From Alistipes sp. (GTDB lineage Bacteria > Bacteroidota > Bacteroidia > Bacteroidales > Rikenellaceae), in contig JAFXHE010000016.1 in assembly GCA_017536555.1 (NCBI GenBank), forward strand, positions 1 through 64,000: a DNA stretch of 64,000 nt, in the 5' to 3' direction. A program made the position numbers and the translations under genes. The notes beneath the pieces were generated by a model. That model saw only the letters and a program-made list of their open reading frames with translations. It was not told the DNA's origin and ran no database searches. The stretch's first letter is position 1. The number at the start of each line of letters is the position of its first letter. Positions 1 through 64,000 of the stretch are shown here, piece after piece.

Positions 1-191
1 ATCTCCGTACTATGGACGTTACCGGTGAGGTATCACTTCCCGAGGGCGTAGATATGGTTATGCCTGGTGACCACGTTACTATCACTGTAACTTTGATCTA
101 TCCTGTTGCTTTGAACGAGGGTCTTCGTTTCGCAATCCGTGAGGGTGGTCGTACAGTAGGTGCAGGTCAGGTATTGAAGGTTCTTGAGTAA
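1..191 (+). CDS. tuf: Elongation factor Tu, C-terminal end (partial)
   Basis: The open frame runs from the window edge (first whole codon at 3) to TAA at 189-191, giving about 62 residues. They match domain 3 of EF-Tu: the stretch [20 protein letters not shown] and the ending [20 protein letters not shown] are the usual end of the protein. EF-Tu delivers aminoacyl-tRNA to the ribosome. Position directly before tRNA-Trp, secE and nusG is the normal Bacteroidetes arrangement. Everything upstream, including the GTPase domain, lies outside the window. Confidence 0.97.
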
Positions 192-241
192 TCAATTAAC
201 CCGATTATATCAGAGAGGCAGGTGATGCCTGCCTCTCATTT

Positions 242-311
242 AGGAGCATAGTTCAAGGGTAGAATAGCGGTCTCCAAAACCGTTGATGGGAGTTCGAATC
301 TCTCTGCTCCT
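242..311 (+). tRNA. tRNA-Trp (CCA anticodon)
   Basis: The acceptor arms AGGAGCA (242-248) and TGCTCCT (304-310) pair completely, with G311 as discriminator. The anticodon stem GCGGT/ACCGT encloses the loop CTCCAAA, placing anticodon CCA at 274-276. The T-arm GGGAG-TTCGAAT-CTCTC is present with one G-U pair. The 3' CCA is not encoded. It lies between tuf and secE and is probably cut from the same transcript. Confidence 0.96.
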
Positions 312-334
312 GCTAATTTAGAAATTTAGAAGTT

Positions 335-520
335 ATGTTTAAGTACTTTAAGGATTCATACAACGAGTTGGTTAACAAGGTGACGTGGCCTTCGTTCCAG
401 CAGCTTGCTGGCTCTACAAAGGTCGTTATGGTTGCCTCTGTTATCTTTGCTCTGATTGTATTGGTAATGGATATTACCTTCGAGAGTATCATGAACGGTA
501 TTTACCATTTGTTGGGATAA
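335..520 (+). CDS. secE: Preprotein translocase subunit SecE
   Basis: 61 residues, the short one-helix form of SecE usual outside proteobacteria. An amphipathic N-terminal part with the conserved VTWPS motif (residues 17-21) precedes one membrane span (about residues 30-50). SecE clamps the SecY channel in the inner membrane. The ATG at 335 follows an A-rich stretch with no Shine-Dalgarno. nusG starts 12 bases after the stop. Confidence 0.95.
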   Translation: MFKYFKDSYNELVNKVTWPSFQQLAGSTKVVMVASVIFALIVLVMDITFESIMNGIYHLLG

Positions 521-532
521 TAGCGGCTAGCG

Positions 533-1093
533 ATGGGAGAGATTACTAAGCAGTGGTATGTAGTTCGTGCTATTGGTGGCAAGGAGAAGAAGGTCAAGGA
601 GTATATCGAGGCCGAGGTTCGTCATAGCCACCTTGAGGACTATATATCACAAGTACTTATTCCGACTGAAAAGGTCTATACAATTCGCAACGGAAAGAAA
701 GTATCCAAGGAGAAGGTCTCATATCCAGGCTATGTCCTGATTGAGGCTGCCTTCGTTGGTCAGATACCAATTATCATTCGCAACATACCAAATGTACTCG
801 GCTTTCTTGGTGACACCAAGGAGGACAGCCGTAAGATGAATCCGACTCCTCTACGTCCACAGGAGGTGAGTCGTATTCTCGGTCGTGTCGATGAGTTGAG
901 TCAGGCGGACGAGGAGAACGAGGTATCATATATCGTCGGCGAGGCCGTCAAGGTTACAGACGGACCATTCTCAAGCTTCCAAGGTACCATTGAGAGTGTC
1001 GACAATGAACACCGCAAGCTCGTCGTGAGTGTGAAGATTTTTGGACGCAAGACTCCTATGGAGTTGAGCTTTACACAAGTAGAAAAAGAATAA
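533..1093 (+). CDS. nusG: Transcription termination/antitermination factor NusG
   Basis: 186 residues. The NGN domain opens with KQWYVVRAIGGKEKKVKEYI and contains the SYPGYVLIEA segment. The C-terminal KOW domain is seen at about residues 130-186 (VGEAVKVTDGPFSSFQGTIE). NusG binds RNA polymerase and couples it to Rho or to the ribosome. It lies between secE and rplK with short gaps, which supports one operon. Confidence 0.97.
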   Translation: MGEITKQWYVVRAIGGKEKKVKEYIEAEVRHSHLEDYISQVLIPTEKVYTIRNGKKVSKEKVSYPGYVLIEAAFVGQIPIIIRNIPNVLGFLGDTKEDSRKMNPTPLRPQEVSRILGRVDELSQADEENEVSYIVGEAVKVTDGPFSSFQGTIESVDNEHRKLVVSVKIFGRKTPMELSFTQVEKE

Positions 1094-1109
1094 TTAACCA
1101 AGGAAAATT

Positions 1110-1550
1110 ATGGCAAAAGAGGTTGCTGCATTTATTAAATTGCAGATCAAAGGTGGTGCTGCCAATCCTTCACCTCCAGTAGGTCCCGCATTGGGTTCAA
1201 AGGGTGTGAACATTATGGACTTCTGTAAGCAGTTCAATGCTCGCACACAGGACAAGGCAGGTAAGGTTCTTCCGGTAATCATCACCGTTTACACCGATAA
1301 GTCGTTTGACTTCGTAGTTAAACAGCCACCGGTAGCCATTCAGCTCAAGGAAGCAGCCAAGATCCAGACTGGTTCAGCACAGCCTAACCGTCAGAAGGTT
1401 GGTCAGGTAACATGGGACCAGGTTAAGGAGATCGCTGAGGGCAAGATGCCCGATATGAACTGCTTCACTGTTGAGGCTGCTATGCGTATGGTCGCTGGTA
1501 CTGCTCGCAGTATGGGTATCAACGTAGTTGGTGAATTTCCTAACATGTAA
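1110..1550 (+). CDS. rplK: 50S ribosomal protein L11
   Basis: 146 residues, full family length. N-terminal [20 protein letters not shown] and the rRNA-binding C-terminal half ([10 protein letters not shown] near the end) are typical. L11 forms the GTPase-associated centre with 23S rRNA. Its start lies 17 bases after nusG and its stop 15 bases before rplA. Confidence 0.98.
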
Positions 1551-1564
1551 CGAAAATTACAAGA

Positions 1565-2260
1565 ATGAGTAAGTTGACAAAAAATCAAAAGATTGCATAC
1601 GCAAAGGTCGAGGACAAGGCGTACAAGCTTTCTGAGGCTGCCGCTCTTCTAAAGGAAATTACCTTTACGAAATTTGATGCTTCGGTTGATATCGACGTGC
1701 GTTTGGGCGTAGATCCTCGTAAGGCAAATCAGATGGTTCGTGGCGTTGTGACACTTCCTCACGGTACTGGTAAGACAGTACGTGTGTTGGTTCTTTGTAC
1801 TCCCGAGAAGGAGGCAGAGGCAACTGCAGCTGGCGCTGATTATGTAGGTCTTGACGAGTATGTAGAGAAGATCAAGGGCGGTTGGACCGATGTTGACGTT
1901 ATCATCACCACACCCAACGTAATGGGTAAGGTAGGTGCTCTGGGTCGTATTTTGGGTCCTCGTGGCTTGATGCCTAACCCCAAGACAGGTACCGTTACTA
2001 TGGATGTAGCGAAGGCTGTTCAGGAGGTTAAGGCAGGTAAGATTGACTTCAAGGTCGACAAGTATGGTATTATCCACACCTCTATCGGTAAGGTATCATT
2101 TACCCCCGAGCAGATTGTAGACAATGCCAAGGAGGTTATGAGCACAATCATCAAGCTCAAGCCGTCGGCAGCAAAGGGTACATACGTAAAGAGCATTTTC
2201 CTCTCTACAACAATGAGCCCTGGTGTTGAGGTTGATCCTAAATCAGTAGAAACCAAATAA
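1565..2260 (+). CDS. rplA: 50S ribosomal protein L1
   Basis: 231 residues, normal length. The motifs [19 protein letters not shown] and the C-terminal [10 protein letters not shown] are diagnostic. L1 forms the L1 stalk at the E site and in many bacteria also represses its own operon. No separate L1-binding leader could be picked out by eye between rplK and rplA. Confidence 0.98.
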
Positions 2261-2263
2261 TTG

Positions 2264-2270
2264 AAGGAGG
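2264..2270 (+). promoter_or_regulatory. Strong Shine-Dalgarno site before rplJ
   Basis: AAGGAGG lies 10 bases upstream of the rplJ ATG at 2281. It is one of the few clear Shine-Dalgarno matches in a window where most genes have only A-rich leaders. Confidence 0.6.
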
Positions 2271-2280
2271 ATAGAAAATT

Positions 2281-2805
2281 ATGACAAAGCAAGAAAAGTT
2301 GGCCGTAATCAACGGTCTTACCGAGCAGCTTAACGCCTACCCTCACTTCTATTTGGCCGACATCGAGGCTTTGAACGCTGAGCAGACTGCAGCATTGCGT
2401 CGCCAGTGCTTCGAGAAGAAGATTAAGCTTGTTGTTGTTAAGAACACCTTGCTTAACAAGGCTTTGGAGAATGTAGATAAGGCCGATGAGGATTTGGTAG
2501 CTGTATTGAAGGGCTCTACTTCAATCATGTTCACCGAGGTAGGTAAGGCACCTGCACAGCTTATCAAGGAGTTCCGCAAGAAGTGCGATAAGCCTGTGTT
2601 GAAGGCCGCTTACGTTGAGGGTTGCCTCTATGTTGGTGACAATCAGCTTGACACTCTTTGCAATATCAAGAGCCGCGAGGAGCTTATTGGCGATATCGTT
2701 ATGCTCTTGCAGTCGCCTGCTAAGAATGTCATTTCTGCTCTGCAGTCAAATGCAGGTCAGAAGATCGCGGGTCTCGTAAAGACTCTCGAGGAGAGAAATA
2801 ACTAA
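2281..2805 (+). CDS. rplJ: 50S ribosomal protein L10
   Basis: 174 residues. The opening (MTKQEKLAVINGLTEQL) and the VVKNTLLNKAL segment are typical of L10. The C-terminal helix (about 150-174) is the docking site for L7/L12 dimers. It is the only gene of the cluster here with a near-perfect Shine-Dalgarno. It is followed by an A-rich 43-base gap and rplL. Confidence 0.97.
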   Translation: MTKQEKLAVINGLTEQLNAYPHFYLADIEALNAEQTAALRRQCFEKKIKLVVVKNTLLNKALENVDKADEDLVAVLKGSTSIMFTEVGKAPAQLIKEFRKKCDKPVLKAAYVEGCLYVGDNQLDTLCNIKSREELIGDIVMLLQSPAKNVISALQSNAGQKIAGLVKTLEERNN

Positions 2806-2848
2806 TCAAACGAAACAAAACAAAAAAATTTAATAAAATTACACAACT

Positions 2849-3226
2849 ATGGCAGATGTAAAGGTATTGGCAGAAGAGTTGGTTAACTTGACTGTTAAGG
2901 AAGTAAACGAATTGGCTACAATCCTCAAGGAGGAGTATGGTATTGAGCCTGCTGCTGCAGCTGTTGCAGTTGCAGCTCCCGCAGCTGGCGCTGGTGAGGC
3001 TGCTGCTGCTGAGAAGTCTACCTTCGATGTAATCTTGAAGAGCGCTGGTCAGGCAAAGCTCCAGGTAATCAAGGTTGTTAAGGAGGTTGCTGGTTTGTCT
3101 TTGGGCGATGCAAAGGCATTGGTTGACGGTGCACCCAAGGCCATCAAGGAGGGTATCTCTAAGGAGGAGGCTGAGTCTATCAAGGGTAGCCTTGAGGAGG
3201 CTGGTGCAGAGGTTGAGCTTAAGTAA
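2849..3226 (+). CDS. rplL: 50S ribosomal protein L7/L12
   Basis: 125 residues. It has an N-terminal dimerisation helix, an Ala-rich hinge at about residues 36-55, and a C-terminal factor-binding domain with [17 protein letters not shown]7/L12 recruits translation GTPases. The upstream 43 bases are strongly A-rich, a common feature of highly translated Bacteroidetes genes. A long hairpin follows about 35 bases after the stop. Confidence 0.98.
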
Positions 3227-3261
3227 TCCGACAGGACTTACTCAAGTCTACTACAACCTAT

Positions 3262-3301
3262 AAGGTGTAGAGCTTACGCTATGGTAAGCTCTATGCCTTT
3301 T
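3262..3301 (+). terminator. Hairpin between rplL and rpoB (attenuator candidate)
   Basis: A 16-bp stem (3262-3277 with 3284-3299, two G-U pairs) closes a 6-base loop and is followed by a short T run. It sits where E. coli also has an rplL-rpoB attenuator. Partial termination here would lower polymerase relative to ribosomal protein output; this is inference from position and structure. Confidence 0.65.
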
Positions 3302-3609
3302 GTGGTCTAATACTTGGGAGTGCGTAGTTGAGCTGTGCCCGAGTGTTAGAAATTTAGATGCTCTCAAAGTGTACGTATGTGACATTGAGGGCATTAGCGG
3401 GATAAACAACTCCCCATTTTTTGAGGCTTATACCCTCGCTGTGACCTTCGATGAGTTGCTGGTATGGTGGTTGTGCCATATAGGGCTATTGTCGGGGTTA
3501 GGATTTCGACAGCTGAGAAATCAGAATCCGTACGGTGGGGTGGTCGGAGCTGTTGCCGACCTTGTAGGTCTTATGAATTTTTTGCTTCAACTAAAACCTT
3601 TTGGATTAT
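3302..3609 (+). other. Long leader before rpoB without a convincing gene
   Basis: About 308 bases separate the hairpin from the rpoB start. I see small stem-loops, for example GGTCGG/CCGACC at 3542-3561 and TATGG/CCATA near 3464-3481. No TAnnTTTG box stands out. An open frame here (from 3300) has no recognisable protein and runs into rpoB, so I do not call it. The length suggests a structured 5' region for polymerase gene control. Confidence 0.4.
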
Positions 3610-6600
3610 ATGTCCACAACACAACAACAAAGAATAAGCTTCTCTACAATCAAGAACAGGGTTCCCTATCCTGATTTGTTGGAGATTCAGCTTAAGTCAT
3701 TCCGAGATTTCTTCCAGCTTGACACTGCTGCAGAGAATCGTAAAAACGAGGGTCTGTACAAGGTGTTCAACGAGAATTTCCCGATTACAGATACAAGAAA
3801 TAACTTCGTTCTGGAGTTTATAGACTACTATATCGACCAGCCCCGTTACACTATTGAGGAGTGTTTGGAGCGTGGTTTGACGTATAGTGTACCCCTTAAG
3901 GCTAAACTTAAGCTATACTGCACCGACACCGAGCACGAGGACTTTGATGAGGTTGTTCAGGATGTCTACTTCGGTCTTATTCCCTATATGACCGAGCGCG
4001 GTACCTTCATCTTCAATGGTGCCGAGCGTGTTGTAGTTTCACAGCTTCACCGTTCTCCAGGTGTATTCTTCGGTCAGAGTATGCACACAAATGGTACAAA
4101 GCTCTACTCTGCACGTATCATCCCCTTCAAGGGTTCGTGGATTGAGTTTGCTACCGACATCAACAATGTGATGTATGCCTACATCGACCGTAAGAAGAAG
4201 TTGCCTGTAACCACACTTTTGCGCGCTATCGGTTATGAGACCGACCAGCAGATTCTTGAGATCTTCGACCTCGCAGACGAGGTAAAGGTTACCAAGGCAA
4301 ATCTTAAGAAAAATATTGGTCGCAAGCTTGCGGCACGTGTATTGTCGACTTGGGTAGAGGACTTTGTCGACGAGGATACTGGTGAGGTTGTCTCTATCGA
4401 TCGTCACCAAGTTATCGTTGACCGTGAGGTTGAGTTGCAGGAGGAGCATATCGACCAGATTATCGAGTCTGGCGCAAAGACCATCCTTTTGCATAACGAT
4501 AACCCCTCTGGTATCGATTTCTCGATTATCTATAACACACTTCATAAAGACCCGTGTAACTCCGAGAAGGAGGCCGTTGTCTACATCTATAGGCAGCTGC
4601 GCGCTTCGGAGCCACCTGATGAGGCTACTGCCCGTGACGTTATTGAGAAGTTGTTCTTCTCGGATAAGCGTTACGACTTGGGTGATGTGGGTCGTTTCCG
4701 TATCAACAAGAAGTTGGATTTGTCGATAGATCCCGCTATCCGCACGCTCACACGTGAGGATATCATCGAGATCATCAAGTACCTCATCCAGCTTATTAAC
4801 TCAAAGGCGGATGTCGACGATATCGACCACTTGTCAAATCGTCGTGTACGTACTGTTGGCGAGCAGCTCGCAAACCAGTTCTCTGTTGGTTTGGTGCGTA
4901 TCGCACGTACTATCCGCGAGCGTATGAATGTACGCGATAATGAGGTCTTTACACCCGAGGATTTGATCAATGCCAAGACTTTAGCAAGCGTTGTAAACTC
5001 GTTCTTCGGTACGAGCCAGCTGTCGCAGTTTATGGATCAGATCAACCCGCTTGCCGAGATTACGCATAAGCGACGTCTTTCGGCGTTGGGCCCTGGTGGT
5101 CTTTCGCGTGACCGCGCAGGCTTCGAGGTGCGAGACGTTCACTATACACACTATGGTCGTCTCTGTCCTATTGAGTCGCCCGAGGGTCCGAACATCGGTC
5201 TTATTTCGTCGTTGTGCGTATATGCCAAGATTTCGGATATGGGCTTTATCGAGACTCCGTATCGTTCTGTAAACGATGGTGTTGTCGACCTCAATAACGA
5301 TAATATCCGTTACTACTCTGCCGAGGAGGAGGAGGGACAGATCGTAGCCCAGTCAAACGAGCAGCTTGACGACGATGGTCACTTTATCAACAGAGAGCGT
5401 ATTAAGGCTCGTCTTGGTGCCGACTTCCCTGTTGTTCACGACACCGAGGTTAACCTTGTGGATGTAGCACCCAACCAGGTTGCATCTATCGCAGCGAGCC
5501 TTATTCCGTTCCTCGAGCACGACGATGCTAACCGTGCGTTGATGGGATCTAACATGATGCGTCAGGCAGTGCCCTTGATTACTTGTGAGGCTCCTATCGT
5601 TGGTACAGGCATCGAGAAAGATATGATTGTTGACAGCCGTATCCAGATTGTTGCCGAGGGTGATGGTGAGGTAGTATTCGCTGATGCAACACGTATCGAG
5701 GTGCGTTACGAGCGTACGGAGGATCAGCAGATTTCATCGTTTGCTCCCGAGGTTACAGTATATGAGTTGCCTCGCTACCGTCGTACAAACCAGAATACCA
5801 CAGTTACGTTGAAGCCTACCGTCCTTACAGGCGAGAAGGTTACACGTGGTCAGATACTTACCGAGGGTTACTCAACCGAGAAGGGCGAGTTGGCATTGGG
5901 TCGTAACCTCAAGGTGGCGTTTATGCCCTGGAAGGGTTACAACTTCGAGGATGCTATCGTTATCTCGGAGCGTATCCAGCGTGAGGATATCTTCACTTCG
6001 GTACACGTAGATGAGTATATTATGGAGGTGCGTGACACCAAGCGTGGTGTCGAGGAGCTTACCTCGGATATTCCTAACGTGTCGGAGGAGGCAACCAAGG
6101 ATCTCGATGCAAATGGTATCATACGCATCGGTGCCAAGGTTACTCCAGGTGATATTCTTATCGGTAAGATTACTCCGAAGGGAGAGAGCGATCCTTCACC
6201 CGAGGAGAAGTTGTTGCGTGCTATCTTTGGCGATAAGGCAGGCGATGTTAAGGATGCATCACTCAAGGCGCAGCCCTCATTGCACGGTGTTGTTATCGAC
6301 ACCAAGCTCTATAGCCACTCACAGAAGGAGGGCAAGCGTAACCGCAATGCCGAGAAGGCACAGATGGAGCAGCTTGACCAGGAGTATGCATCAAAGATCA
6401 ACAACCTCACAAAGACGTTGATAGAGAAGTTGTGGCGTCTGCTTGAGGGTAAGACCACAGTAGGTGTCTACGACTACTACAACGTAGAGCTGTTTGCTCC
6501 AGGTGAGAGCTTTAGTGTCAGTATGTTGGAGTCTATTGCCTCTACCAGCCACGACAGCAAGACGGGTGTTGCCAATGGTTATATGAACCTTGGTCAGACA

Positions 6601-7467
6601 CGCTGGACAGGTGATGAGCACGACGACGCATTGATCAGCCTTACTATTAATAATTATATTATAGAGTGTAAGAAGGTTGCTGCGGCAGTAAACCGCGAGA
6701 AGTACAACCTCACAAACGGTGACGAGATACCTACATCGGGTGTTATCCAGATGGCAAAGGTTTACATCGCAAAGCGTCGTAAGCTGAAGGTCGGTGATAA
6801 GATGGCGGGTCGTCACGGTAACAAGGGTATCGTAGCGAAGGTTGTTCGTGACGAGGATATGCCCTTCTTGGAGGATGGTACTATCGTAGATATCTGTCTT
6901 AACCCGCTTGGTGTGCCTTCGCGAATGAACCTTGGTCAGATCTATGAGACCGTTCTCGGTTGGGCAGGTAAGGAGCTTGGTTTGAAGTTCGCAACGCCTA
7001 TCTTCGATGGTGCTTCGTTGGAGCAGATCAACGAGTATACAGCCAAGGCAGGTGTTCCTCGCAGTGGTAGAACCTACCTCTACGATGGTGGCACAGGTGA
7101 GCGTTTCGACCAGCCCGCAACCGTTGGTGTTATCTATATGCTCAAGCTCGGTCATATGATCGACGATAAGATGCACGCGCGTTCTATCGGCCCTTACTCA
7201 CTTATTACCCAGCAGCCGTTGGGCGGTAAGGCGCAGTTTGGTGGACAGCGTTTCGGTGAGATGGAGGTATGGGCGTTGGAGGGCTTCGGTGCTGCCAACA
7301 TCCTTCAGGAGATCCTCACCATCAAGTCGGATGATGTCGTAGGACGTGCCAAGGCTTACGAGGCTATCGTTAAGGGTGATAACCTGCCACGTCCGGGTGT
7401 TCCCGAGGCAATGAATGTGCTTATGCACGAGTTGCGCGGTTTGGCACTTTCGGTTAAGCTCGAGTAG
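3610..7467 (+). CDS. rpoB: DNA-directed RNA polymerase subunit beta
   Basis: 1285 residues from the ATG at 3610. A TTG nine bases upstream is in frame but the ATG fits the family start ([17 protein letters not shown]). The rifampicin pocket is intact near residue 467 ([16 protein letters not shown], then [20 protein letters not shown]), with the wild-type Gln, Asp, His, Arg and Ser residues. The C-terminal [20 protein letters not shown] clamp region is complete. Beta forms the catalytic cleft with beta-prime. rpoC follows after 37 bases. Confidence 0.98.
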
Positions 7468-7504
7468 TAGCAGGTATTAATGCGGATTAAAAAATTGAGA
7501 CACT

Positions 7505-10500
7505 ATGTCATTTAACAGAGATAATAATAAGATGAGCAGCTATAGCCGTATTTCGATTGGTCTTGCCTCTCCCGAGGAGATTCGCGCCCAGTCGAGCGGC
7601 GAGGTGCTTAAACCCGAAACCATCAACTACCGCACCTATAAGCCCGAGCGTGATGGCTTGTTCTGTGAGCGTATCTTCGGTCCTGTAAAGGATTACGAGT
7701 GCCACTGCGGTAAGTATAAGCGTATCCGCTACAAGGGTATTGTCTGCGACCGATGCGGTGTTGAGGTTACCGAGAAGAAGGTGCGTCGTGAGCGTATGGG
7801 ACATATCTCATTGGTTGTTCCCGTTGTTCACATCTGGTACTTCCGTTCTCTGCCCTCAAAGATTGGTTATCTGCTTGGTATTCCCTCAAAGAAGCTGGAG
7901 GCTATCATCTACTACGAGCGTTATGTTGTCATCAACGCTGGTGCTGCAAAGGAGCAGGGCGTAGAGCGTCTTCAGACCTTGTCGGAGAAGGAGTATCTCG
8001 ATATCGTAGCAGCTCTTCCGAAGGGTAATCAGGCGTTGAGTAACGACGATCCCGACAAGTTTGTAGCCGAGATGGGTGGTGAGGCTATCCTCACACTGCT
8101 CAAGCAGGTTGACCTCGACAGTATGTCTTACGCATTGCGTGACCGTGCATCAAAGGAGACCTCGCAGCAGCGTAAGACAGAGGCTTTGAAGTGCTTGAAC
8201 GTCATCGAGTCCTTCCGCGCCTCTAACGGCAAGAACCGTCCCGAGTGGATGGTGCTTACCGACATCCCTGTCATTCCACCCGAGTTGCGTCCTTTGGTGC
8301 CGCTGGATGGTGGTCGTTTTGCTACGTCGGATCTCAACGATTTGTATCGCCGAGTTATCATTCGTAACAACCGTCTTAAGCGACTTATTGAGATTAAGGC
8401 TCCCGAGGTTATCTTGCGTAACGAGAAGCGTATGTTGCAGGAGGCTGTTGACTCGCTGTTCGATAACTCGCGTAAGAGCAATGCCGTTAAGAACGAGTCT
8501 AACCGTCCTCTTAAGTCGTTGTCTGACTCGCTCAAGGGTAAGCAGGGACGTTTCCGTCAGAACTTGCTCGGTAAGCGTGTTGACTACTCTGCACGTTCAG
8601 TTATCGTCGTAGGCCCCGAGCTTAAGATGCACGAGATGGGTATTCCGAAGGATATGGCGGCAGAGTTGTACAAGCCGTTTGTTATCCGTAAGCTCATCGA
8701 GCGTGGTATCGTTAAGACTGTTAAGTCTGCAAAGAAGATTATTGATAGAAAGGATCCCGTTATTTGGGGTATTCTTGAGAATGTCATAAAGGGTCACCCC
8801 GTGTTGATGAACCGTGCTCCGACCCTTCACCGTCTGGGTATTCAGGCATTCCAGCCCAAGCTTATCGAGGGTAAGGCAATGCAGCTTCACCCGCTCTCTT
8901 GTACTGCGTTTAACGCCGACTTTGACGGTGACCAGATGGCGGTACACTTGCCCCTTGGCAATGCCGCAATCTTGGAGGCACAGCTGCTTATGTTGGGTTC
9001 GCACAACGTCCTCAACCCCGCTAATGGTGCGCCTATCACCGTGCCTTCGCAGGATATGGTACTTGGTCTTTACTATATCACCAAGCCACGTCCTGGTGTT
9101 AAGGGTACAGGTCTTGTGTTCTATGGCCCCGAGGAGGCTATCATCGCCTACAACGAGAAGCGTGCCGAGTTGCACGCCGTTGTTAAGTGCGTTGTACGCG
9201 ACCTCGACGAGCAGGGTAACGAGGTATACGTGTTGAAGGAGACCACTATTGGTCGTATCCTCTTCAACCAGTATGTTCCCGCCGAGGTAGGCTATATCAA
9301 CGAGGTACTTACCAAGCGTTCATTGCGTGATATCATCGCTGTTGTGATGAAGAAGGCGGGTGCTGATAAGGTAGCCAAGTTCCTTGACGATATTAAGAAT
9401 ATGGGTTATCGTATGGCATTCCAGGGTGGTCTGTCATTTAACCTCGACGCTGTTGTCATCCCCGAGAATAAGCAGAAGCTCATTGACGAGGGTTATGCAG
9501 CTGCTGATGCTGTTATTGGCGACTATAATATGGGTCTTATCACCAATAACGAGCGTTATAACCAGATTGTCGACATTTGGACAAACATCAATAACAAGCT
9601 CACTAACCAGGTTATTACCACCCTTAAGAGCGATCAGGACGGCTTCAACCCCGTTTATATGATGCTTGACTCTGGTGCGCGAGGCTCGAAGGAGCAGATT
9701 CGTCAGCTCTCGGGTATGCGTGGTCTTATGGCGAAGCCCCAGAAGTCGGGTGTTGAGGGTGGTCAGCAGGTTATCGAGAACCCTATTTTGTCAAACTTCA
9801 AGGAGGGTCTGTCGGTGTTGGAGTACTTTATCTCTACCCACGGTGCTCGTAAGGGTTTGGCGGATACCGCGTTGAAGACTGCGGATGCGGGTTACCTTAC
9901 ACGTCGTCTTGTGGATGTGGCACAGGATGTTATCATCAACGAGGAGGATTGTGGCACGTTGCGTGGTCTTACCGCTACGGCAATTAAGCGTAACGACGAT
10001 GTTGTGCAGACTATGTATGACCGTATTCTTGGTCGTACGGCTCTCAACGACGTTATCCATCCGCTTACAGGCGAGGTTATGTGTAAGGCAGGCGAGGAGA
10101 TTACCGAGGATATTGCCGAGGCTATCGAGAAGTCACCGCTGGAGTCTGTTGAGATTCGCTCGGTACTTACTTGTGAGGCACGTCGCGGTGTCTGCGCCAA
10201 GTGTTATGGTCGCAACCTCGCAACAGCCCGTATGGTACAGAAGGGTGAGGTTGTAGGTGTCATCGCGGCACAGTCTATCGGTGAGCCTGGTACGCAGCTT
10301 ACACTTCGTACATTCCACGTCGGTGGTGTTGCGGGTGGCTCTACTGTTGAGACAAATGTCGTTTCGAAGTATGATGGTCGTCTCGAGATTGATGATTTGC
10401 GCACAATCAAGGGTAAGAACTCTGCGGGTGAGGCTATCGATATTGTTATGTCGCGTCAGTCGGAGTTCCGTATCGTTGATCCCAAGACCGATATTACACT

Positions 10501-11749
10501 CTATACACACGCATTGCCCTATGGTGCAACCCTCTTTATGAAGGATGGTGCCGATGTTAAGAAGGGCGATATGATCTGCGAGTGGGATCCGTACAATGCT
10601 GTTATCATCGCCGAGAGCGAGGGTAAGGTTGTCTACGAGAGCATCATCGAGGGTGTTACCTACCGTGAGGAGCGTGACGAGCAGACAGGTCTTTCGGAGC
10701 GTGTTGTTATCGAGTCGAAGGATAAGACAAAGAACCCCGTCATCAAGATCGTTAACAAGGACGGTGACGAGATCAAGGCATACAACTTGCCCGTTACGGC
10801 ACATATTATGGTTAAGAACAACGGCAAGATTCACGCTGGCGATATTCTTATCAAGATTCCTCGTGCCGTAGGTAAGACTGGTGGTGATATCACTGGTGGT
10901 TTGCCTCGAGTAACCGAGTTGTTCGAGGCTCGTAACCCGTCTAACCCCGCTATCGTATCGGAGATCGACGGTGAGGTATCATTCGGTAAGATTAAGCGTG
11001 GTAACCGCGAGATTGTCATCACATCGAAGGATGGCGACGTTAAGCGTTATCTCGTGCCTCTGTCACGCCAGATTATCGTTCAGGAGAACGACTATGTGCG
11101 TGCAGGTATGGCACTGTCGGATGGTGCTATTACCCCGAGCGACATCTTGCGTATCCTCGGTCCTACCAAGGTTCAGGAGTACATCGTGAACGAGGTACAG
11201 GAGGTATACCGTATGCAGGGTGTGAAGATCAACGACAAGCACTTTGAGGTTATCGTGCGCCAGATGATGTCGAAGGTACAGATCGACGATCCAGGTGATA
11301 CACGCTTCTTCGAGGATCAGGTTGTCGATAAGTGGGAGTTTATGGATGTCAACGACGAGTTGTACGACAAGGTTGTTGTTACAGCTGCTGGCGACTCACA
11401 GAATGTTCAGCCAGGTCAGATTATCTCGTTGCGTAAGCTGCGTGATGAGAACTCGGCACTCAAGCGTCGTGATATGGCATTGGTTGAGGTTCGTCCTATC
11501 GTTCCCGCTACCTCTAATCAGGTGCTTCAGGGTATTACACGTGCTGCGTTGCAGACATCGAGCTTCATCTCGGCAGCATCGTTCCAGGAGACTACCAAGG
11601 TGCTTAACGAGGCAGCTATTCAGGCGAAGACCGATGACCTTGTTAACCTCAAGGAGAACGTCATCACAGGTAATCCTATCCCTGGTGGTACAGGTTTGCG
11701 CGACTACGACGACTTGGTTGTCGGCTTGAAGGCAGACTTGGCACTGTAG
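7505..11749 (+). CDS. rpoC: DNA-directed RNA polymerase subunit beta-prime
   Basis: 1414 residues. The N-terminal zinc finger is [20 protein letters not shown]. The catalytic Mg-binding motif NADFDGD lies at about residues 470-476. The second zinc site ([17 protein letters not shown]) is near residue 890. The trigger-loop region and the C-terminal omega-contact end look complete. It ends the tuf-rpoC block and is followed by a strong terminator. Confidence 0.98.
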
Positions 11750-11770
11750 TAGGAGAGCTTATAAAGAAAA

Positions 11771-11807
11771 ATACGAGTGGGAGGTTACTCTCGCTCGTAT
11801 TTTTTTT
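11771..11807 (+). terminator. Rho-independent terminator after rpoC
   Basis: The stem ATACGAG (11771-11777) with CTCGTAT (11794-11800) is extended inward by imperfect pairs and followed by a run of seven or more T. It closes the rpoC transcript ahead of the convergent hydrolase gene. Confidence 0.9.
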
Positions 11808-11863
11808 GTTAACCAAAACGCCGCTTTTTGCATCATTACCTTTGTTCGCTGCTATATCTTGCG

Positions 11864-12658
11864 CTATACAACCATCTCAAGTATCGCCGCGGCGCACTTC
11901 TCGGGCTCTTCGTAGAAACCCATATGTCCCGACTCCTCAAGCCATACGATGCGTGCCTCGGGGTGGTTGCGCACGTGCTCCTCGGCGACGTCATTGGGTA
12001 TATAGTGGTCGTAGCGACCAAATATAAGCATATGGGGCACAGTTGTCTTGCGTAGCACCTCGTCGCGGTCTTTGCGCTCAATCATACCCGCCAATATCGC
12101 CATCACGCCCTCATCCTCGGTAATCATTATCAGCTCCTCGACATCCTCGATGCGGTCTGCTAAACGCTTGGCATTCTGCGGTGCGAAGCCTGCGTGGGGC
12201 ACAAGGCGTGCCATCATACTCTTCTTACCAGCCTTTATAAGCTCAATCTCGCGGCGGCGGCGGTCACACTTCTCTTGGCTGTCTGCCGAGGTAGTGGAGT
12301 GTAGCAGTACCAGCGAGTCGAGCCTCTCGGGGTATGCCTCGCACATAGCCAATGCCACGTATCCACCCATCGAGTGACCCACTACCGAGTAACGCTCAAT
12401 GCCGAGAGCCTCCATCGTAAGTGCCACGCACTCGGCAAGATACTCCATTGTGTGTATCTCGCCATTTATCACCGAGATACCGTGACCAGGTAGGTCGAGG
12501 GTCACCACACGCACCTTGTCGCGTAGTAGATATACGAACTCCTCCCAGACGATCATTGATTCGAGGTAACCGTGCAATAGTACCACACACCTGTCGCCCC
12601 GCTCCGTGTCGCACACGTGCATAGGCGTTGAGCCTGCCATTATAAACTTTTCGACCAT
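11864..12658 (-). CDS. Alpha/beta hydrolase
   Basis: 264 residues. The alpha/beta-hydrolase fold is shown by the oxyanion motif LLHGY (27-31), the nucleophile elbow GHSMGG (Ser96), the acid in FGRYDHY (Asp217) and the histidine in ESGHMG (His245). No signal peptide is obvious, so it is probably cytoplasmic. The substrate cannot be told. An in-frame ATG six codons in (MAGSTPMHV) is an alternative start. It converges on rpoC and is divergent from dapF. Confidence 0.85.
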
Positions 12659-12746
12659 CTTCGCTTGATTTTGTTTACAATATTACAAAAATTTAGTGAC
12701 AAATGCAAGTGTTATGCATAAAATGTGGGCTTTGTGGAGCTATAAT

Positions 12747-12777
12747 TTTGTCAAGCCCGAAATTATTTGTAACTTTG
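12747..12777 (+). promoter_or_regulatory. Bacteroidetes-type promoter for dapF
   Basis: A TTTG box (12747-12750) is separated by 19 bases from TAACTTTG (12770-12777). This is the exact TTTG-N19-TAnnTTTG pattern of the Bacteroidetes primary sigma factor. Transcription should start near 12784, downstream of the longest possible open-frame start, which decides the dapF start codon. Confidence 0.8.
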
Positions 12778-12846
12778 AGCGAATATAGACATATCTCGAA
12801 GAGAGTTTTGAGTGTCATATTTGACAATCTTGTGCAATATGTTGAT

Positions 12847-13809
12847 ATGGAGAGTATTGAGATTATAAAGTGTCACGGCTCGGGTAACGATTTTGTGATG
12901 GTCGACACCACTGCGCTTGCGTGTGCAGCGAGCGTCGACTGGGCTCTTTTTGCGCGTATGGCATCCGCTCGTGAGGGGGGCATCGGCAGTGATGGCATAT
13001 TGCTTGTTGTGCGCCACGAGGATGGCGTGTATGGTATGGATATGTTCAACCCCGACGGTACACGTGCCGAGATGTGCGGCAACGGCATACGCTGTGTTGC
13101 GCGTTTGGCAATTGAGCGTGGCTACATATCGCACAGGGGTATCTTGCGCTCGGGTGGACGCGACTACGTTGTGCAGTCTACGGATGATATCGCCGAGGGT
13201 GTTAAGTGCTTTATGGTGGATATACCTATACGCACGTGGAGCTCTGATTTCAGCTTCTTTGCGGACGGTGAGTCGTTTGTGGGTCGCAAGATAGAGGCTC
13301 TTGATGCAGGGTTGCAGTTTACGGCACTTAATTTGGGTAATCCCCATATTGTTGCTGCTGTCGAGCATATAGATATGGAGCAGCTGTCGCGTCTTGGCGC
13401 GATGGTTAAGGATAGTGCCGTGGGACGAGAGCTCTTTCCGCACGGTGTGAATGTGTCGCTATATGAGCGAAGGGCGCATAATAGCTTGTTTGTAGCTACC
13501 TATGAGCGTGGCGCGGGGATAACGCTGTCGTGTGGTACGGCTATGACAGCCTCGGGCACTGCGGCGGCACTACTTCGTCTGGTGGAGGCGGGTAGTCGTG
13601 TAGAGGTGTGCAACCGTGGTGGTAAGGTCTACTGTTGTACGTCGATAGACAATAGTGGCATCGTCACACGCCTTGAGGGTAATGCCACGTTTGATTGGTG
13701 GGGGCGAGCCTCGCTGCGAGAGGGCGTATTTGGCTACGAGGTAGTGCGTCGCACGTCGGAGGAGGCTGCGTGGCAGAACTTCGTGAAGAGTGTTGTAACA
13801 GATTTGTAG
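12847..13809 (+). CDS. dapF: Diaminopimelate epimerase
   Basis: 320 residues from ATG 12847. The frame stays open to 12703, but the promoter lies inside that extension, so the later start is chosen. Both catalytic cysteines are present: MCGNGIRC in the N-terminal lobe and LSCGTAMTASGTAA in the C-terminal lobe. The opening KCHGSGNDFVMVD is typical. DapF converts LL- to meso-diaminopimelate for lysine and peptidoglycan. The next gene starts six bases after the stop. Confidence 0.95.
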   Translation: MESIEIIKCHGSGNDFVMVDTTALACAASVDWALFARMASAREGGIGSDGILLVVRHEDGVYGMDMFNPDGTRAEMCGNGIRCVARLAIERGYISHRGILRSGGRDYVVQSTDDIAEGVKCFMVDIPIRTWSSDFSFFADGESFVGRKIEALDAGLQFTALNLGNPHIVAAVEHIDMEQLSRLGAMVKDSAVGRELFPHGVNVSLYERRAHNSLFVATYERGAGITLSCGTAMTASGTAAALLRLVEAGSRVEVCNRGGKVYCCTSIDNSGIVTRLEGNATFDWWGRASLREGVFGYEVVRRTSEEAAWQNFVKSVVTDL

Positions 13810-13815
13810 ACTATT

Positions 13816-16212
13816 GTGAGCGGGCGATTGAGAGATATAACGGCGGTTGTTGTGCTGTTGCTTGTTGTGGTGTGCATCACAGCCTGTAATGTCACACGCT
13901 CGATTCCCGATGGGGAGTATCTGCTATCACGGGTGGATATAGAGGCAGATAAGAGCGTTGCCACAGAGGAGCGCATCACAGAGGAGAGGGATAACCTCGA
14001 TATCTACGTGCGCCAGTCGCCTAATAAGCGTATTCTCGGCTTCGACTTCTACGTGTGGGTCTACCAGAAGGCAAACCCCAATAAGACAAACTGGTGGAAT
14101 AATTTTAAGCGTAAGGTGGGTCAGGCCCCCGTCTTGGTGGATAGTATGCTCACAGAACGCTCGATAATAAATCTTGAGACCTATCTCAAAGAGCGCGGAT
14201 ACTTCTCGTCGGATGTTACCTGCCGTATAGACACGTCGCGCCGCCATCGTGCCAATGTGACATACTCCATAAAGCAGGGCGAGCCGATGCGTATTGATAC
14301 GTTGCGATATGCCATCCTCGACACCTCGCTCTACTCGACCATTATGGCCGACACCACGTCGTGTGTGATACATAGTGGCGACATCCTCGACATACAGCTG
14401 CTCAACGAGGAGCGCGCGCGTATAGCCAAGACGTTGAACGATAGGGGCTACTTCGACTTTACCATAAACAACATCTCCTATGAGGTAGATACCATAGGTC
14501 GTGCCAATCGGGCAAGTGTTGTTATGGAGGTGCGCCCTACCGTTGTGCGCCTCGAGGGCAAGCGGGCTGTATATGAGGACAACGCCATCTACCGTCTGCG
14601 CAATATCAATGTTTACCCTACGTATGACCCCGCACTGCGCTCAACATCGGGCTTTAAGGCGGGTGCTGTCATAGACACCGTGTCGTACAACGGACTCAAC
14701 ATTATGCGCGATGTGGATGCTACGCCGCAGCTGCGTAGTGGTGTTCTGCGACGTATCATATCGCTCTATCCCAACTACTTGTATAATGCCCAGCAGGTTG
14801 CGCACACCTATAACGAGCTTATGTCGTTGGGCTTCTTCAATAATTCGCGTATTGCCTTTTCGCGCGTTGAGGGCGAAGGCAACTATGTGACATTTGTCGG
14901 GGCGGATAACGGCGATGAAGAGGAGCTGCGTAATACACAAGAGAGGTTCCTCGACTGCGATATATATTGTTCGCCCGCCCTTAAGCAGAGTATGAAGGTT
15001 GAGCTTGAGGCATCCACAACATCTACCTTCTATGGTATCAGTGCCACGCTGGGTTATACCAATAACAATGTCTTCCGTGGTGCAGAGGTCTTTGATGTCG
15101 CGCTGCGTATGGGTTACGAGTTTATGTATGCCCCCGATGCCGCAAAGCGTAATGCACAGGAGATAGGTCTAACGGCGGGTCTATCATTTCCGCGATTTCT
15201 TGCCCCGTTCCGCTCGTCGTATAATAGTCGACTGTCGCAGCCACGTACACGCCTTGAGTTGTCGTTTGACTACCAGAATAGACCCTACTACCGTCGTAAC
15301 CTGTCGTCGTTGAGATGGGCGTATAGCTGGAAGTATGGCAACCCGTCATCATTTGTATTGCGACCTATTGATATCAACTGGATTGATGTCAAGAGCGTAG
15401 ATAAGGAGTTTCTTGCCGATATCGACAACCAGTATCTGCGTACCAGCTTTGAGTCGCAGCTAAATGCGGGTCTGTCGTTTATGTATATGTTTAATAACCA
15501 GCTTGATAACGACCATAATAACGCTACTGTTGTACGTGCCAATTTCGAGAGTGCTGGTAATTTGATACACGGTCTTGAGCGACTCTTCTCGCACCCTGCG
15601 GCGGGCAAGGACTATTACGAGATTTTGGGCGTTAGATACTCGCAGTATGTGCGTGCTGATGTCAGCGCGAGTAGAAAGATTGCTCTGGGTCACAATATGG
15701 CACTTGCAGGTCGTCTCTTTGCTGGTGTGGGTGTTACGTATGGCAACTCGGCGGGTCGTTCAATACCCTTTGATAGGATGTTCTATTGCGGTGGTGCTAA
15801 CTCTATGCGTGGTTGGGTGCCTCGCACACTCGGACCAGGTAACAAGCCACAGGTTGAGGATTCGTTGTATCCCTCGCAGGTGGGTGATGTGCGCCTTGAG
15901 GCAAACCTTGAGTTTAGATTTCCGATATACTCTGTCTTTCACGGAGCTCTGTTCTTCGACGCGGGTAATGTGTGGTATCTGCGTGATACAGAGGATAATA
16001 ACCCCGAGGAGGTCTTCCACTTCAACTCGTTCTATAAGCAGTTAGGCTTTAACACGGGTTTAGGTATTCGTATCGACATCAAGTTTGTTATCTTGCGTCT
16101 CGACCTCGGTTTGCAGCTCCACAACCCAGGACGACCTGTTGGCGAGCGATGGATACACGACTTTAAGTGGGATAATATGGCTCTTAACTTCGGTGTCGGC
16201 TATCCCTTCTAA
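13816..16212 (+). CDS. BamA/TamA-family outer membrane lipoprotein (TamL-like)
   Basis: 798 residues from GTG 13816. A hydrophobic N-terminus ends in a lipobox (ITAC, Cys24), so the mature protein is probably lipidated. POTRA-like segments follow (about 30-360). The C-terminal half is a 16-strand-type barrel containing the Omp85 motif region FYCGGANSMRGWVPRTLGPG, and it ends in GVGYPF with a terminal aromatic. This matches TamL of Bacteroidetes, which works with TamB in moving material to the outer membrane. No tamB is adjacent here. Coupling to dapF is tight. Confidence 0.88.
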   Translation: MSGRLRDITAVVVLLLVVVCITACNVTRSIPDGEYLLSRVDIEADKSVATEERITEERDNLDIYVRQSPNKRILGFDFYVWVYQKANPNKTNWWNNFKRKVGQAPVLVDSMLTERSIINLETYLKERGYFSSDVTCRIDTSRRHRANVTYSIKQGEPMRIDTLRYAILDTSLYSTIMADTTSCVIHSGDILDIQLLNEERARIAKTLNDRGYFDFTINNISYEVDTIGRANRASVVMEVRPTVVRLEGKRAVYEDNAIYRLRNINVYPTYDPALRSTSGFKAGAVIDTVSYNGLNIMRDVDATPQLRSGVLRRIISLYPNYLYNAQQVAHTYNELMSLGFFNNSRIAFSRVEGEGNYVTFVGADNGDEEELRNTQERFLDCDIYCSPALKQSMKVELEASTTSTFYGISATLGYTNNNVFRGAEVFDVALRMGYEFMYAPDAAKRNAQEIGLTAGLSFPRFLAPFRSSYNSRLSQPRTRLELSFDYQNRPYYRRNLSSLRWAYSWKYGNPSSFVLRPIDINWIDVKSVDKEFLADIDNQYLRTSFESQLNAGLSFMYMFNNQLDNDHNNATVVRANFESAGNLIHGLERLFSHPAAGKDYYEILGVRYSQYVRADVSASRKIALGHNMALAGRLFAGVGVTYGNSAGRSIPFDRMFYCGGANSMRGWVPRTLGPGNKPQVEDSLYPSQVGDVRLEANLEFRFPIYSVFHGALFFDAGNVWYLRDTEDNNPEEVFHFNSFYKQLGFNTGLGIRIDIKFVILRLDLGLQLHNPGRPVGERWIHDFKWDNMALNFGVGYPF

Positions 16213-16236
16213 ATGTGAATATAATTATTGTTGTAT

Positions 16237-17109
16237 ATGGCACTTCTCCCTAAAGTCAGCGTTGTAATACCTGTATATAACACAGCACCGCTGCTTGCGC
16301 GATGCTTGGAGAGCGTTGTGCGCCAGAGCCTTGCCGATATAGAGATAATATGCGTCGATGATGGCTCTACCGACTCGTCGCCTGAAATCCTCGATAGCTG
16401 GGCGGAGCGCGACAGCCGTATCAGGGTCATTCACCAAGCCAATGGTCGTCAGGGCAAGGCGCGTAATGCCGCTATGAGTATTGCGCGTGGCGAGTATATC
16501 GGAATGATTGATAGCGACGACTACATCCCCGAGGAGTACTTTGCACGACTGTATGATGCCGCGTGTCGCAATGGTGCCGACATCGCTGTATGCGGCATAG
16601 TCAAGCAGAAGCATCTGTCGTCGCGCAGTGTGATACACTTCACGCGTGAGCAGACGGTGGAGCGCGCCGAGGATAAGTTGCGCACTATGCACTGCCCACC
16701 CGACTTCCACCCTGTGAATAAGCTATACCGCCGCGAGATGCTGGAGCGTCTTGGCTTGCGCTTTGCGGAGGGTGTTCAGTATGAGGATGTTATGTTTGTT
16801 ACGCGGGCGTTGTGTGAGAGCGGACGTATGGTCACCGTCCCCGACCTCGACTATGTCTACGTGTTGAACCCAACGTCTACTGTTAAGTCGCGCCAGACTT
16901 TAGCCAAGCAGCACCAGAAGTATGTGGCGCACCGCGATATGGTGGAGTATTTAGAGCAACGTGGAGTGGCTGTTGATAGACGACATCGCACAATCACCGT
17001 CCGCCACTACTCGCTATGTGGCGTTTGTCTTTGGAAGATTAAGGAGCGCGGCAGGCGACGCACTGTGCGCCTGTTTGATGTGCTACCCATCTGGAGCTAT
17101 ACCGTATGA
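16237..17109 (+). CDS. Glycosyltransferase family 2
   Basis: 290 residues from ATG 16237; upstream in-frame TTG codons are less likely. The GT-A fold is shown by VSVVIPVYNTAPLLARCLES at the start, DDGSTD and the metal-binding IDSDDY, followed by the acceptor-side QYEDVMFVTRAL. Such enzymes move a sugar from a nucleotide donor to a glycan or lipid acceptor. The acceptor is unknown. It lies 24 bases after the TamL-like gene and converges on a second glycosyltransferase, so a surface polysaccharide role is plausible. Confidence 0.88.
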   Translation: MALLPKVSVVIPVYNTAPLLARCLESVVRQSLADIEIICVDDGSTDSSPEILDSWAERDSRIRVIHQANGRQGKARNAAMSIARGEYIGMIDSDDYIPEEYFARLYDAACRNGADIAVCGIVKQKHLSSRSVIHFTREQTVERAEDKLRTMHCPPDFHPVNKLYRREMLERLGLRFAEGVQYEDVMFVTRALCESGRMVTVPDLDYVYVLNPTSTVKSRQTLAKQHQKYVAHRDMVEYLEQRGVAVDRRHRTITVRHYSLCGVCLWKIKERGRRRTVRLFDVLPIWSYTV

Positions 17110-17150
17110 TGGGGTGGTGGTGCCACGTGTGGCGCGTAGAGTATAACGTT

Positions 17151-17188
17151 GTGGTGTCGTCCAATGCGCGGATGACACCACCTCTCTT
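17151..17188. terminator. Bidirectional terminator between two glycosyltransferases
   Basis: A 12-bp stem (17151-17162 with 17170-17181, one G-U pair) with a 7-base loop lies between the convergent genes. A pyrimidine/T-rich tail follows on the plus strand. Confidence 0.7.
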
Positions 17189-17196
17189 TATGCGGG

Positions 17197-18339
17197 CTAC
17201 TCTCCTTTACATAGACGCTCCAGGTCGTTGCGGAAGATGTCGCAGACGTGCTCTATCGAGAACTGCTCAATTAGAGGCTTACGCTCCGAGTAGTCCTGCT
17301 CGCTCTCTGCCATTGCTAAAGCCTTGACCATACCTTGATAGAGGCTCTCCTCGTTGTGGTCGCATTGTATGATTGTCTTGTAGCCTGCAAACATCTCGCG
17401 GGAGGGGGTATCGTGTCCCGTCTCGCAGATAATCATACGGTTCACCTTGAGGTATGTCACAATCTTGCTTGAGAGGAATGGGTCTTTCTCGCGGTCTGCG
17501 TCTATATCCACCAAAACCTTGGCGCGACTAAACAGCGGGTTTAGGTCGTTAGTATGGTCGGCAAGATGTATGTGCTCGCGCTCTTCGGGTGTGAGGATGC
17601 TCTTTATGTGCTTCATCTTCATCATCTTACCCACCAGCAGGAACTGCGCTTCGGGACGCTCCTTGAGCAGCCGTTTGAAGGCCTTTAGAAAGTGGTCGGG
17701 GTTGCGCAACCCATAGAGCGTGCCCGTGTATAGTAGTAGCGTCTCGTTGGATATAGGGTTGTTGTATAGCTCGTTTGGCGATGGCGTGAGCAGCACACCA
17801 GTCTGTAGGTTGGGCTTGTGCTTGAATGTAGTAAGCTGAAACTCCAGCATATGCCTATTTGACGATGCTACATAGTCGGCGGCACAGAAGTTGCGCGCTA
17901 CGACACGCAGCTTGCCGTAGTACTCGCGTGGCATTGTCCATCCTCCAGGTGCAGGTATCGCATCGACGGAGTAGACTGCCAACTTGCATTGCAGCCTCTG
18001 TGCTATTATGCGACCCGCTATCACGGGCGTTAGCTGTGAGCTTGCGGTGAAGGCTATTACCACGTCGTAGTCCTCCCCAACCATCGTCGCCGCCCTTTTG
18101 CTCCAGCGGTTGGATATGGGTGTTGTGCCAAACCACCTGACACATTTGCGATACCAGCTATGCATACGTTGTGTGTAGGGTAGGTGGTACTGCTTGCGCA
18201 CATACTTGTCGAGGTGTGGCTTTGGCTCGAAGTCACTTAACACATCTACTGTCGCGCTCTTTGCTAACTCGCAGAATATGCGCTCGTAGATGATTGATAT
18301 GCCACTTCCTGAACTGAAATATATTGCAAGAATCTTCAT
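17197..18339 (-). CDS. GT-B fold glycosyltransferase (group 1 / GT4-like)
   Basis: 380 residues. The N-terminal half starts MKILAIYFSSGSG and contains DYDVVIAFTASSQLTPVIAG. The C-terminal half has the usual GT4 order: LLLYTGTLYGLRNPDHFLKA, FLLVGK, then DLNPLFSRAKVLVDID and a donor-side region with SSKIVTYL. No membrane anchor is seen. The donor and acceptor sugars cannot be inferred. Its own promoter lies about 90 bases upstream on the minus strand. Confidence 0.85.
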   Translation of the reverse strand: MKILAIYFSSGSGISIIYERIFCELAKSATVDVLSDFEPKPHLDKYVRKQYHLPYTQRMHSWYRKCVRWFGTTPISNRWSKRAATMVGEDYDVVIAFTASSQLTPVIAGRIIAQRLQCKLAVYSVDAIPAPGGWTMPREYYGKLRVVARNFCAADYVASSNRHMLEFQLTTFKHKPNLQTGVLLTPSPNELYNNPISNETLLLYTGTLYGLRNPDHFLKAFKRLLKERPEAQFLLVGKMMKMKHIKSILTPEEREHIHLADHTNDLNPLFSRAKVLVDIDADREKDPFLSSKIVTYLKVNRMIICETGHDTPSREMFAGYKTIIQCDHNEESLYQGMVKALAMAESEQDYSERKPLIEQFSIEHVCDIFRNDLERLCKGE

Positions 18340-18426
18340 TTTACACCTGTTTTATAGTCTATATTCATTTTGGTTTTTACAGCCCTTGAGCATCTATATC
18401 GCTCAAGCGTAGTATGAATAGCCGTA

Positions 18427-18457
18427 CAAATATACTAATAATTGTCGAGATACGCAA
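18427..18457 (-). promoter_or_regulatory. Promoter of the GT-B glycosyltransferase
   Basis: On the minus strand TATATTTG occupies 18434-18427. A GTTG (TTTG-like) box lies 19 bases upstream (18457-18454). It would give a leader of roughly 80 bases. Confidence 0.55.
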
Positions 18458-18548
18458 CGTATGGTACATATATGCCCTATATGTGGTAAAGTGGCGTGTA
18501 ATATGAATAAAAAATGAGTTATGGATGACACATTAAGAAAAATGTTGC

Positions 18549-18556
18549 TATATTTG
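18549..18556 (+). promoter_or_regulatory. Promoter -7 box for tRNA-Ser
   Basis: TATATTTG matches TAnnTTTG and sits 35 bases before the tRNA. No clear TTTG box is seen at the usual distance. Confidence 0.55.
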
Positions 18557-18590
18557 CACCTCGAATGAAGACCACACTGCAATGTGTTAT

Positions 18591-18832
<242 letters not shown>

Positions 18833-18960
18833 CTTGCTTACTTAATGTTCGGGGGTTGAGCCGATATGAGAGTGTTTTATTGCTCGGGCTATGCCCTGCG
18901 CTGTTTTATTAAGGTATCGGCTCTACGCTTCGCGTTCGAATCCCATTCTCTTGCGCAAAG
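18833..18960. other. Gene-free stretch with a second, degraded tRNA-like 3' end
   Basis: GAGCCGATA (18858-18866) is inverted at 18915-18923 as TATCGGCTC. Immediately after, 18934-18944 carries the T-loop string GTTCGAATCCC, identical to the tRNA-Ser T-arm. It continues into a TTCTC..GCGCAAAGA tail that resembles, but does not match, the acceptor end of tRNA-Ser. No 5' tRNA half is found, so this looks like a remnant or an attachment-site copy, not a tRNA gene. Confidence 0.4.
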
Positions 18961-19098
18961 ACCAAAAAAAGCAAGAAGATGTCGCAAGACATCTTTTTGT
19001 TTTTTATGCCTACGGCTCAAGCTCGCTTGTTGACGGAGGTATGGAAAACAAAAAATGGGCTACGTAGTAGCTTCTTGCTTTGTGGTCTTTGCAAGGGC
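18953..19098. repeat. Inverted repeat flanking a hairpin
   Basis: The arm CTTGCGCAAAGACC plus AAAGCAAGAAG (18950-18978) recurs inverted at 19071-19096 (CTTCTTGCTTTG..GGTCTTTGCAAG), with a few unpaired bases. A perfect AAGATGTC-GCAA-GACATCTT hairpin lies just inside the left arm. The roughly 90-base interior has no recognisable protein. It could be a small structured RNA or a mini mobile element remnant. Confidence 0.5.
18976..18997 (+). terminator. Perfect tetraloop hairpin with T tail
   Basis: The 8-bp stem AAGATGTC/GACATCTT closes a GCAA loop and runs into TTTTT. It could end transcription from the tRNA-Ser side. Confidence 0.7.
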
Positions 19099-19264
19099 CA
19101 TCGCGCGAGGCGATATATATACGTATCCACAAACTTGCCTATGGCAATAGTTGGACGTACGACTACGAGGAGTTCGTTGCATACGACGCAAAAAATCGCA
19201 AATAGAGGTTAGCCAAGAGACACTTTCTGCGAATCTCTATAATACCGCGCTGTAATAATGCAAA

Positions 19265-19304
19265 AAAATAGTGCTTACATTCTATCATAAGCACTATTTT
19301 TTTT
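19265..19304. terminator. Bidirectional terminator downstream of the WG-repeat gene
   Basis: The 13-bp stem AAAATAGTGCTTA (19265-19277) pairs with TAAGCACTATTTT (19288-19300), with A and T tracts on both sides. On the minus strand it terminates the WG-repeat gene. The palindrome extends imperfectly outward into TAATAATGCAAA and TTTGCATCATTA. Confidence 0.85.
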
Positions 19305-19359
19305 GCATCATTATCTACTCTTTGTTCACTCACGATAAGCTCGCAAGAGTACCCTATAC

Positions 19360-20694
19360 CTACCAACCATAAATACTCCAAAGCTTGCCTTCTTGGAGAC
19401 AGAAGCGACCCTCGCTATAATGTACACTCTTGTATGCAGGCGGCAGAATCTCCTCTCCGAGGCAGTTATAAGCACCCCAAAGTTTCTTTACTTGTACTAA
19501 GAATATGCCATCCGTAGTACTTATTGCCACATCTGCAAAGTCCATAGGTATCACCTCAACTCCATCACGTCGTACCACACCGTGGTTCTTAACACTCGTT
19601 CCCACCTCCGCAAAGTCGGGATGCTTAAAGTCGGTAATCCACTCATAAATAGCAGGGATGACCATTTCGCCAGCGCTATTCATATAGCCCCAACTTCCAT
19701 TACGCTTTACGGCTGCCAAGCCATTATAGAAGACATGAAAATCTTCTATATTACCCTCAACGAATGGAATTACCTCCTCACCAGCTCTATTAAAGTAGCC
19801 AATCGAGGGTTTGAAAGTGCCTAACTTAACCACTCGAAGCAGACCTTCATCACGATATTTAGTATTGGTGTAGTTGGCGTGTTGAACATCGTAATACACG
19901 GTAGGGATAATCTCCTTACCTGTTGCGTCGATAAAGCCATACCAACAGCTGGGGTCTGCCTTACGACTTACTCCCACCTTAGCCAAGCCGTTATCAAACG
20001 GGTAGGCTTCATCATAGATAAAGGGTACTACCACATTATTATTGATGTCGATATAACCCCACTTTCCATCTTTGTTTTGAACAGGTGCAAGCCCCTCTTC
20101 GCTAAAAGAGCCAGCACCCTTATAGCTCAGCGGGATAATTACCTTACCTTCACTATCAATAAAGCCATAATTAGCTCCGTTACGAGCAATACGAGTACCA
20201 TAAGAACTTACACTGTACCAATCATACGTAAGCGGAATGGTCATCTCACCCTTGGTGTTAATCAAGCCCCAAATAGCACGCGGCGGAATTTGCGATACAT
20301 AACGCATAACAGGATGATAGCCCAGAGAGAAGCCTTGCAACGTAAAACCGACATCGTTCGGTAGCGTAAAGACCACCTCACCCGCCTTGTTTAAGGCTCC
20401 GCGCGTGATATTCTTATCTTCATCGCGCTTAACAAACATTGCAAGCCCTTCAGAATAGCTATTCAACTGCCAATATTCGGTCGGAGCGACAATATTTCCG
20501 TCTCTATCAACCGCACCAGCACGGTTGCCCATTGTAACAATTGCCATACCATCAGAATAGGCTGCCATAGACTCAAACGTAGGAGCAACAATCATATGGG
20601 GCTTACCAACATATGTTGGTTGCTGCGCCCATAAATTACCTACAAAAAGTAGCATCAGAGCCAGAATCAGGGAGTAACTCTTCATCGTTTTCAT
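19360..20694 (-). CDS. Exported WG-repeat protein
   Basis: 444 residues. An N-terminal signal peptide (MKTMKSYSLILALMLLFVGN, cleavage probably after LWA) is followed by about nine WG/KWG-type repeats of about 40-45 residues. Each has a core like GKWGYIDINNNVVVPFIYDE. Such repeats form beta-rich, probably repeat-propeller surfaces; no enzymatic residues are evident. The gene is clearly more AT-rich in codon use than its neighbours. It is the only gene in a repeat-laden gap between tRNA-Ser and pgi, which suggests acquisition by transfer. Molecular role unknown. Confidence 0.82.
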   Translation of the reverse strand: MKTMKSYSLILALMLLFVGNLWAQQPTYVGKPHMIVAPTFESMAAYSDGMAIVTMGNRAGAVDRDGNIVAPTEYWQLNSYSEGLAMFVKRDEDKNITRGALNKAGEVVFTLPNDVGFTLQGFSLGYHPVMRYVSQIPPRAIWGLINTKGEMTIPLTYDWYSVSSYGTRIARNGANYGFIDSEGKVIIPLSYKGAGSFSEEGLAPVQNKDGKWGYIDINNNVVVPFIYDEAYPFDNGLAKVGVSRKADPSCWYGFIDATGKEIIPTVYYDVQHANYTNTKYRDEGLLRVVKLGTFKPSIGYFNRAGEEVIPFVEGNIEDFHVFYNGLAAVKRNGSWGYMNSAGEMVIPAIYEWITDFKHPDFAEVGTSVKNHGVVRRDGVEVIPMDFADVAISTTDGIFLVQVKKLWGAYNCLGEEILPPAYKSVHYSEGRFCLQEGKLWSIYGW

Positions 20695-21264
20695 AGTAGT
20701 AATATTTTTAGTTAAACAAAGGGTTTCTACTATGCATCCTACTCAACAAAATAGGTCAAGTGGGATATTATACCTACTATCTGCGCCTCAATGGTATGAA
20801 TATACTCTTGAAGATAAAGAAAGCGTGGAACGTAATACTTATTTAATAATTGCAGGTCGTAGGATAACCTAATGGCATAAATAAGCAACAGCCCACGCCA
20901 TATCCATTTTAGGATACGACGCAAGAAGATGTCCGCCTACCCCCTGCCATTTTCGAATTTCCTACGTTCGCAATTAGAGAATAAACTTACACTTTCCGCG
21001 TAAATAGTATGTCACTACAAATGTAGCAAATATTTTCGCTCAGTGTACTATTTAGGACATCTTTTTTACTGTTGCCATATAATATATAGTTGTATGCACC
21101 ACTATTTTCGATGTGCAAAGTTGAGGTTATATTTCCTAAAAAATAATATTGAAACAAAACTTTGTTATTTGCAAATTGGAGGTGTTTATATAAATCTTTT
21201 GGTGTAATTTAAATACTTACAGCACCTCAATAATGAGAAATTGAGAAGAAGCGTTCAAGTGAGA
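20695..21264. other. AT-rich gap upstream of the WG-repeat gene
   Basis: No convincing gene. A long-range inverted repeat is present: AAGATGTCC (20926-20934) and GGACATCTT (21055-21063), the latter running into TTTT. The left arm with its GCAAGA prefix is the same 13-base string (GCAAGAAGATGTC) found at 18971-18983, where it forms a closed hairpin. Short hairpins such as CTAC-AAAT-GTAG (near 21015) lie between. A 61-codon TTG-start frame (20924-20739, minus) is not supported. Confidence 0.45.
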
Positions 21265-21363
21265 AAATGCGTAGTAGCCAATTCCTCTCTCTCCGCTCTA
21301 TATACGACCCTATACAACCATAATGCAGATAATGTTTGCATAGTAGCTACTTCCTCTCTCCGT
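21265..21363. repeat. Direct copies of the tRNA-Ser 3' end (attachment-site candidates)
   Basis: Bases 21280-21296 match 16 of 17 positions of the tRNA-Ser 3' end (18662-18678) in the same orientation. The block TGCGTAGTAGCCAATTCCTC (from 21268) recurs about 70 bases later as TGCATAGTAGCTACTTCCTC (from 21338). The copies delimit the AT-rich segment carrying the WG-repeat gene. This is the layout left when an element integrates at a tRNA 3' end. Confidence 0.5.
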
Positions 21364-21435
21364 CCACGTGTGCGACAAAAAACAAGAGAGCCTGCCGTGG
21401 TCGGGCAGGCTCACTGTTAGAGTATGTGATATAGA

Positions 21436-22767
21436 CTACAAGCGTGCCTTGATAGCCTTTGACTCCTCCTCGTAACCAGGCTTGTCGAGAAGTGCAAACA
21501 TATTTCTCTTGTATGCCTCTACACCAGGCTGGTTGAAGGGGTTGACACCAAGCATATAGCCGCTGATGCCGCAAGCCTTCTCGAAGAAGTAGAGCAGCTG
21601 ACCAATAGTGCGCTCGTCGATGCGCTCAATCTCTATCTGCATATTGGGCACGCCACCGTCAACGTGTGCGATGCGTACACCAAGCTCTGCCATCTTGTTG
21701 ATGTCTGATATACGCTTGCCAGCCAGGAAGTTAAGACCGTCGAGGTTTGCCTCGTCAGCCTCTACGCGTACCTCATACTTCGAGTTCTTGACAGAGATGA
21801 TTGTCTCGAAGAGTGTGCGCTCGCCCTCCTGAATATACTGACCCATAGAGTGGAGGTCGGCAGTGAGCGTGACGCTTGCGGGGAAGATGCCCTTAAGCTC
21901 CTTGCCCTCTGACTCGCCATAGAGCTGCTTCCACCACTCGGCGATATACTGCAACTTGGGCTCATACGAGCCGAGAATCTCAATCTTCTTGCCCGCCTTA
22001 TAGAGCTCGTTGCGAACAATAGCATACTGCGCTGCGGGGTTCTTCTCAATGGGTGTAGCCTCGCCACACAACTGCTCCATATCGAGTGCGCCCTGCACGA
22101 ATGCCTCTACGTCGATGCCTGCAACAGCGAGTGGCAAGAGACCTACGGGTGATAGCACCGAGTAGCGACCACCCACGTTATCCTCGATGACGAATGTGGG
22201 GTAGCCCTCCTGTGTTGCAAGGGTCTTGAGTGCGCCACGTGCCTTGTCGGTGATGGCAACGATGCGCTCGGCAGCCTCTGCCTTGCCATAACGCTTCTCT
22301 ATCTCTGCCTTGATTAGGCGGAAGGCGATAGCAGGCTCGGTTGTAGTACCAGACTTTGAGATGACGATTGCAGCAATAGAGTACTCCTTAACAGCCTCCA
22401 TAAGCTCGTAGGTGTAGTCCTCCGAGATGTTCTCGCCAGCAAAGACAACCACAGGGTTGTCGTGTCTTCTCTTCAGCGACTCAAAAGAGTTGCTCATAGC
22501 CTCCAAGACAGCCTTTGCACCGAGGTATGAGCCACCGATGCCGATGCAGATTACAACCTCCGCCTTTTCGCGCAACTTGGCAGCTACAGCCTTTACCTCT
22601 GCGAGGTGCTCTGCGCTAATTGATGAGGGAAGATTTACCCAACCGAGGAAGTCGTTGCCAGCACCCTCGCCAGAGTGAAGAAGTGAATTTGCGCGAGCTG
22701 CTGCGCTCTGCATATCATTGGTGATTGTTACGCCAGAGTGTGCGGCGTTAAATTTAATAAGCTCCAT
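21436..22767 (-). CDS. pgi: Glucose-6-phosphate isomerase
   Basis: 443 residues, the short bacterial form. Family signatures are visible: [20 protein letters not shown], the sugar-phosphate SIS region with [16 protein letters not shown], and [19 protein letters not shown]. The active-site base region is [19 protein letters not shown], and a Lys lies near the end ([12 protein letters not shown]). It interconverts glucose-6-P and fructose-6-P in the cytoplasm. The start lies 27 bases after the gpsA stop, so the two are probably co-transcribed. Confidence 0.96.
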
Positions 22768-22793
22768 AACTATTTTGTGTAATATGTTAATAA

Positions 22794-23798
22794 TTAGCGT
22801 AATATCTTCTTGACTGTCTGCATTGCATCATAGGCCGTTGCACCATTATACATCACCTCCCATACCATATCGGCGATGGGCATATCAATATTTCGGCGCA
22901 TAGAGCTGCGGCGTATGCACTCTGCGGCGTAGTATCCCTCGGCGACCATTGTCATCTCATTGAGCGCGCTCTTCACAGAGCACCCCTTACCAAGCAGCGT
23001 GCCAAGACGGCGGTTGCGGCTCAAGGGTGAGTAGCAGGTGACGAGCAGGTCGCCAAGATATGCGGCGGCGTTGATGTCGCGCGAGGCGATGGGCACAGCC
23101 TCATTGAGAAAACGGCTCATCTCCGAGGCACAGCCCGCGATGAGCACCGCGAGGAAGTTGTCACCTTCGCGCAGACCTACCGCCATACCCACAGCGAGGG
23201 CATATACATTCTTCATTATGGCAGCACCCTCCACGCCAAGTACATCGTGCGAGAGGCTGCATCGGAAGTAGTCGTTTGCAAGAACGCCCTCGACAACCTC
23301 TGCTGTGTGGCAATCTTCGGATGCTACGGTGAGGTAGGAGAGGCGGCACTGACCAACCTCCTCGGCGTGAGAGGGCCCTGTGACCACGCACATATTCTTC
23401 ATCGGCACGTCGTAGTAGCGGTTCATATGCTCGACGATGGTGAGGTAGTCGCCAGGGATGATACCCTTGACAGCAGATACGACAATCTTATCGGAGAGCG
23501 ACTCTGTGAGTGGCTCTAAAAACTTCTTTAAAAAGGCGGAGGGCATTGCAAGAAACACCACGTCGGCATCCTGCACAACGCTATTGATGCAGGGCGACGG
23601 TGTTATCAACGAGCGGTCAATGTCGCACCACGGCAGGTATTTCGAGTTACGTCCGCGACGCACAAGTGAAGCTCGTATATCGTCATTCAGTACCAACCAA
23701 TCTACGTGATGGTGGTTGGTGGTAAGAGTTTTGACTATGGCTGTAGCCCAACTGCCGTAACCCAGTACGGCGCATTTTGGTCTCTGTTGAGTCATCAT
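22794..23798 (-). CDS. gpsA: Glycerol-3-phosphate dehydrogenase [NAD(P)+]
   Basis: 334 residues. The Rossmann motif is GYGSWATAI, with Ala in place of the third glycine. The catalytic lysine region [15 protein letters not shown] and the substrate loop [10 protein letters not shown] are intact. GpsA reduces dihydroxyacetone phosphate to sn-glycerol-3-phosphate, the backbone of phospholipids. MMTQQR offers two adjacent ATG starts. It heads the gpsA-pgi unit, divergent from mreB. Confidence 0.95.
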
Positions 23799-23815
23799 AA
23801 GTGAAAAATTATTGA

Positions 23816-23849
23816 CAAATTTATAAAAAAAACTCCAAACTCTTGCAAA
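23816..23849 (-). promoter_or_regulatory. Promoter of gpsA-pgi
   Basis: On the minus strand TAAATTTG lies at 23823-23816 and a TTTG box at 23849-23846, 22 bases upstream. It overlaps the divergent mreB promoter. Confidence 0.55.
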
Positions 23850-23875
23850 ATCTCCATATCTTTTTCCTACCTTTG
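23842..23875 (+). promoter_or_regulatory. Promoter of the mre operon
   Basis: TACCTTTG (23868-23875) matches the -7 box. CTTG at 23842-23845 is a likely upstream box at 22 bases. It would give a leader of about 165 bases before the mreB ATG at 24048. Confidence 0.6.
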
Positions 23876-24047
23876 TCGGTGTATATACGCGCGCGGATTT
23901 TGCCTAAAGTCTATGTCGCTGTATATCAGTAAGTTCAAATGTTTTGACAAAAAAGCTGCAGCAAGTCTGTTTTTTACTGCCTTTTGCTGTTGGGCTGTTG
24001 TCGGCAGAGCGTTGATAGATTTGAAAAGATAAAAAATAGATAGAGAT

Positions 24048-25076
24048 ATGGGACTTTTTTCACTAACACAGGAGTTGGCGATTGATTTGGGTACAGCCAA
24101 CACCCTGATTATGCACAACGGTAAGGTCGTTGTCGACGAACCCTCTATTGTGGCTCTCAATATCAAGACGGGTAACCTTATGGCAATCGGTCATAAGGCT
24201 CGTATGATGCACGAGAAGACCAATCCTAACATCCGCACCATTCGTCCGCTTAAGGATGGTGTTATTGCCGACTTCGAGGCTACGGAGCTTATGTTGCGCG
24301 GTCTTATCAAGAAGGTTAACGCCACACGTGGTATGTTTGCCCCCTCATTGCGAATGATGATTTGTATACCGTCAGGCTCTACCAATGTGGAGATACGTGC
24401 CGTGCGTGACTCGGCGCAGCACGCTGGCGGACGCGAGATATACCTCGTCTTTGAGCCTATGGCGGCAGCACTCGGTGCAGGTCTCGACGTTGAGGCTCCC
24501 GAGGGTAATATGATTATCGACATTGGTGGTGGTACCTCGGAGATTGCTTGTATCTCGTTGGGAGGTATCGTATGTTCGGAGTCTATCAACGTGGCAGGTG
24601 ATGTATTTACGTCAGATATCCAGAACTACATACGCCAGCAGCACGGCATCAAGATTGGTGAGCGTACTGCCGAGGAGATTAAGTGTGCTATTGGTGCGGC
24701 TGTTCCAGAGTTGGAGAATGAGCCCGAGGATTACATCTTCACAGGTTCAAATATGCTCACCAACCTTCCACAGACGGTAACACTCAACTATAGCGAGATA
24801 GCTTATGCTCTCGACAAGTCACTTGTGAAGCTCGACAACGCGCTTATGAAGGTGCTTGAGGAGATGCCCCCCGAGTTGTACTCTGATGTTGTTAAGAATG
24901 GTATCTACCTCGCTGGTGGTGGTGCTCTTATCAAGGGTCTCGACCTGCGTTTGAGCAAGAAGTCGGGTCTGCCTGTACACATCGCCGAGGATCCACTGCG
25001 TGCTATTGCTCGTGGTACGGGTATCGCGCTCAAGAATATCGGCAACTTCTCGTTCCTTATGGGTGGCGACAAGTAG
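24048..25076 (+). CDS. mreB: Rod shape-determining protein MreB
   Basis: 342 residues. Actin-fold nucleotide motifs are present: phosphate-1 IDLGTANTLI, phosphate-2 DIGGGTSEIACIS, and the adenosine motif AGGGALIKGLD. MreB filaments guide lateral wall synthesis under the inner membrane. The gene opens an mreBCD-mrdA-rodA operon. The protein is complete and of normal length. Confidence 0.97.
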   Translation: MGLFSLTQELAIDLGTANTLIMHNGKVVVDEPSIVALNIKTGNLMAIGHKARMMHEKTNPNIRTIRPLKDGVIADFEATELMLRGLIKKVNATRGMFAPSLRMMICIPSGSTNVEIRAVRDSAQHAGGREIYLVFEPMAAALGAGLDVEAPEGNMIIDIGGGTSEIACISLGGIVCSESINVAGDVFTSDIQNYIRQQHGIKIGERTAEEIKCAIGAAVPELENEPEDYIFTGSNMLTNLPQTVTLNYSEIAYALDKSLVKLDNALMKVLEEMPPELYSDVVKNGIYLAGGGALIKGLDLRLSKKSGLPVHIAEDPLRAIARGTGIALKNIGNFSFLMGGDK

Positions 25077-25144
25077 TAGGAGGTATCATTAACCATTTTC
25101 GGCCCCTATGTAGCTTATATTCTGGGTGGCTGTTTTATCCCTTT

Positions 25145-25168
25145 AAGGCTGTCCACGGGCAGCCTTTT
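25145..25168 (+). terminator. Short hairpin between mreB and mreC
   Basis: AAGGCTG (25145-25151) pairs with CAGCCTT (25160-25166), followed by TT. It may reduce read-through from mreB, which is usually needed in larger amounts than mreC; this function is inferred. Confidence 0.45.
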
Positions 25169-25180
25169 CAAAGTTAAGTT

Positions 25181-26020
25181 ATGCACCGATTAATAGAGTT
25201 TATAAAGCGCATTTATGTTGTTGTGCTCTTCATACTTTTGGAGGGTCTCGCACTATGGCAGTATGCAGCATCTACGCCCTATACCGAGGCGAAGATACTA
25301 TCGCGCACGACTTGGTTTGGTGGCTTGGTGAGTGGTGCTGTCAGCGATGTTGCGCACTTCTTCTCGCTGCCCGACGAGAACCGTGTGCTCACAGCGCGTG
25401 TGGCAGAGCTTGAGCAGACGCTGGATCGTGAGCGCGAGATGCGTGGCGGTGGAGCACTACCTGTGGAGCAGGTCGAGGCAATGGGCTTCGACTACGTGCG
25501 TTACCGCTATTACTCGGCAAATGTTGTCTCAATGACCACTAACCGTCAGCGCAACTATGTTGTTGTTGACAAGGGCGAGGCAGATGGCATAGTGAACAAT
25601 ATGGGCGTTATGACACCCGACCGTAAGCTGGTGGGTTATGTTGTCTCCTGTTCGGAGAACTACTCGGTGGTTATGCCAATGCTCAACACCGAGTTTGGTA
25701 TAGGTGGCCGTCTTGTCGACAATAACTACGCTTGCTCGATACGCTGGTCGGGTAGCTCGTCACACTATGTCGAGGCTATCGACCTCTCTACCTATGCCAA
25801 CCCGCAAGTAGGTATGTCGGTGGAGGTTAGCTCGGAGCGTCTGCCCGAGGGGGTGCTCATAGGTACTATCGAGTCGTATGAGCTGAATGCTGTGAGTACG
25901 GCATATTCAGCAAAGTTGCGCATTGCGGCAGACCTCGCAGCTTTAGACAATGTGCTACTTGTGGAGAATGTCCACTATGGCGAGATTGAGGAGCTGTTAG
26001 AGAGTGTTCAAAGTAATTAA
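25181..26020 (+). CDS. mreC: Rod shape-determining protein MreC
   Basis: 279 residues. One N-terminal membrane span (about residues 11-30) is followed by a coiled coil (about 63-85, ENRVLTARVAELEQTLDRER) and two beta-barrel domains with NYVVVDKGEADGIVNNMGV. This is the MreC plan. MreC links MreB to PBP2 and RodA in the periplasm. The gap after it carries an unusual repeat. Confidence 0.93.
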   Translation: MHRLIEFIKRIYVVVLFILLEGLALWQYAASTPYTEAKILSRTTWFGGLVSGAVSDVAHFFSLPDENRVLTARVAELEQTLDREREMRGGGALPVEQVEAMGFDYVRYRYYSANVVSMTTNRQRNYVVVDKGEADGIVNNMGVMTPDRKLVGYVVSCSENYSVVMPMLNTEFGIGGRLVDNNYACSIRWSGSSSHYVEAIDLSTYANPQVGMSVEVSSERLPEGVLIGTIESYELNAVSTAYSAKLRIAADLAALDNVLLVENVHYGEIEELLESVQSN

Positions 26021-26027
26021 TGTGAAT

Positions 26028-26077
26028 GTTAGGAGTATTTTAGGAGTATTTTATTTTAGGAGTATTTTAGGAGTATT
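26028..26077 (+). repeat. Four copies of AGGAGTATTTT before mreD
   Basis: The unit TTAGGAGTATTTT occurs four times between 26028 and 26077, immediately before the mreD ATG at 26083. Each copy contains the Shine-Dalgarno core AGGAG, although most genes here lack one. Slippage would change the number of ribosome-binding cores. Confidence 0.8.
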
Positions 26078-26082
26078 CAGAA

Positions 26083-26598
26083 ATGTATAAATACGTATCA
26101 TATATCTGGTTGACCGTAGCGGTGTTGTTTGTGCAGATATTCCTGCTCGACAACATCTCTGTTGCCCTGTGGTTACGCCCGATGATATTTCCGTTAGTGG
26201 TGCTGCTGCTGCCTATGGAGTGGCGCACGGTGTGGGTGCTGCTCTCGGCACTTGGCGTAGGCTGCGTTATGGATCTCGCGCTGGGTGGCGCGGGTCTCTA
26301 TACTGCGTCGCTGTTGCCTGTGGCTGTTACGCGCCGCAGTGTGATGTATGTTACCACACGTCGCTCGGTTGAGGCGGGCGACCACGCCGAGCTGCTGTCG
26401 AAGTTGAGCCTCACGCAGCTTATGCTCTATATAGGAGCAGCTATGGCTCTCCACCACATCCTCTTTTTTGTGCTTGAGACATTGTCGTTTAAGGCTCCGT
26501 TCCTGCTGCTGGCGGTTATTGTTGCCAGCACTATTGTCTCGATGCTTCTTGCGTGGCCTATTGCTCGATTGTTTCTCGCTAAAGTTGTGGTGAAATGA
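26083..26598 (+). CDS. mreD: Rod shape-determining protein MreD
   Basis: 171 residues, almost entirely hydrophobic with about five membrane spans, as expected for MreD. Sequence conservation in this family is low, so the call rests on topology, length and position between mreC and the PBP2 gene. Its stop overlaps the next start (ATGA at 26595-26598), which implies translational coupling. Confidence 0.88.
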   Translation: MYKYVSYIWLTVAVLFVQIFLLDNISVALWLRPMIFPLVVLLLPMEWRTVWVLLSALGVGCVMDLALGGAGLYTASLLPVAVTRRSVMYVTTRRSVEAGDHAELLSKLSLTQLMLYIGAAMALHHILFFVLETLSFKAPFLLLAVIVASTIVSMLLAWPIARLFLAKVVVK

Positions 26599-28457
26599 GT
26601 AACTTTGTAAGATACCGTAACTTGCGTTACGTGGTGTACCTCGTATTTGTGGTGCTCGCTTGTAGACTCTTCTACGTGCAGATTATCGACGACAAGTATA
26701 AGGATCTCGCCACCTCAAACATTATGCGCTCTACTGTTGAGTACCCTATGCGTGGTGAGGTGCTTGACCGTCGTGGCGAGTACCTTGTGCGCAGCCGTGT
26801 ATGCTACGATGTGATGGTCGTTGCGCGCAATATCCCCAAGACAGGTTTCGATACCGTGCGCCTCGCCTCTATCCTCGACATCACGCCCGAGCGTCTTAAG
26901 TCGCAGCTAAAGAAGGCGCGACAGGCTCCGCGTGCCCCCTTCCTTGTTGCGGGCTACTTGTCGCAGGAGGCGAAGTTGATATTCGACGAGGGTAACTTTG
27001 AGGGCTTCTACACGCGCTTCCGCACGGCACGTGAGTACCCCCGAAAGATTGGAGGCAACCTGCTTGGCTACGTCAGCGAGGTCAACGATGCACAGGTGCG
27101 CCGCTGGGAGTACTACTCCGCAGGCGACTACATCGGTGTCGGCGGTGTTGAGTCGGCGTACGAGACGATGCTGCGTGGCGAGAAGGGTGTGAGCTACAAG
27201 ATATACGATACGCACGGTGCTATCAAGGGTGCGTATATGGATGGCAGTATGGATGTTATGCCCGTCAAGGGTATGCAGCTCACCTCGACTATTGATGCTC
27301 GTTTGCAGGAGTTTGCCGAGGAGCTTATGGAGGGCAAGGTGGGTGCTGTTGTCGCCATTGAGCCATCTACGGGCGAGATTTTGGTGATGGTGTCGTCGCC
27401 TACGTATAACCCCGATTTGATGGTGGGTCGTCAGCGTAATAACAACTATGCCCGAATGTTGCACGACCAGCGTAACCCGCAGTTTAACCGTGCTGTGAAG
27501 GCGAAGTATCCTCCAGGCTCGACGTTTAAGCTCGTGCAGGGTCTTATCGGCTTGCAGGAGGGTGTGTTGCGCCCGAATGATATGCACCCGTGTCACGGCG
27601 GTTATAAGTATGGTCGTCGTACTATGGCCTGTCACGACCACCGCTCACCTATCGACCTGCGTGATGCTGTGGCTACGTCGTGCAACGCCTACTTCTGCTA
27701 CGTGTTTAAGGATATCATCACTAACCCCAAGTATGCCAATATCAGTGATGGCGTGCGTGCTTGGAACGACTATGTATATAGCTTCGGCTTTGGTCGTAAG
27801 CTCGATAGCGACTTTACGGGTGAGGGCGCAGGCTATGTGCCTACTCCCGAGTACTACGACCGCGCATATAACGGACGTTGGAACTGGGGCTCTGTGATAT
27901 CGTGTGCTATTGGTCAGGGCGAGATGGGCTGTACGCCGTTGCAGATGGCAAACCTTGCAGCTATCGTTGCAAATCGCGGCTACTACTATATCCCCCACAT
28001 CGTCAAGCATATCGAGGGGCGCGACTCTATTGACCGCCGCTTCTATGAGCGTCAATACACTATGGTCGACTCCATCCACTTTGTGCCTATTGTTGAGGGT
28101 ATGTGGCGAGGTGTCAATGTGTGGGGTACTTCGGGCGGAGCACGTCTTCCAGGTCTTGATGTCTGCGGAAAGACGGGTACGGCACAGAATCCCAATGGTA
28201 GGGATCACTCGACATTCTTGTCGTTTGCGCCAAAGGATGACCCGAAGATAGCAATCTCGGTATATGTTGAGCACGGTGGCTTTGGTGCGTCGGTGGCACT
28301 GCCTATCGCGAGCCTCCTCGAGGAGCTATATCTCACCGATACCATCACACGCCCCGAGCTTGTGGAGCGCGTAAAGAACTATAAGATAAACTATACAAAG
28401 TATGACAGGATGCAGCGCGAGTATGACCAGCGTCGCGCAGAAAGGAGCCAGAAATGA
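26595..28457 (+). CDS. mrdA: Penicillin-binding protein 2 (transpeptidase)
   Basis: 620 residues. An N-terminal signal anchor (about residues 10-27) is followed by the dimerisation domain with RGEVLDRRGEYL. The transpeptidase domain has STFK (Ser309), SCN (ATSCNAYF) and KTGTAQ motifs. PBP2 crosslinks side-wall peptidoglycan with RodA. Both flanking junctions are 4-base overlaps, so mreD, mrdA and rodA are read as one unit. Confidence 0.95.
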   Translation: MSNFVRYRNLRYVVYLVFVVLACRLFYVQIIDDKYKDLATSNIMRSTVEYPMRGEVLDRRGEYLVRSRVCYDVMVVARNIPKTGFDTVRLASILDITPERLKSQLKKARQAPRAPFLVAGYLSQEAKLIFDEGNFEGFYTRFRTAREYPRKIGGNLLGYVSEVNDAQVRRWEYYSAGDYIGVGGVESAYETMLRGEKGVSYKIYDTHGAIKGAYMDGSMDVMPVKGMQLTSTIDARLQEFAEELMEGKVGAVVAIEPSTGEILVMVSSPTYNPDLMVGRQRNNNYARMLHDQRNPQFNRAVKAKYPPGSTFKLVQGLIGLQEGVLRPNDMHPCHGGYKYGRRTMACHDHRSPIDLRDAVATSCNAYFCYVFKDIITNPKYANISDGVRAWNDYVYSFGFGRKLDSDFTGEGAGYVPTPEYYDRAYNGRWNWGSVISCAIGQGEMGCTPLQMANLAAIVANRGYYYIPHIVKHIEGRDSIDRRFYERQYTMVDSIHFVPIVEGMWRGVNVWGTSGGARLPGLDVCGKTGTAQNPNGRDHSTFLSFAPKDDPKIAISVYVEHGGFGASVALPIASLLEELYLTDTITRPELVERVKNYKINYTKYDRMQREYDQRRAERSQK

Positions 28458-29902
28458 CATCTAAATATAACATATCATCATCGTCGGCATACGGCAACGG
28501 AGGCTCGCTCTTTGGACGCGTAGACAAGGTTGCTCTCGGACTCTATGTCGCATTGGTGGCTGTAGGTATGGTGTGTATTACCGCCGCAAGTTTTGACGAG
28601 GAGTCGGCGAGTATATTCTCCTTCTCGCACAACTATATGAAGCAGCTTGTGTGGGTGGGTATCTCGTGGTGCGTGTCGCTTGTGTTGTTGTTGCTCGATA
28701 GACGCTTCTTCCATATGTTTGCCTATCCCGCCTATATCGTGGGTATATGTTTGCTGCTATCGTGCCTTGTCTTTGGTAAGGAGGTAAATGGTGCAAAGGC
28801 GTGGTTTGAGTTTGGAGGTATGCGTATTCAGCCTGTGGAGTTTGTGAAGATAGCCACTGCCCTTATGATGGCGAGGGTTATGAGTAGCTACTCCTTCAAC
28901 ATAAACCGCTTTACAGACCTCGTTAAGGCGGCGTGTGTCATCCTTTTGCCGCTTGCTATCATCGTGTTGCAGAATGATACAGGCTCGGGTCTGGTGCTCT
29001 GCTCGTTCCTCTTTGTGATGTACCGCGAGGGCATAACCAAGTATATCTACTTCCCAGCACTCTTTACGGTCTTTCTCTTTATTGTGTCGTTTATCTTCAC
29101 GCCAGAGACCATATTCATCTTTCTGTTAGTGGCGTTTACCGCCTATACCGCTGTTAAGACGGGAGCCTTTGTTGCGCACATACGTTTTCTCGCTGCTGTG
29201 TTGCTTGCCGCGTTGTTGCTCGCTGTGTGTACGCCGTTGAGTGGCTACGCTGCGCTGATGATTGTGTGTGGCGTTGTTGCTGTTGTGCTCGTTGTTATGG
29301 CACTTAAGATGCGTGCTATGATGTTGCTGTGGCCCGTGTTGATGTTTGTCTATGCTATGGTCTTTGTGCCCACGTGCGACTTCCTCTTCACGAAGCTTGA
29401 GCCACACCAGCAGAACCGCATATTGACCTTCGTGGGTATGAAGAGCGACCCCAAGGGCATCGACTATAATGTCAACCAGTCGCAGATTGCTATCGGCTCG
29501 GGTGGACTCTTTGGCAAGGGCTTTATGCAGGGCACGCAGATACGCTACGACTATGTTCCCGAGAAGCATACCGACTTTATCTTCTGTACCGTAGGCGAGG
29601 AGTGGGGCTTTATGGGAGCTTTGGTGGTGCTGGCTATGTATATGGCTCTCATACTGCGGCTTATGCGTATGGGAGAACGAATAGGCGAGCCCTTTGGTAG
29701 GGTATACTGCTACTGTGTGGCGGCGATACTCCTCTTCCACGTGTGGGTAAATATAGGTATGACCATAGGACTTATGCCCGTGATGGGTATCCCATTGCCG
29801 TTGTTGAGCTATGGAGGCTCGTCGTTGTTGGCGTTCACAATGCTTATAATGATTGCTATATGTCTCGATGCCTCGACAAGTGACGAATCAAACATTATGT
29901 AA
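28454..29902 (+). CDS. rodA: Peptidoglycan glycosyltransferase RodA
   Basis: 482 residues with about ten membrane spans, the SEDS plan. Conserved stretches are NGAKAWFEFGGMRIQPVEFVK, the catalytic-loop part EKHTDFIFCTVGEEWGFMG, and the C-terminal PLPLLSYGGSSLLA. RodA polymerises glycan strands for PBP2. It is somewhat longer than E. coli RodA because of a central hydrophobic insertion (about residues 200-290). Confidence 0.95.
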   Translation: MTSKYNISSSSAYGNGGSLFGRVDKVALGLYVALVAVGMVCITAASFDEESASIFSFSHNYMKQLVWVGISWCVSLVLLLLDRRFFHMFAYPAYIVGICLLLSCLVFGKEVNGAKAWFEFGGMRIQPVEFVKIATALMMARVMSSYSFNINRFTDLVKAACVILLPLAIIVLQNDTGSGLVLCSFLFVMYREGITKYIYFPALFTVFLFIVSFIFTPETIFIFLLVAFTAYTAVKTGAFVAHIRFLAAVLLAALLLAVCTPLSGYAALMIVCGVVAVVLVVMALKMRAMMLLWPVLMFVYAMVFVPTCDFLFTKLEPHQQNRILTFVGMKSDPKGIDYNVNQSQIAIGSGGLFGKGFMQGTQIRYDYVPEKHTDFIFCTVGEEWGFMGALVVLAMYMALILRLMRMGERIGEPFGRVYCYCVAAILLFHVWVNIGMTIGLMPVMGIPLPLLSYGGSSLLAFTMLIMIAICLDASTSDESNIM

Positions 29903-29921
29903 TAGAAAAGAGAGTAGAGCA

Positions 29922-30701
29922 ATGAATAATGACCGCCTAATATTCCTTACCAACGACGATAGCTATATGTCGAAGGGCTTTCGCCTGGCTGTTGAGTTAG
30001 CGCGTGAGTTTGGTAGGGTCATCGCAATAGCCCCTGATAGGGTGCAGAGTGGTATGAGCCAGGCAATAACTATAAATATGCCCCTCTTCCTGCGTCAGAT
30101 AGAGCAGAGCGAGGATGTTGAGATATACGCCTTCTCGGGTACGCCCGTAGATTGTGCCAAGCTCGCCTTCGACCACTTCTTTACACAGCGCAAGGTCGAC
30201 CTTGTGTTGTCGGGTATCAACCACGGCTCTAATGCTGCTGTGAATGTTATGTACTCGGGAACGATGGGTGCTGCCATCGAGGGTAGCTTCTATGGCGTGC
30301 CCTCTATTGGTCTGTCGCTCGACGACCACGCTGCCGATGCCGACTTCGAGGGTGCTGTGAAGTATGGTCGTGAGATTATCCGCGCGGTGCTTGATGCTGC
30401 CGATAGGCTGCCGCGCCCGTTGTGCCTGAATGTCAATGTGCCGCGTTGCTCTGCCGACGAGATTCAGGGTGTGCGCCTTGCGCGACAGACACGAGGCTTC
30501 TGGCGCGAGGACTTTTATGCGCGCCAAGACCCCAACGGCAGGGACTACTTCTGGCTTACGGGAGCCTTCCAGAATGCCGAGCCCGATGCGGAGGATACCG
30601 ATGAGTGGGCTTTGGCACACCGCTACGTGTCGGTTGTGCCCGTGCAGGTGGATATGACCGACTATAAGATGCTAAAGAGCCTCGATGGTGTAATTAAGTA
30701 A
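29922..30701 (+). CDS. surE: 5'/3'-nucleotidase SurE
   Basis: 259 residues from ATG 29922. An upstream in-frame extension overlaps rodA and lacks conserved sequence. The metal site TNDDSY, the VIAIAPDRVQSGMSQAIT segment and SGINHGSNAAVNVMYSGTMG are the SurE signatures. It removes phosphate from nucleoside monophosphates. It follows rodA by 19 bases and may be on the same message. Confidence 0.94.
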   Translation: MNNDRLIFLTNDDSYMSKGFRLAVELAREFGRVIAIAPDRVQSGMSQAITINMPLFLRQIEQSEDVEIYAFSGTPVDCAKLAFDHFFTQRKVDLVLSGINHGSNAAVNVMYSGTMGAAIEGSFYGVPSIGLSLDDHAADADFEGAVKYGREIIRAVLDAADRLPRPLCLNVNVPRCSADEIQGVRLARQTRGFWREDFYARQDPNGRDYFWLTGAFQNAEPDAEDTDEWALAHRYVSVVPVQVDMTDYKMLKSLDGVIK

Positions 30702-30717
30702 CATATACGCAGGTGCT

Positions 30718-31686
30718 ATGACGGGTGTTGAGATATTGGTGATTGTGGCAATCGTGATGCAGAGCATTGCGGCATTTATTGCTTTGTATCTCGTCAACCG
30801 TACCAAGTATAGGGCGTTGTGGATATTTTGTCTTGTCGCGCTTATCACGCTTACCGTCGAGCGGTCGGCGCAGCTGCTCGCTTTCGACGGTATGAAGATC
30901 TCCTCATTGGCCTTTGCGTGGATGGGTATCATCGTGTCGTTGAGCTTCTCGTTAGCTGTTGTCTGCGCCCGCTTTTTAGTGCGACACGTCGACAAGGTGA
31001 CCTTTGAGCGTCGTCTGCTTGAGAACCGCTTTATGACAGCCGTGCTGCGCACAGAGGAGCGTTCACGAGCATCATTCTCGCGTGAGCTGCACGACGGCTT
31101 GGGCCCTCTGCTCTCGTCAGCAAAGATGTCTCTGTCGGCACTCTCCAAGACCAACCTCAATGACAGAGATCGCCGCACGCTACAAAATACAACCGCCGTC
31201 ATTGATGAGGCTATACGCTCGCTGCGAGAGATATCAAATAACCTCTCGCCACACGTGCTTAATAACTTCGGGTTGGCGCGAGGCATCAAAAACTTTGTCG
31301 ATAGGCTTTCTACGATACATACCGAGCGTATAGAGTTTGTTACAACACTGCGTGATGAACGCTTCGATGCCAACATCGAGGTTATCATATACCGTGTCGT
31401 GTGCGAGCTTATCAACAACTCGCTAAAACACGCTAAATGCACACATATCAGGGTGGTATTGCGCCTCGAAGACGACTGCCTCAAGTTGGAGTATTACGAC
31501 GACGGATGCGGCTTTGTGCCTCGTGATATGCAGGATAGATGTATGGGTCTTTCAAACATCAGCTCGCGCATATCGTCGCTCAGTGGCTCTTTTAGGCTTG
31601 TAAGCAGCCCAGGCAGTGGCGTGCAGGCATTTGCTGTGGTGAGTATTGACAGCGCACTATCCACGCCTAATGAATTTACGACATAA
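30718..31686 (+). CDS. Sensor histidine kinase, NarL/DegS type
   Basis: 322 residues. Two N-terminal membrane spans (about 4-25 and 33-53), a third near 65-87, then a HisKA_3 domain with the phospho-acceptor in SRELHDGLGP (His125). A HATPase domain carries ELINNSLKHAK and YDDGCGF, followed by GLSNISSRI. There is almost no periplasmic part, so the signal is probably sensed within the membrane or inside the cell. It is 12 bases upstream of its response regulator. Confidence 0.9.
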   Translation: MTGVEILVIVAIVMQSIAAFIALYLVNRTKYRALWIFCLVALITLTVERSAQLLAFDGMKISSLAFAWMGIIVSLSFSLAVVCARFLVRHVDKVTFERRLLENRFMTAVLRTEERSRASFSRELHDGLGPLLSSAKMSLSALSKTNLNDRDRRTLQNTTAVIDEAIRSLREISNNLSPHVLNNFGLARGIKNFVDRLSTIHTERIEFVTTLRDERFDANIEVIIYRVVCELINNSLKHAKCTHIRVVLRLEDDCLKLEYYDDGCGFVPRDMQDRCMGLSNISSRISSLSGSFRLVSSPGSGVQAFAVVSIDSALSTPNEFTT

Positions 31687-31697
31687 AACCGAAGACT

Positions 31698-32348
31698 ATG
31701 ATAACTGAAAATGTACGTATAGCCCTTGTCGACGACCACACGCTCTTTCGCACAGGTCTTGCAGGGTTGTTAGCGCAGCACGATTGCTACGATGTTGTTG
31801 CCGATGTGGGTAGCGGCGAGGAGTTTTTGTCGTTGCTCCCCGACCTTGCCGTCGACGTTGTGTTTATGGATATCTCGATGCCTGGTATTGATGGTGGCGA
31901 GACTACACGTCGTGCGCTTGCGCAGCGACCCGACCTCAAGGTCATCACACTCTCGATGTATGGCGATGAGCAGTACTATGAGCGTATGATGGAGTGCGGC
32001 GCATCGGGCTTTCTGCTCAAGGACTCCGATATTGAGGAGGTCTATGCCGCCGTTGACGCTGTGGTTGATGGCGATAGTTACTTCAGTTCGGCACTTCTCG
32101 GCACGCTGACAAGCAATATGTCTATGCAGCAGAGCACGAATGATGGCGAGGATACACTCTCGGATCGTGAGATAGAGATACTTGTTGAGGTGTGTCGTGG
32201 TCTATCAAATCAGGAGATTGCCGACAAGCTATTTATCTCGAAGCGCACCGTCGACAAGCACCGTGCCAATATCCTTGAGAAGACAGGGTGCAAGAATACC
32301 GCAAACCTTGTGGTATATGCAATAAAGAATAGACTTGTAAATATTTGA
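31698..32348 (+). CDS. NarL/LuxR-family response regulator
   Basis: 216 residues. The receiver domain has the acid pair VDDHT, the phospho-acceptor Asp58 (VFMDISMPG) and a Lys in LLKDSD. The C-terminal LuxR-type helix-turn-helix (about 150-212) reads LSDREIEILVEVCRGLSNQE and ISKRTVDKHRANI. It pairs with the upstream kinase. The regulon is unknown; location after surE suggests envelope or stress control, but that is only context. Confidence 0.93.
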   Translation: MITENVRIALVDDHTLFRTGLAGLLAQHDCYDVVADVGSGEEFLSLLPDLAVDVVFMDISMPGIDGGETTRRALAQRPDLKVITLSMYGDEQYYERMMECGASGFLLKDSDIEEVYAAVDAVVDGDSYFSSALLGTLTSNMSMQQSTNDGEDTLSDREIEILVEVCRGLSNQEIADKLFISKRTVDKHRANILEKTGCKNTANLVVYAIKNRLVNI

Positions 32349-32357
32349 TTTGGGCTT

Positions 32358-32392
32358 GGGCGCGTTGAGGATTATACAGTGCGCCCTTTTTT
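32358..32392 (+). terminator. Terminator after the two-component pair
   Basis: GGGCGC (32358-32363) pairs with GCGCCC (32381-32386) and is followed by six T. Confidence 0.75.
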
Positions 32393-32433
32393 GCATCATT
32401 ACCTGCATTATTACCCCCCCCCTTTTTATGTGC

Positions 32434-33513
32434 CTACTTAAGCATATTGTAGTGGCAATACATCAGCTTGCCCTCATCATCGCGTAGGTGCATACCTCCA
32501 CCGCGACAAAACTCCCACACCTTGCAGTCGGCGCACTCTGCGCTCTTTGTCCACTCGCGGTTGCGGAAGGGCTGAAACCTATTTTGCCATACATCCCAGA
32601 AACGGTCTTGGTATATGTTTCCCTGCGTGTAGTTGCCGCGAACACTTGTGCAACCCGAGATGTCTCCATTTACGCGTATCGAAGCTACCGAAATGCCCGC
32701 TGTACACATATAGAAATGGTCGCGCACCTCGCTTTCGTAGCCTCCGAGGAAGCCCTCACACGCGTAGCTCAACTCTATTCGTTGCTCACGGCGCGTAGTG
32801 CGTATAAACTCCATCATACGGCGATACTGCTCGGCGTTGAGGTGTAGCGTGTCATCCTGCTTGGCGCGTCCCGCAGGGAATATTGAGAATATGCGCCAGC
32901 GTGTGATACCCTCTAATATGAGAAACTCTTTGAACTCCTTGAGGTGGTCAATCATAGCGGGCGTGACACACGTTATCACGTCGTATACAAGACCATCTAT
33001 CGAGCGTATGTTGCGTATCGCCTCGAGAGCCTTGCGAAAGCTCTGTGGGTTGCGGCGTATATGGTTGTGCGCCTCCTCGAAGCCATCAAAACTTACCGAC
33101 ACCGAGCGTAGACCCGCCGACACTAATGAGTAGAGACGCTCGCGCGTGAGAGCCATACCATTTGTCACCATACCCCACATATACCCACGGCGTGTCACCT
33201 CGTGTCCCGCCTCCTCAAGGTCGCGGCGCATAAGCACCTCGCCGCCCGAGAAGATGATGAGTACGTCTTTAGGGTTGACGTTGGGTGTTACCTCATTGTC
33301 GAGAACGCGCAAAAAGTCGGCAAGGGGCATATCGGGTTGTGCTACGTCGACACGGCAGTCGCTGCCGCAGTGACGACACGCAAGATTACAACGAAGCGTA
33401 CACTCCCAGAAGAGTGTACGCAACGTGTGATTCTCTACGGCTTTGTCGTAAAGACCCTTGAATAGCTTTAGTCCAAGCCACTTGCGTAAGCCCAATCTCT
33501 TGCCTCGCGTCAT
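32434..33513 (-). CDS. Radical SAM/SPASM enzyme of the rSAM/lipoprotein pair
   Basis: 359 residues. The [4Fe-4S] motif is CNLACRHC (Cys42, Cys46, Cys49); FSGGEVL is the SAM-binding GGE motif. The C-terminal SPASM-type region has several cysteines (MCTAGIS, SGCTSVRG, CADCKVWEFCRGGG) for extra clusters. From memory it resembles the family catalogued as TIGR04133, which occurs beside a small lipoprotein. SPASM enzymes usually modify peptides. The lipoprotein gene lies 12 bases upstream in the same direction and is the obvious substrate candidate. Confidence 0.85.
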   Translation of the reverse strand: MTRGKRLGLRKWLGLKLFKGLYDKAVENHTLRTLFWECTLRCNLACRHCGSDCRVDVAQPDMPLADFLRVLDNEVTPNVNPKDVLIIFSGGEVLMRRDLEEAGHEVTRRGYMWGMVTNGMALTRERLYSLVSAGLRSVSVSFDGFEEAHNHIRRNPQSFRKALEAIRNIRSIDGLVYDVITCVTPAMIDHLKEFKEFLILEGITRWRIFSIFPAGRAKQDDTLHLNAEQYRRMMEFIRTTRREQRIELSYACEGFLGGYESEVRDHFYMCTAGISVASIRVNGDISGCTSVRGNYTQGNIYQDRFWDVWQNRFQPFRNREWTKSAECADCKVWEFCRGGGMHLRDDEGKLMYCHYNMLK

Positions 33514-33525
33514 AGTGTGGGGATG

Positions 33526-33864
33526 TTACTCCTGTGTTGCAGCCTTTGTTGCAGTCTCTGTTGCAGTCTCTGCCTCGCTTGCCTCGCTCTCGGCAGCCTT
33601 TGCCTCTGCCTCCTGCTTCATACGCTCCTCCTCGGCACGTACCTCCTCCACGCGCTTTTTTGCCTCCTCCTCGGTAAGCTCGATGGCTACTCTGCCGTCG
33701 GGGTTAGGCACGCCGTACATCAGCATAATGCGTGTGTCGATGCTGTCCGCCTCAATTCTTGGAGGCTCCTGATCCTGTGAGCTCTTTGCAGCCTTCTTCT
33801 GTGCGCAGCACGCTGTTGAGAAACCAAGTAGCGTAAGGATTGCTATCTTCAACTTTGCCTTCAT
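33526..33864 (-). CDS. Small lipoprotein paired with the radical SAM enzyme
   Basis: 112 residues. A lipoprotein signal (MKAKLKIAILTLLGFSTACC) places the lipidated Cys at residue 19 or 20. A short conserved-looking core, IMLMYGVPNPDGRV (about 46-59), is the part expected in the rSAM-associated lipoprotein family (TIGR04134 from memory). The C-terminal third is low complexity, rich in Glu, Ala and Thr, and encoded by degenerate short repeats. It is first in a two-gene operon with the radical SAM gene. Modification of the MYGVP region is inference. Confidence 0.75.
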   Translation of the reverse strand: MKAKLKIAILTLLGFSTACCAQKKAAKSSQDQEPPRIEADSIDTRIMLMYGVPNPDGRVAIELTEEEAKKRVEEVRAEEERMKQEAEAKAAESEASEAETATETATKAATQE

Positions 33865-33904
33865 ACTATCTATATTTTATATGTTTATAGACTATTACAC
33901 ATTA

Positions 33905-33936
33905 CAAAGATACGTCCATTTTTCCTATTCTGCAAA
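33905..33936 (-). promoter_or_regulatory. Promoter of the lipoprotein/radical SAM operon
   Basis: On the minus strand TTTG (33936-33933), 20 bases, then TATCTTTG (33912-33905): a full consensus match. The predicted leader is about 35 bases. Confidence 0.8.
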
Positions 33937-33963
33937 TATAACGTGAAAAAGAGGTGGTTTATT

Positions 33964-33995
33964 CTTGGCATATCTGTAAAAATGTTGTAACTTTG
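33964..33995 (+). promoter_or_regulatory. Promoter of the cold-shock gene
   Basis: TAACTTTG (33988-33995) with TTGG/CTTG at 33964-33968, about 19-20 bases upstream. It is divergent from the lipoprotein promoter. Confidence 0.7.
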
Positions 33996-34017
33996 ACTTC
34001 GTAAAATGTGAAATGCT

Positions 34018-34221
34018 ATGCAGGGCAGGGTAAAGTGGTTTGATACCAAGCGCGGATATGGCTTCATTACGGGCAGTGATGGGGTGGATGTCTATGTGCA
34101 TTATAGCGCAGTGCAGAGCGAGGGTTTCAAAAATCTTAAACATAATTGGCGCGTCGAGTTCAGCGTTGTGACTACCGACGAAGGCAAGGTCGAGGCGCGC
34201 GATGTCAGGGTGTTGCGTTAG
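34018..34221 (+). CDS. Cold-shock domain protein
   Basis: 67 residues, a single cold-shock domain. RNP1-like KRGYGFIT and RNP2-like VYVHYSAV are present, with the opening GRVKWFDTKRGYGF. Such proteins bind single-stranded RNA and act as RNA chaperones. It is monocistronic, with its own promoter and terminator. Confidence 0.93.
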   Translation: MQGRVKWFDTKRGYGFITGSDGVDVYVHYSAVQSEGFKNLKHNWRVEFSVVTTDEGKVEARDVRVLR

Positions 34222-34312
34222 CGGTGTGCTGTGCCCGAGTGGTTGTCGCCTCTCTTGCGGTTACGTGTCTATATACCGCAGTGGTCTAAATATCCTCTAT
34301 TATAATAGGTGG

Positions 34313-34341
34313 GAGTTCGGTATTTGTCGAGCTCTTTTTTT
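34313..34341 (+). terminator. Terminator after the cold-shock gene
   Basis: GAGTTCG (34313-34319) pairs with CGAGCTC (34328-34334, one G-U pair), followed by seven T. The rest of the 34222-34565 gap holds the pckA promoter and no gene. Confidence 0.75.
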
Positions 34342-34423
34342 GTTTTTGTGTTCGATGCGAAGGTATTTTTTAAAAAATATTAAAAAAGTTGTGTTAAGAC
34401 TTTCACAGACCAAAAATATTTTA

Positions 34424-34431
34424 TAACTTTG
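34424..34431 (+). promoter_or_regulatory. Promoter -7 box of pckA
   Basis: TAACTTTG matches TAnnTTTG. The upstream box is poor (TTTC near 34401). The leader would be about 130 bases. Confidence 0.65.
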
Positions 34432-34565
34432 CATCGATTTTGTGGTATGATGTATTATATCGCATTTGAGCTGCGTTTGTTAGTGTCGAGTGGTTATTAT
34501 GAAGCTATCACAATATCACCAAAATAGAGAATACAGAAGACAATAAATTAATAAAAAAAGAGATT

Positions 34566-36170
34566 ATGGCTACAATTGATTTATCAAAGTATGGCATTAC
34601 CGATGTCAAAGAGGTGTTGTACAACCCTTCGTATGAGACACTCTACGAGGAGGAGACCAAGAGCGACCTTACAGGTTTTGATAGAGGCGTAGTAACCGAG
34701 ATGGGTGCTGTGAACGTGATGACAGGTGTCTACACAGGTCGTTCACCCAAGGACAAGTTCTTCGTGATGGACGATGTTACCAAGGATACCATCTGGTGGA
34801 CATCTGACGAGTACAAGAACGACAACAAGCCCGTATCGCAGGAGACTTGGTCAGAGCTTAAGAAGCTCGCTGCGGAGGAGCTCTCATCAAAGAAGCTCTA
34901 CGTGATGGATACCTTCTGTGGTGCAAACGAGAACACTCGTCTTAAGATTCGTTTCATTATGGAGGTAGCTTGGCAGGCACACTTCGTAAAGAATATGTTT
35001 ATCCGTCCTACCGAGGAGGAGCTTGCTAACTACGGTGAGCCCGACTTCGTAGTGCTCAACGCCTCAAAGGCAAAGGTTGAGAACTACAAGGAGCTTGGTC
35101 TTAACTCGGAGACAGCCGTTGTGTTCAACCTCACCGAGAAGATGCAGGTTATCCTCAACACTTGGTATGGTGGTGAGATGAAGAAGGGTATGTTCTCATA
35201 TATGAACTACCTGTTGCCTTTGAAGGGCATCGCCTCTATGCACTGCTCTGCAAACACTAACGAGAAGGGCGAGACAGCTATCTTCTTCGGTTTGTCAGGT
35301 ACAGGTAAGACAACCCTTTCAACAGATCCCAAGCGTCAGCTTATCGGTGACGACGAGCACGGCTGGGATGATGATGGTATCTTCAACTTCGAGGGTGGTT
35401 GCTACGCAAAGGTTATCAACCTCTCAAAGGAGAACGAGCCCGATATCTGGAACGCTATCCGTCGTGATGCACTCCTCGAGAACGTAACAGTAGATGCAGA
35501 GGGTAAGATTGACTTCGCAGATAAGTCGGTTACCGAGAATACACGTGTATCATACCCCATCTACCACATCAACAACATCGTGAAGCCCGTATCAAAGGCT
35601 CCCGCAGCAAAGAAGGTTATCTTCTTGTCGGCTGATGCATTTGGTGTGTTGCCTCCCGTATCAGTGCTTACTCCCGAGCAGACAAAGTACTACTTCCTCT
35701 CTGGCTTTACCGCAAAGCTTGCAGGTACAGAGCGTGGTATTACCGAGCCTACTCCCACCTTCTCGGCTTGCTTCGGTGCGGCATTCCTCTCACTCCACCC
35801 CACAAAGTATGGTGAGGAGCTTGTAAAGCGTATGCAGGCATCAGGTGCTACAGCATACCTCGTTAACACAGGCTGGAACGGTACAGGTAAGCGTATCTCT
35901 ATCAAGGATACACGTGGTATCATCGACGCTATCCTCGATGGCTCTATCGACAAGGCAGAGACAAAGCAGATTCCTATCTTCGACTTCAAGGTGCCCACAG
36001 CACTTCCTGGTGTTGATCCCGCAATCCTCGATCCTCGTGACACCTATGCAGACGCTGCAGAGTGGAACAAGCGCGCAGAGGATCTTGCAGGTCGCTTCGT
36101 GAAGAACTTCTCGAAGTTCACAACCAACGAGGAGGGTAAGGCTCTTGTAGCTGCTGGCCCCCAGTTGTAA
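34566..36170 (+). CDS. pckA: Phosphoenolpyruvate carboxykinase (ATP)
   Basis: 534 residues, full length. [10 protein letters not shown], the kinase-1a P-loop [13 protein letters not shown] (about 240-252) and the metal site [11 protein letters not shown] are intact. It interconverts oxaloacetate and PEP. In gut Bacteroidales it normally fixes CO2 toward oxaloacetate and succinate. Codon use is that of a highly expressed gene. It stands alone between a cold-shock gene and the phage-like cassette. Confidence 0.97.
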
Positions 36171-36205
36171 TGACTCTATAAGGTCACTTGTGACCGTATG
36201 ATAGC

Positions 36206-36237
36206 GAGGCTGTCGCACAATATGTTGCGGCAGCCTC
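36206..36237. terminator. Hairpin between pckA and the phage-like cassette
   Basis: A 12-bp stem (36206-36217 with 36226-36237, one mismatched or wobble pair) lies between convergent genes. The T tail is weak on the plus strand, so termination is plausible but not certain. Confidence 0.55.
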
Positions 36238-36242
36238 TTGCT

Positions 36243-36647
36243 TTACCCCTCCACAAAGAGCCGCCAGCCCTCGTTGACATCCGCGAGGTTGGCACTCTCG
36301 CCATTCTCTATCTTGGACATCGCCGCCACGATAGCCACCATATCGCGCTCGGAGCGTGTGTCGATGTGGCGGTCAGCATCTATGCCCGAGGCGGCTGCCA
36401 CAAAGCGTATGTAGCCCTCGGTAAAGTTCTCCGACGACGGCGCATAGCGCGCAATCATCGTGCGTATGGTGTTGAGGTTGTAGCGTTTAGCATACGTGTC
36501 AAGGAGCTTGAACATCGCGCGGTAGCCATACGCCATCGAGATAAACTGCTTGAAGCTCTTGTCGCGCGAGGGCTGCACCTCGCCCCGAAAGTGTGTGGGC
36601 GAGATGCGTATGTTCCCAGGGTTACAGTTGTCAAGCCCTCTACTCAT
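36243..36647 (-). CDS. Phage lysozyme-like / virion muramidase-like protein
   Basis: 134 residues. It opens with the NPGNIR signature (NCNPGNIRISP) and continues with a helical pattern RAMFKLLDTYAKRYNLNTIR and APSSENFTEGYIRFVA. This pattern is seen in small phage structural or lysis proteins with a lysozyme-like fold. The likely role is peptidoglycan cleavage at lysis or entry. No signal peptide is seen, so it would rely on the holin. It overlaps the holin gene by 8 bases and ends the cassette. Confidence 0.7.
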   Translation of the reverse strand: MSRGLDNCNPGNIRISPTHFRGEVQPSRDKSFKQFISMAYGYRAMFKLLDTYAKRYNLNTIRTMIARYAPSSENFTEGYIRFVAAASGIDADRHIDTRSERDMVAIVAAMSKIENGESANLADVNEGWRLFVEG

Positions 36648-37065
36648 CCTCCACCTCCTTTCGTATGCGTCGTTTCACAATCTTGCCGAGCCATACGAAG
36701 ATGGGGGCCTCGCTGATGTTTGCGGCATTCTCCAGAAATGACCACAGCTCCACGCCGCAGACAAAGCCTGTGAAGAACTTGGCGAGGTGCAGCTCCACGA
36801 CACCCTCCAGGCAGCACTCCATTATCCACGTCATCACTATCGCCATAGCAGTAAAGCCGAGCTTGAAGAGCGTGCGCCACGCCTTGCGGCTCTCAAACCA
36901 CCACTCCTCGCCCTCGCGCTGTGCTATGGTGCGCGAGGCTATTACACCCGTTATAAAGTCGACGATGATAAATAGCGTTACGGCACCTATGAGTGGGGCT
37001 ACGGGGCAGAGCAGTGCCACAAGTGCGGCACACGCTCCGCTAACGAGTCTGAATAACGCCTCCAT
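36640..37065 (-). CDS. Phage holin (holin-4 type)
   Basis: 141 residues. Two or three membrane spans (about 5-45 and 70-90), with the FITG motif in FIIVDFITGVIASRTI typical of the toxin-secretion/phage-lysis holin family. A charged tail (KRRIRKEVEDE) ends the protein. Holins open the inner membrane for the endolysin. It overlaps the upstream adaptor gene by 26 bases and the lysozyme-like gene by 8, a lysis pair arrangement. Confidence 0.75.
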   Translation of the reverse strand: MEALFRLVSGACAALVALLCPVAPLIGAVTLFIIVDFITGVIASRTIAQREGEEWWFESRKAWRTLFKLGFTAMAIVMTWIMECCLEGVVELHLAKFFTGFVCGVELWSFLENAANISEAPIFVWLGKIVKRRIRKEVEDE

Positions 37066-37510
37066 AGTTGTAGTAGCGGTTTAGTATATTCTTGTAGGGC
37101 TTGTATTCGTCGTATTCGTCGCGGTGGCTGTTTAGGTGGTCGCTCAAGCGACGTGAGAGTGTTGTCGCCTTGTGGTGCAGGATGCTCTGCACGCGCTCAC
37201 GGTAGCTGTTCTCGGCAGCGGTGAGCGTGTGGGGGCTCTCTGTTGCTGCACAGGTCGAGCTGCGCAAGCCGAGCATTGGGCGCACTATGAAGTGTGTCCA
37301 CGCGGCGAGCATAGGTGCCACGTACTCCTCCATAAGTGTAGGGTATGCGCCGTCGTGCAGTGCTTCGAGTAGCGCGTCGCCCACTATCGGGCGCAGGTAG
37401 CTGTACTCCGCCTCGGCAATGTCGGCGGTTGTTATCATCGACGAGTTCACAGGCTCGTCGGGCGAGAAGGCGAGCTCAAGCACCTCCTCGCTGTTGATGA
37501 GTGTCTTCAT
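37040..37510 (-). CDS. Probable phage head-tail adaptor
   Basis: 156 residues, helical, soluble. The opening MKTLINSEEVLELAF and the SYLRPIVGDALLEAL segment resemble small neck proteins that follow the portal or capsid genes in Bacteroidetes phages. Position directly after the portal supports a connector role. There is no enzymatic motif. The family assignment is tentative. Confidence 0.5.
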   Translation of the reverse strand: MKTLINSEEVLELAFSPDEPVNSSMITTADIAEAEYSYLRPIVGDALLEALHDGAYPTLMEEYVAPMLAAWTHFIVRPMLGLRSSTCAATESPHTLTAAENSYRERVQSILHHKATTLSRRLSDHLNSHRDEYDEYKPYKNILNRYYNYGGVIQTR

Positions 37511-37512
37511 TG

Positions 37513-38745
37513 TTAGTCTACTGATTTGATGTTATACTTTGTTATCTGCGACAGGAACTGCTGCTGCTCCACATCCTCGGGGTCATAATCTAAACCATCC
37601 GCCTTGCGTGCCTCCCACACTCGCATATATATAGGCTTCGAGCGTGTCGGCGGGCGGTTGATAATCTCAAGCGATGTGCCGTCCACGCCTAACACCTGAC
37701 CTATGATGGTGCGTATAGGCTCTAACAGCTGCTCCTGCTCGGTTATGATGACGGTGTTTAGTGCCACCTCGTACTCGTGGAGTATGCGCTCTGTGGAGAA
37801 GCCCGAAGAGTAGTCCAGACCGCTGAGCGAGCGAAACCACGAGTGGGCTATCACCAGGTCGGACTCCGACTGCTCGTGCAGCTTATGCCAGTCGCCATCC
37901 GATGCAGCGTCAATGGGTATAAACTGCGAGTTGTCGTTGTCGTTGTGGTCGCGTAGCACGAAGAGCACCTGTCCTGGGTGTCCTGCGAAACGCTCCTCTG
38001 CCATACGCACAATGCGGTCAGCCTCCTCGTCGCTCTCGGTCACGCTGTCGAGCATCATCACACCCGACAGCTGAAACGAGTTGTCTATGCGCGAGATGTT
38101 CCACCTGTCTGTCTTGTAGGCGATGGCGGCGACGTCGAGTCCCGCGATGTATGATGCCACGCCGTAGTGCGAGAACATAGGCTCGTAGTTTTTGTAGTGT
38201 ACGATGCTGCGCAGTGTGCCGTCGTTTTGTGGCTCGAAGAGGGGGTATAGGGGCAGTGTGTGTGCCTCCTCCTTGCGGAATGATGCCCAGTTGTGGTGGA
38301 GTATCACGTGCTTCGAGTCGCGTGCTACGCGGCAGGTCGAGGCGTCGCGGTGGTATAGTGACAGGAAGGTGTTGTTGTCATCTGTTACCACCTCCATAAA
38401 GGCGTTTCCGAACATCGCCTGGTCGAGGGCGAGACGTGCTATGATGCTGCGCAGGGTGTCACCACTGCCATTTGCTCGTGCCACGAATTGCCCGATTAGT
38501 GGTATGCTCTCGTCGTAGGTAAGCCCCTTACCCGCGATGTAGTCCGCTTTGTCGTTTATTATGCGGCGGTGTGCCACCGAGCGACGTGCCATTAGCGAGA
38601 GTGCGAGTGGCAGCATATTGTCGCCACCCCACCTCCATACGCTGTCGCACGTTGTCATCGACCCACCCACCGATACCGAGCCTAACTGTGGCTCGGTGCG
38701 GTTGTCGGTGGTGGTCGCGCGTGTTACAATCCTCTTTTCAGACAT
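37513..38745 (-). CDS. Phage portal protein
   Basis: 410 residues. The pattern is that of portal proteins: an N-terminal region VAHRRIINDKADYIAGKG, then LALDQAMFGNAFMEVV, a central QLSGVMMLDS wing region, and a C-terminal helix with TERILHEYEVALNTVIITEQ and LLEPIRTII. Portals form the dodecameric DNA gate at one capsid vertex. The gene follows the capsid gene by 23 bases. Confidence 0.8.
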   Translation of the reverse strand: MSEKRIVTRATTTDNRTEPQLGSVSVGGSMTTCDSVWRWGGDNMLPLALSLMARRSVAHRRIINDKADYIAGKGLTYDESIPLIGQFVARANGSGDTLRSIIARLALDQAMFGNAFMEVVTDDNNTFLSLYHRDASTCRVARDSKHVILHHNWASFRKEEAHTLPLYPLFEPQNDGTLRSIVHYKNYEPMFSHYGVASYIAGLDVAAIAYKTDRWNISRIDNSFQLSGVMMLDSVTESDEEADRIVRMAEERFAGHPGQVLFVLRDHNDNDNSQFIPIDAASDGDWHKLHEQSESDLVIAHSWFRSLSGLDYSSGFSTERILHEYEVALNTVIITEQEQLLEPIRTIIGQVLGVDGTSLEIINRPPTRSKPIYMRVWEARKADGLDYDPEDVEQQQFLSQITKYNIKSVD

Positions 38746-38768
38746 AGCTTACGCACGTTTAATGGTTA

Positions 38769-39728
38769 CTAATTCTCGCCTCGTGTGATGAGCTTGCCGT
38801 CGATGATGTCGCAGCCTGCGAGGAATGTCGCGCGCTGGCGGTTCTCCATCTCGTCGGCGTTGTACCACATACGCACCTCCGAGCCAGGGTAGTCGCTGGT
38901 GTTTACTGCCAACACGAGGTTGCGGCGATCTGTGAGGAAGATGTACGTTGCCTGCTCTCTTACGGCGATGGGTAGGTGCTGCGTCACGTTCATATCAATA
39001 ACCTGTATGCCGTGGTAGTAGAGCTCGCGGCGACCTGTCGACATATCAAGGTATGCTGCATCCGAGCCGTGCTGGTCGAGCCATAGCTCGTATGCCTCGT
39101 ACAAATCCGACGACACGAAGAATGCGAGATGTCCCTCACCCTTGAGCACCTTTAGCTCGGGGTTTGACTCTGCCCACATACGGTCAAAAATCTTGGTTAT
39201 GTTCTCTGGCGTTACCTCGAACTCCGAGATGTCGCACACGGTGGCCTCTTCGTCGGCGTAGGCGCGTGTGAGCAGACCATCAAATAGCGAGTAGTCGCCG
39301 ACACCTTCCTGACCCACCCACATCATTGTACGCAGGCTCTCGGCGATGGCTCTGCGGAAGAGCTCGGTCTCTGCCGCCTCAAGCTCTGTGCCTGTGAGGT
39401 CTTCGAGGTTGATGTCGCTGTTGCATACGAGGCTCTCGTATACGGTGTTGAAGTAGTCGACAGCCGCAAAGCTCTTCTCCGCCTTGATTTTGTGCATTGT
39501 AATATCCTTCTGCTGGTGGCTGTTGTTCTCCGAGCCGCTCCAGCCGCGGTCATACTCCTGCAGGATGTTGCCCTCCGAGCGGAATACGTGTACGCTTGTC
39601 GGCACGGGCATATTGTAGAGTACGCGGATGCCGATAGCCTCGGCGTTGTTGCCCACGAGCATCGGGCGGAAAAAGATGTTGTCAAGCTCCTTACCTGTGT
39701 AGGTCTTTGAATTCTGAATTGTTCCCAT
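38769..39728 (-). CDS. Phage major capsid protein
   Basis: 319 residues. It is acidic and soluble. The body reads as a capsid protein: SFAAVDYFNTVYESLVCNSD, AIAESLRTMMWVGQEGVGDY, then FFVSSDLYEAYELWL and a C-terminal AVREQATYIFLTDRRNLVLA that fits the capsid A-domain. It lies between a prohead protease and the portal, the expected neighbours. Direct fold evidence is not available here, so the call is by context plus pattern. Confidence 0.72.
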   Translation of the reverse strand: MGTIQNSKTYTGKELDNIFFRPMLVGNNAEAIGIRVLYNMPVPTSVHVFRSEGNILQEYDRGWSGSENNSHQQKDITMHKIKAEKSFAAVDYFNTVYESLVCNSDINLEDLTGTELEAAETELFRRAIAESLRTMMWVGQEGVGDYSLFDGLLTRAYADEEATVCDISEFEVTPENITKIFDRMWAESNPELKVLKGEGHLAFFVSSDLYEAYELWLDQHGSDAAYLDMSTGRRELYYHGIQVIDMNVTQHLPIAVREQATYIFLTDRRNLVLAVNTSDYPGSEVRMWYNADEMENRQRATFLAGCDIIDGKLITRGEN

Positions 39729-39850
39729 AAGTTTTAATTTGTTAGTTTAGTAATTAGTTAATTAATTAGTTAGTTAGGTTGAAAAATTAGGATTGATAAT
39801 TAGAATAAAAAATTAGAATAAAATAGTGAGCGAGGGTTGAAGGTTGGTTG
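39729..39850 (-). repeat. AT-rich repetitive gap upstream of the capsid gene
   Basis: The gap is built of short TTAGTTAATTAG-like and AGAATAAAAAATT-like units, for example GAATAAAAAATTAGAATAAA near 39803-39822. It contains no gene. It is the largest gap inside the cassette and may serve as an internal leader for capsid expression. Confidence 0.5.
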
Positions 39851-40768
39851 TTAGTATCGCTGGCGTATCGTGCGTGCATCCTCATCGTAGGCACTCGAGC
39901 GTGGCGACGTGTGTCCATCCACCAGCATCGGGTCATCCACCTCCTTTAGGGGTGTAGGCTCTACGCTGCGCTGTCGCTCGTCGAGGGTTATGGGCGAGGT
40001 GTGTGGCTCGCTCGTTGCGGGAGTGATATTCTCGGTACGCGGGATGTAGTTTATATCCTCCTCGATACCAATCTTCTCTGCGCTCTCTATGCCCATCGCC
40101 TTGAGCAGCGCGTGTACTCGCTGCATAGCACGTCGTGCGAAGCTGTTTGTGGCGGCTGTGGGCTGTGCCGATGTCGCTGTTGAAGATGCCTCTGTTAGCG
40201 TGTCTGCCAGACCATTGGCAATCACCTCCTCGGGCGCAAGCCAGCGTCCGCGACCACCATTCTCTGCCATCAGTGCGGTTATCTCCTCCACCGAGCGGTT
40301 GGCGCGTGTGGCATATATCTCCGCAAGTCGGCGGTCTGTCTGGCGTAGCATCTCTATCTCCTGTTGCAGCTCGTCGGCATTGCCCTCTGCCGAGCATAGC
40401 GAGTTGTGTATGAGGTAGAGCGATGAGGGTGCTACCTGACGGCACCCTTCAGACGCTGCTTGTGCCACTATTGTTGCTGCCGATGCTGTGTAGCCGTAGC
40501 AGCGTGTGGTGATGTGTGCGCCAGTGTTACGCAGTGCCTCGTATATCAGCAGCGCGTCGTTTACGTCGCCACCTGTCGAGCGTATGTTGACCACGATGCG
40601 GGCGTTGTCGATGTCGGCAATCTGTGACACGCACTCCTTAAATCGCTCGTATGTCGCCACACGGCTCGCGGGGTTCTCAAACTGCCACTCCTCCGAAACA
40701 CCTATCGTCCCTTCGATGTCTATTACGGTGCAGTCTGCCTCGTTTCTGATTTTGATTGTCTGATTCAT
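39851..40768 (-). CDS. ClpP-like prohead protease with C-terminal extension
   Basis: 305 residues. Residues 1-190 follow the ClpP fold: NIRSTGGDVNDALLIYEAL, nucleophile Ser96 in GYTASAATIVAQA, and His121 in SLYLIHNS. The last 110 residues are Ser/Thr/Pro/Glu-rich and probably scaffold-like or self-cleaved. Phage ClpP-like enzymes trim scaffold and capsid during head maturation. It lies just upstream of the capsid gene in transcription order. Confidence 0.85.
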   Translation of the reverse strand: MNQTIKIRNEADCTVIDIEGTIGVSEEWQFENPASRVATYERFKECVSQIADIDNARIVVNIRSTGGDVNDALLIYEALRNTGAHITTRCYGYTASAATIVAQAASEGCRQVAPSSLYLIHNSLCSAEGNADELQQEIEMLRQTDRRLAEIYATRANRSVEEITALMAENGGRGRWLAPEEVIANGLADTLTEASSTATSAQPTAATNSFARRAMQRVHALLKAMGIESAEKIGIEEDINYIPRTENITPATSEPHTSPITLDERQRSVEPTPLKEVDDPMLVDGHTSPRSSAYDEDARTIRQRY

Positions 40769-40826
40769 TCTCTTTGTTCTCTGTTTTTAGGTTGTTGTTA
40801 CTTCTTTTTTGGTGTTGTACAGTTAG

Positions 40827-43151
40827 TTAGTCGTTCAGCGTGCGCCAGAAGCTGCACGTCGCCGTCTGGCTCTCGGGGTCGTATTCCGCTATTCGCTCCA
40901 GACGGAAGAGCGAGCTGTTTGCCCCTACGCGCAGTCTGAAGCGTGAGCGTATCGTCGCCCTGTCGCTTCGTGGGTCAAAGAGCGCGGCATACTCTACGGG
41001 TGTCAGGCGCAGACGACATACGAGCCTCTCGCGTTGCGACCTCTCGGCGTGCTCCGTGTCGTGGTAGTGGTGCAGACCACGACATCCGTCACGATCCTCG
41101 AAGCATAGCGTCGCCTCGCTGTCGCTGTCGTGAAACAGTGCCAGCGGGTAGCACGGCGTGGTTGTCGTCGCTGCCCAGTGCTCTGTTGCGGGCAGGGGCT
41201 TGAGACCCTCGTATAGCACTATGCGTGGCTCAACATAGTCGTTTGTGGCAATCGTGTCGCGGTCGCCCACCGTGAGCACCTTTGCCGAGGGAGCCTGTGC
41301 GATGTATCCCGCAAGCGAGGCTACGGGGGCAAAGAGTGGGTTTGTGCGACTCTCTGTGCCCTGCTTTGCGCCATAGCTCGTCGTGTGGTAGCTCCACTCG
41401 CCAACAGGGGTGCCATCCTCGGCTATGCGGCTCAACACGCCGTCGGCAGCCTGATATTTGAGCGTCGTGGTCTCGAAACACTCTGTCACACGCTCTTCGA
41501 GTGAGGTGTTGTCGTCGTCGAGCTGCTTTGTGCGCCAGTCTACAATGTCGTCCCTGAAGAAGTCGTCGTATGGCTCTATTATGAGCCTCTGCGAGGGCTT
41601 GTGCGAGTATATGCGCAGGTTGAACATCTGTGCTATCGCCTCGAGTAGCTGCGCCTGTGTGAATGGGTGGTTTGCCACATCCTTGAACTCCACCCACTCG
41701 CCATATCCTGCCACGCCGCCAAATACGGGTGTTACGCTGCAGCCGCTGTGTAGCGTGAGCCGCTGTCCTGGCTCGGCACCCTCGAATATCAGCTCGTCGA
41801 AGCGTTCAGGCGATGTTGGCGTGAGGAGCTTGTATGGCGAGCGCACATCCACCTCTACGGTGATGCTGCCCGAGGTCTCCACATAGTCGTTGTATATCGC
41901 CCAGTCGCCCTCAAAGGGTGTGTACGCGCCCTCGTCGCCAGCTCTTACGTAGAGCGTCAGTGGCTCGGTTACGTTTTCCTGTGCCACAAAGCTGTGGGTG
42001 TCGCCCGCGAAGCGTGTATGCCCAACTAACATATAGCCGTTACCCTCCGTGTGGTCGAATACCACCACCTTGTAGGCGTAGCCCTCGGTGAGGTTGTCGC
42101 GGCAATCCTTGTGCGGGTTGTTCAGCACGATTTGTACGGCGCAGTCGCCTGCGAGCGATATCGTGTCAAAGCCCCTCAACTGTCGGCTCGATGCGAGGCG
42201 ATACTCCGTGGTGTAGCGTATGTGGTAGTCAAAGGCGGTGCTTATCTCGCGTGTCGGCGTGAAGCGTATGCCACTCTCATCGGCACTGAAGCAGCCACCA
42301 TTGTTGTAGGCTCCCGTCAGGCGGTTGCCATCCTCGTCCACAGCATTGGGGTCGGCAGTGTCGACGATGCTGCCGATGTTTGAGGCGAAGATGGGCAGTG
42401 CTGCGTAGATGCGTCCGCTGCTGTCTGCCGTGTCGCTTGTCGTCGTCGTGCGATACGCCTTGAAGCCCATTGTGGCGTAGGCTGCGTCGCTCTCTACGTG
42501 TGGGTATGCGCCACTGAACATCAGCTTGCGGTATAGCTCGCTCTGCATAAAGCTGCTGTCGAGGGTGTAGCCGCTCTCGGCGAGCATCGCCTCAACCACT
42601 GCGCGCACCGCGATAAAGGGGTGGTAGTTGTGCGGCATTATGGGTGTCTGGGGCGTGTACATACCGCCGTCGCTCGGTGTGGGATACCTGTCGCGCCATA
42701 GCGGCAGGTAGCGTACATTCGCCTCGTCGTGCCACGTGCGTTCAATGTCGCCCAGCGTCATACAGCAGCTATGTTCTACCGTACTCTCGTCGAGGCGTGT
42801 TGTCGCAGCGCGCTTCGCCCACTCCTCGCCACCTGTGCGCAGCAGCAGCTTGAACTGCTTGGTGTTACCACTCTGCCTAACGCCTATGAGTGTCGCCATA
42901 CCCTCAAAGAGTGTTACGCCGTCGGCTGTGAGCGTGGCACGGTGGTAGCTGTCGTTGAATCTCTCGGCGTGGTAGATGTCATCGGCAAAGCGCATCAGTC
43001 GCTCCACCTCGGGTGTTGCTGCCACCTCCACCGTCATAGTGTCGCCCTCGCGCCACGCCTCCACACTTGCGAGCCTCTTGCTGTCGTAGCTCGGTAGGGT
43101 GACCTTGCCAACTAAAGGGCACTCTACGCCGTCAATCTTTAGACGTGTCAT
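40827..43151 (-). CDS. Large phage tail/baseplate-type structural protein
   Basis: 774 residues, largest of the cassette. The middle part has a pattern I associate with Bacteroidetes phage tail proteins (NYHPFIAVRAVVEAMLAES with GYTLDSSFMQSELYRKLMF). Beta-rich stretches follow. A segment QAQLLEAIAQMFNLRIYSHK with QRLIIEPYDDFF resembles baseplate hub-like domains. There is no signal peptide and no enzyme motif. Its start overlaps the stop of the upstream gene (ATGA type), so the two are coupled. Confidence 0.55.
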   Translation of the reverse strand: MTRLKIDGVECPLVGKVTLPSYDSKRLASVEAWREGDTMTVEVAATPEVERLMRFADDIYHAERFNDSYHRATLTADGVTLFEGMATLIGVRQSGNTKQFKLLLRTGGEEWAKRAATTRLDESTVEHSCCMTLGDIERTWHDEANVRYLPLWRDRYPTPSDGGMYTPQTPIMPHNYHPFIAVRAVVEAMLAESGYTLDSSFMQSELYRKLMFSGAYPHVESDAAYATMGFKAYRTTTTSDTADSSGRIYAALPIFASNIGSIVDTADPNAVDEDGNRLTGAYNNGGCFSADESGIRFTPTREISTAFDYHIRYTTEYRLASSRQLRGFDTISLAGDCAVQIVLNNPHKDCRDNLTEGYAYKVVVFDHTEGNGYMLVGHTRFAGDTHSFVAQENVTEPLTLYVRAGDEGAYTPFEGDWAIYNDYVETSGSITVEVDVRSPYKLLTPTSPERFDELIFEGAEPGQRLTLHSGCSVTPVFGGVAGYGEWVEFKDVANHPFTQAQLLEAIAQMFNLRIYSHKPSQRLIIEPYDDFFRDDIVDWRTKQLDDDNTSLEERVTECFETTTLKYQAADGVLSRIAEDGTPVGEWSYHTTSYGAKQGTESRTNPLFAPVASLAGYIAQAPSAKVLTVGDRDTIATNDYVEPRIVLYEGLKPLPATEHWAATTTTPCYPLALFHDSDSEATLCFEDRDGCRGLHHYHDTEHAERSQRERLVCRLRLTPVEYAALFDPRSDRATIRSRFRLRVGANSSLFRLERIAEYDPESQTATCSFWRTLND

Positions 43152-44116
43152 CTTCCACCTCCCTTCACCTTGTCGCGCACGACTACCCTCATCTGGCGCA
43201 GCTTGCCGTGGCTGTCATACTCCATCTTGCGCGTTAGAAGCTCCACCTGCTGCGGTGTGCTCCCCACAACCTCGTACACCTCCTCGGAGTGTATCAGCTC
43301 TGTGAGGCGTGCCATCTCCTTGTCACCGTCATAGCCCGATGCAAGCAGCGTCTCACGATATGCCTCGCGCAGGGTGTTGTGCTTGTGGTTGCCGCACTCC
43401 ACCGTTGCTACATCTGCTACGAGGCGTTGCGGCAGCGATGTCGGAAAGGTGTAGCTCTCGTAGCCGCCTTTGCTGTTGAGCCATATTAGGCGGCGTGACG
43501 AGGTGTTGCGTGCCACTACCGCGTAGTTGAGGTGGCAGACTATCGTCTTGTCGCACCATACAACCACCTCCACGCGCTCTATGCCTCGCTCAAGGTCGGT
43601 TATGGGCACTATCAGCTCTGCGGGCTTGCCCTGTGTATCGTAGCTTATGCGATTGGCGTCAGTGTGGTCGGCATAGACCTTGTTTAGCTGACACGCCACA
43701 TCGTGCTTGGCATATAGCGTCAGGTGGAGGGTGTCGCCTGCCGATATTGTAGCGCGTGTTGGCGGGCTGCTCAACGGTGCGAAGAAGGTGGTATCTATCG
43801 CCGTGCGAAAGTAGAACTGCTCTACTGACGAAACCTCTCCAGAGCTTACCACGATGCAGGCCGTCGAGGGTGATGCCACAATCTTCATCGTATCTGCCAT
43901 CTGCGGTGTTAGCGTTGCCACCTGTCGCACGTATGGTGCGATGTCAAAGCTGCCGCGCGTGACGCCCGAGAGTCGCACCGTGCCGAGTGTCATATTGCGC
44001 ATCGTGTCGAAGATGGTAAACTCCACGTCGGTTGGAGACGCAAGCTCGGTGTTGAAGCTGTAGATTAGTGGGTCGCGCCAGGAGGCTCCGTTTTTTGGTA
44101 ATGTTGTAAACTTCAT
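43148..44116 (-). CDS. Phage tail-associated protein, first gene of the cassette
   Basis: 322 residues from ATG 44116 (MKFTTLPKNGASW). An upstream in-frame start would add an unconserved 32 residues. It is predicted beta-rich, with DVEFTIFDTMRNMTLGTVRL and RLIWLNSKGGYESYTFPT. The latter resembles a motif in tail proteins that accompany the large tail protein in Bacteroidetes prophages; this is a recollection, not a search result. It is followed at once by the 774-residue gene. Confidence 0.5.
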   Translation of the reverse strand: MKFTTLPKNGASWRDPLIYSFNTELASPTDVEFTIFDTMRNMTLGTVRLSGVTRGSFDIAPYVRQVATLTPQMADTMKIVASPSTACIVVSSGEVSSVEQFYFRTAIDTTFFAPLSSPPTRATISAGDTLHLTLYAKHDVACQLNKVYADHTDANRISYDTQGKPAELIVPITDLERGIERVEVVVWCDKTIVCHLNYAVVARNTSSRRLIWLNSKGGYESYTFPTSLPQRLVADVATVECGNHKHNTLREAYRETLLASGYDGDKEMARLTELIHSEEVYEVVGSTPQQVELLTRKMEYDSHGKLRQMRVVVRDKVKGGGR

Positions 44117-44363
44117 TGTTAAATAATTTAAGTGTTTAAGGCAGCCTCCAAAGTGGTGGCTGATGCGCCCCCTTTTGCTGCAGTCATCAGAGGGTCGTCG
44201 GCTTGTTAACAATATTGTTGAGTGTTTATTTAGACCTGTTTATAGGTCGCTTAAAGCATTTGAATAACAACCATATAACATTGTTGATAACACTTGCTGT
44301 GTGAGTGTTGAAAGTGTTGATAATGCTATTTTGGTTGGTTGCTTTTGTTTGTGAATCACAGTG
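44117..44363. other. Leader region of the phage-like cassette
   Basis: About 250 bases without a gene between the cassette promoter and its first start codon. It contains several near-palindromic AT-rich words such as TTAACAATATTGTTGA (44207-44222), GACCTGTTTATAGGTC (44234-44249) and repeated GTTGATAA. These could be operator or replication-like sites; none is assigned. Confidence 0.4.
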
Positions 44364-44395
44364 CAAATATACAACATAAAAAAGCCTTTGTCAAG
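44364..44395 (-). promoter_or_regulatory. Promoter of the phage-like cassette
   Basis: On the minus strand TATATTTG (44371-44364), with CTTG (44395-44392) 20 bases upstream. It is a host-type housekeeping pattern, so the cassette should be transcribable without a phage activator. Confidence 0.6.
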
Positions 44396-44469
44396 AGCAA
44401 AAGTTAAATTTTTGATATTAATTTTTTATCCCGAAGTCAATTTATTTAACACTCATCGTGTTACGAGAA

Positions 44470-44500
44470 TTGGCGATATGAAAAAAAATTGTTATATTTG
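44470..44500 (+). promoter_or_regulatory. Promoter of prfA
   Basis: TTGG (44470-44473), 19 bases, TATATTTG (44493-44500). The leader would be about 65 bases to the ATG at 44574. Confidence 0.65.
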
Positions 44501-44573
44501 CGCGAATTAATTATAGATGCGGTGCGCGAGTGCCGCGACAAGAGGATTTAGAATACGAAAATTACTAAAACTT

Positions 44574-45659
44574 ATGGCAGATAATTCAATATTGGTGCGC
44601 CTCGACGGATTGCGTCTTAAGTACGAGGAGATTGGTCAGAAGTTGACCGACCCCGAGGTGATTGCCGACGTAAAGCAGTTTGTGCAGCTCACCAAGGAGT
44701 ACAAGGAGCTGGAGCCTATCATCGAGACCTCGGAGCGTTTCCGCACGGCTCTCGCTAACCTTGCCGAGGCAAAGGATGTATTGGCAAACGAGAAGGACGA
44801 GGAGTTCCGCGAGATTGCGCGCGAGGAGATAGCAACGCTTGAGCCCGCTATCGCAAAGATGGAGGAGGATATCAAGCTCCTGCTCATCCCCAAAGACCCG
44901 CAGGACGACAAGAACGCTATCGTCGAGATACGTGGTGGCACGGGTGGCGACGAGGCGGCAATCTTCGCTGGCGACCTGTTGCGTATGTACACCAAGTACA
45001 TCGAGTCGAAGGGCTGGCGTTACGTGATTACCTCATCATCCGATGGTGCTGCTGGCGGCTACAAGGAGGTTGTTATGAAGGTTACGGGACAGAGCGTCTA
45101 CGGCACTCTGAAGTATGAGTCGGGCGTACACCGCGTGCAGCGCGTGCCCCAGACCGAGACGCAGGGACGTGTACACACCTCTGCGGCATCTGTGGCTGTG
45201 CTCCCCGAGGCGGAGGAGTTCGATATCGAGATCTCTATGAACGACATCCGCAAGGATATATTCTGTGCATCGGGCCCTGGCGGTCAGTCGGTGAATACCA
45301 CCTACTCGGCAATTCGCCTTACCCACATCCCCACAGGTATTGTCGTGCAGTGTCAGGATCAGAAGTCGCAGCTCAAGAACTTCGATAAGGCATTCGAGGA
45401 GTTGCGCACGCGTGTCTTCAACCTCGAGTACTCGAAGTACCTCGATGAGATTGCCTCGAAGCGTAAGACGATGGTATCTACGGGTGACCGCTCTGCCAAG
45501 ATTCGTACCTACAACTATCCGCAGGGACGTATCACCGACCACCGTATCAACTACACCATCTACAACCTCTCGGCATTTATGGATGGCGACATTCAGGATG
45601 TCATCGACCAGCTTATCGTCGCCGAGAACGCCGAGCGTCTCAAGGAGAGCGAGTTGTAG
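44574..45659 (+). CDS. prfA: Peptide chain release factor 1
   Basis: 361 residues from ATG 44574; an extension to 44517 would overlap the promoter region. The catalytic GGQ is in SGPGGQSVNTTYSA, and RLTHIPTGI follows. RF1 reads UAA and UAG stops. All domains are full length. It lies divergent from the phage-like cassette. Confidence 0.96.
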   Translation: MADNSILVRLDGLRLKYEEIGQKLTDPEVIADVKQFVQLTKEYKELEPIIETSERFRTALANLAEAKDVLANEKDEEFREIAREEIATLEPAIAKMEEDIKLLLIPKDPQDDKNAIVEIRGGTGGDEAAIFAGDLLRMYTKYIESKGWRYVITSSSDGAAGGYKEVVMKVTGQSVYGTLKYESGVHRVQRVPQTETQGRVHTSAASVAVLPEAEEFDIEISMNDIRKDIFCASGPGGQSVNTTYSAIRLTHIPTGIVVQCQDQKSQLKNFDKAFEELRTRVFNLEYSKYLDEIASKRKTMVSTGDRSAKIRTYNYPQGRITDHRINYTIYNLSAFMDGDIQDVIDQLIVAENAERLKESEL

Positions 45660-45711
45660 TGAGGGTAGGGGAGATATAGAGTGTTGTTCGACAACCCCCA
45701 CACCATTGTAT

Positions 45712-45746
45712 CGACCCGACCCCTCATCTGGGGTTAGGTCGTTTTG
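45712..45746 (+). terminator. Terminator after prfA
   Basis: CGACCCGACCCC (45712-45723) pairs with GGGGTTAGGTCG (45730-45741), with one wobble and one mismatch, followed by TTTT. Confidence 0.7.
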
Positions 45747-45796
45747 TATAATATAACCCTGCTGCGCGACGTTTGTGGGGTATAATAGTATCGGAT

Positions 45797-46222
45797 ATGA
45801 GCCTTAAGAGTCTGTTGCTGATGATTATGTGTACAGCCCTCGCTGCTGTGGCATCAGCCAATGAGCCAGAGCGTAGTGCTATGGCGCGCAAGAGTGGTAA
45901 GCAGCTCACTGTCAAGGAGTGGAAGACGACACCCGACGGCAAGAATAGCTGGATAGACCACATCGAGGTATATAACGCCAAGGGCGAGCTTATACGCGAG
46001 GAGGAGTATGCCGACTATGGTCGCCACCTGTCGTGGCGGTCGGAGTATACCTACGACACGCAGGGTCGCTTGCAGATGGAGGTTGTCTATAATGAGCGTG
46101 GCAAGGTGCAGAAGGTGCGAAAGTTTGAGTACGACGACAAGGGTGTGTGTACGCGCCGCCTGAACTACTCGGCAAACGGCATCCTTAACTCCTACCGCCG
46201 CTTTGAGTATAGCTACGAGTAG
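45797..46222 (+). CDS. Small exported YD-repeat-like protein
   Basis: 141 residues from ATG 45797 (MSLKSLLLMIMCTALAAVAS). A signal peptide, cleaved probably at ASA-NE, is followed by three or four YD-like strands: VYNAKGELIREEEYADYG, YTYDTQGRLQMEVVYNERG and FEYDDKGVCTRRLNY. This is the minimal repeat seen in RHS and YwqK-like proteins; there is no toxin domain. It is probably periplasmic or surface. Function unknown. It starts the run toward the polyphosphate polymerase gene. Confidence 0.65.
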   Translation: MSLKSLLLMIMCTALAAVASANEPERSAMARKSGKQLTVKEWKTTPDGKNSWIDHIEVYNAKGELIREEEYADYGRHLSWRSEYTYDTQGRLQMEVVYNERGKVQKVRKFEYDDKGVCTRRLNYSANGILNSYRRFEYSYE

Positions 46223-46313
46223 GCGAGCAGGGTAGGCGAGCAGGCGAGGAGCAAGCGAGGGGCGCAAACGAGCAGGGTAGGCGAGCAGGGTAGGCAAGAG
46301 AGCAGTGGGAGAA
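46223..46313 (+). repeat. Degenerate GGCGAGCAGGGTA repeats
   Basis: The gap is made of variants of GGCGAGCAGGGTA, with about four recognisable copies (near 46222, 46233, 46270 and 46281). It lies just before the polyphosphate polymerase gene. No gene is seen. Confidence 0.7.
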
Positions 46314-46346
46314 TAGAGTGTATAGAATAAAAAGGCAGATGTGGCG

Positions 46347-47147
46347 ATGAGATACGAGGAGCTTAATAGCCTTAAGTTGTGGCGCACGATGGCTACAATC
46401 ACGCTCGATGAGATGCGTGGTGTGAAGCTGATGAATCGTGTAGACACCAAGTATGTTATGACCACTGCCGAGGCGTTGGAGCTCGTTGAGCGAGGTGCCG
46501 AGCGTGGCTACCGCGTGCAGACTATCGGCGATGTGCGTGCTGCGCGTTACGATACGCTCTACTACGACACTGCGGAGCGCGCTATGTATGTCGCCCACCA
46601 CAACCAGCAGCTCACGCGCCAGAAGATACGCACCCGCCACTATGTTGAGAGTGGAGCCACCTTTCTTGAGATTAAGAACAAGAGCAATCGTGGCAGAACG
46701 CGCAAGCGTCGTGTGGCTATTGCGCACACGCTCTTCGAGGAGTTTCGTGGCGATGCTGCGGCTATGGCACACTATGCGGAGTATGCGTGGTACGATGCGC
46801 AGAGGCTCTCGCCAGCACTCTCGACGCGCTTTGTGCGTATCACGCTTGTCAACAGTGAGCTTACGGAGCGTCTTACCATCGACCTCGACCTGCGCTACTG
46901 CGATGTGCGTAGTGGTCGTGAGGCGCACATCGACAATATGGCTATCGTCGAGCTTAAGCAGGATGGCACGGCGGAGTCTGTTGCCAAGCGGCTGCTGCAA
47001 GATATGCGCATACAACCCTGCAAGGTTAGTAAATATTGCCTCGGCACGTCGCTCACCGTTGCCGACATTAAGCGTAACCGCTATAAGGAGAAGTTGCGTA
47101 CCATAGAGCTGCGCCTGCAACGTGGTATGCTAACCTCCCGAGAATAA
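46347..47147 (+). CDS. VTC-type polyphosphate polymerase
   Basis: 266 residues from ATG 46347. The tunnel-enzyme (CYTH/VTC) residues are visible in order: MNRVDTKYV, RQKIRTRHY, FLEIKNKSNRGRTRKRR, DNMAIVELKQ and KVSKYCLG. These supply the basic lining and metal acids used to make polyphosphate from ATP in the VTC4 family. No membrane span is seen. The next gene encodes a DUF4956 membrane protein, a frequent partner that may anchor or export the product; this is inferred. Confidence 0.85.
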   Translation: MRYEELNSLKLWRTMATITLDEMRGVKLMNRVDTKYVMTTAEALELVERGAERGYRVQTIGDVRAARYDTLYYDTAERAMYVAHHNQQLTRQKIRTRHYVESGATFLEIKNKSNRGRTRKRRVAIAHTLFEEFRGDAAAMAHYAEYAWYDAQRLSPALSTRFVRITLVNSELTERLTIDLDLRYCDVRSGREAHIDNMAIVELKQDGTAESVAKRLLQDMRIQPCKVSKYCLGTSLTVADIKRNRYKEKLRTIELRLQRGMLTSRE

Positions 47148-47230
47148 GATGATAACAGGGCGGACAGCCCACAACCCGAGAATAAAATGATAATTGGGCG
47201 GACAGCCCACAACCCGAGAATAAGATGATA
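47137..47230 (+). repeat. 38-bp tandem repeat spanning a stop and the next start
   Basis: CCCGAGAATAARATGATA occurs at 47137, 47175 and 47213, an exact 38-base period (two and a half units). Each is followed by GGGCGGACAGCCCACAA in the first two units. The first copy contains the stop codon of the polymerase gene and the third contains the start codon of the DUF4956 gene (47225). Confidence 0.9.
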
Positions 47231-47974
47231 CATTTTGAGAATGAGGGTCTTGACCCAGATATCTTTGATGCCGAGATAGCCGCCCTGTCGGGTGCTGGTA
47301 GCGATATGGGTGCTACCTTTCTTGGAATACCTTTGTGTGACACGCAGTCACTCTTGCAGTTGGCACTCCAGTTTGTCTTTAACTTGGTGGTGTGTGCCGT
47401 CGTCGTGCGCTACTTCTACTATCCGAAGAGCCGCCGCAAGGACTTCTCCGTGACCTTTATGCTCTTCTCGTCGGCTGTCTTTTTGTTACTCTTCTTTATG
47501 AAGAGTGTGGGTATCGACGTGAGCATAGGTCTTGGTCTGTTTATGATATTTGGCATTATGCGCTACCGTACCGAGATGGTTCCTATCCGCGAGATGACCT
47601 ATCTCTTTTTGACCATTGCCATCGCCGTCATCAATGGCATCAACCTTATGGTGTCGTATGCCGAGCTTGCCCTCGCTAACGCCCTCATCTTGCTGCTGTT
47701 GGCAGTCTTGGAGTATGGCGTTGTGCGTCGTCGCACCGCCACCAAGTTAGTCTGCTACGAGCGCATCGAGCTTATACGCCCCGAGCGTCGTCAGGAGCTT
47801 GTTGCCGACCTTGAGTCGCGCTTGGGCATCCGTGTTGAGGGTGTCGAGGTCGGCAATGTCGACTTTCTACGCGATGTAGCCTTCCTCAAGGTTAAGTATA
47901 CCCCTGCGGAGGGCGAGAGCGGTGCGAGCGATGCTACGCTAAAGCTGAACGAGAAGAACGCATTTAATGAGTAA
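47225..47974 (+). CDS. DUF4956 membrane protein
   Basis: 249 residues. Five membrane spans (about 43-65, 75-95, 98-113, 124-141 and 148-167) are followed by a soluble domain of about 80 residues with GIRVEGVEVGNVDFLRDVAF. The arginine-rich IMRYRTEMVPIREMTYL loop is typical of DUF4956. The family has no established biochemistry but often accompanies polyphosphate polymerase-like genes, as here. The start is embedded in the 38-base repeat. Confidence 0.85.
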   Translation: MIHFENEGLDPDIFDAEIAALSGAGSDMGATFLGIPLCDTQSLLQLALQFVFNLVVCAVVVRYFYYPKSRRKDFSVTFMLFSSAVFLLLFFMKSVGIDVSIGLGLFMIFGIMRYRTEMVPIREMTYLFLTIAIAVINGINLMVSYAELALANALILLLLAVLEYGVVRRRTATKLVCYERIELIRPERRQELVADLESRLGIRVEGVEVGNVDFLRDVAFLKVKYTPAEGESGASDATLKLNEKNAFNE

Positions 47975-47995
47975 CCTGCTAACACCTACGCTGTT

Positions 47996-48781
47996 ATGAG
48001 AAATATCTATTATATTGTTACTTGTGTCGCTATGCTGTGTGCTACAACGCTGCGCGCGCAAAGTGTCCCTGCGCCCGAGCGTGCTACTAGCAATGACCTC
48101 CGCGCCCGTGTTGAGGGAGCCTTCGAGTGGGAGCCTGTCAAGCACTTGTCGCTCGAGGCATCGTTCCAGATGCGCCTCAAGGAGGATATGTCCACTGTCG
48201 ACCGCCTGCAGACGGGTGTTGGCGTGGAGTATGAGGTGTGTAAATACTTCAGTGTCGGTGCCGACTACCTTCTTATAAACCCCCACGAGCGCAGTGGCTG
48301 GGAGCATCCGCGCCATCGTGCAAACCTAAACTTGGAGGCCTCTGTTAAGGTGGGACGTGTCGATTTGTCGTTGCGCGAGAGGCTGCAAACCACCTTCCGC
48401 ACCGACTCTGTAAACCGCTTCGAGAAGCCCGACCCCGAGATGGTGCTTCGCTCGCGCCTTGAGGCGGAGTATAACATACGCCACTCGAAGTGGACACCCT
48501 ATCTGCTCTTTGAGCTCAACAACACGCTCAATGCTCCGCGCGTTGTAGAAAACTTTAAGGAGGCTGCGTTGCGCTGCGATAACTATGTTACGCGCTACCG
48601 TGCTGGCGCAGGTGTCAAGTACCGCATCACACGTAACCACCGCTTGGAGTTCTACTACTATATGGACTATGACCGTAGCTATAATATTGACTATAAAGGC
48701 AATAAGGGTGATTTGAAGGGCTACGTTCAGGAGAATGAGTTTAGACACATCTTCGGTGTGTCGTATAAATTTAAGTTGTAG
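47996..48781 (+). CDS. DUF2490-type outer membrane beta-barrel
   Basis: 261 residues. Signal peptide MRNIYYIVTCVAMLCATTLR with cleavage near RAQ. Alternating amphipathic strands (VEGAFEWEPVKHLSLEASF, VGVEYEVCKYFSVGADYLL) end with FRHIFGVSYKFKL, a C-terminal barrel signature. It fits DUF2490, a family of small barrels. Substrate unknown. Located between DUF4956 and TonB-like genes. Confidence 0.8.
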   Translation: MRNIYYIVTCVAMLCATTLRAQSVPAPERATSNDLRARVEGAFEWEPVKHLSLEASFQMRLKEDMSTVDRLQTGVGVEYEVCKYFSVGADYLLINPHERSGWEHPRHRANLNLEASVKVGRVDLSLRERLQTTFRTDSVNRFEKPDPEMVLRSRLEAEYNIRHSKWTPYLLFELNNTLNAPRVVENFKEAALRCDNYVTRYRAGAGVKYRITRNHRLEFYYYMDYDRSYNIDYKGNKGDLKGYVQENEFRHIFGVSYKFKL

Positions 48782-48783
48782 CT

Positions 48784-49326
48784 ATGCGCCGACTGCTGCT
48801 TATCGTATCTCTTGTATGTTGTGCCGCGACGCTTGTTGCGCGTGAGCCGCTCTATGTCGTCAATGGTGTTGTTGTTGCCACTATCGACAACATCCCGCAC
48901 GAGGATATAGAGTCTATCGACGTGCTCCCTGCCGACGATGATACGGTGCTTAAGTGGGGTGTTGAGGCGAGTGAGGGTGTTATCCTCGTCACGCTCAAGT
49001 ATGACACCCCTGCGCGCTTTGTTGTGGATGGCTACACCAACTTCACCGACTACCTGCTGTCGCACGTTAGGTGGGACGATAGTATGCCTGTTGCGCGCGT
49101 GTCGTTGCGTGTCGTCGTGGGCGAGGATGGACGTGCCGTCGTTAGTGAGGTGCTGCAATCCACCTCGCGCCAGCTGCTTAAGCGTGTTGAGAGGGCTATC
49201 GCTGTGGCTCCTGTGTGGCGGCCTGCTATGCGTGATGGTGTCGCTGTCGGTAGCACCCACCTTGTCAATGTACAACTCCCCGAGGGACGTAAGATGCCCG
49301 CAGAGCTGGGAGTGATACTACTATAA
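48784..49326 (+). CDS. TonB C-terminal domain protein with a plug-like segment
   Basis: 180 residues. Signal peptide MRRLLLIVSLVCCAATLVAR. Residues about 22-70 (YVVNGVVV, DIESIDVLP, WGVEASEGVILVTLK) copy the plug-domain motif of SusC-type receptors. Residues about 80-175 match a TonB C-terminal fold (ARVSLRVVVGEDGRAVVSEV, then APVWRPAMRDGVAV). It has no membrane anchor or Pro-rich linker, so it is unlikely to be an energising TonB. It may dock on receptors. Close coupling (2 bases) to the barrel gene. Confidence 0.65.
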   Translation: MRRLLLIVSLVCCAATLVAREPLYVVNGVVVATIDNIPHEDIESIDVLPADDDTVLKWGVEASEGVILVTLKYDTPARFVVDGYTNFTDYLLSHVRWDDSMPVARVSLRVVVGEDGRAVVSEVLQSTSRQLLKRVERAIAVAPVWRPAMRDGVAVGSTHLVNVQLPEGRKMPAELGVILL

Positions 49327-49350
49327 TGTAATCCCTATAACTCTATTAAT

Positions 49351-50694
49351 ATGGAACAGCTAAACATAACCACTACACCTGCGTCGAGTATCACGCTCTA
49401 CGACCTGCAACGCTTGGTGCGTAGCACGCTTGAGAGCCGTTTTGCCGACCCCGTGTGGATTAGTGCCGAAATATCGGAGCTTAAGCTCAATCGCTCGGGA
49501 CACTGCTATCTGAACCTTGTTGAAAAGGGCTCTACGGATGCTACGCCACGTGCCGAGGCGCGTGCCGTCATCTGGAAGTCGAGCTATGACCGTCTGGCGC
49601 GCCTCTTTGAGGATGCCACACATAGCGTCTTATCATCGGGAATACGCGTCTTGGTGCGCGTCATTGTCACCTACCACGAGGTCTATGGCTTCTCGTTGCA
49701 GATTATCGACATCGACCCGAGCTATACGCTTGGCGATATCGAGCGTCGCCGTATGGAGACCATAGCACAGCTCAAGCGCGATGGCGTGTGGGATATGAAC
49801 CGTGCTGTGCCGCTGCCACACCCTGTACTGCGTGTCGCCGTCGTGTCGAGTCCCACTGCTGCGGGCTATCAGGACTTTCTGCGTGAGTTGCAGCGCACCC
49901 CTTACCGCTTTAGTATCACCCTCTTCGAGAGCCTTATGCAGGGCGAGGGTGCCGAGGCGAGTGTCGTGGATGCGCTCACCGCTATTGCTGCGCGCAGTGA
50001 TGAGTTTGATGCTGTCGCCATCCTGCGTGGTGGAGGCTCTACGAGCGACCTCGCACTCTTTGATAGCTACCATATATCGCTCTGCGTGGCACAGATGCCG
50101 TTGCCTGTTATTTCGGGCATCGGTCACGACAAGGATGTCAGCGTCGTCGATATGGTCGCCCACACTATGTGTAAGACCCCTACGGCTGTCGCCGTCTACT
50201 TCGCGGAGCTTGTCGATGCGGAGCTTCTGCTCGTCGACGGCTATGCCCAGCAGTTGCGCGATACTGTCGTTGCGCGCATAGCACAGGAGCGTCTACGTGT
50301 TGAGCGTTCACAGAGCGAGGTCACACGCTCCGTTGTCGTCGCTCTCAACGACCACCGCTACCGCCTCGATAGATGCGAGGAGGGTCTTGCAGAGGCGGCA
50401 CGCCTCAAGATTGAGCGCATACGCCAGCAGCTCGATATGGCTGCCAGCATCGTCGAGGGTCACTCTGTGGAGCGCATCCTGCGCCTCGGCTTCTCCATTG
50501 TGCGCCACGCCAGCGGAAGGGTGCTTCGTGCCTCTGATACCGCTCTTGATGACTATATAGGCATCAAGGTCGCAGATGGTTCACTTACAGCCACCGTGCA
50601 GAGTGTGCTGGCTGTTAACCCCGCGCTTAAGAGTGCGCCCAAAGGTAAGAGAGGCATAAAGGGCAAGACGACAACGAAGAAGTCGGCAGAATAA
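49351..50694 (+). CDS. xseA: Exodeoxyribonuclease VII large subunit
   Basis: 447 residues. The N-terminal OB domain (VWISAEISELKLNRSGHCYL) is followed by the catalytic core with VAVVSSPTAAGYQDFL, DAVAILRGGGSTSDLALFD and PVISGIGHDKDVSVVDMVAH. A long C-terminal coiled coil and a Lys-rich tail follow. With XseB it degrades single-stranded DNA. It lies 25 bases after the TonB-like gene and 70 before xseB. Confidence 0.95.
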   Translation: MEQLNITTTPASSITLYDLQRLVRSTLESRFADPVWISAEISELKLNRSGHCYLNLVEKGSTDATPRAEARAVIWKSSYDRLARLFEDATHSVLSSGIRVLVRVIVTYHEVYGFSLQIIDIDPSYTLGDIERRRMETIAQLKRDGVWDMNRAVPLPHPVLRVAVVSSPTAAGYQDFLRELQRTPYRFSITLFESLMQGEGAEASVVDALTAIAARSDEFDAVAILRGGGSTSDLALFDSYHISLCVAQMPLPVISGIGHDKDVSVVDMVAHTMCKTPTAVAVYFAELVDAELLLVDGYAQQLRDTVVARIAQERLRVERSQSEVTRSVVVALNDHRYRLDRCEEGLAEAARLKIERIRQQLDMAASIVEGHSVERILRLGFSIVRHASGRVLRASDTALDDYIGIKVADGSLTATVQSVLAVNPALKSAPKGKRGIKGKTTTKKSAE

Positions 50695-50764
50695 AACCCC
50701 CAGAATAAGACCGTAATTCAGACAGATAAAAGTAATAACGTATAACGTATAAAATTTATAGACT

Positions 50765-50992
50765 ATGTTTACAGAGGAGTTAGCAGATGATATCATTGCA
50801 GTAGAGAAGTTGACCTATCGTGAGGCTATGACCGAGTTGGAGCAGATTTTGACACGTATGCGCTCTGGAGAGATGGCTGTTGATGAGCTTACGGAGGCGG
50901 TGCGTCGTGCCAAGGAGCTTATCGCCAAGTGCCGAGGTGAGCTTCTCGTTGTGGAGAAGGATGTTGAGGAGCTTATAAGCTCCGATAAGTAG
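50765..50992 (+). CDS. xseB: Exodeoxyribonuclease VII small subunit
   Basis: 75 residues, two helices. LTYREAMTELEQILTRMRSG and ELIAKCRGELL are typical of XseB. It stacks on the XseA coiled coil. The gap before it contains small duplications (CAGAATAARACC twice; ACGTATA twice). The next start is one base after the stop. Confidence 0.92.
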   Translation: MFTEELADDIIAVEKLTYREAMTELEQILTRMRSGEMAVDELTEAVRRAKELIAKCRGELLVVEKDVEELISSDK

Positions 50993-50993
50993 T

Positions 50994-51764
50994 ATGAAGC
51001 GAGTCATACGTTGGTTGCTCAACCACGTGCCACGTCGCTGGTTGCAGCGCATAGCAGGCTGGGCTGTGCCCATTGCTGGTGTGTGGTATGTCGGGCGAGG
51101 CAGGGAGTGCGTCGTGTGTGGTGCTCGTCGCCGTAGGTTTATGCCCTATGGCTATGTACACCTGCGCGAGGATGCATTGTGCCCGTCGTGCCTGTCGTTG
51201 GAGCGTCACCGTATGATATGGCTGTGGATGGGTCGCTCGACGAAGCTCTTCGAGAAGCTGCCCACCGTGCTGCATATAGCCCCCGAGGTCTCGCTTATGC
51301 GCCATCTGCGTAGGCTCTATGGCGACACCCCTCGCTATATCACCGCCGACCTTGAGTCGCCACTTGCGGATATGCACTTCGACGTTGAGTCGATACCACT
51401 TGCCGATGAGAGTGTCGACGTTATTATATGCAACCACCTCTTGGAGCACGTGCGCGACGATAGACGTGCTATGCGTGAGCTGTGGCGTGTGCTGCGCCAC
51501 GGAGGGTGGGGCATAGTGCTTGTGCCCGAGGATAGGTCGCGTGAGCACACCTTCGAGGATGACAGCATAATCGAGCCTTCGGAGCGTACTCGCCTCTTTG
51601 GGCAGTATGACCACCGCAGGGTCTATGGTCGTGACTATGACGAGCGTCTCTGCGAGGCGGGCTTTGCTGTTGAGCGCATCGCTGTTGCCGCGAGCCTCAC
51701 GCCCGAGGAGCGCACGCTCTATGCCATTGGCTCGGATGACCTCGTTGTGGTGCGTAAATTGTAA
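50994..51764 (+). CDS. SAM-dependent methyltransferase with N-terminal zinc-ribbon
   Basis: 256 residues. An N-terminal CVVCG...CPSC pair (about residues 39-64) looks like a treble-clef or zinc ribbon. It is followed by a class I methyltransferase core: VLHIAPEVSLMRHLRRL (motif I), YITADLES, then SVDVIICNHLLEHV and LRHGGWGIVLVPED. The acceptor is not evident. Such enzymes often sit in envelope gene sets; here it is coupled to xseB and precedes the RSH gene. Confidence 0.8.
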   Translation: MKRVIRWLLNHVPRRWLQRIAGWAVPIAGVWYVGRGRECVVCGARRRRFMPYGYVHLREDALCPSCLSLERHRMIWLWMGRSTKLFEKLPTVLHIAPEVSLMRHLRRLYGDTPRYITADLESPLADMHFDVESIPLADESVDVIICNHLLEHVRDDRRAMRELWRVLRHGGWGIVLVPEDRSREHTFEDDSIIEPSERTRLFGQYDHRRVYGRDYDERLCEAGFAVERIAVAASLTPEERTLYAIGSDDLVVVRKL

Positions 51765-51773
51765 TGAAGATGA

Positions 51774-51868
51774 TAGCCTGCAACCACAAAGAATAGGTAG
51801 CCTGTAACCACAAAGAATAGGTAGCCTGTAACCACAAAGAATGGATAGCCTGTAACCACAAAATTTAG
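51774..51868 (+). repeat. 24-bp tandem repeat upstream of the RSH gene
   Basis: TAGCCTGTAACCACAAAGAA plus 4 variable bases occurs four times (51774, 51798, 51822, 51846), ending directly before the start at 51871. It is a tandem array without spacers, so not a CRISPR. Confidence 0.9.
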
Positions 51869-51870
51869 CA

Positions 51871-54087
51871 ATGCAGAGTCTGTTAGATAGATACGAAGGT
51901 CTGCGCAAGATTGTCGCCGACCAATTCTCTCAAACCACGCGCGATATGGTTGACGAGGCACTGCGCTTTGCTGCCGAGCACCTGTCGGGGGCTACGCGCT
52001 ATGATGGAGAGCCTATGCTCGACCACGGTGTCGGCGTGGCACATATCGTTGTCGAGGAGGTGGGCTTGGGACGTAATAGCACCGTTGCCGCCATCATCCA
52101 CGATGTCGTGCGCATCGCCACGCAGCAGCGCAGCGAAAATCTCGATGAGCTTACAGCCACCATACGTCGCAAGTTTGGCGACGAGGTGCTGGGCATAACC
52201 CTCGCGCTGTGCAAGATTTCAGATATACGCCTTAAGGTGTCAAAGGAGCAGGCGTCGGACTTCCGCGATATGATTGTCAGCTACTCGGAGGACCCGCGCG
52301 TGATACTCATCAAGCTCGCCGACCGCCTTGAGGTTATGCGCCACCTCGACATCTTCCCTCGCGATAAGCACCGCGAGAAGAGCTGGGAGAGCCTTAACCT
52401 ATATGCGCAGATAGCACATAAGCTCGGTCTCTATAACATCAAGAGTGAGCTTGAGGACTTGTCGCTGAAGTACCTTGAGCCCGAGGCATACCGCAATATC
52501 GTCCACGAACTCAAGGAGAGCGAGTCGGAGCGTATGGCATTTATCGAAAAGTTCTTGGAGCCTGTGCGCAAGCTGCTCGATGGCGACGGCATAAAGTACC
52601 ATATCAAGAGCCGCACAAAGTCGGTGTACTCCATCTTCCAGAAGATGCGTAAGCAGCGTGTGGGCTTTAAGGGTGTCTTTGACATCTTCGCCCTGCGCAT
52701 CATCATCGACTGCCCGCTTGAGCGCGAGAAGGCGCAGTGCTGGACTGTCTATTCGCACGTCACGAGCCTCTATACGCCCAACCCCGAGCGTATGCGCGAC
52801 TGGATATCTATCCCGAAGTCCAACGGCTACGAGTCGCTGCATACCACCGTTGTCACGGCTGATGGTCGCTGGGTGGAGGTGCAGATACGCACCGAGCGTA
52901 TGGACGAGGTCGCCGAGCGCGGTATCGCCGCCCATTGGCGTTATAAGGGTGTCCAGCAGGGAGGTATGGGTGCCGAGGAGTGGCTGCGCCGTCTGCGCGA
53001 GCTGCTTGAGGACACCACCTCGGAGTCTATCGCACGTCGCTTCGATGCTGGAGCCTCTACGGGCGAGATTTTTGTCTTTACCCCCTCGGGTGATATACGT
53101 AAGCTGCCTGTTGGTGCTACCGTCCTCGACTTCGCCTTCGATATACACACGTCGTTGGGTGCTATCTGCGTAGGTGGCAAGATTGGCGGACGTGTCGTGC
53201 CTATCAAGGAGCAGCTGCACAATGGCGATATATGTGAGGTTCTCACGCGCAAAGACCAGACGCCCAAGGCGGACTGGCTCACTATATGTGTAACGTCGAA
53301 GGCGCGCACGCGCATACGTGCCTACTTGCGTGAGCAGCGACAGAAGTATGCGCGTCTGGGTCGTGAGCAGTTAGAGCGCAAGCTCAAGAACTGGAAGATA
53401 GACATCTCCATAGATGAGGCTGTCGCCTACCTGTGCAAGGAGCTTAAGGTGCGCACGGGCAATGAGATATATGTGCGCATCGCCGACCAGAAGCTCGATA
53501 TTATGCAGGTCAAGGAGATGCTCCAACGCTGGCTCTCTGGCGAGGCGGAGGAGCAGCGCAGGCTTGCCGCTGCCGAGCAGGAGGCGGAGAAGCGTCGCCG
53601 TCAGGAGGAGCGTCAGGAGGTGCCTGTGCGCAGTAGCGATGCCCTTGTCATCGACGAGAATATAAACAACATCGTCTATAAGCTCGCCAAGTGCTGCAAC
53701 CCCATCAAGGGCGACGACATCTTCGGCTTCGTTACCATCAATGCAGGTATCACCATCCACCGCGCCGACTGCCCCAATGCCCGTCGTATGCGTGACCGCT
53801 ACCCCTACCGTGTTATGGAGGCACGCTGGAGGGATGATGCGTCGGGTGCATTTCGTGTTACTGTTGCTGTGTCGGCAGCCGATGTGCCAGGTCTTGTGAC
53901 TACGATAATGGATGTTGCCAGCAAGGAGCTAAAGTTGAGCGTCAGGTCTGTTAACTTTCAGCCGCGTGGCGATGGCTCTGCGTCGTGCCAGATTGCTGTC
54001 GAGGTGCCGAGTGTCGGTGTCGTCGATATGCTGCTGCACTCGCTGCGCCGTATCAAGGGTGTCAAAAACGCCTACCGCCTAAACTAA
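51871..54087 (+). CDS. RelA/SpoT-family (p)ppGpp enzyme with degenerate hydrolase
   Basis: 738 residues: HD domain (about 30-200), synthetase (about 230-360), TGS (about 393-455), helical region, zinc-finger/CC region (KCCNPIKGDD) and ACT (about 665-738). The synthetase is intact (SRTKSVYSIFQKMR, RMRD at 307-310, then NGYESLHTTVV); RMRD is the basic RxKD-like class. In the hydrolase, HD77-78 remains but HDVVED reads HDVVRI and DRLHN reads DRLEV. The usual Glu/Asp and Asn are gone. It is probably a synthetase without hydrolysis. A second, intact RSH is expected elsewhere. Confidence 0.92.
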   Translation: MQSLLDRYEGLRKIVADQFSQTTRDMVDEALRFAAEHLSGATRYDGEPMLDHGVGVAHIVVEEVGLGRNSTVAAIIHDVVRIATQQRSENLDELTATIRRKFGDEVLGITLALCKISDIRLKVSKEQASDFRDMIVSYSEDPRVILIKLADRLEVMRHLDIFPRDKHREKSWESLNLYAQIAHKLGLYNIKSELEDLSLKYLEPEAYRNIVHELKESESERMAFIEKFLEPVRKLLDGDGIKYHIKSRTKSVYSIFQKMRKQRVGFKGVFDIFALRIIIDCPLEREKAQCWTVYSHVTSLYTPNPERMRDWISIPKSNGYESLHTTVVTADGRWVEVQIRTERMDEVAERGIAAHWRYKGVQQGGMGAEEWLRRLRELLEDTTSESIARRFDAGASTGEIFVFTPSGDIRKLPVGATVLDFAFDIHTSLGAICVGGKIGGRVVPIKEQLHNGDICEVLTRKDQTPKADWLTICVTSKARTRIRAYLREQRQKYARLGREQLERKLKNWKIDISIDEAVAYLCKELKVRTGNEIYVRIADQKLDIMQVKEMLQRWLSGEAEEQRRLAAAEQEAEKRRRQEERQEVPVRSSDALVIDENINNIVYKLAKCCNPIKGDDIFGFVTINAGITIHRADCPNARRMRDRYPYRVMEARWRDDASGAFRVTVAVSAADVPGLVTTIMDVASKELKLSVRSVNFQPRGDGSASCQIAVEVPSVGVVDMLLHSLRRIKGVKNAYRLN

Positions 54088-54172
54088 CGGCACCAACTAA
54101 CAACCAACCAACCAACCGCTAACAACCAACTAACCAACCGCTAATAATAAACTACTAACAACCAACTAAATA
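54088..54172 (+). repeat. ACCAACTAACAACC-type repeats before the PAS gene
   Basis: The gap consists of ACCAAC/CTAAC units. CCAACCGCTAA occurs twice (near 54112 and 54133) and AACAACCAACTAA twice. It ends five bases before the PAS gene start. Confidence 0.75.
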
Positions 54173-54177
54173 GTCCT

Positions 54178-54519
54178 ATGAACTTTGAAGAGATTAGTTG
54201 CCCGTGGGGTGACAACCTTAAAACCTGTGCTATCACCGTCTGCGACTGCGACGGCGTGGTGCTCTACCAGAACCGCCGCTCGCGCGAGGTCAATGGCGAT
54301 GTGTGTGGTCGCTCGATGATACCTTGCCACTCGGAGCGTTCTCGCCAGATTATCCAGCGACTGCTCACCAACGGCGAGAATAATGCCTATACCATCCAGA
54401 AGCGCGATTTGCGTAAGCTCATCTACCAGACTCCGTGGTATGAGGGTGACAGTGTTGCAGGTCTTGTAGAGTTCTCGTTGGAGATACCCGCCGAGATGCC
54501 GCACTACGTGCGTGAGTAG
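54178..54519 (+). CDS. Small stand-alone PAS-like protein
   Basis: 113 residues. The pattern TCAITVCDCDGVVLYQNRRS, GRSMIPCHSERSRQIIQRL, YTIQKRDLRKLIYQTPWY and FSLEIPAEMPHYVRE is that of a single PAS domain found as a short protein in gut bacteria. It has two Cys in VCDCDG and one in PCH, which might bind a cofactor. No output domain is present, so any effect must go through a partner. Possibly transcribed with the RSH gene. Confidence 0.75.
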   Translation: MNFEEISCPWGDNLKTCAITVCDCDGVVLYQNRRSREVNGDVCGRSMIPCHSERSRQIIQRLLTNGENNAYTIQKRDLRKLIYQTPWYEGDSVAGLVEFSLEIPAEMPHYVRE

Positions 54520-54583
54520 CCGTCAGTGTAGCTGCGTATAACAAATTTCTGCGGAAAAAAGGTTATTTTTCCAATTTTATTTG

Positions 54584-54591
54584 TACCTTTG
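54584..54591 (+). promoter_or_regulatory. Promoter -7 box of the NagB-PIG-L gene
   Basis: TACCTTTG matches TAnnTTTG; a T-rich stretch lies at the upstream-box distance. The leader would be about 65 bases. Confidence 0.6.
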
Positions 54592-54664
54592 ACAGCTGGG
54601 CGCGCTCTTTGCAATGGTTTATTTTATGCGCTCGCTATGTTTAAGATTGTAAAAAAGTAGAAAT

Positions 54665-56608
54665 ATGGACAGATACCAACTCCCCAAACACGGTGGTCTT
54701 GTTAAGGATGCCCCGAAGGATATCGTGCAGCGTTACGAGAAGATACCTACCCGCGTCTTTGATAGCGAGTACCTCGGTGTGCAGTATGTCGCCGACATCA
54801 TCTGCCGTATGGTCAACCACCACCGCGAGGAGTCGTCGGCACGCGACATCTACGAGGAGGTGCCCCCCTTTGTGCTTGGCATAACCACAGGACGCACGCC
54901 GTTGGGACTATACCGCGAGCTTGTGCGCCGCTACGAGGCGGGTGTTATCAGCTTCTCGAGGGTTGCTGTTGTATCGCTCGATGAGTTCTATCCCATTAAG
55001 GGTAGCGAGCACCAGAGCCGCAACTACCGCATCCACGACGACCTCCTCAAGCATATAGACATCCTCCCCGAGAATATCCATATCCCCGATGGCACAGTGC
55101 CACAGGACGAGATTTCGGAGTACTGCGCCAAGTATGATAAGCTCGCGAGCAACATCGACCTTATGATTATCGGTATGGGTGAGCAGGGGCAGATAGGCTT
55201 CAACGAGCCAGGCTCCTATGCCAAGTCGCACACGCGCCTTGTCGAGCTGTCGCACAACTCGCGTAAGGTGCAGTCGAGTCAGTTCTATGGCTTGGCAAAC
55301 ACCCCCAAGATGGCTATCACAATGGGTATAGGTACCATTATGAGTGCTGACCGCATCGTGCTTATGGCGTGGGGCGAGGAGAAGGCGGAGGCTGTGCATA
55401 ATGTTGTTGAGGGCAGCGTGAACGACCTTGTCCCCGCGAGCAACCTCCAGGCGCACCCTAACGTCGAGGTTGTCATCGACGAGAATGCTGCACAAAACCT
55501 CACGCGCGAGCAGACGCCGTGGCTCGTAGGGCCCTGTGTGTGGACGCCGAAGTTTGTGCGCAAGGCTGTTGTATGGCTCTGTGGCGTTGTTAATAAGCCT
55601 ATATTGAAGCTCACCTACAACGACTATATAGAGAACTCGTTGGGCGAGCTCCTTGAGAAGTATGGCAGCTATGCCAAGATAAATATCGACGTATTCAACG
55701 ACCTGCAACACACCATCACGGGCTGGCCTGGTGGCAAGCCCAATGCCGACGACTCTACGCGTCCTGCACCCTCGTTGCCCTACCCGAAGCGTGCCCTTAT
55801 CTTCTCGCCGCACCCCGACGATGATGTTATCTCTATGGGTGGCACGTTTATACGCCTTGTCGAGCAACACCACGACGTGCACGTCGCCTACCAGACCTCG
55901 GGCAATGTCGCTGTTCACGATGATGTGGTGCTGCAAAATATCGACACTGCGCGCCAGATAGGTCTCGGCGACACCTTTGATGAGGTGTGCGAGCTTATCG
56001 CCTCGAAGCGTCGTGGCGAGCCCGAGCCACGAGCTCTTCTCGACATCAAGGCGGCGATACGTCGTGCCGAGGCGAGTGCTGCTGTGCGCTCGTTTGGTCT
56101 CAACCCCGACACCCACGCCCACTTCCTCAATATGCCCTTCTACGAGACGGGCGGCATCAAAAAGGGGGAGCTTACCGACCGCGATATAGAGATTATCATC
56201 GACCTCCTGCGCGAGGTACGTCCCCACCAGATATATGCTGCTGGCGACCTTATGGATCCGCACGGCACACACCGCGTATGTATGGAGGCACTGTTGCGCG
56301 CCTTGGAGTGTACGCAGGATGACGACTGGCGCGAGGAGTGCCACCTGTGGCTCTATCGTGGTGCGTGGATGGAGTGGAACCTCGGCTTGGTGGATATGGC
56401 TGTGCCGCTCTCGCCTGACGAGATGCTCAAGAAGCGTCACGCCATCTATCGCCACCTCTCGCAGAAGGATATCGTCCCCTTCCCAGGTAGCGACACGCGC
56501 GAGTTCTGGCAGCGTGCCGAGGAGCGCACGCAGAACACGGCGAAACTCTACGATCGTTTGGGTATGGCGGAGTATCAGGCAATAGAGGTCTTTGTAAAGA
56601 TGTTTTAG
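54665..56608 (+). CDS. NagB-like domain fused to PIG-L deacetylase domain
   Basis: 647 residues. Residues about 30-320 are a NagB (sugar-phosphate isomerase/deaminase) fold: GITTGRTPLGLYREL, SLDEFYP and GFNEP. Residues about 375-600 are a PIG-L/LmbE deacetylase with the zinc motif HPDDD (383-387) and DPHGTHR. In NagB the catalytic motif DGHIAFNEP is expected; here it reads QGQIGFNEP, so the ring-opening His and nearby Asp are Gln (174, 176). The deacetylase looks intact. The protein may act on an N-acetylamino sugar phosphate. An intact NagB follows 65 bases later. Confidence 0.85.
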   Translation: MDRYQLPKHGGLVKDAPKDIVQRYEKIPTRVFDSEYLGVQYVADIICRMVNHHREESSARDIYEEVPPFVLGITTGRTPLGLYRELVRRYEAGVISFSRVAVVSLDEFYPIKGSEHQSRNYRIHDDLLKHIDILPENIHIPDGTVPQDEISEYCAKYDKLASNIDLMIIGMGEQGQIGFNEPGSYAKSHTRLVELSHNSRKVQSSQFYGLANTPKMAITMGIGTIMSADRIVLMAWGEEKAEAVHNVVEGSVNDLVPASNLQAHPNVEVVIDENAAQNLTREQTPWLVGPCVWTPKFVRKAVVWLCGVVNKPILKLTYNDYIENSLGELLEKYGSYAKINIDVFNDLQHTITGWPGGKPNADDSTRPAPSLPYPKRALIFSPHPDDDVISMGGTFIRLVEQHHDVHVAYQTSGNVAVHDDVVLQNIDTARQIGLGDTFDEVCELIASKRRGEPEPRALLDIKAAIRRAEASAAVRSFGLNPDTHAHFLNMPFYETGGIKKGELTDRDIEIIIDLLREVRPHQIYAAGDLMDPHGTHRVCMEALLRALECTQDDDWREECHLWLYRGAWMEWNLGLVDMAVPLSPDEMLKKRHAIYRHLSQKDIVPFPGSDTREFWQRAEERTQNTAKLYDRLGMAEYQAIEVFVKMF

Positions 56609-56673
56609 GCGGTGACCACGCGCGGGTATATGCGCGCGCGTGACACGCACACATAAATAAAATTGTACTACTT

Positions 56674-57456
56674 ATGAGAGTTATCATCAGGGATAATGCT
56701 GGCGACGTTGCTCGCTGGACTGCCCGTTATATCGTTGACAGCATCCACCGCAAGGCTGCGGTGAGCGATGCCCCCTTTGTGCTTGGTCTGCCCACAGGGT
56801 CGACACCTCTTGCGACCTACCGTGAGCTTATCGAGATGTATAAGCGTGGCGAGGTGTCGTTCAAGAATGTCATCACCTTCAATATGGATGAGTATGTAGG
56901 CTTGGCGGAGGAGCACCCCGAGAGCTACCACTCGTTTATGTGGAGTAACTTCTTCAGCCACGTAGATATCGACCCTGCCAACGTGCATATCCTCAATGGC
57001 AATGCCGAGGACTTGGCGCGCGAGTGCCGCGAGTATGAGGAGGCTATATCTATGGCGGGAGGCATCGACCTCTTTATGGGCGGTGTTGGCGAGGATGGAC
57101 ATATCGCCTTCAATGAGCCCTTCTCCTCGTTGCAGTCACGTACACGCATCAAGACCCTTACGCCCGACACCATCGCTGTAAACTCTCGTTTCTTTGGTGG
57201 CGACATCTCGCAGGTACCTACGCAGGCACTCACTGTGGGTGTGGCAACCATCCTCTCGGCACGTGTTGTTGTCATCCTTGCCACAGGACGTAAGAAGGCG
57301 CGTGCTCTGCGCCACGCCATCGAGGGCAGCTACAACCACCAGTGGACGCTCTCTGCGCTCCAGACCCACCCCGCAGGCATCATCGTCTGTGATGAGGATG
57401 CTGTCGACGAGCTCCGCGTATCTACATATCGCTATTTTAAGGCTATCGAGGGGTAG
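56674..57456 (+). CDS. nagB: Glucosamine-6-phosphate deaminase
   Basis: 260 residues, normal NagB length. Motifs are complete: [23 protein letters not shown] and [14 protein letters not shown] with the catalytic Asp, His and Glu. The C-terminal [11 protein letters not shown] is usual. It converts glucosamine-6-P to fructose-6-P and ammonia. Adjacent to the NagB-PIG-L fusion, which suggests one aminosugar-breakdown unit. Confidence 0.96.
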
Positions 57457-57485
57457 GCTTGTTTGGCTGGATAGGATTGATAGGA

Positions 57486-57528
57486 TAGGGCGAAATAGGA
57501 GAGCATTATCAAATCCTATTCCGCCCTA
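57486..57528. terminator. Bidirectional terminator between nagB and dxs
   Basis: A 15-bp stem (57486-57500 with 57514-57528, one G-U pair) and 13-base loop lie between convergent genes, with AT-rich flanks on the plus side. Confidence 0.8.
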
Positions 57529-57586
57529 ATTTATTCTCTACTGCGCTCCGTCCGCTCTCTGCCGCCCGCGCCCTCTGCCGCCCGCT

Positions 57587-59464
57587 CTATCTTCCTAATA
57601 TCGCCTTTTGCAGGGCGTTGCTGTCGTAGCCGCAGTCGGCATATAGCTCTTGGGGCTTGCCGTGTTCGACAAACCTGTCGTCGATACCTAACGTCACAAT
57701 CTCGGGGTGTACGCCGTGGCGTGCCATAAGCGCGCTCACCGCCTCGCCTACGCCACCACGCAGTATGCCATCCTCTATCGTTATCACGCGCTTGTAGCGT
57801 CGTCCCACCTCCAATATAAGCTCCTCGTCGAGGGGTTTTATGTAGCGCAGGTCGCATACCGCCACCTCCCGAGCACCGTCACGTGACAGACGCTCTGCCA
57901 CCTCCATTGCCACATTTGCCATCGTGCCTACGGCTATCACTGCCACGTCACGACCCTCGCGCAGCATCTCGCCACGCCCCTCCTCAAGAGCCTCGAAGGG
58001 GGTATTGCGCCACGTCACGCCCACGCCTGTACCTCGCGGGTAGCGTATGACGCTCGGATGTGAGGCGCGAGAGGCTGTGTACATCATCTGGCGCAACATC
58101 CACTCATTGCGCGGTGCTGCAACCACGATGTTGGGCACGCAGGCGAAGTATGCCATATCGAATGCTCCGTGGTGCGTAGCACCATCCTCTCCTACGATGC
58201 CACTGCGGTCGAGGCAGAGCACCACAGGTAGCTTTTGCAGGGCTATGTCGTGTATTACGTTGTCGTATGCGCGCTGCATAAACGACGAGTATATATTGCA
58301 GAAGGGACGCTCGCCACCTGCCGCTAAACCTGCCGAGAATGTCACGGCGTGCCCCTCGGCGATACCCACATCGAAGCACCTCTCGGGCATCTCGCGCATC
58401 ATAATATTGAGTGAGCATCCCGACGGCATTGCGGGTGTTATGCCCACTATGCGCTCATCGGCGCGTGCCAGGTCGAGCAGCGTCTCGCCAAATACATCCT
58501 GGTAGCGTGCCGCCGCGCTCTCGCTCTTTATCCTCTCGCCCGTCGTTACGTCGAAGCGTCCTGGGGCGTGCCACGTTGCAGGCTCCCTCTCGGCGGGGGC
58601 ATAGCCCTTACCCTTTATGCTCTTTATGTGCAGCAGCTTGGGGCCCTCGATGCTCTTGAGTCCCTGAAGCGTGTTTATAAGCTCCTTGATGTTGTGTCCG
58701 TCGACGGGGCCGAAGTATCGGAAGTTGAGGCTCTCGAAGAGGTTGCTGTTTTGCAGCAATCCCTGCTTTATGGCGTTTCCCGTCTTGCGTATAAGGTTGT
58801 GCACGGGTGGCACTACGGCAAGTATGCGCCATAGCGAGCGTTTGAGGGTGTTGTACCACCGCGACGTAGACATACGCACGAGGTATCTGTCGAGAGCACC
58901 TGCGGGCTTATCTATCGACATCTCGTTGTCGTTGAGCACCACGAGTATATCTGTCTTGGGTGATGCTCCAGCGTTGTTGAGACCCTCGAAGGCTAAACCT
59001 CCCGTCATCGCGCCATCGCCAATTACTGCTACGACGTGTTCGCTGCGTCCCTGACGCTCCAACGCCTTGGCTATGCCGAATGCTGCCGATATGCTCACCG
59101 ACGAGTGTCCCGCGCCAAACGAGTCGTAGGGGCTCTCCTCCATACGCGGGAAGCCGCTTATGCCGCCACGTGTGCGGTTTGTGCGAAAGGCATCGCGGCG
59201 CGAGGTTATAATCTTGTGGGCGTATGCCTGATGTCCCACATCCCATACAATGCGGTCATTGGGCGTGTCATATACATAGTGCAGTGCCACCGTCAGCTCC
59301 ACAGCACCGAGGCTTGAGCCGAGGTGTCCAGGGTTTACGGCGCAGCACTCAATCATATACTTACGCAGCTCGGCACAGTACTCCGTAAGCTCGCTTATTG
59401 CAAGTTGTCGCAGGTCGTCGGGGGTATCTACGCGCGTGAGATATTTATATGGTGTGTTTGTCAT
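57587..59464 (-). CDS. dxs: 1-deoxy-D-xylulose-5-phosphate synthase
   Basis: 625 residues. VNPGHLGSSLGAVELTVALH, the thiamine-diphosphate motif GDGAMTGGLAFEGLNNAG with VLNDNEMSID, and AGHSSVSISAAFG are present. The transketolase pyrimidine domain (MPSGCSLNIMMREMPERCF) and C-terminal domain follow. It makes DXP, the first step of the MEP isoprenoid route. Own promoter upstream, terminator shared with nagB. Confidence 0.96.
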   Translation of the reverse strand: MTNTPYKYLTRVDTPDDLRQLAISELTEYCAELRKYMIECCAVNPGHLGSSLGAVELTVALHYVYDTPNDRIVWDVGHQAYAHKIITSRRDAFRTNRTRGGISGFPRMEESPYDSFGAGHSSVSISAAFGIAKALERQGRSEHVVAVIGDGAMTGGLAFEGLNNAGASPKTDILVVLNDNEMSIDKPAGALDRYLVRMSTSRWYNTLKRSLWRILAVVPPVHNLIRKTGNAIKQGLLQNSNLFESLNFRYFGPVDGHNIKELINTLQGLKSIEGPKLLHIKSIKGKGYAPAEREPATWHAPGRFDVTTGERIKSESAAARYQDVFGETLLDLARADERIVGITPAMPSGCSLNIMMREMPERCFDVGIAEGHAVTFSAGLAAGGERPFCNIYSSFMQRAYDNVIHDIALQKLPVVLCLDRSGIVGEDGATHHGAFDMAYFACVPNIVVAAPRNEWMLRQMMYTASRASHPSVIRYPRGTGVGVTWRNTPFEALEEGRGEMLREGRDVAVIAVGTMANVAMEVAERLSRDGAREVAVCDLRYIKPLDEELILEVGRRYKRVITIEDGILRGGVGEAVSALMARHGVHPEIVTLGIDDRFVEHGKPQELYADCGYDSNALQKAILGR

Positions 59465-59492
59465 CTTTTCGGTGCTCTCATTTATGCATCCA

Positions 59493-59500
59493 CAAATATA
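59493..59500 (-). promoter_or_regulatory. Promoter -7 box of dxs
   Basis: On the minus strand TATATTTG at 59500-59493. No good TTTG box is seen at 19-22 bases. The leader would be about 20 bases. Confidence 0.5.
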
Positions 59501-59621
59501 GACATTTTTTTTGATGCCACACCCTAATTTACCCTAAAATAGTGTTGTGGGTAGTGTTGCGGGAGTGTTGTGGCATCTGCTCGAGTTCTGCTTGGGTAGC
59601 TGCTCCTATTGTTGAGGTGTG

Positions 59622-60752
59622 CTATCTTACGCGCAGACGCTGACCTATGCGCAGTATGCTCTTCGACGATATGTTGTTCAGCGCGCAGAGCCTCTTTACT
59701 GTGGTGTTGTAGCGCGCGGCGATGTGTCCCAGCGTGTCGCCACTCTTTATCGTGTACCACACACCGTCTGTCGTTGTGGTCGCCGCTGCTGTGCTCTTTG
59801 CCGTTGTGTCGGGGTCTACCACGTTGAGCTTCACGCTGTTTAGGTGTAGCCCCGAGTATGCCTTGTCTATGCGTGCGCGTGTTATCTCCACGTCGCGGTC
59901 TACCGTGCGTGGGAAGTCTGCCGTAGAGTGCTTAAATAGCCATTCGTAGGTCTCGCGGAGGTAGAACAAACGTGCCAAGAGCGAGTGTCCTGCTCCCGAC
60001 AGCTCGTCGTAGCGCATAAGGTTTGCCGTGTCGCTACTTTCAACGATGTCGCGCACGCGGCGTGATGCACTCACAGGCACATCGCGGTCTGCTGTGCCGT
60101 GCATTATCCATAGTGGCACGCGGCTCAATGATGCGGGGTTCTCTATAGATGAGCCGCCACACAGGGCCATAGCTGCTGCTGTCTGGTGGGGGTATGTCGC
60201 TGCGAAGTCGAGTGTGCCGTAACCACCGAGGCTCATACCCAAGACATAGAGGCGCGTAGCATCCACCTTGTAACGCTCCTTCACCCACTCCACTATCTGC
60301 ATCACCCTCTCGGGCCTCCACCAGCCGTCGCCACGGTTCTGCGGTGCTATGACCACAGCGTCAATCGCCACACCCATCGTCAGAGCATCTAACGTGCCAT
60401 ACTTTCGCACGCGGTATAGATCCCTGCCACAGAGGCTGCGTCCGTGCAGGAATATCACTATGGGCAGACCCTCATTGCGCTCGCCTGTGGGTATTATGCG
60501 CTCCACAGTGGGGTAGTCGCCAAGCAGGCTGTCGGGCGTTATCCTCTCGCGGCGTAGAGCCACCTGCCTCTCTTCGGCTGCCTGTTCTGCCTCTTGTGTA
60601 GCTGCCGACAGTCGCTCTGCACCCTCGGGGAGATACAACCAGAAGTCATAGCCATTGGCGACAGAGTCGCGCATTGCGTATAGCTGTGCCGAGCATAGTG
60701 TGGGGAGTGCCACCCCGACGATGATAAGTATTGCGATATGTAGTCTGCGCAT
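59622..60752 (-). CDS. Exported esterase-like alpha/beta hydrolase with LysM tail
   Basis: 376 residues. Signal peptide (MRRLHIAILIIVGVALPTLC, cleavage near SAQ). The hydrolase domain (about 95-300) has the nucleophile elbow GMSLGG (Ser174), acid in HGTADRDVPV and His in GAGHS, like poly-hydroxyalkanoate depolymerase or feruloyl-esterase-type enzymes. Residues 330-376 are a LysM domain (VWYTIKSGDTLGHIAARY). LysM should bind peptidoglycan, so it probably acts in the periplasm. This pairing of domains is uncommon to my knowledge. Confidence 0.82.
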   Translation of the reverse strand: MRRLHIAILIIVGVALPTLCSAQLYAMRDSVANGYDFWLYLPEGAERLSAATQEAEQAAEERQVALRRERITPDSLLGDYPTVERIIPTGERNEGLPIVIFLHGRSLCGRDLYRVRKYGTLDALTMGVAIDAVVIAPQNRGDGWWRPERVMQIVEWVKERYKVDATRLYVLGMSLGGYGTLDFAATYPHQTAAAMALCGGSSIENPASLSRVPLWIMHGTADRDVPVSASRRVRDIVESSDTANLMRYDELSGAGHSLLARLFYLRETYEWLFKHSTADFPRTVDRDVEITRARIDKAYSGLHLNSVKLNVVDPDTTAKSTAAATTTTDGVWYTIKSGDTLGHIAARYNTTVKRLCALNNISSKSILRIGQRLRVR

Positions 60753-60811
60753 AAGCCTAATTTTATACTATGTTGTCTGTGAGCGTTGGTTACAATGGAC
60801 GTATATGGCGG

Positions 60812-62332
60812 TTACGATATACGGAACTTGTATATATGTTTGCCGCGTGTGCCGACAACCACGCAGTCGTCGATGACTACGGGTGACGACTCGAAGTTCC
60901 ACGCCATACGCCTCTTAAAGATTATTTTGCCCGTCAGAGCATCAATGAGGTAGACGTTGCCTATGACATCGCCCGTGAATATGAACATCTCGCCCTGCGA
61001 GGTACATAGTGCCACAGGTGATGACCACGAGTAGTGGTCGAGGCGCGTGCGGTAGACGATGTTTCCCGAGCTGCGGTCTATGGCTACGAGTGTGCCATTG
61101 TCGTCGCCCCAGCCACAGATGTTGCTGAATATCAGGTGTGAGCAGTTTGCGCGTCCGAGCAGCGGTGTTGCGAACATACCACCCTCGCGCAGCTTCTCGG
61201 CGTAGTCTATCTTGTGGCAGGGTATGCGCTGCTGCCATATCTTCTCGCCTGTCAGCGCATCGAGCTTCGTGAAGTTGCAGTATCCGCTATCGCCCTGCTT
61301 GTCTACGGCGGTGCCGCTGTATAGCACCACGCGACCCTGCTCCTCGGCTACGACGGGTGAGGAGTCGCTGTCGTCGCCTGTCGAGAACATCCACACGGGG
61401 CGCATCGTCTCGGCGTTCACACATAGCAGTATGCCGCTGTTGTCGCTGAAGTATACATAGTTCTGCCACACCGCTGGCGAGGACTCCATACCTGCTGCGG
61501 GGTAGCCACGACGACGATAGCGCAGGAGCGAGTGTATCTCGGCGCGTGTGTCGTCTGCTGTGAGCTTGTATAGTGTGCCATTCTCCGAGGCGCGTATTAT
61601 AAAGTCGCCCACAAGCACTGCCGATGGGTCGTAGGCACTCCATCTGCGCCACGACTTGCTGTCACGCCCGTAAAATGCTATGCGTCGGTGTGTGAAGATG
61701 TTGAAGACCTCCGCACCTATGGGCTCTTCGGCAGGTATGCCCTGCCCTATGTAGAGGTTGCCGTTTAGACGCGGATCGAGCGACACCGTTCCCTTTATGG
61801 GGTTTCCTGTGTTGTGTGCGCGGCGTGAAGCCCTGCCTGTGTCGTAGTTTATGAAGTATACCTCGCCCGAGAGTGAGCCCACGATAACCTCGCGGCGCGC
61901 TGTGTCGAGTATCGCCGACGATGTGGCGAGCTGTGCCTCCACCATCTCGTCGCTCCACTCCACATATAGTGGCTGTCCTGTCCATCCCGAGCCGCCGCCC
62001 CATACGCCTGTCGATGTCTTGCGGCTGTCGTAGGCTGTGGCAAACTCCCACACCTTCTCAATCTGCGTGGGACGACTCGTCAGCGTGCCTGTCTGTGGCA
62101 TACTGCGCTGTGCCGAGCCACGGAACGTTAGCGTGTGGCGACGGTTGTCGTATCTGTCGACGTAGTCGCCTATGGTGGGAGGTGTCACCGTGTCGCGCAC
62201 CTCTACGACATACTCTATGCCCTTTGTCGAGCTAAATGTTGTGTCGGGGAGTGTTGTAGCACCCTCTGCGCTGCATATCGCCGCAAGCGCAGCTACGATT
62301 GCAAATACTCTTTTGTAGGTAGTAGTTCTCAT
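60812..62332 (-). CDS. Exported PQQ-type beta-propeller protein
   Basis: 506 residues from ATG 62332 (MRTTTYKRVFAIVAALAAIC), which gives a good signal peptide. A start at 62353 would lie upstream of the -7 promoter box. Repeated blades contain motifs such as SSPAVWQNYVYFSDNSG, LDALTGEKIWQQRI, SSPVALCTSQGEMFIFTG and YLIDALTGKIIFKRR. No catalytic PQQ-dehydrogenase residues are recognised. It is probably a scaffold in the periplasm, comparable only in fold to BamB. Its promoter box lies only about 9 bases from the start codon. Confidence 0.78.
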   Translation of the reverse strand: MRTTTYKRVFAIVAALAAICSAEGATTLPDTTFSSTKGIEYVVEVRDTVTPPTIGDYVDRYDNRRHTLTFRGSAQRSMPQTGTLTSRPTQIEKVWEFATAYDSRKTSTGVWGGGSGWTGQPLYVEWSDEMVEAQLATSSAILDTARREVIVGSLSGEVYFINYDTGRASRRAHNTGNPIKGTVSLDPRLNGNLYIGQGIPAEEPIGAEVFNIFTHRRIAFYGRDSKSWRRWSAYDPSAVLVGDFIIRASENGTLYKLTADDTRAEIHSLLRYRRRGYPAAGMESSPAVWQNYVYFSDNSGILLCVNAETMRPVWMFSTGDDSDSSPVVAEEQGRVVLYSGTAVDKQGDSGYCNFTKLDALTGEKIWQQRIPCHKIDYAEKLREGGMFATPLLGRANCSHLIFSNICGWGDDNGTLVAIDRSSGNIVYRTRLDHYSWSSPVALCTSQGEMFIFTGDVIGNVYLIDALTGKIIFKRRMAWNFESSPVVIDDCVVVGTRGKHIYKFRIS

Positions 62333-62340
62333 AACAGCCG

Positions 62341-62348
62341 CAAATATA
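62341..62348 (-). promoter_or_regulatory. Promoter -7 box of the propeller gene
   Basis: On the minus strand TATATTTG at 62348-62341, nine bases from the chosen start codon. Transcription would begin at or near the start codon, giving a leaderless or almost leaderless message. Confidence 0.5.
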
Positions 62349-62553
62349 CTCATTTATTTGCTAAAACGCTCACATCCACCCAATTTATTATGGCTGCGCC
62401 CTGCGCCACACCCTGCACCGCTTCTCCCTTTCGCGCCCTATCCAAGCCCTGTCCCTCTCTATCTCGCCCTCTCTTGCCCTATCTCTCTTGCAAAAAATTA
62501 CGCTCGGATGTGAAATAAGTGGTCAAAATTTTCGTCGTTTCGCCAAAAAAATG
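62349..62553. other. Pyrimidine-rich gap between divergent genes
   Basis: No gene. Bases about 62395-62490 are made of CCCT/TCTC-rich imperfect repeats (GCCCTATC, CGCCCTCTCTTGCCCTATCT). Confidence 0.5.
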
Positions 62554-62561
62554 TATCTTCG
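62554..62561 (+). promoter_or_regulatory. Promoter -7-like box of pyrH
   Basis: TATCTTCG differs from TAnnTTTG at one base and lies 26 bases before the pyrH ATG. It supports the later pyrH start. Confidence 0.45.
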
Positions 62562-62586
62562 CAGAAATTATAGAGTTACAATAGCT

Positions 62587-63306
62587 ATGGCACAATCGAA
62601 ATATAGAAGAATACTCCTTAAGCTCAGCGGCGAGTCGTTGCAGGGCAAGCAGAACTATGGTCACGATGTAGAGGTGTTGCGCGCCTATGCAGAGCAGATT
62701 AAGCGCATCTCGGAGCTCGGTGTCGAGATAGGCATCGTCATCGGTGGCGGCAACATCTTCCGCGGCATCCAGGGCGCAGGACGTGGCTTCGACCGCGTCA
62801 AGGGCGACCAGATGGGTATGCTCGCAACCATCATCAACTCGTTGGCACTACAGTCGGCACTCGAGTCGGAGGGCGTTAAGTGCAAGGTGTTAACCTCAAT
62901 ACGTATGGAGCCTATTGGTGAGTACTACTCGAAGGCAAAGGCACTCGAATTGCTCGCTGCGGGCTATGTTGTCATCATTGGTGGTGGCACCTCCAACCCC
63001 TACTTCTCTACGGACACCGCCTCGGCACTACGTGGCATCGAGATTGAGGCAGATGTTATGTTCAAGGGCACGCGCGTCGATGGCATCTACACTGCCGACC
63101 CCGAGAAGGATCCCACAGCCACGAAGTTTGATAAAATCACCTTCGATGAGGTGTTGGCACGCCGCTTGAAGGTTATGGATCAGACGGCGTTCACGCTCTG
63201 CCGCGAGAATGGCTTGTCGCTCATCGTCTTCGATATGGACACTGTGGGTAACCTTGAGCGTGTTGTTGCAGGCGAGAACATAGGTACTGTGGTAACACTC
63301 GAGTAA
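62587..63306 (+). CDS. pyrH: UMP kinase
   Basis: 239 residues from ATG 62587 (MAQSKYRRILLKLSGESLQG); the open frame continues upstream but without conservation. GIVIGGGNIFRG and GGGTSNPYFSTDTASALR are the UMP-kinase signatures. It phosphorylates UMP to UDP as a hexamer. The following 67-base gap contains ACTCAAATACGT twice. Confidence 0.96.
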   Translation: MAQSKYRRILLKLSGESLQGKQNYGHDVEVLRAYAEQIKRISELGVEIGIVIGGGNIFRGIQGAGRGFDRVKGDQMGMLATIINSLALQSALESEGVKCKVLTSIRMEPIGEYYSKAKALELLAAGYVVIIGGGTSNPYFSTDTASALRGIEIEADVMFKGTRVDGIYTADPEKDPTATKFDKITFDEVLARRLKVMDQTAFTLCRENGLSLIVFDMDTVGNLERVVAGENIGTVVTLE

Positions 63307-63373
63307 CTCAAATACGTTCAAAACTCAAATACGTCAAAAGAACTAATAAAACCAATTAAAACCAAATAAGACT

Positions 63374-63961
63374 ATGGCAAACACTAAACATAAGAGGCGT
63401 GGCTCTACGCTCTCGCTCGTTATTATGCTCTTGTTGCTTGTGGCACTCGCTGCGGCAATCATCTTCTTCCCCGTTGAGGCGAAGGCTACGACCTCGCTTC
63501 AGCAGCCCGATGACCTTGCAAAGACCACCCTTGTTCACGCGGGCGACACTGCTCCCGACTTCACTGTGCAGATGCTTGATGGCAGCCGTGTTAAGCTGTC
63601 GTCGCTTCGTGGCAAGCCTGTGCTTCTCATCTTCTGGGCTACGTGGTGTCCTCCCTGCCGCAATGAGCTTGCACACCTGCAGGAGGGTGTCATTGATGTA
63701 TATGGCGACAAGATTAGTGTGCTGCCCATCTCACGAGGTGAGGATGAGGGCAAGGTAAAGGCTTTCATCAAGAAGATGGGCTACAGCTTCAATGTCGGTC
63801 TCGACCCCGACCAGTATATATACCGCCTCTATGCCACCAACTATATCCCGCGCTGCTGCGTCATTGACGATGCAGGTGTTGTTGTCTATGCGGGTGTAGG
63901 CTACGACGATGTTGTGGCTGCGGAGGTGCGTGCCGCCCTCGACAAGGCGTTGGCGAAGTAA
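63374..63961 (+). CDS. TlpA-family thioredoxin-like protein
   Basis: 195 residues. An N-terminal membrane anchor or uncleaved signal (about 13-32) precedes a thioredoxin fold in the periplasm with the active site ATWCPPCRNE and cis-Pro region NYIPRCCVID. The AHAGDTAPDF-like opening (VHAGDTAPDFTVQMLDG) is typical of the TlpA/ResA/AhpC-TSA group. It likely reduces disulfides or serves cytochrome or envelope protein maturation. Complete within the window; the last 39 bases hold no feature. Confidence 0.9.
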   Translation: MANTKHKRRGSTLSLVIMLLLLVALAAAIIFFPVEAKATTSLQQPDDLAKTTLVHAGDTAPDFTVQMLDGSRVKLSSLRGKPVLLIFWATWCPPCRNELAHLQEGVIDVYGDKISVLPISRGEDEGKVKAFIKKMGYSFNVGLDPDQYIYRLYATNYIPRCCVIDDAGVVVYAGVGYDDVVAAEVRAALDKALAK

Positions 63962-64000
63962 GCCAGCCATTGCGTACAACTACTGAAGTGTAATAACAAA

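What the first reader, a model, noticed from the sequence alone, without database searches (positions are those of the whole stretch)
36243..44116. Intact phage head-and-lysis cassette without packaging, integration or replication genes
Seen: eight open, tightly spaced genes on one strand with a host-type promoter. They encode two tail-like proteins, a ClpP-like prohead protease with Ser96/His121, a capsid protein candidate, portal, adaptor candidate, holin and lysozyme-like protein. No terminase, integrase, tape measure or repressor is seen, and no border repeats. The order (tail genes first, then protease, capsid, portal) is not the usual terminase-portal-protease-capsid order. Inference: rather than random decay, this may be a domesticated particle system (gene-transfer-agent-like, a capsid-bearing satellite, or a lysis-released nanocompartment), or a fragment using terminase and tails encoded elsewhere.
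Basis: partly seen in the sequence, partly recalled or inferred. Interest (0 to 1): 0.72.

Follow-up and report, generated by a model that had tools for sequence, protein, structure and literature searches.

The report
Two-part domesticated phage packaging system
An intact set of phage head and lysis genes in a gut bacterium turns out to be an old, inherited part of almost its whole bacterial family, with its DNA-packaging motor kept at a separate place in the chromosome, so it probably makes virus-like particles that carry the bacterium's own DNA.

Summary
In detail: eight intact, tightly spaced genes behind one promoter. 'No terminase' is true of the block, not of the genome. A complete related prophage in a sister species gave a TerL query, which found a TerL with intact motifs at another locus of the own genome, beside an XRE-S24 (LexA/CI-type) repressor and a 96-aa protein. 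Portal and TerL each match in 181 of 200 family genomes (175 both, 13 neither), mostly once. Gene trees of the two loci broadly agree with each other and with pckA. Catalytic residues are invariant; dN/dS is below 1 in every gene. In the window's clade the loci share a rare promoter form; in four sister genomes they lie about 2-6 kb apart. The cassette has no tape measure or integrase; no canonical TerS was found. Best explanation: a family-wide, vertically inherited, gene-transfer-agent-like particle system (relatives labelled Alistipes/Rikenellaceae), probably repressor-controlled, perhaps short-tailed. Outside the genus the lysozyme gene was not recognised. My literature searches showed no GTA described in this family or phylum.

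The parts
43148..44116 (-). P8, 322 aa, first cassette gene, probable tail/neck or adhesion protein (fast evolving; possible TTG start at 44212)
   Evidence: homologue of the 307-aa gene of prophage G006:C31; median dN/dS 0.62
40827..43151 (-). P7, 774 aa, probable tail/baseplate protein
   Evidence: homologue of the 884-aa prophage gene just before the tape-measure candidate; 21 sequences aligned
39851..40768 (-). P6, ClpP-type head maturation protease, Ser96/His121/Asp189
   Evidence: residues 41 of 41
38769..39728 (-). P5, 319 aa, major capsid protein candidate
   Evidence: phrog_11320 4e-12, function unknown; prophage homologue matches phrog_1623 virion structural protein; position
37513..38745 (-). 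P4, 410 aa, portal
   Evidence: match in 181 of 200 family genomes
37040..37510 (-). P3, 156 aa, head-tail adaptor candidate (DUF6712-like)
   Evidence: 3e-4, below cut-off; position after portal
36640..37065 (-). P2, 141 aa, holin (Phage_holin_4_1)
   Evidence: 141 aa in 21 of 21 near relatives
36243..36647 (-). P1, 134 aa, endolysin/lysozyme-like protein with NPGNIR motif
   Evidence: phrog_873 4e-41; motif 45 of 45; not recognised in 18 loci of other genera
44364..44394 (-). cassette promoter TTGACA-N-TATATTTG, with an AAAAATTTAAC box just upstream (44403-44413)
   Evidence: conserved in the genus; the only TTGACA-type promoter in the window; same form before terL in the own genome
44117..44363 (-). 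5' leader with an array of TTATNAACA-type direct repeats, many spacings near multiples of 11 bp; core sites 44237-44322
   Evidence: 103 TNAACA sites in 22 leaders against 15.7 +/- 3.5 in shuffles; in the own genome the three-site pattern hits only here

Best explanation
The block is the structural and lysis locus of an ancient, vertically inherited, phage-derived particle system that works like a gene transfer agent. Its packaging locus (S24-type repressor, 96-aa protein, TerL) lies at an unlinked site (G000:C2 121391-124014). Proposed cycle, inferred: DNA damage or another signal leads to self-cleavage of the repressor; the two loci fire from like promoters; protease, capsid protein and portal build a procapsid; TerL, without a canonical TerS, packs host DNA; adaptor, P8 and P7 close the particle with a short or no tail (the cassette has no tape-measure gene); holin and lysozyme-like protein release it by lysis. 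Shown: gene content, conservation, co-inheritance of unlinked loci, selection, shared promoter form in the window's clade. Inferred: particle formation, DNA content, transfer, SOS control.
For: TerL from the complete prophage G006:C31 finds a TerL in 58 of 61 genus genomes, one match in 54 of the 58; in the own genome at G000:C2. Own TerL: phrog_38 3e-94, NCBIfam TIGR01630 above cut-off, Pfam Terminase_6N and RNaseH-like; Walker A, Walker B and nuclease acids unchanged in 43 of 43 distinct sequences. The repressor has HTH and Peptidase_S24, with Ser, Lys and Ala-Gly unchanged 43 of 43. Co-occurrence in 200 family genomes: 175 both, 6 TerL only, 6 portal only, 13 neither (Fisher 7e-12, not corrected for kinship or incomplete MAGs). 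Order: all eight genes found in 31 of 42 loci, five of the other 11 cut by contig ends; portal, capsid and adaptor in 20 of 20 further family loci, 18 from other genera (L285 and L286 are of the own genus). Trees of 19 genomes: portal-TerL Mantel r 0.72, portal-pckA 0.43, TerL-pckA 0.62, at most 2 of 2000 permutations as high. Median dN/dS: repressor 0.10, TerL 0.16, portal 0.19. TerL locus and cassette lie about 2.4 kb (G195), 4 kb (G137, G170) and 6 kb (G162) apart in sister genomes picked for nearness. The TTGACA-type promoter gives 46 hits in 1.22 Mb: 37 at cassette starts, 5 at terL starts, 4 elsewhere (sorted by eye).
Against: No particle, expression or packaged-DNA data. No canonical TerS (Terminase_2 in 1 of 61 genus genomes, the prophage only); no tail-tube gene identified, no tape measure in the cassette and its search elsewhere uninformative; neck-like gene not found in the own genome. 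In 18 loci of other genera the lysozyme-like gene was recognised in none and the holin in 8, and the protease matched only weakly in four. P8 and adaptor evolve fast (dN/dS medians 0.62, 0.45). Shared tree splits are only 7-12 of 16, and the place of G000 within its clade differs between trees. The leader array was not seen at terL loci, and the TTGACA promoter at terL in only 5 of 19 scanned, all of the window's clade, so joint control is suggested by sequence only there. Portal has an internal stop in two genomes (G043, G052). In many sister genomes the loci are far apart (e.g. G118 about 67 kb, G108 about 216 kb). The gut VLP study that I read in part (PMC12946183) names other families for 23 of 25 GTA-like events and does not name Rikenellaceae among them in the parts seen.
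Confidence: 0.72

Rival explanations
1. A PBSX-like or killer-particle system: particles pack host DNA or nothing and act by killing relatives; DNA delivery is lost and the selected trait is competition.
For: No tape measure in the cassette; P8 diversifies fast, as receptor-binding parts do; holin and lysozyme-like gene kept in the genus; portal matches the PBSX portal model, below its cut-off.
Against: TerL with intact ATPase and nuclease motifs is kept as widely as the portal, though PBSX also packs DNA (recalled); comEC lies directly downstream in several lineages.
Confidence: 0.15
2. A capsid device without DNA: a lysis-released nanocompartment or protein-delivery shell; TerL is kept for an unrelated use.
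For: No terminase in the cassette; the two loci are unlinked in the own genome.
Against: Co-occurrence and co-inheritance with TerL, near linkage in some sister genomes, like promoters in the window's clade. No cargo gene seen.
Confidence: 0.06
3. A phage satellite or helper-dependent element that uses terminase and tails of co-resident phages.
For: Incomplete structural set; G006 has a related complete prophage, and a second TerL copy occurs also in G014 and G053.
Against: No integrase match in the window and no repeats at the borders; near-universal, mostly single copy, tree-congruent.
Confidence: 0.04
4. An ordinary prophage remnant, or many independent ones.
For: Lacks integrase, replication genes, TerS, tape measure.
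Against: Intact frames in nearly all relatives, dN/dS below 1 for all genes, family-wide presence, conserved promoter and leader.
Confidence: 0.03

Closest known systems
FpGTA of Faecalibacterium (Borodovich et al. 2026, PMC12946183; outline, passages and section 9 seen)
   Same: Gut commensal; GTA-like genes split over two operons; lysis genes apart from terL; TerS without evident DNA-binding domain (here none found); no identifiable tail on its particles
   Different: Other phylum. There portal and capsid are with terL, and lysis genes are with baseplate and fibre genes; here portal, capsid, tail-like and lysis genes are together and terL is with an S24 repressor. FpGTA particles and their DNA were shown; here not.
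RcGTA of Rhodobacter and relatives
   Same: Vertically inherited phage head genes, several loci, lysis release (recalled); recipients use ComEC, ComF and DprA (PMC10883770, passages)
   Different: RcGTA keeps tape measure and tail genes in one large cluster and has other regulators (recalled); no sequence relation found except a chance-level portal match (E 0.086)
Prophage G006:C31 ~18.9-54.8 kb
   Same: Same order P8-P7-protease-capsid-portal-adaptor-holin; portal 49% and TerL 60% identical to the own genome's
   Different: Has integrase-like gene, TerS, tape-measure candidate and further genes after the holin; this copy seen in one genome
Bacteroides fragilis phages B40-8 / B124-14
   Same: TerL about 47% identical over 97%
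   Different: Free phages; no Bacteroides phage is named among the 86 records matched by the portal

Membership tests
Gene transfer agent | Phage-derived head, portal and terminase genes | tested here: met
   capsid call partly by position
Gene transfer agent | Fixed and vertically inherited in a host lineage, under purifying selection | tested here: met
   match in 181 of 200 family genomes for each locus
Gene transfer agent | No integration or replication genes with it; genes spread over the chromosome | tested here: met
   the prophage integrase model gave one weak hit (4e-8) on another contig in the sampled part of the own genome
Gene transfer agent | Particles package random host DNA | not testable with these tools
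   no particle data; two short scaffolds with cassette and host genes are in a faecal phage record set, weak and biased
Gene transfer agent | Delivery of DNA to recipients and recombination | not testable with these tools
   comEC directly downstream in 11 of 58 rows is only circumstantial
Gene transfer agent | Tail or delivery apparatus | tested here: inconclusive
   P7, P8, adaptor; neck-like gene in 23 of 61 genus genomes, not in own; tape measure not in cassette; phrog_167 search uninformative
Intact temperate prophage | Integrase, TerS, tape measure and replication genes in one block | tested here: not met
Capsid-bearing satellite (PICI type) | Integrase at the element and sporadic presence (features recalled) | tested here: not met

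The most novel reading that the evidence does not exclude
The first gene transfer agent of the Bacteroidota: an ancient, family-wide system in Alistipes and relatives, with the packaging motor under an SOS-type repressor at one locus and a tape-measure-free head-plus-lysis operon at another, that moves host DNA between gut bacteria.
Probability: 0.55. Interest if true: 0.92.

Novelty: new variant of a known kind. Interest (0 to 1): 0.83.

Why it matters
GTA gene sets are known from few lineages, and the 2026 gut study (PMC12946183, passages) calls FpGTA the first such element found in the human gut microbiome. A system matched in 181 of 200 genomes of one gut family would make DNA exchange by domesticated particles a standing trait of a common gut lineage, open to direct test in culturable Alistipes. 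It would also show how a phage is pared down in steps: near-linked loci in some sister genomes, separation in others, a cassette without tape measure. It may explain why a prophage survey reports incomplete fragments in nearly all strains of some Alistipes species (PMC10841027, passages), and it warns that short viral-database contigs with these genes can be pieces of host chromosome.

Tried and rejected
Ordinary remnant: rejected. phrog_2 TerL search: strong hits in few genomes and a weak hit of ~330-aa frames in most, which I took for a RuvB-like ATPase (a guess from length, not tested); it misled at first, the prophage TerL solved it. PF03354 in the own genome: none. Tape measure: a 60-aa N-terminal query matched only the prophage genome (too short to exclude others); phrog_167 hit 61 of 61 genomes and 14 of 14 controls, mostly at profile positions ~1175-1325, which I take for its peptidase part (recalled), so uninformative. 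PDB profile searches of capsid, P7 and portal: nothing significant; own TerL matched a phage terminase at 0.001. P8, adaptor and the 96-aa protein were not searched there. Array as a regulon probe: hits in 4 of 61 genomes; of 6 rows 3 are at a cassette leader (own, and two overlapping in G011) and 3 elsewhere, while the backwards control pattern gave 4 hits, so outside the cassette it is at chance level; strict gaps miss most relatives. G153 (L294) was fetched but not annotated.

Full report
What is there. The eight genes read as described, at gaps from -26 to 122 bp. Transcription order is P8 (322 aa), P7 (774 aa), ClpP-type protease, capsid candidate, portal, adaptor, holin, lysozyme-like. 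Family support is firm for protease, holin and lysozyme-like protein, good for portal, weak for adaptor and capsid, absent for P7 and P8. The window lies in a 1.63-Mb draft genome, 79% complete, 21 contigs. The 21 named relatives found by the portal are MAGs labelled 'Alistipes sp.' or 'Rikenellaceae bacterium', those with a stated host from cattle, buffalo, yak, sheep and deer; I use that label for the host.

How widespread. The portal is found in 58 of 60 other genomes of the genus (not in G016, G036), with one match in 56 of these; G006 has a second copy in a prophage and G009 two pieces at contig ends. In 40 genomes of other families of the order there is one match (G079, 25% identity). 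In the family it is found in 181 of 200 genomes, own genome included, and 17 of 22 genera; of genomes at least 90% complete and at most 5% contaminated, in 105 of 109. By contrast the phage collection gave 86 records for the portal, 85 of them below 60% identity (those listed 21-24%) and one faecal fragment at 72% over 22% of the query, and one faecal fragment at 46% for the capsid. The viral-contig scan with the portal alignment gave 9 loci, 7 of them short contigs (4-13 kb) at 60-72% identity; L052, L235 and L238 are over 99.9% identical to host-genome loci over 4-7 kb, and L237 is 98% over 9 kb.

Order and site. Among 42 loci compared (L031-L072), all eight genes were recognised in 31; of the other 11, five are cut by contig ends, four lack one or two recognisable genes, one is the distant G079 hit and one is a complete prophage. 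In the window's clade the cassette is divergent to prfA; in other clades it lies between mqnA/corA and comEC/methyltransferase genes, or elsewhere. pckA, the window's neighbour, is on other contigs or many kb away in the relatives checked, except that in L115 it follows beyond comEC. In 20 more family loci, 18 from other genera, portal, capsid and adaptor are present in all; a neck-like gene precedes P8 in 14 and a ~171-aa gene lies before the portal in 13. Against a uniform lysis module: in the 18 loci of other genera the lysozyme-like gene is recognised in none and the holin in 8, and in four loci the protease matches only weakly.

The missing terminase. Genome G006 holds, besides the cassette, a complete-looking related prophage with integrase-like gene, TerS (PF03592, 5e-22), TerL, P8-like, P7-like, an 893-aa tape-measure candidate (phrog_167, 6e-6 on its first 661 aa), protease, capsid, portal, adaptor and holin in that order. 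So the unusual order is the order of this phage type. Its TerL found a TerL in 58 of 61 genus genomes (not in G032, G043, G044), one match in 54; two matches in G006, G014, G053 (second copies) and G008 (two pieces); in the own genome at G000:C2:122608-123972. In the family the own TerL is found in 181 of 200 genomes, 18 of 22 genera, and 105 of 109 of the better ones. Crossing the two lists: both 175, TerL only 6 (G146, G207, G114, G130, G166, G180), portal only 6 (G212, G043, G032, G247, G259, G173), neither 13; Fisher p 7e-12. Incomplete MAGs and kinship inflate this; genera g50 (2 genomes) and g52 (4 genomes) lack both throughout.

The packaging locus. It is a divergent trio: a 226-aa repressor with XRE HTH and Peptidase_S24, a 96-aa protein without any family match in Pfam, PHROGs or NCBIfam, and TerL. 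Repressor and TerL were found in 18 of 18 further genus loci, the 96-aa protein in 15 of 18 by tblastn. Ser and Lys of the S24 domain and an Ala-Gly pair are unchanged in 43 of 43 distinct repressor sequences, as are Walker A Lys, Walker B Asp-Asp and nuclease Asp/Glu of TerL (that these are the catalytic residues is recalled). A canonical TerS of the Terminase_2 family was found in 1 of 61 genus genomes, in the prophage.

One system. In four sister genomes, picked because the hit lists placed both genes close together, the trio lies near the cassette: G195 with 2.4 kb between (one host gene there), G137 about 4 kb from the neck gene, G170 about 4 kb from the P8 frame, G162 about 6 kb from the adaptor. 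In others they are far apart on one contig (G118 about 67 kb, G145 about 73 kb, G108 about 216 kb). In 19 genomes, distances of portal, capsid, P7, TerL, repressor and pckA are all correlated (r 0.43-0.85; at most 2 of 2000 permutations reach it), and the main clades recur, though only 7-12 of 16 splits are shared (G038 was dropped because P7 was not covered). Pairwise dN/dS medians at dS 0.05-1.2: repressor 0.10, TerL 0.16, portal 0.19, holin 0.24, protease 0.26, lysozyme-like 0.27, capsid 0.27, P7 0.29, 96-aa 0.41, adaptor 0.45, P8 0.62; prfA control 0.024; no pair reached 1. Some loci in that set are the same genome from two collections, and pairs share lineages.

Regulation. A promoter of the form TTGACA-N15-19-TAnnTTTG occurs 46 times in 1,222,659 bases of fetched loci: by my reading 37 at cassette starts (in L059 about 2 kb upstream), 5 at terL starts, all in the window's clade and 5 of 19 terL loci scanned, 4 elsewhere. 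The loci were chosen because they hold the genes, so the useful figure is the 4 elsewhere. In 459,783 bases of the own genome it occurs 5 times: cassette, terL, an AAA_25 ATPase gene at G000:C16 about 65 kb, and two others. Between promoter and P8 lies a leader with TTATNAACA-type direct repeats: 103 TNAACA sites in 22 leaders against 15.7 +/- 3.5 in shuffles, many spacings near multiples of 11 bp. A cluster of three TATNAACA sites within 200 bp was seen in the window only there, and in 6 of 47 other loci, each time at the start of the cassette; in none of the terL loci. Genome-wide the strict three-site pattern is at chance level outside cassettes. Its binding protein is unknown.

Host DNA in particle samples. 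Two records from Mexican faecal samples (MT838736, MT838805) hold cassette genes beside host genes mqnA, or comEC and a methyltransferase. They may stem from the VLP study PMC8361208 (search listing and passages seen; no MT8 accession in its text). If only phage-like scaffolds were deposited, this is a hint at most. A pig-virome paper lists a 13-kb virome contig with best BLASTn hit Alistipes that was not called phage (PMC9723715, passages).

Literature. Searches for gene transfer agent(s) with Alistipes, Bacteroidota, Rikenellaceae and Bacteroidales gave 2, 9, 1 and 13 papers (10 of the 13 listed); related searches gave 0, 0, 1 and 6. No title or abstract start in these listings describes such a system; of these papers I opened only PMC12946183, PMC9723715 and PMC10841027, in part. 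Preprints and most subscription papers are not in that library. PMC12946183 (outline, passages, section 9) describes FpGTA, has no occurrence of Alistipes in its main text, and one of Rikenellaceae, as abundant in total DNA. [quoted passage not shown] PMC10883770 (passages) states that ComEC, ComF and DprA serve uptake of GTA DNA.

Verdict. It works like a GTA in its genes; that it is one needs particles and DNA.

Noticed in passing
G000:C16:64675-65769 (L101:4675-5769, minus), just outside the window: AAA_25 ATPase gene (364 aa) behind a promoter very like the cassette promoter, box included; possible third member of the regulon.
   Followed up: partly
window 44117-44363 and leaders of 21 relatives: Array of TTATNAACA-type direct repeats, many spacings near multiples of 11 bp; near the DnaA-box form (recalled), binding protein unknown.
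   Followed up: partly
L054, L058, L062, L063, L068, L070, L071, L111, L112, L115, L285: comEC (competence DNA channel) lies directly downstream of the cassette in the same direction in several lineages; in L072 and L114 it is near but placed otherwise.
   Followed up: partly
G006:C31 18878-54800 (L096-L099): Complete-looking prophage of the ancestral type in the same genome as a domesticated copy; useful as outgroup.
   Followed up: yes
L295:11514-11987: 157-aa gene without Pfam match between the 98-aa protein and TerL in G162 (genus g49); possible TerS candidate.
   Followed up: no
L052, L235-L240: Short IMG/VR 'viral' contigs that carry this cassette; L052, L235 and L238 match host-genome loci at over 99.9% identity over 4-7 kb, so they look like mislabelled host DNA.
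   Followed up: partly
L093, L094: Faecal phage-record scaffolds that join cassette genes to host genes mqnA or comEC.
   Followed up: partly
G043:C26, G052:C57: Portal with one internal stop codon in these two genomes: local decay or assembly error.
   Followed up: no
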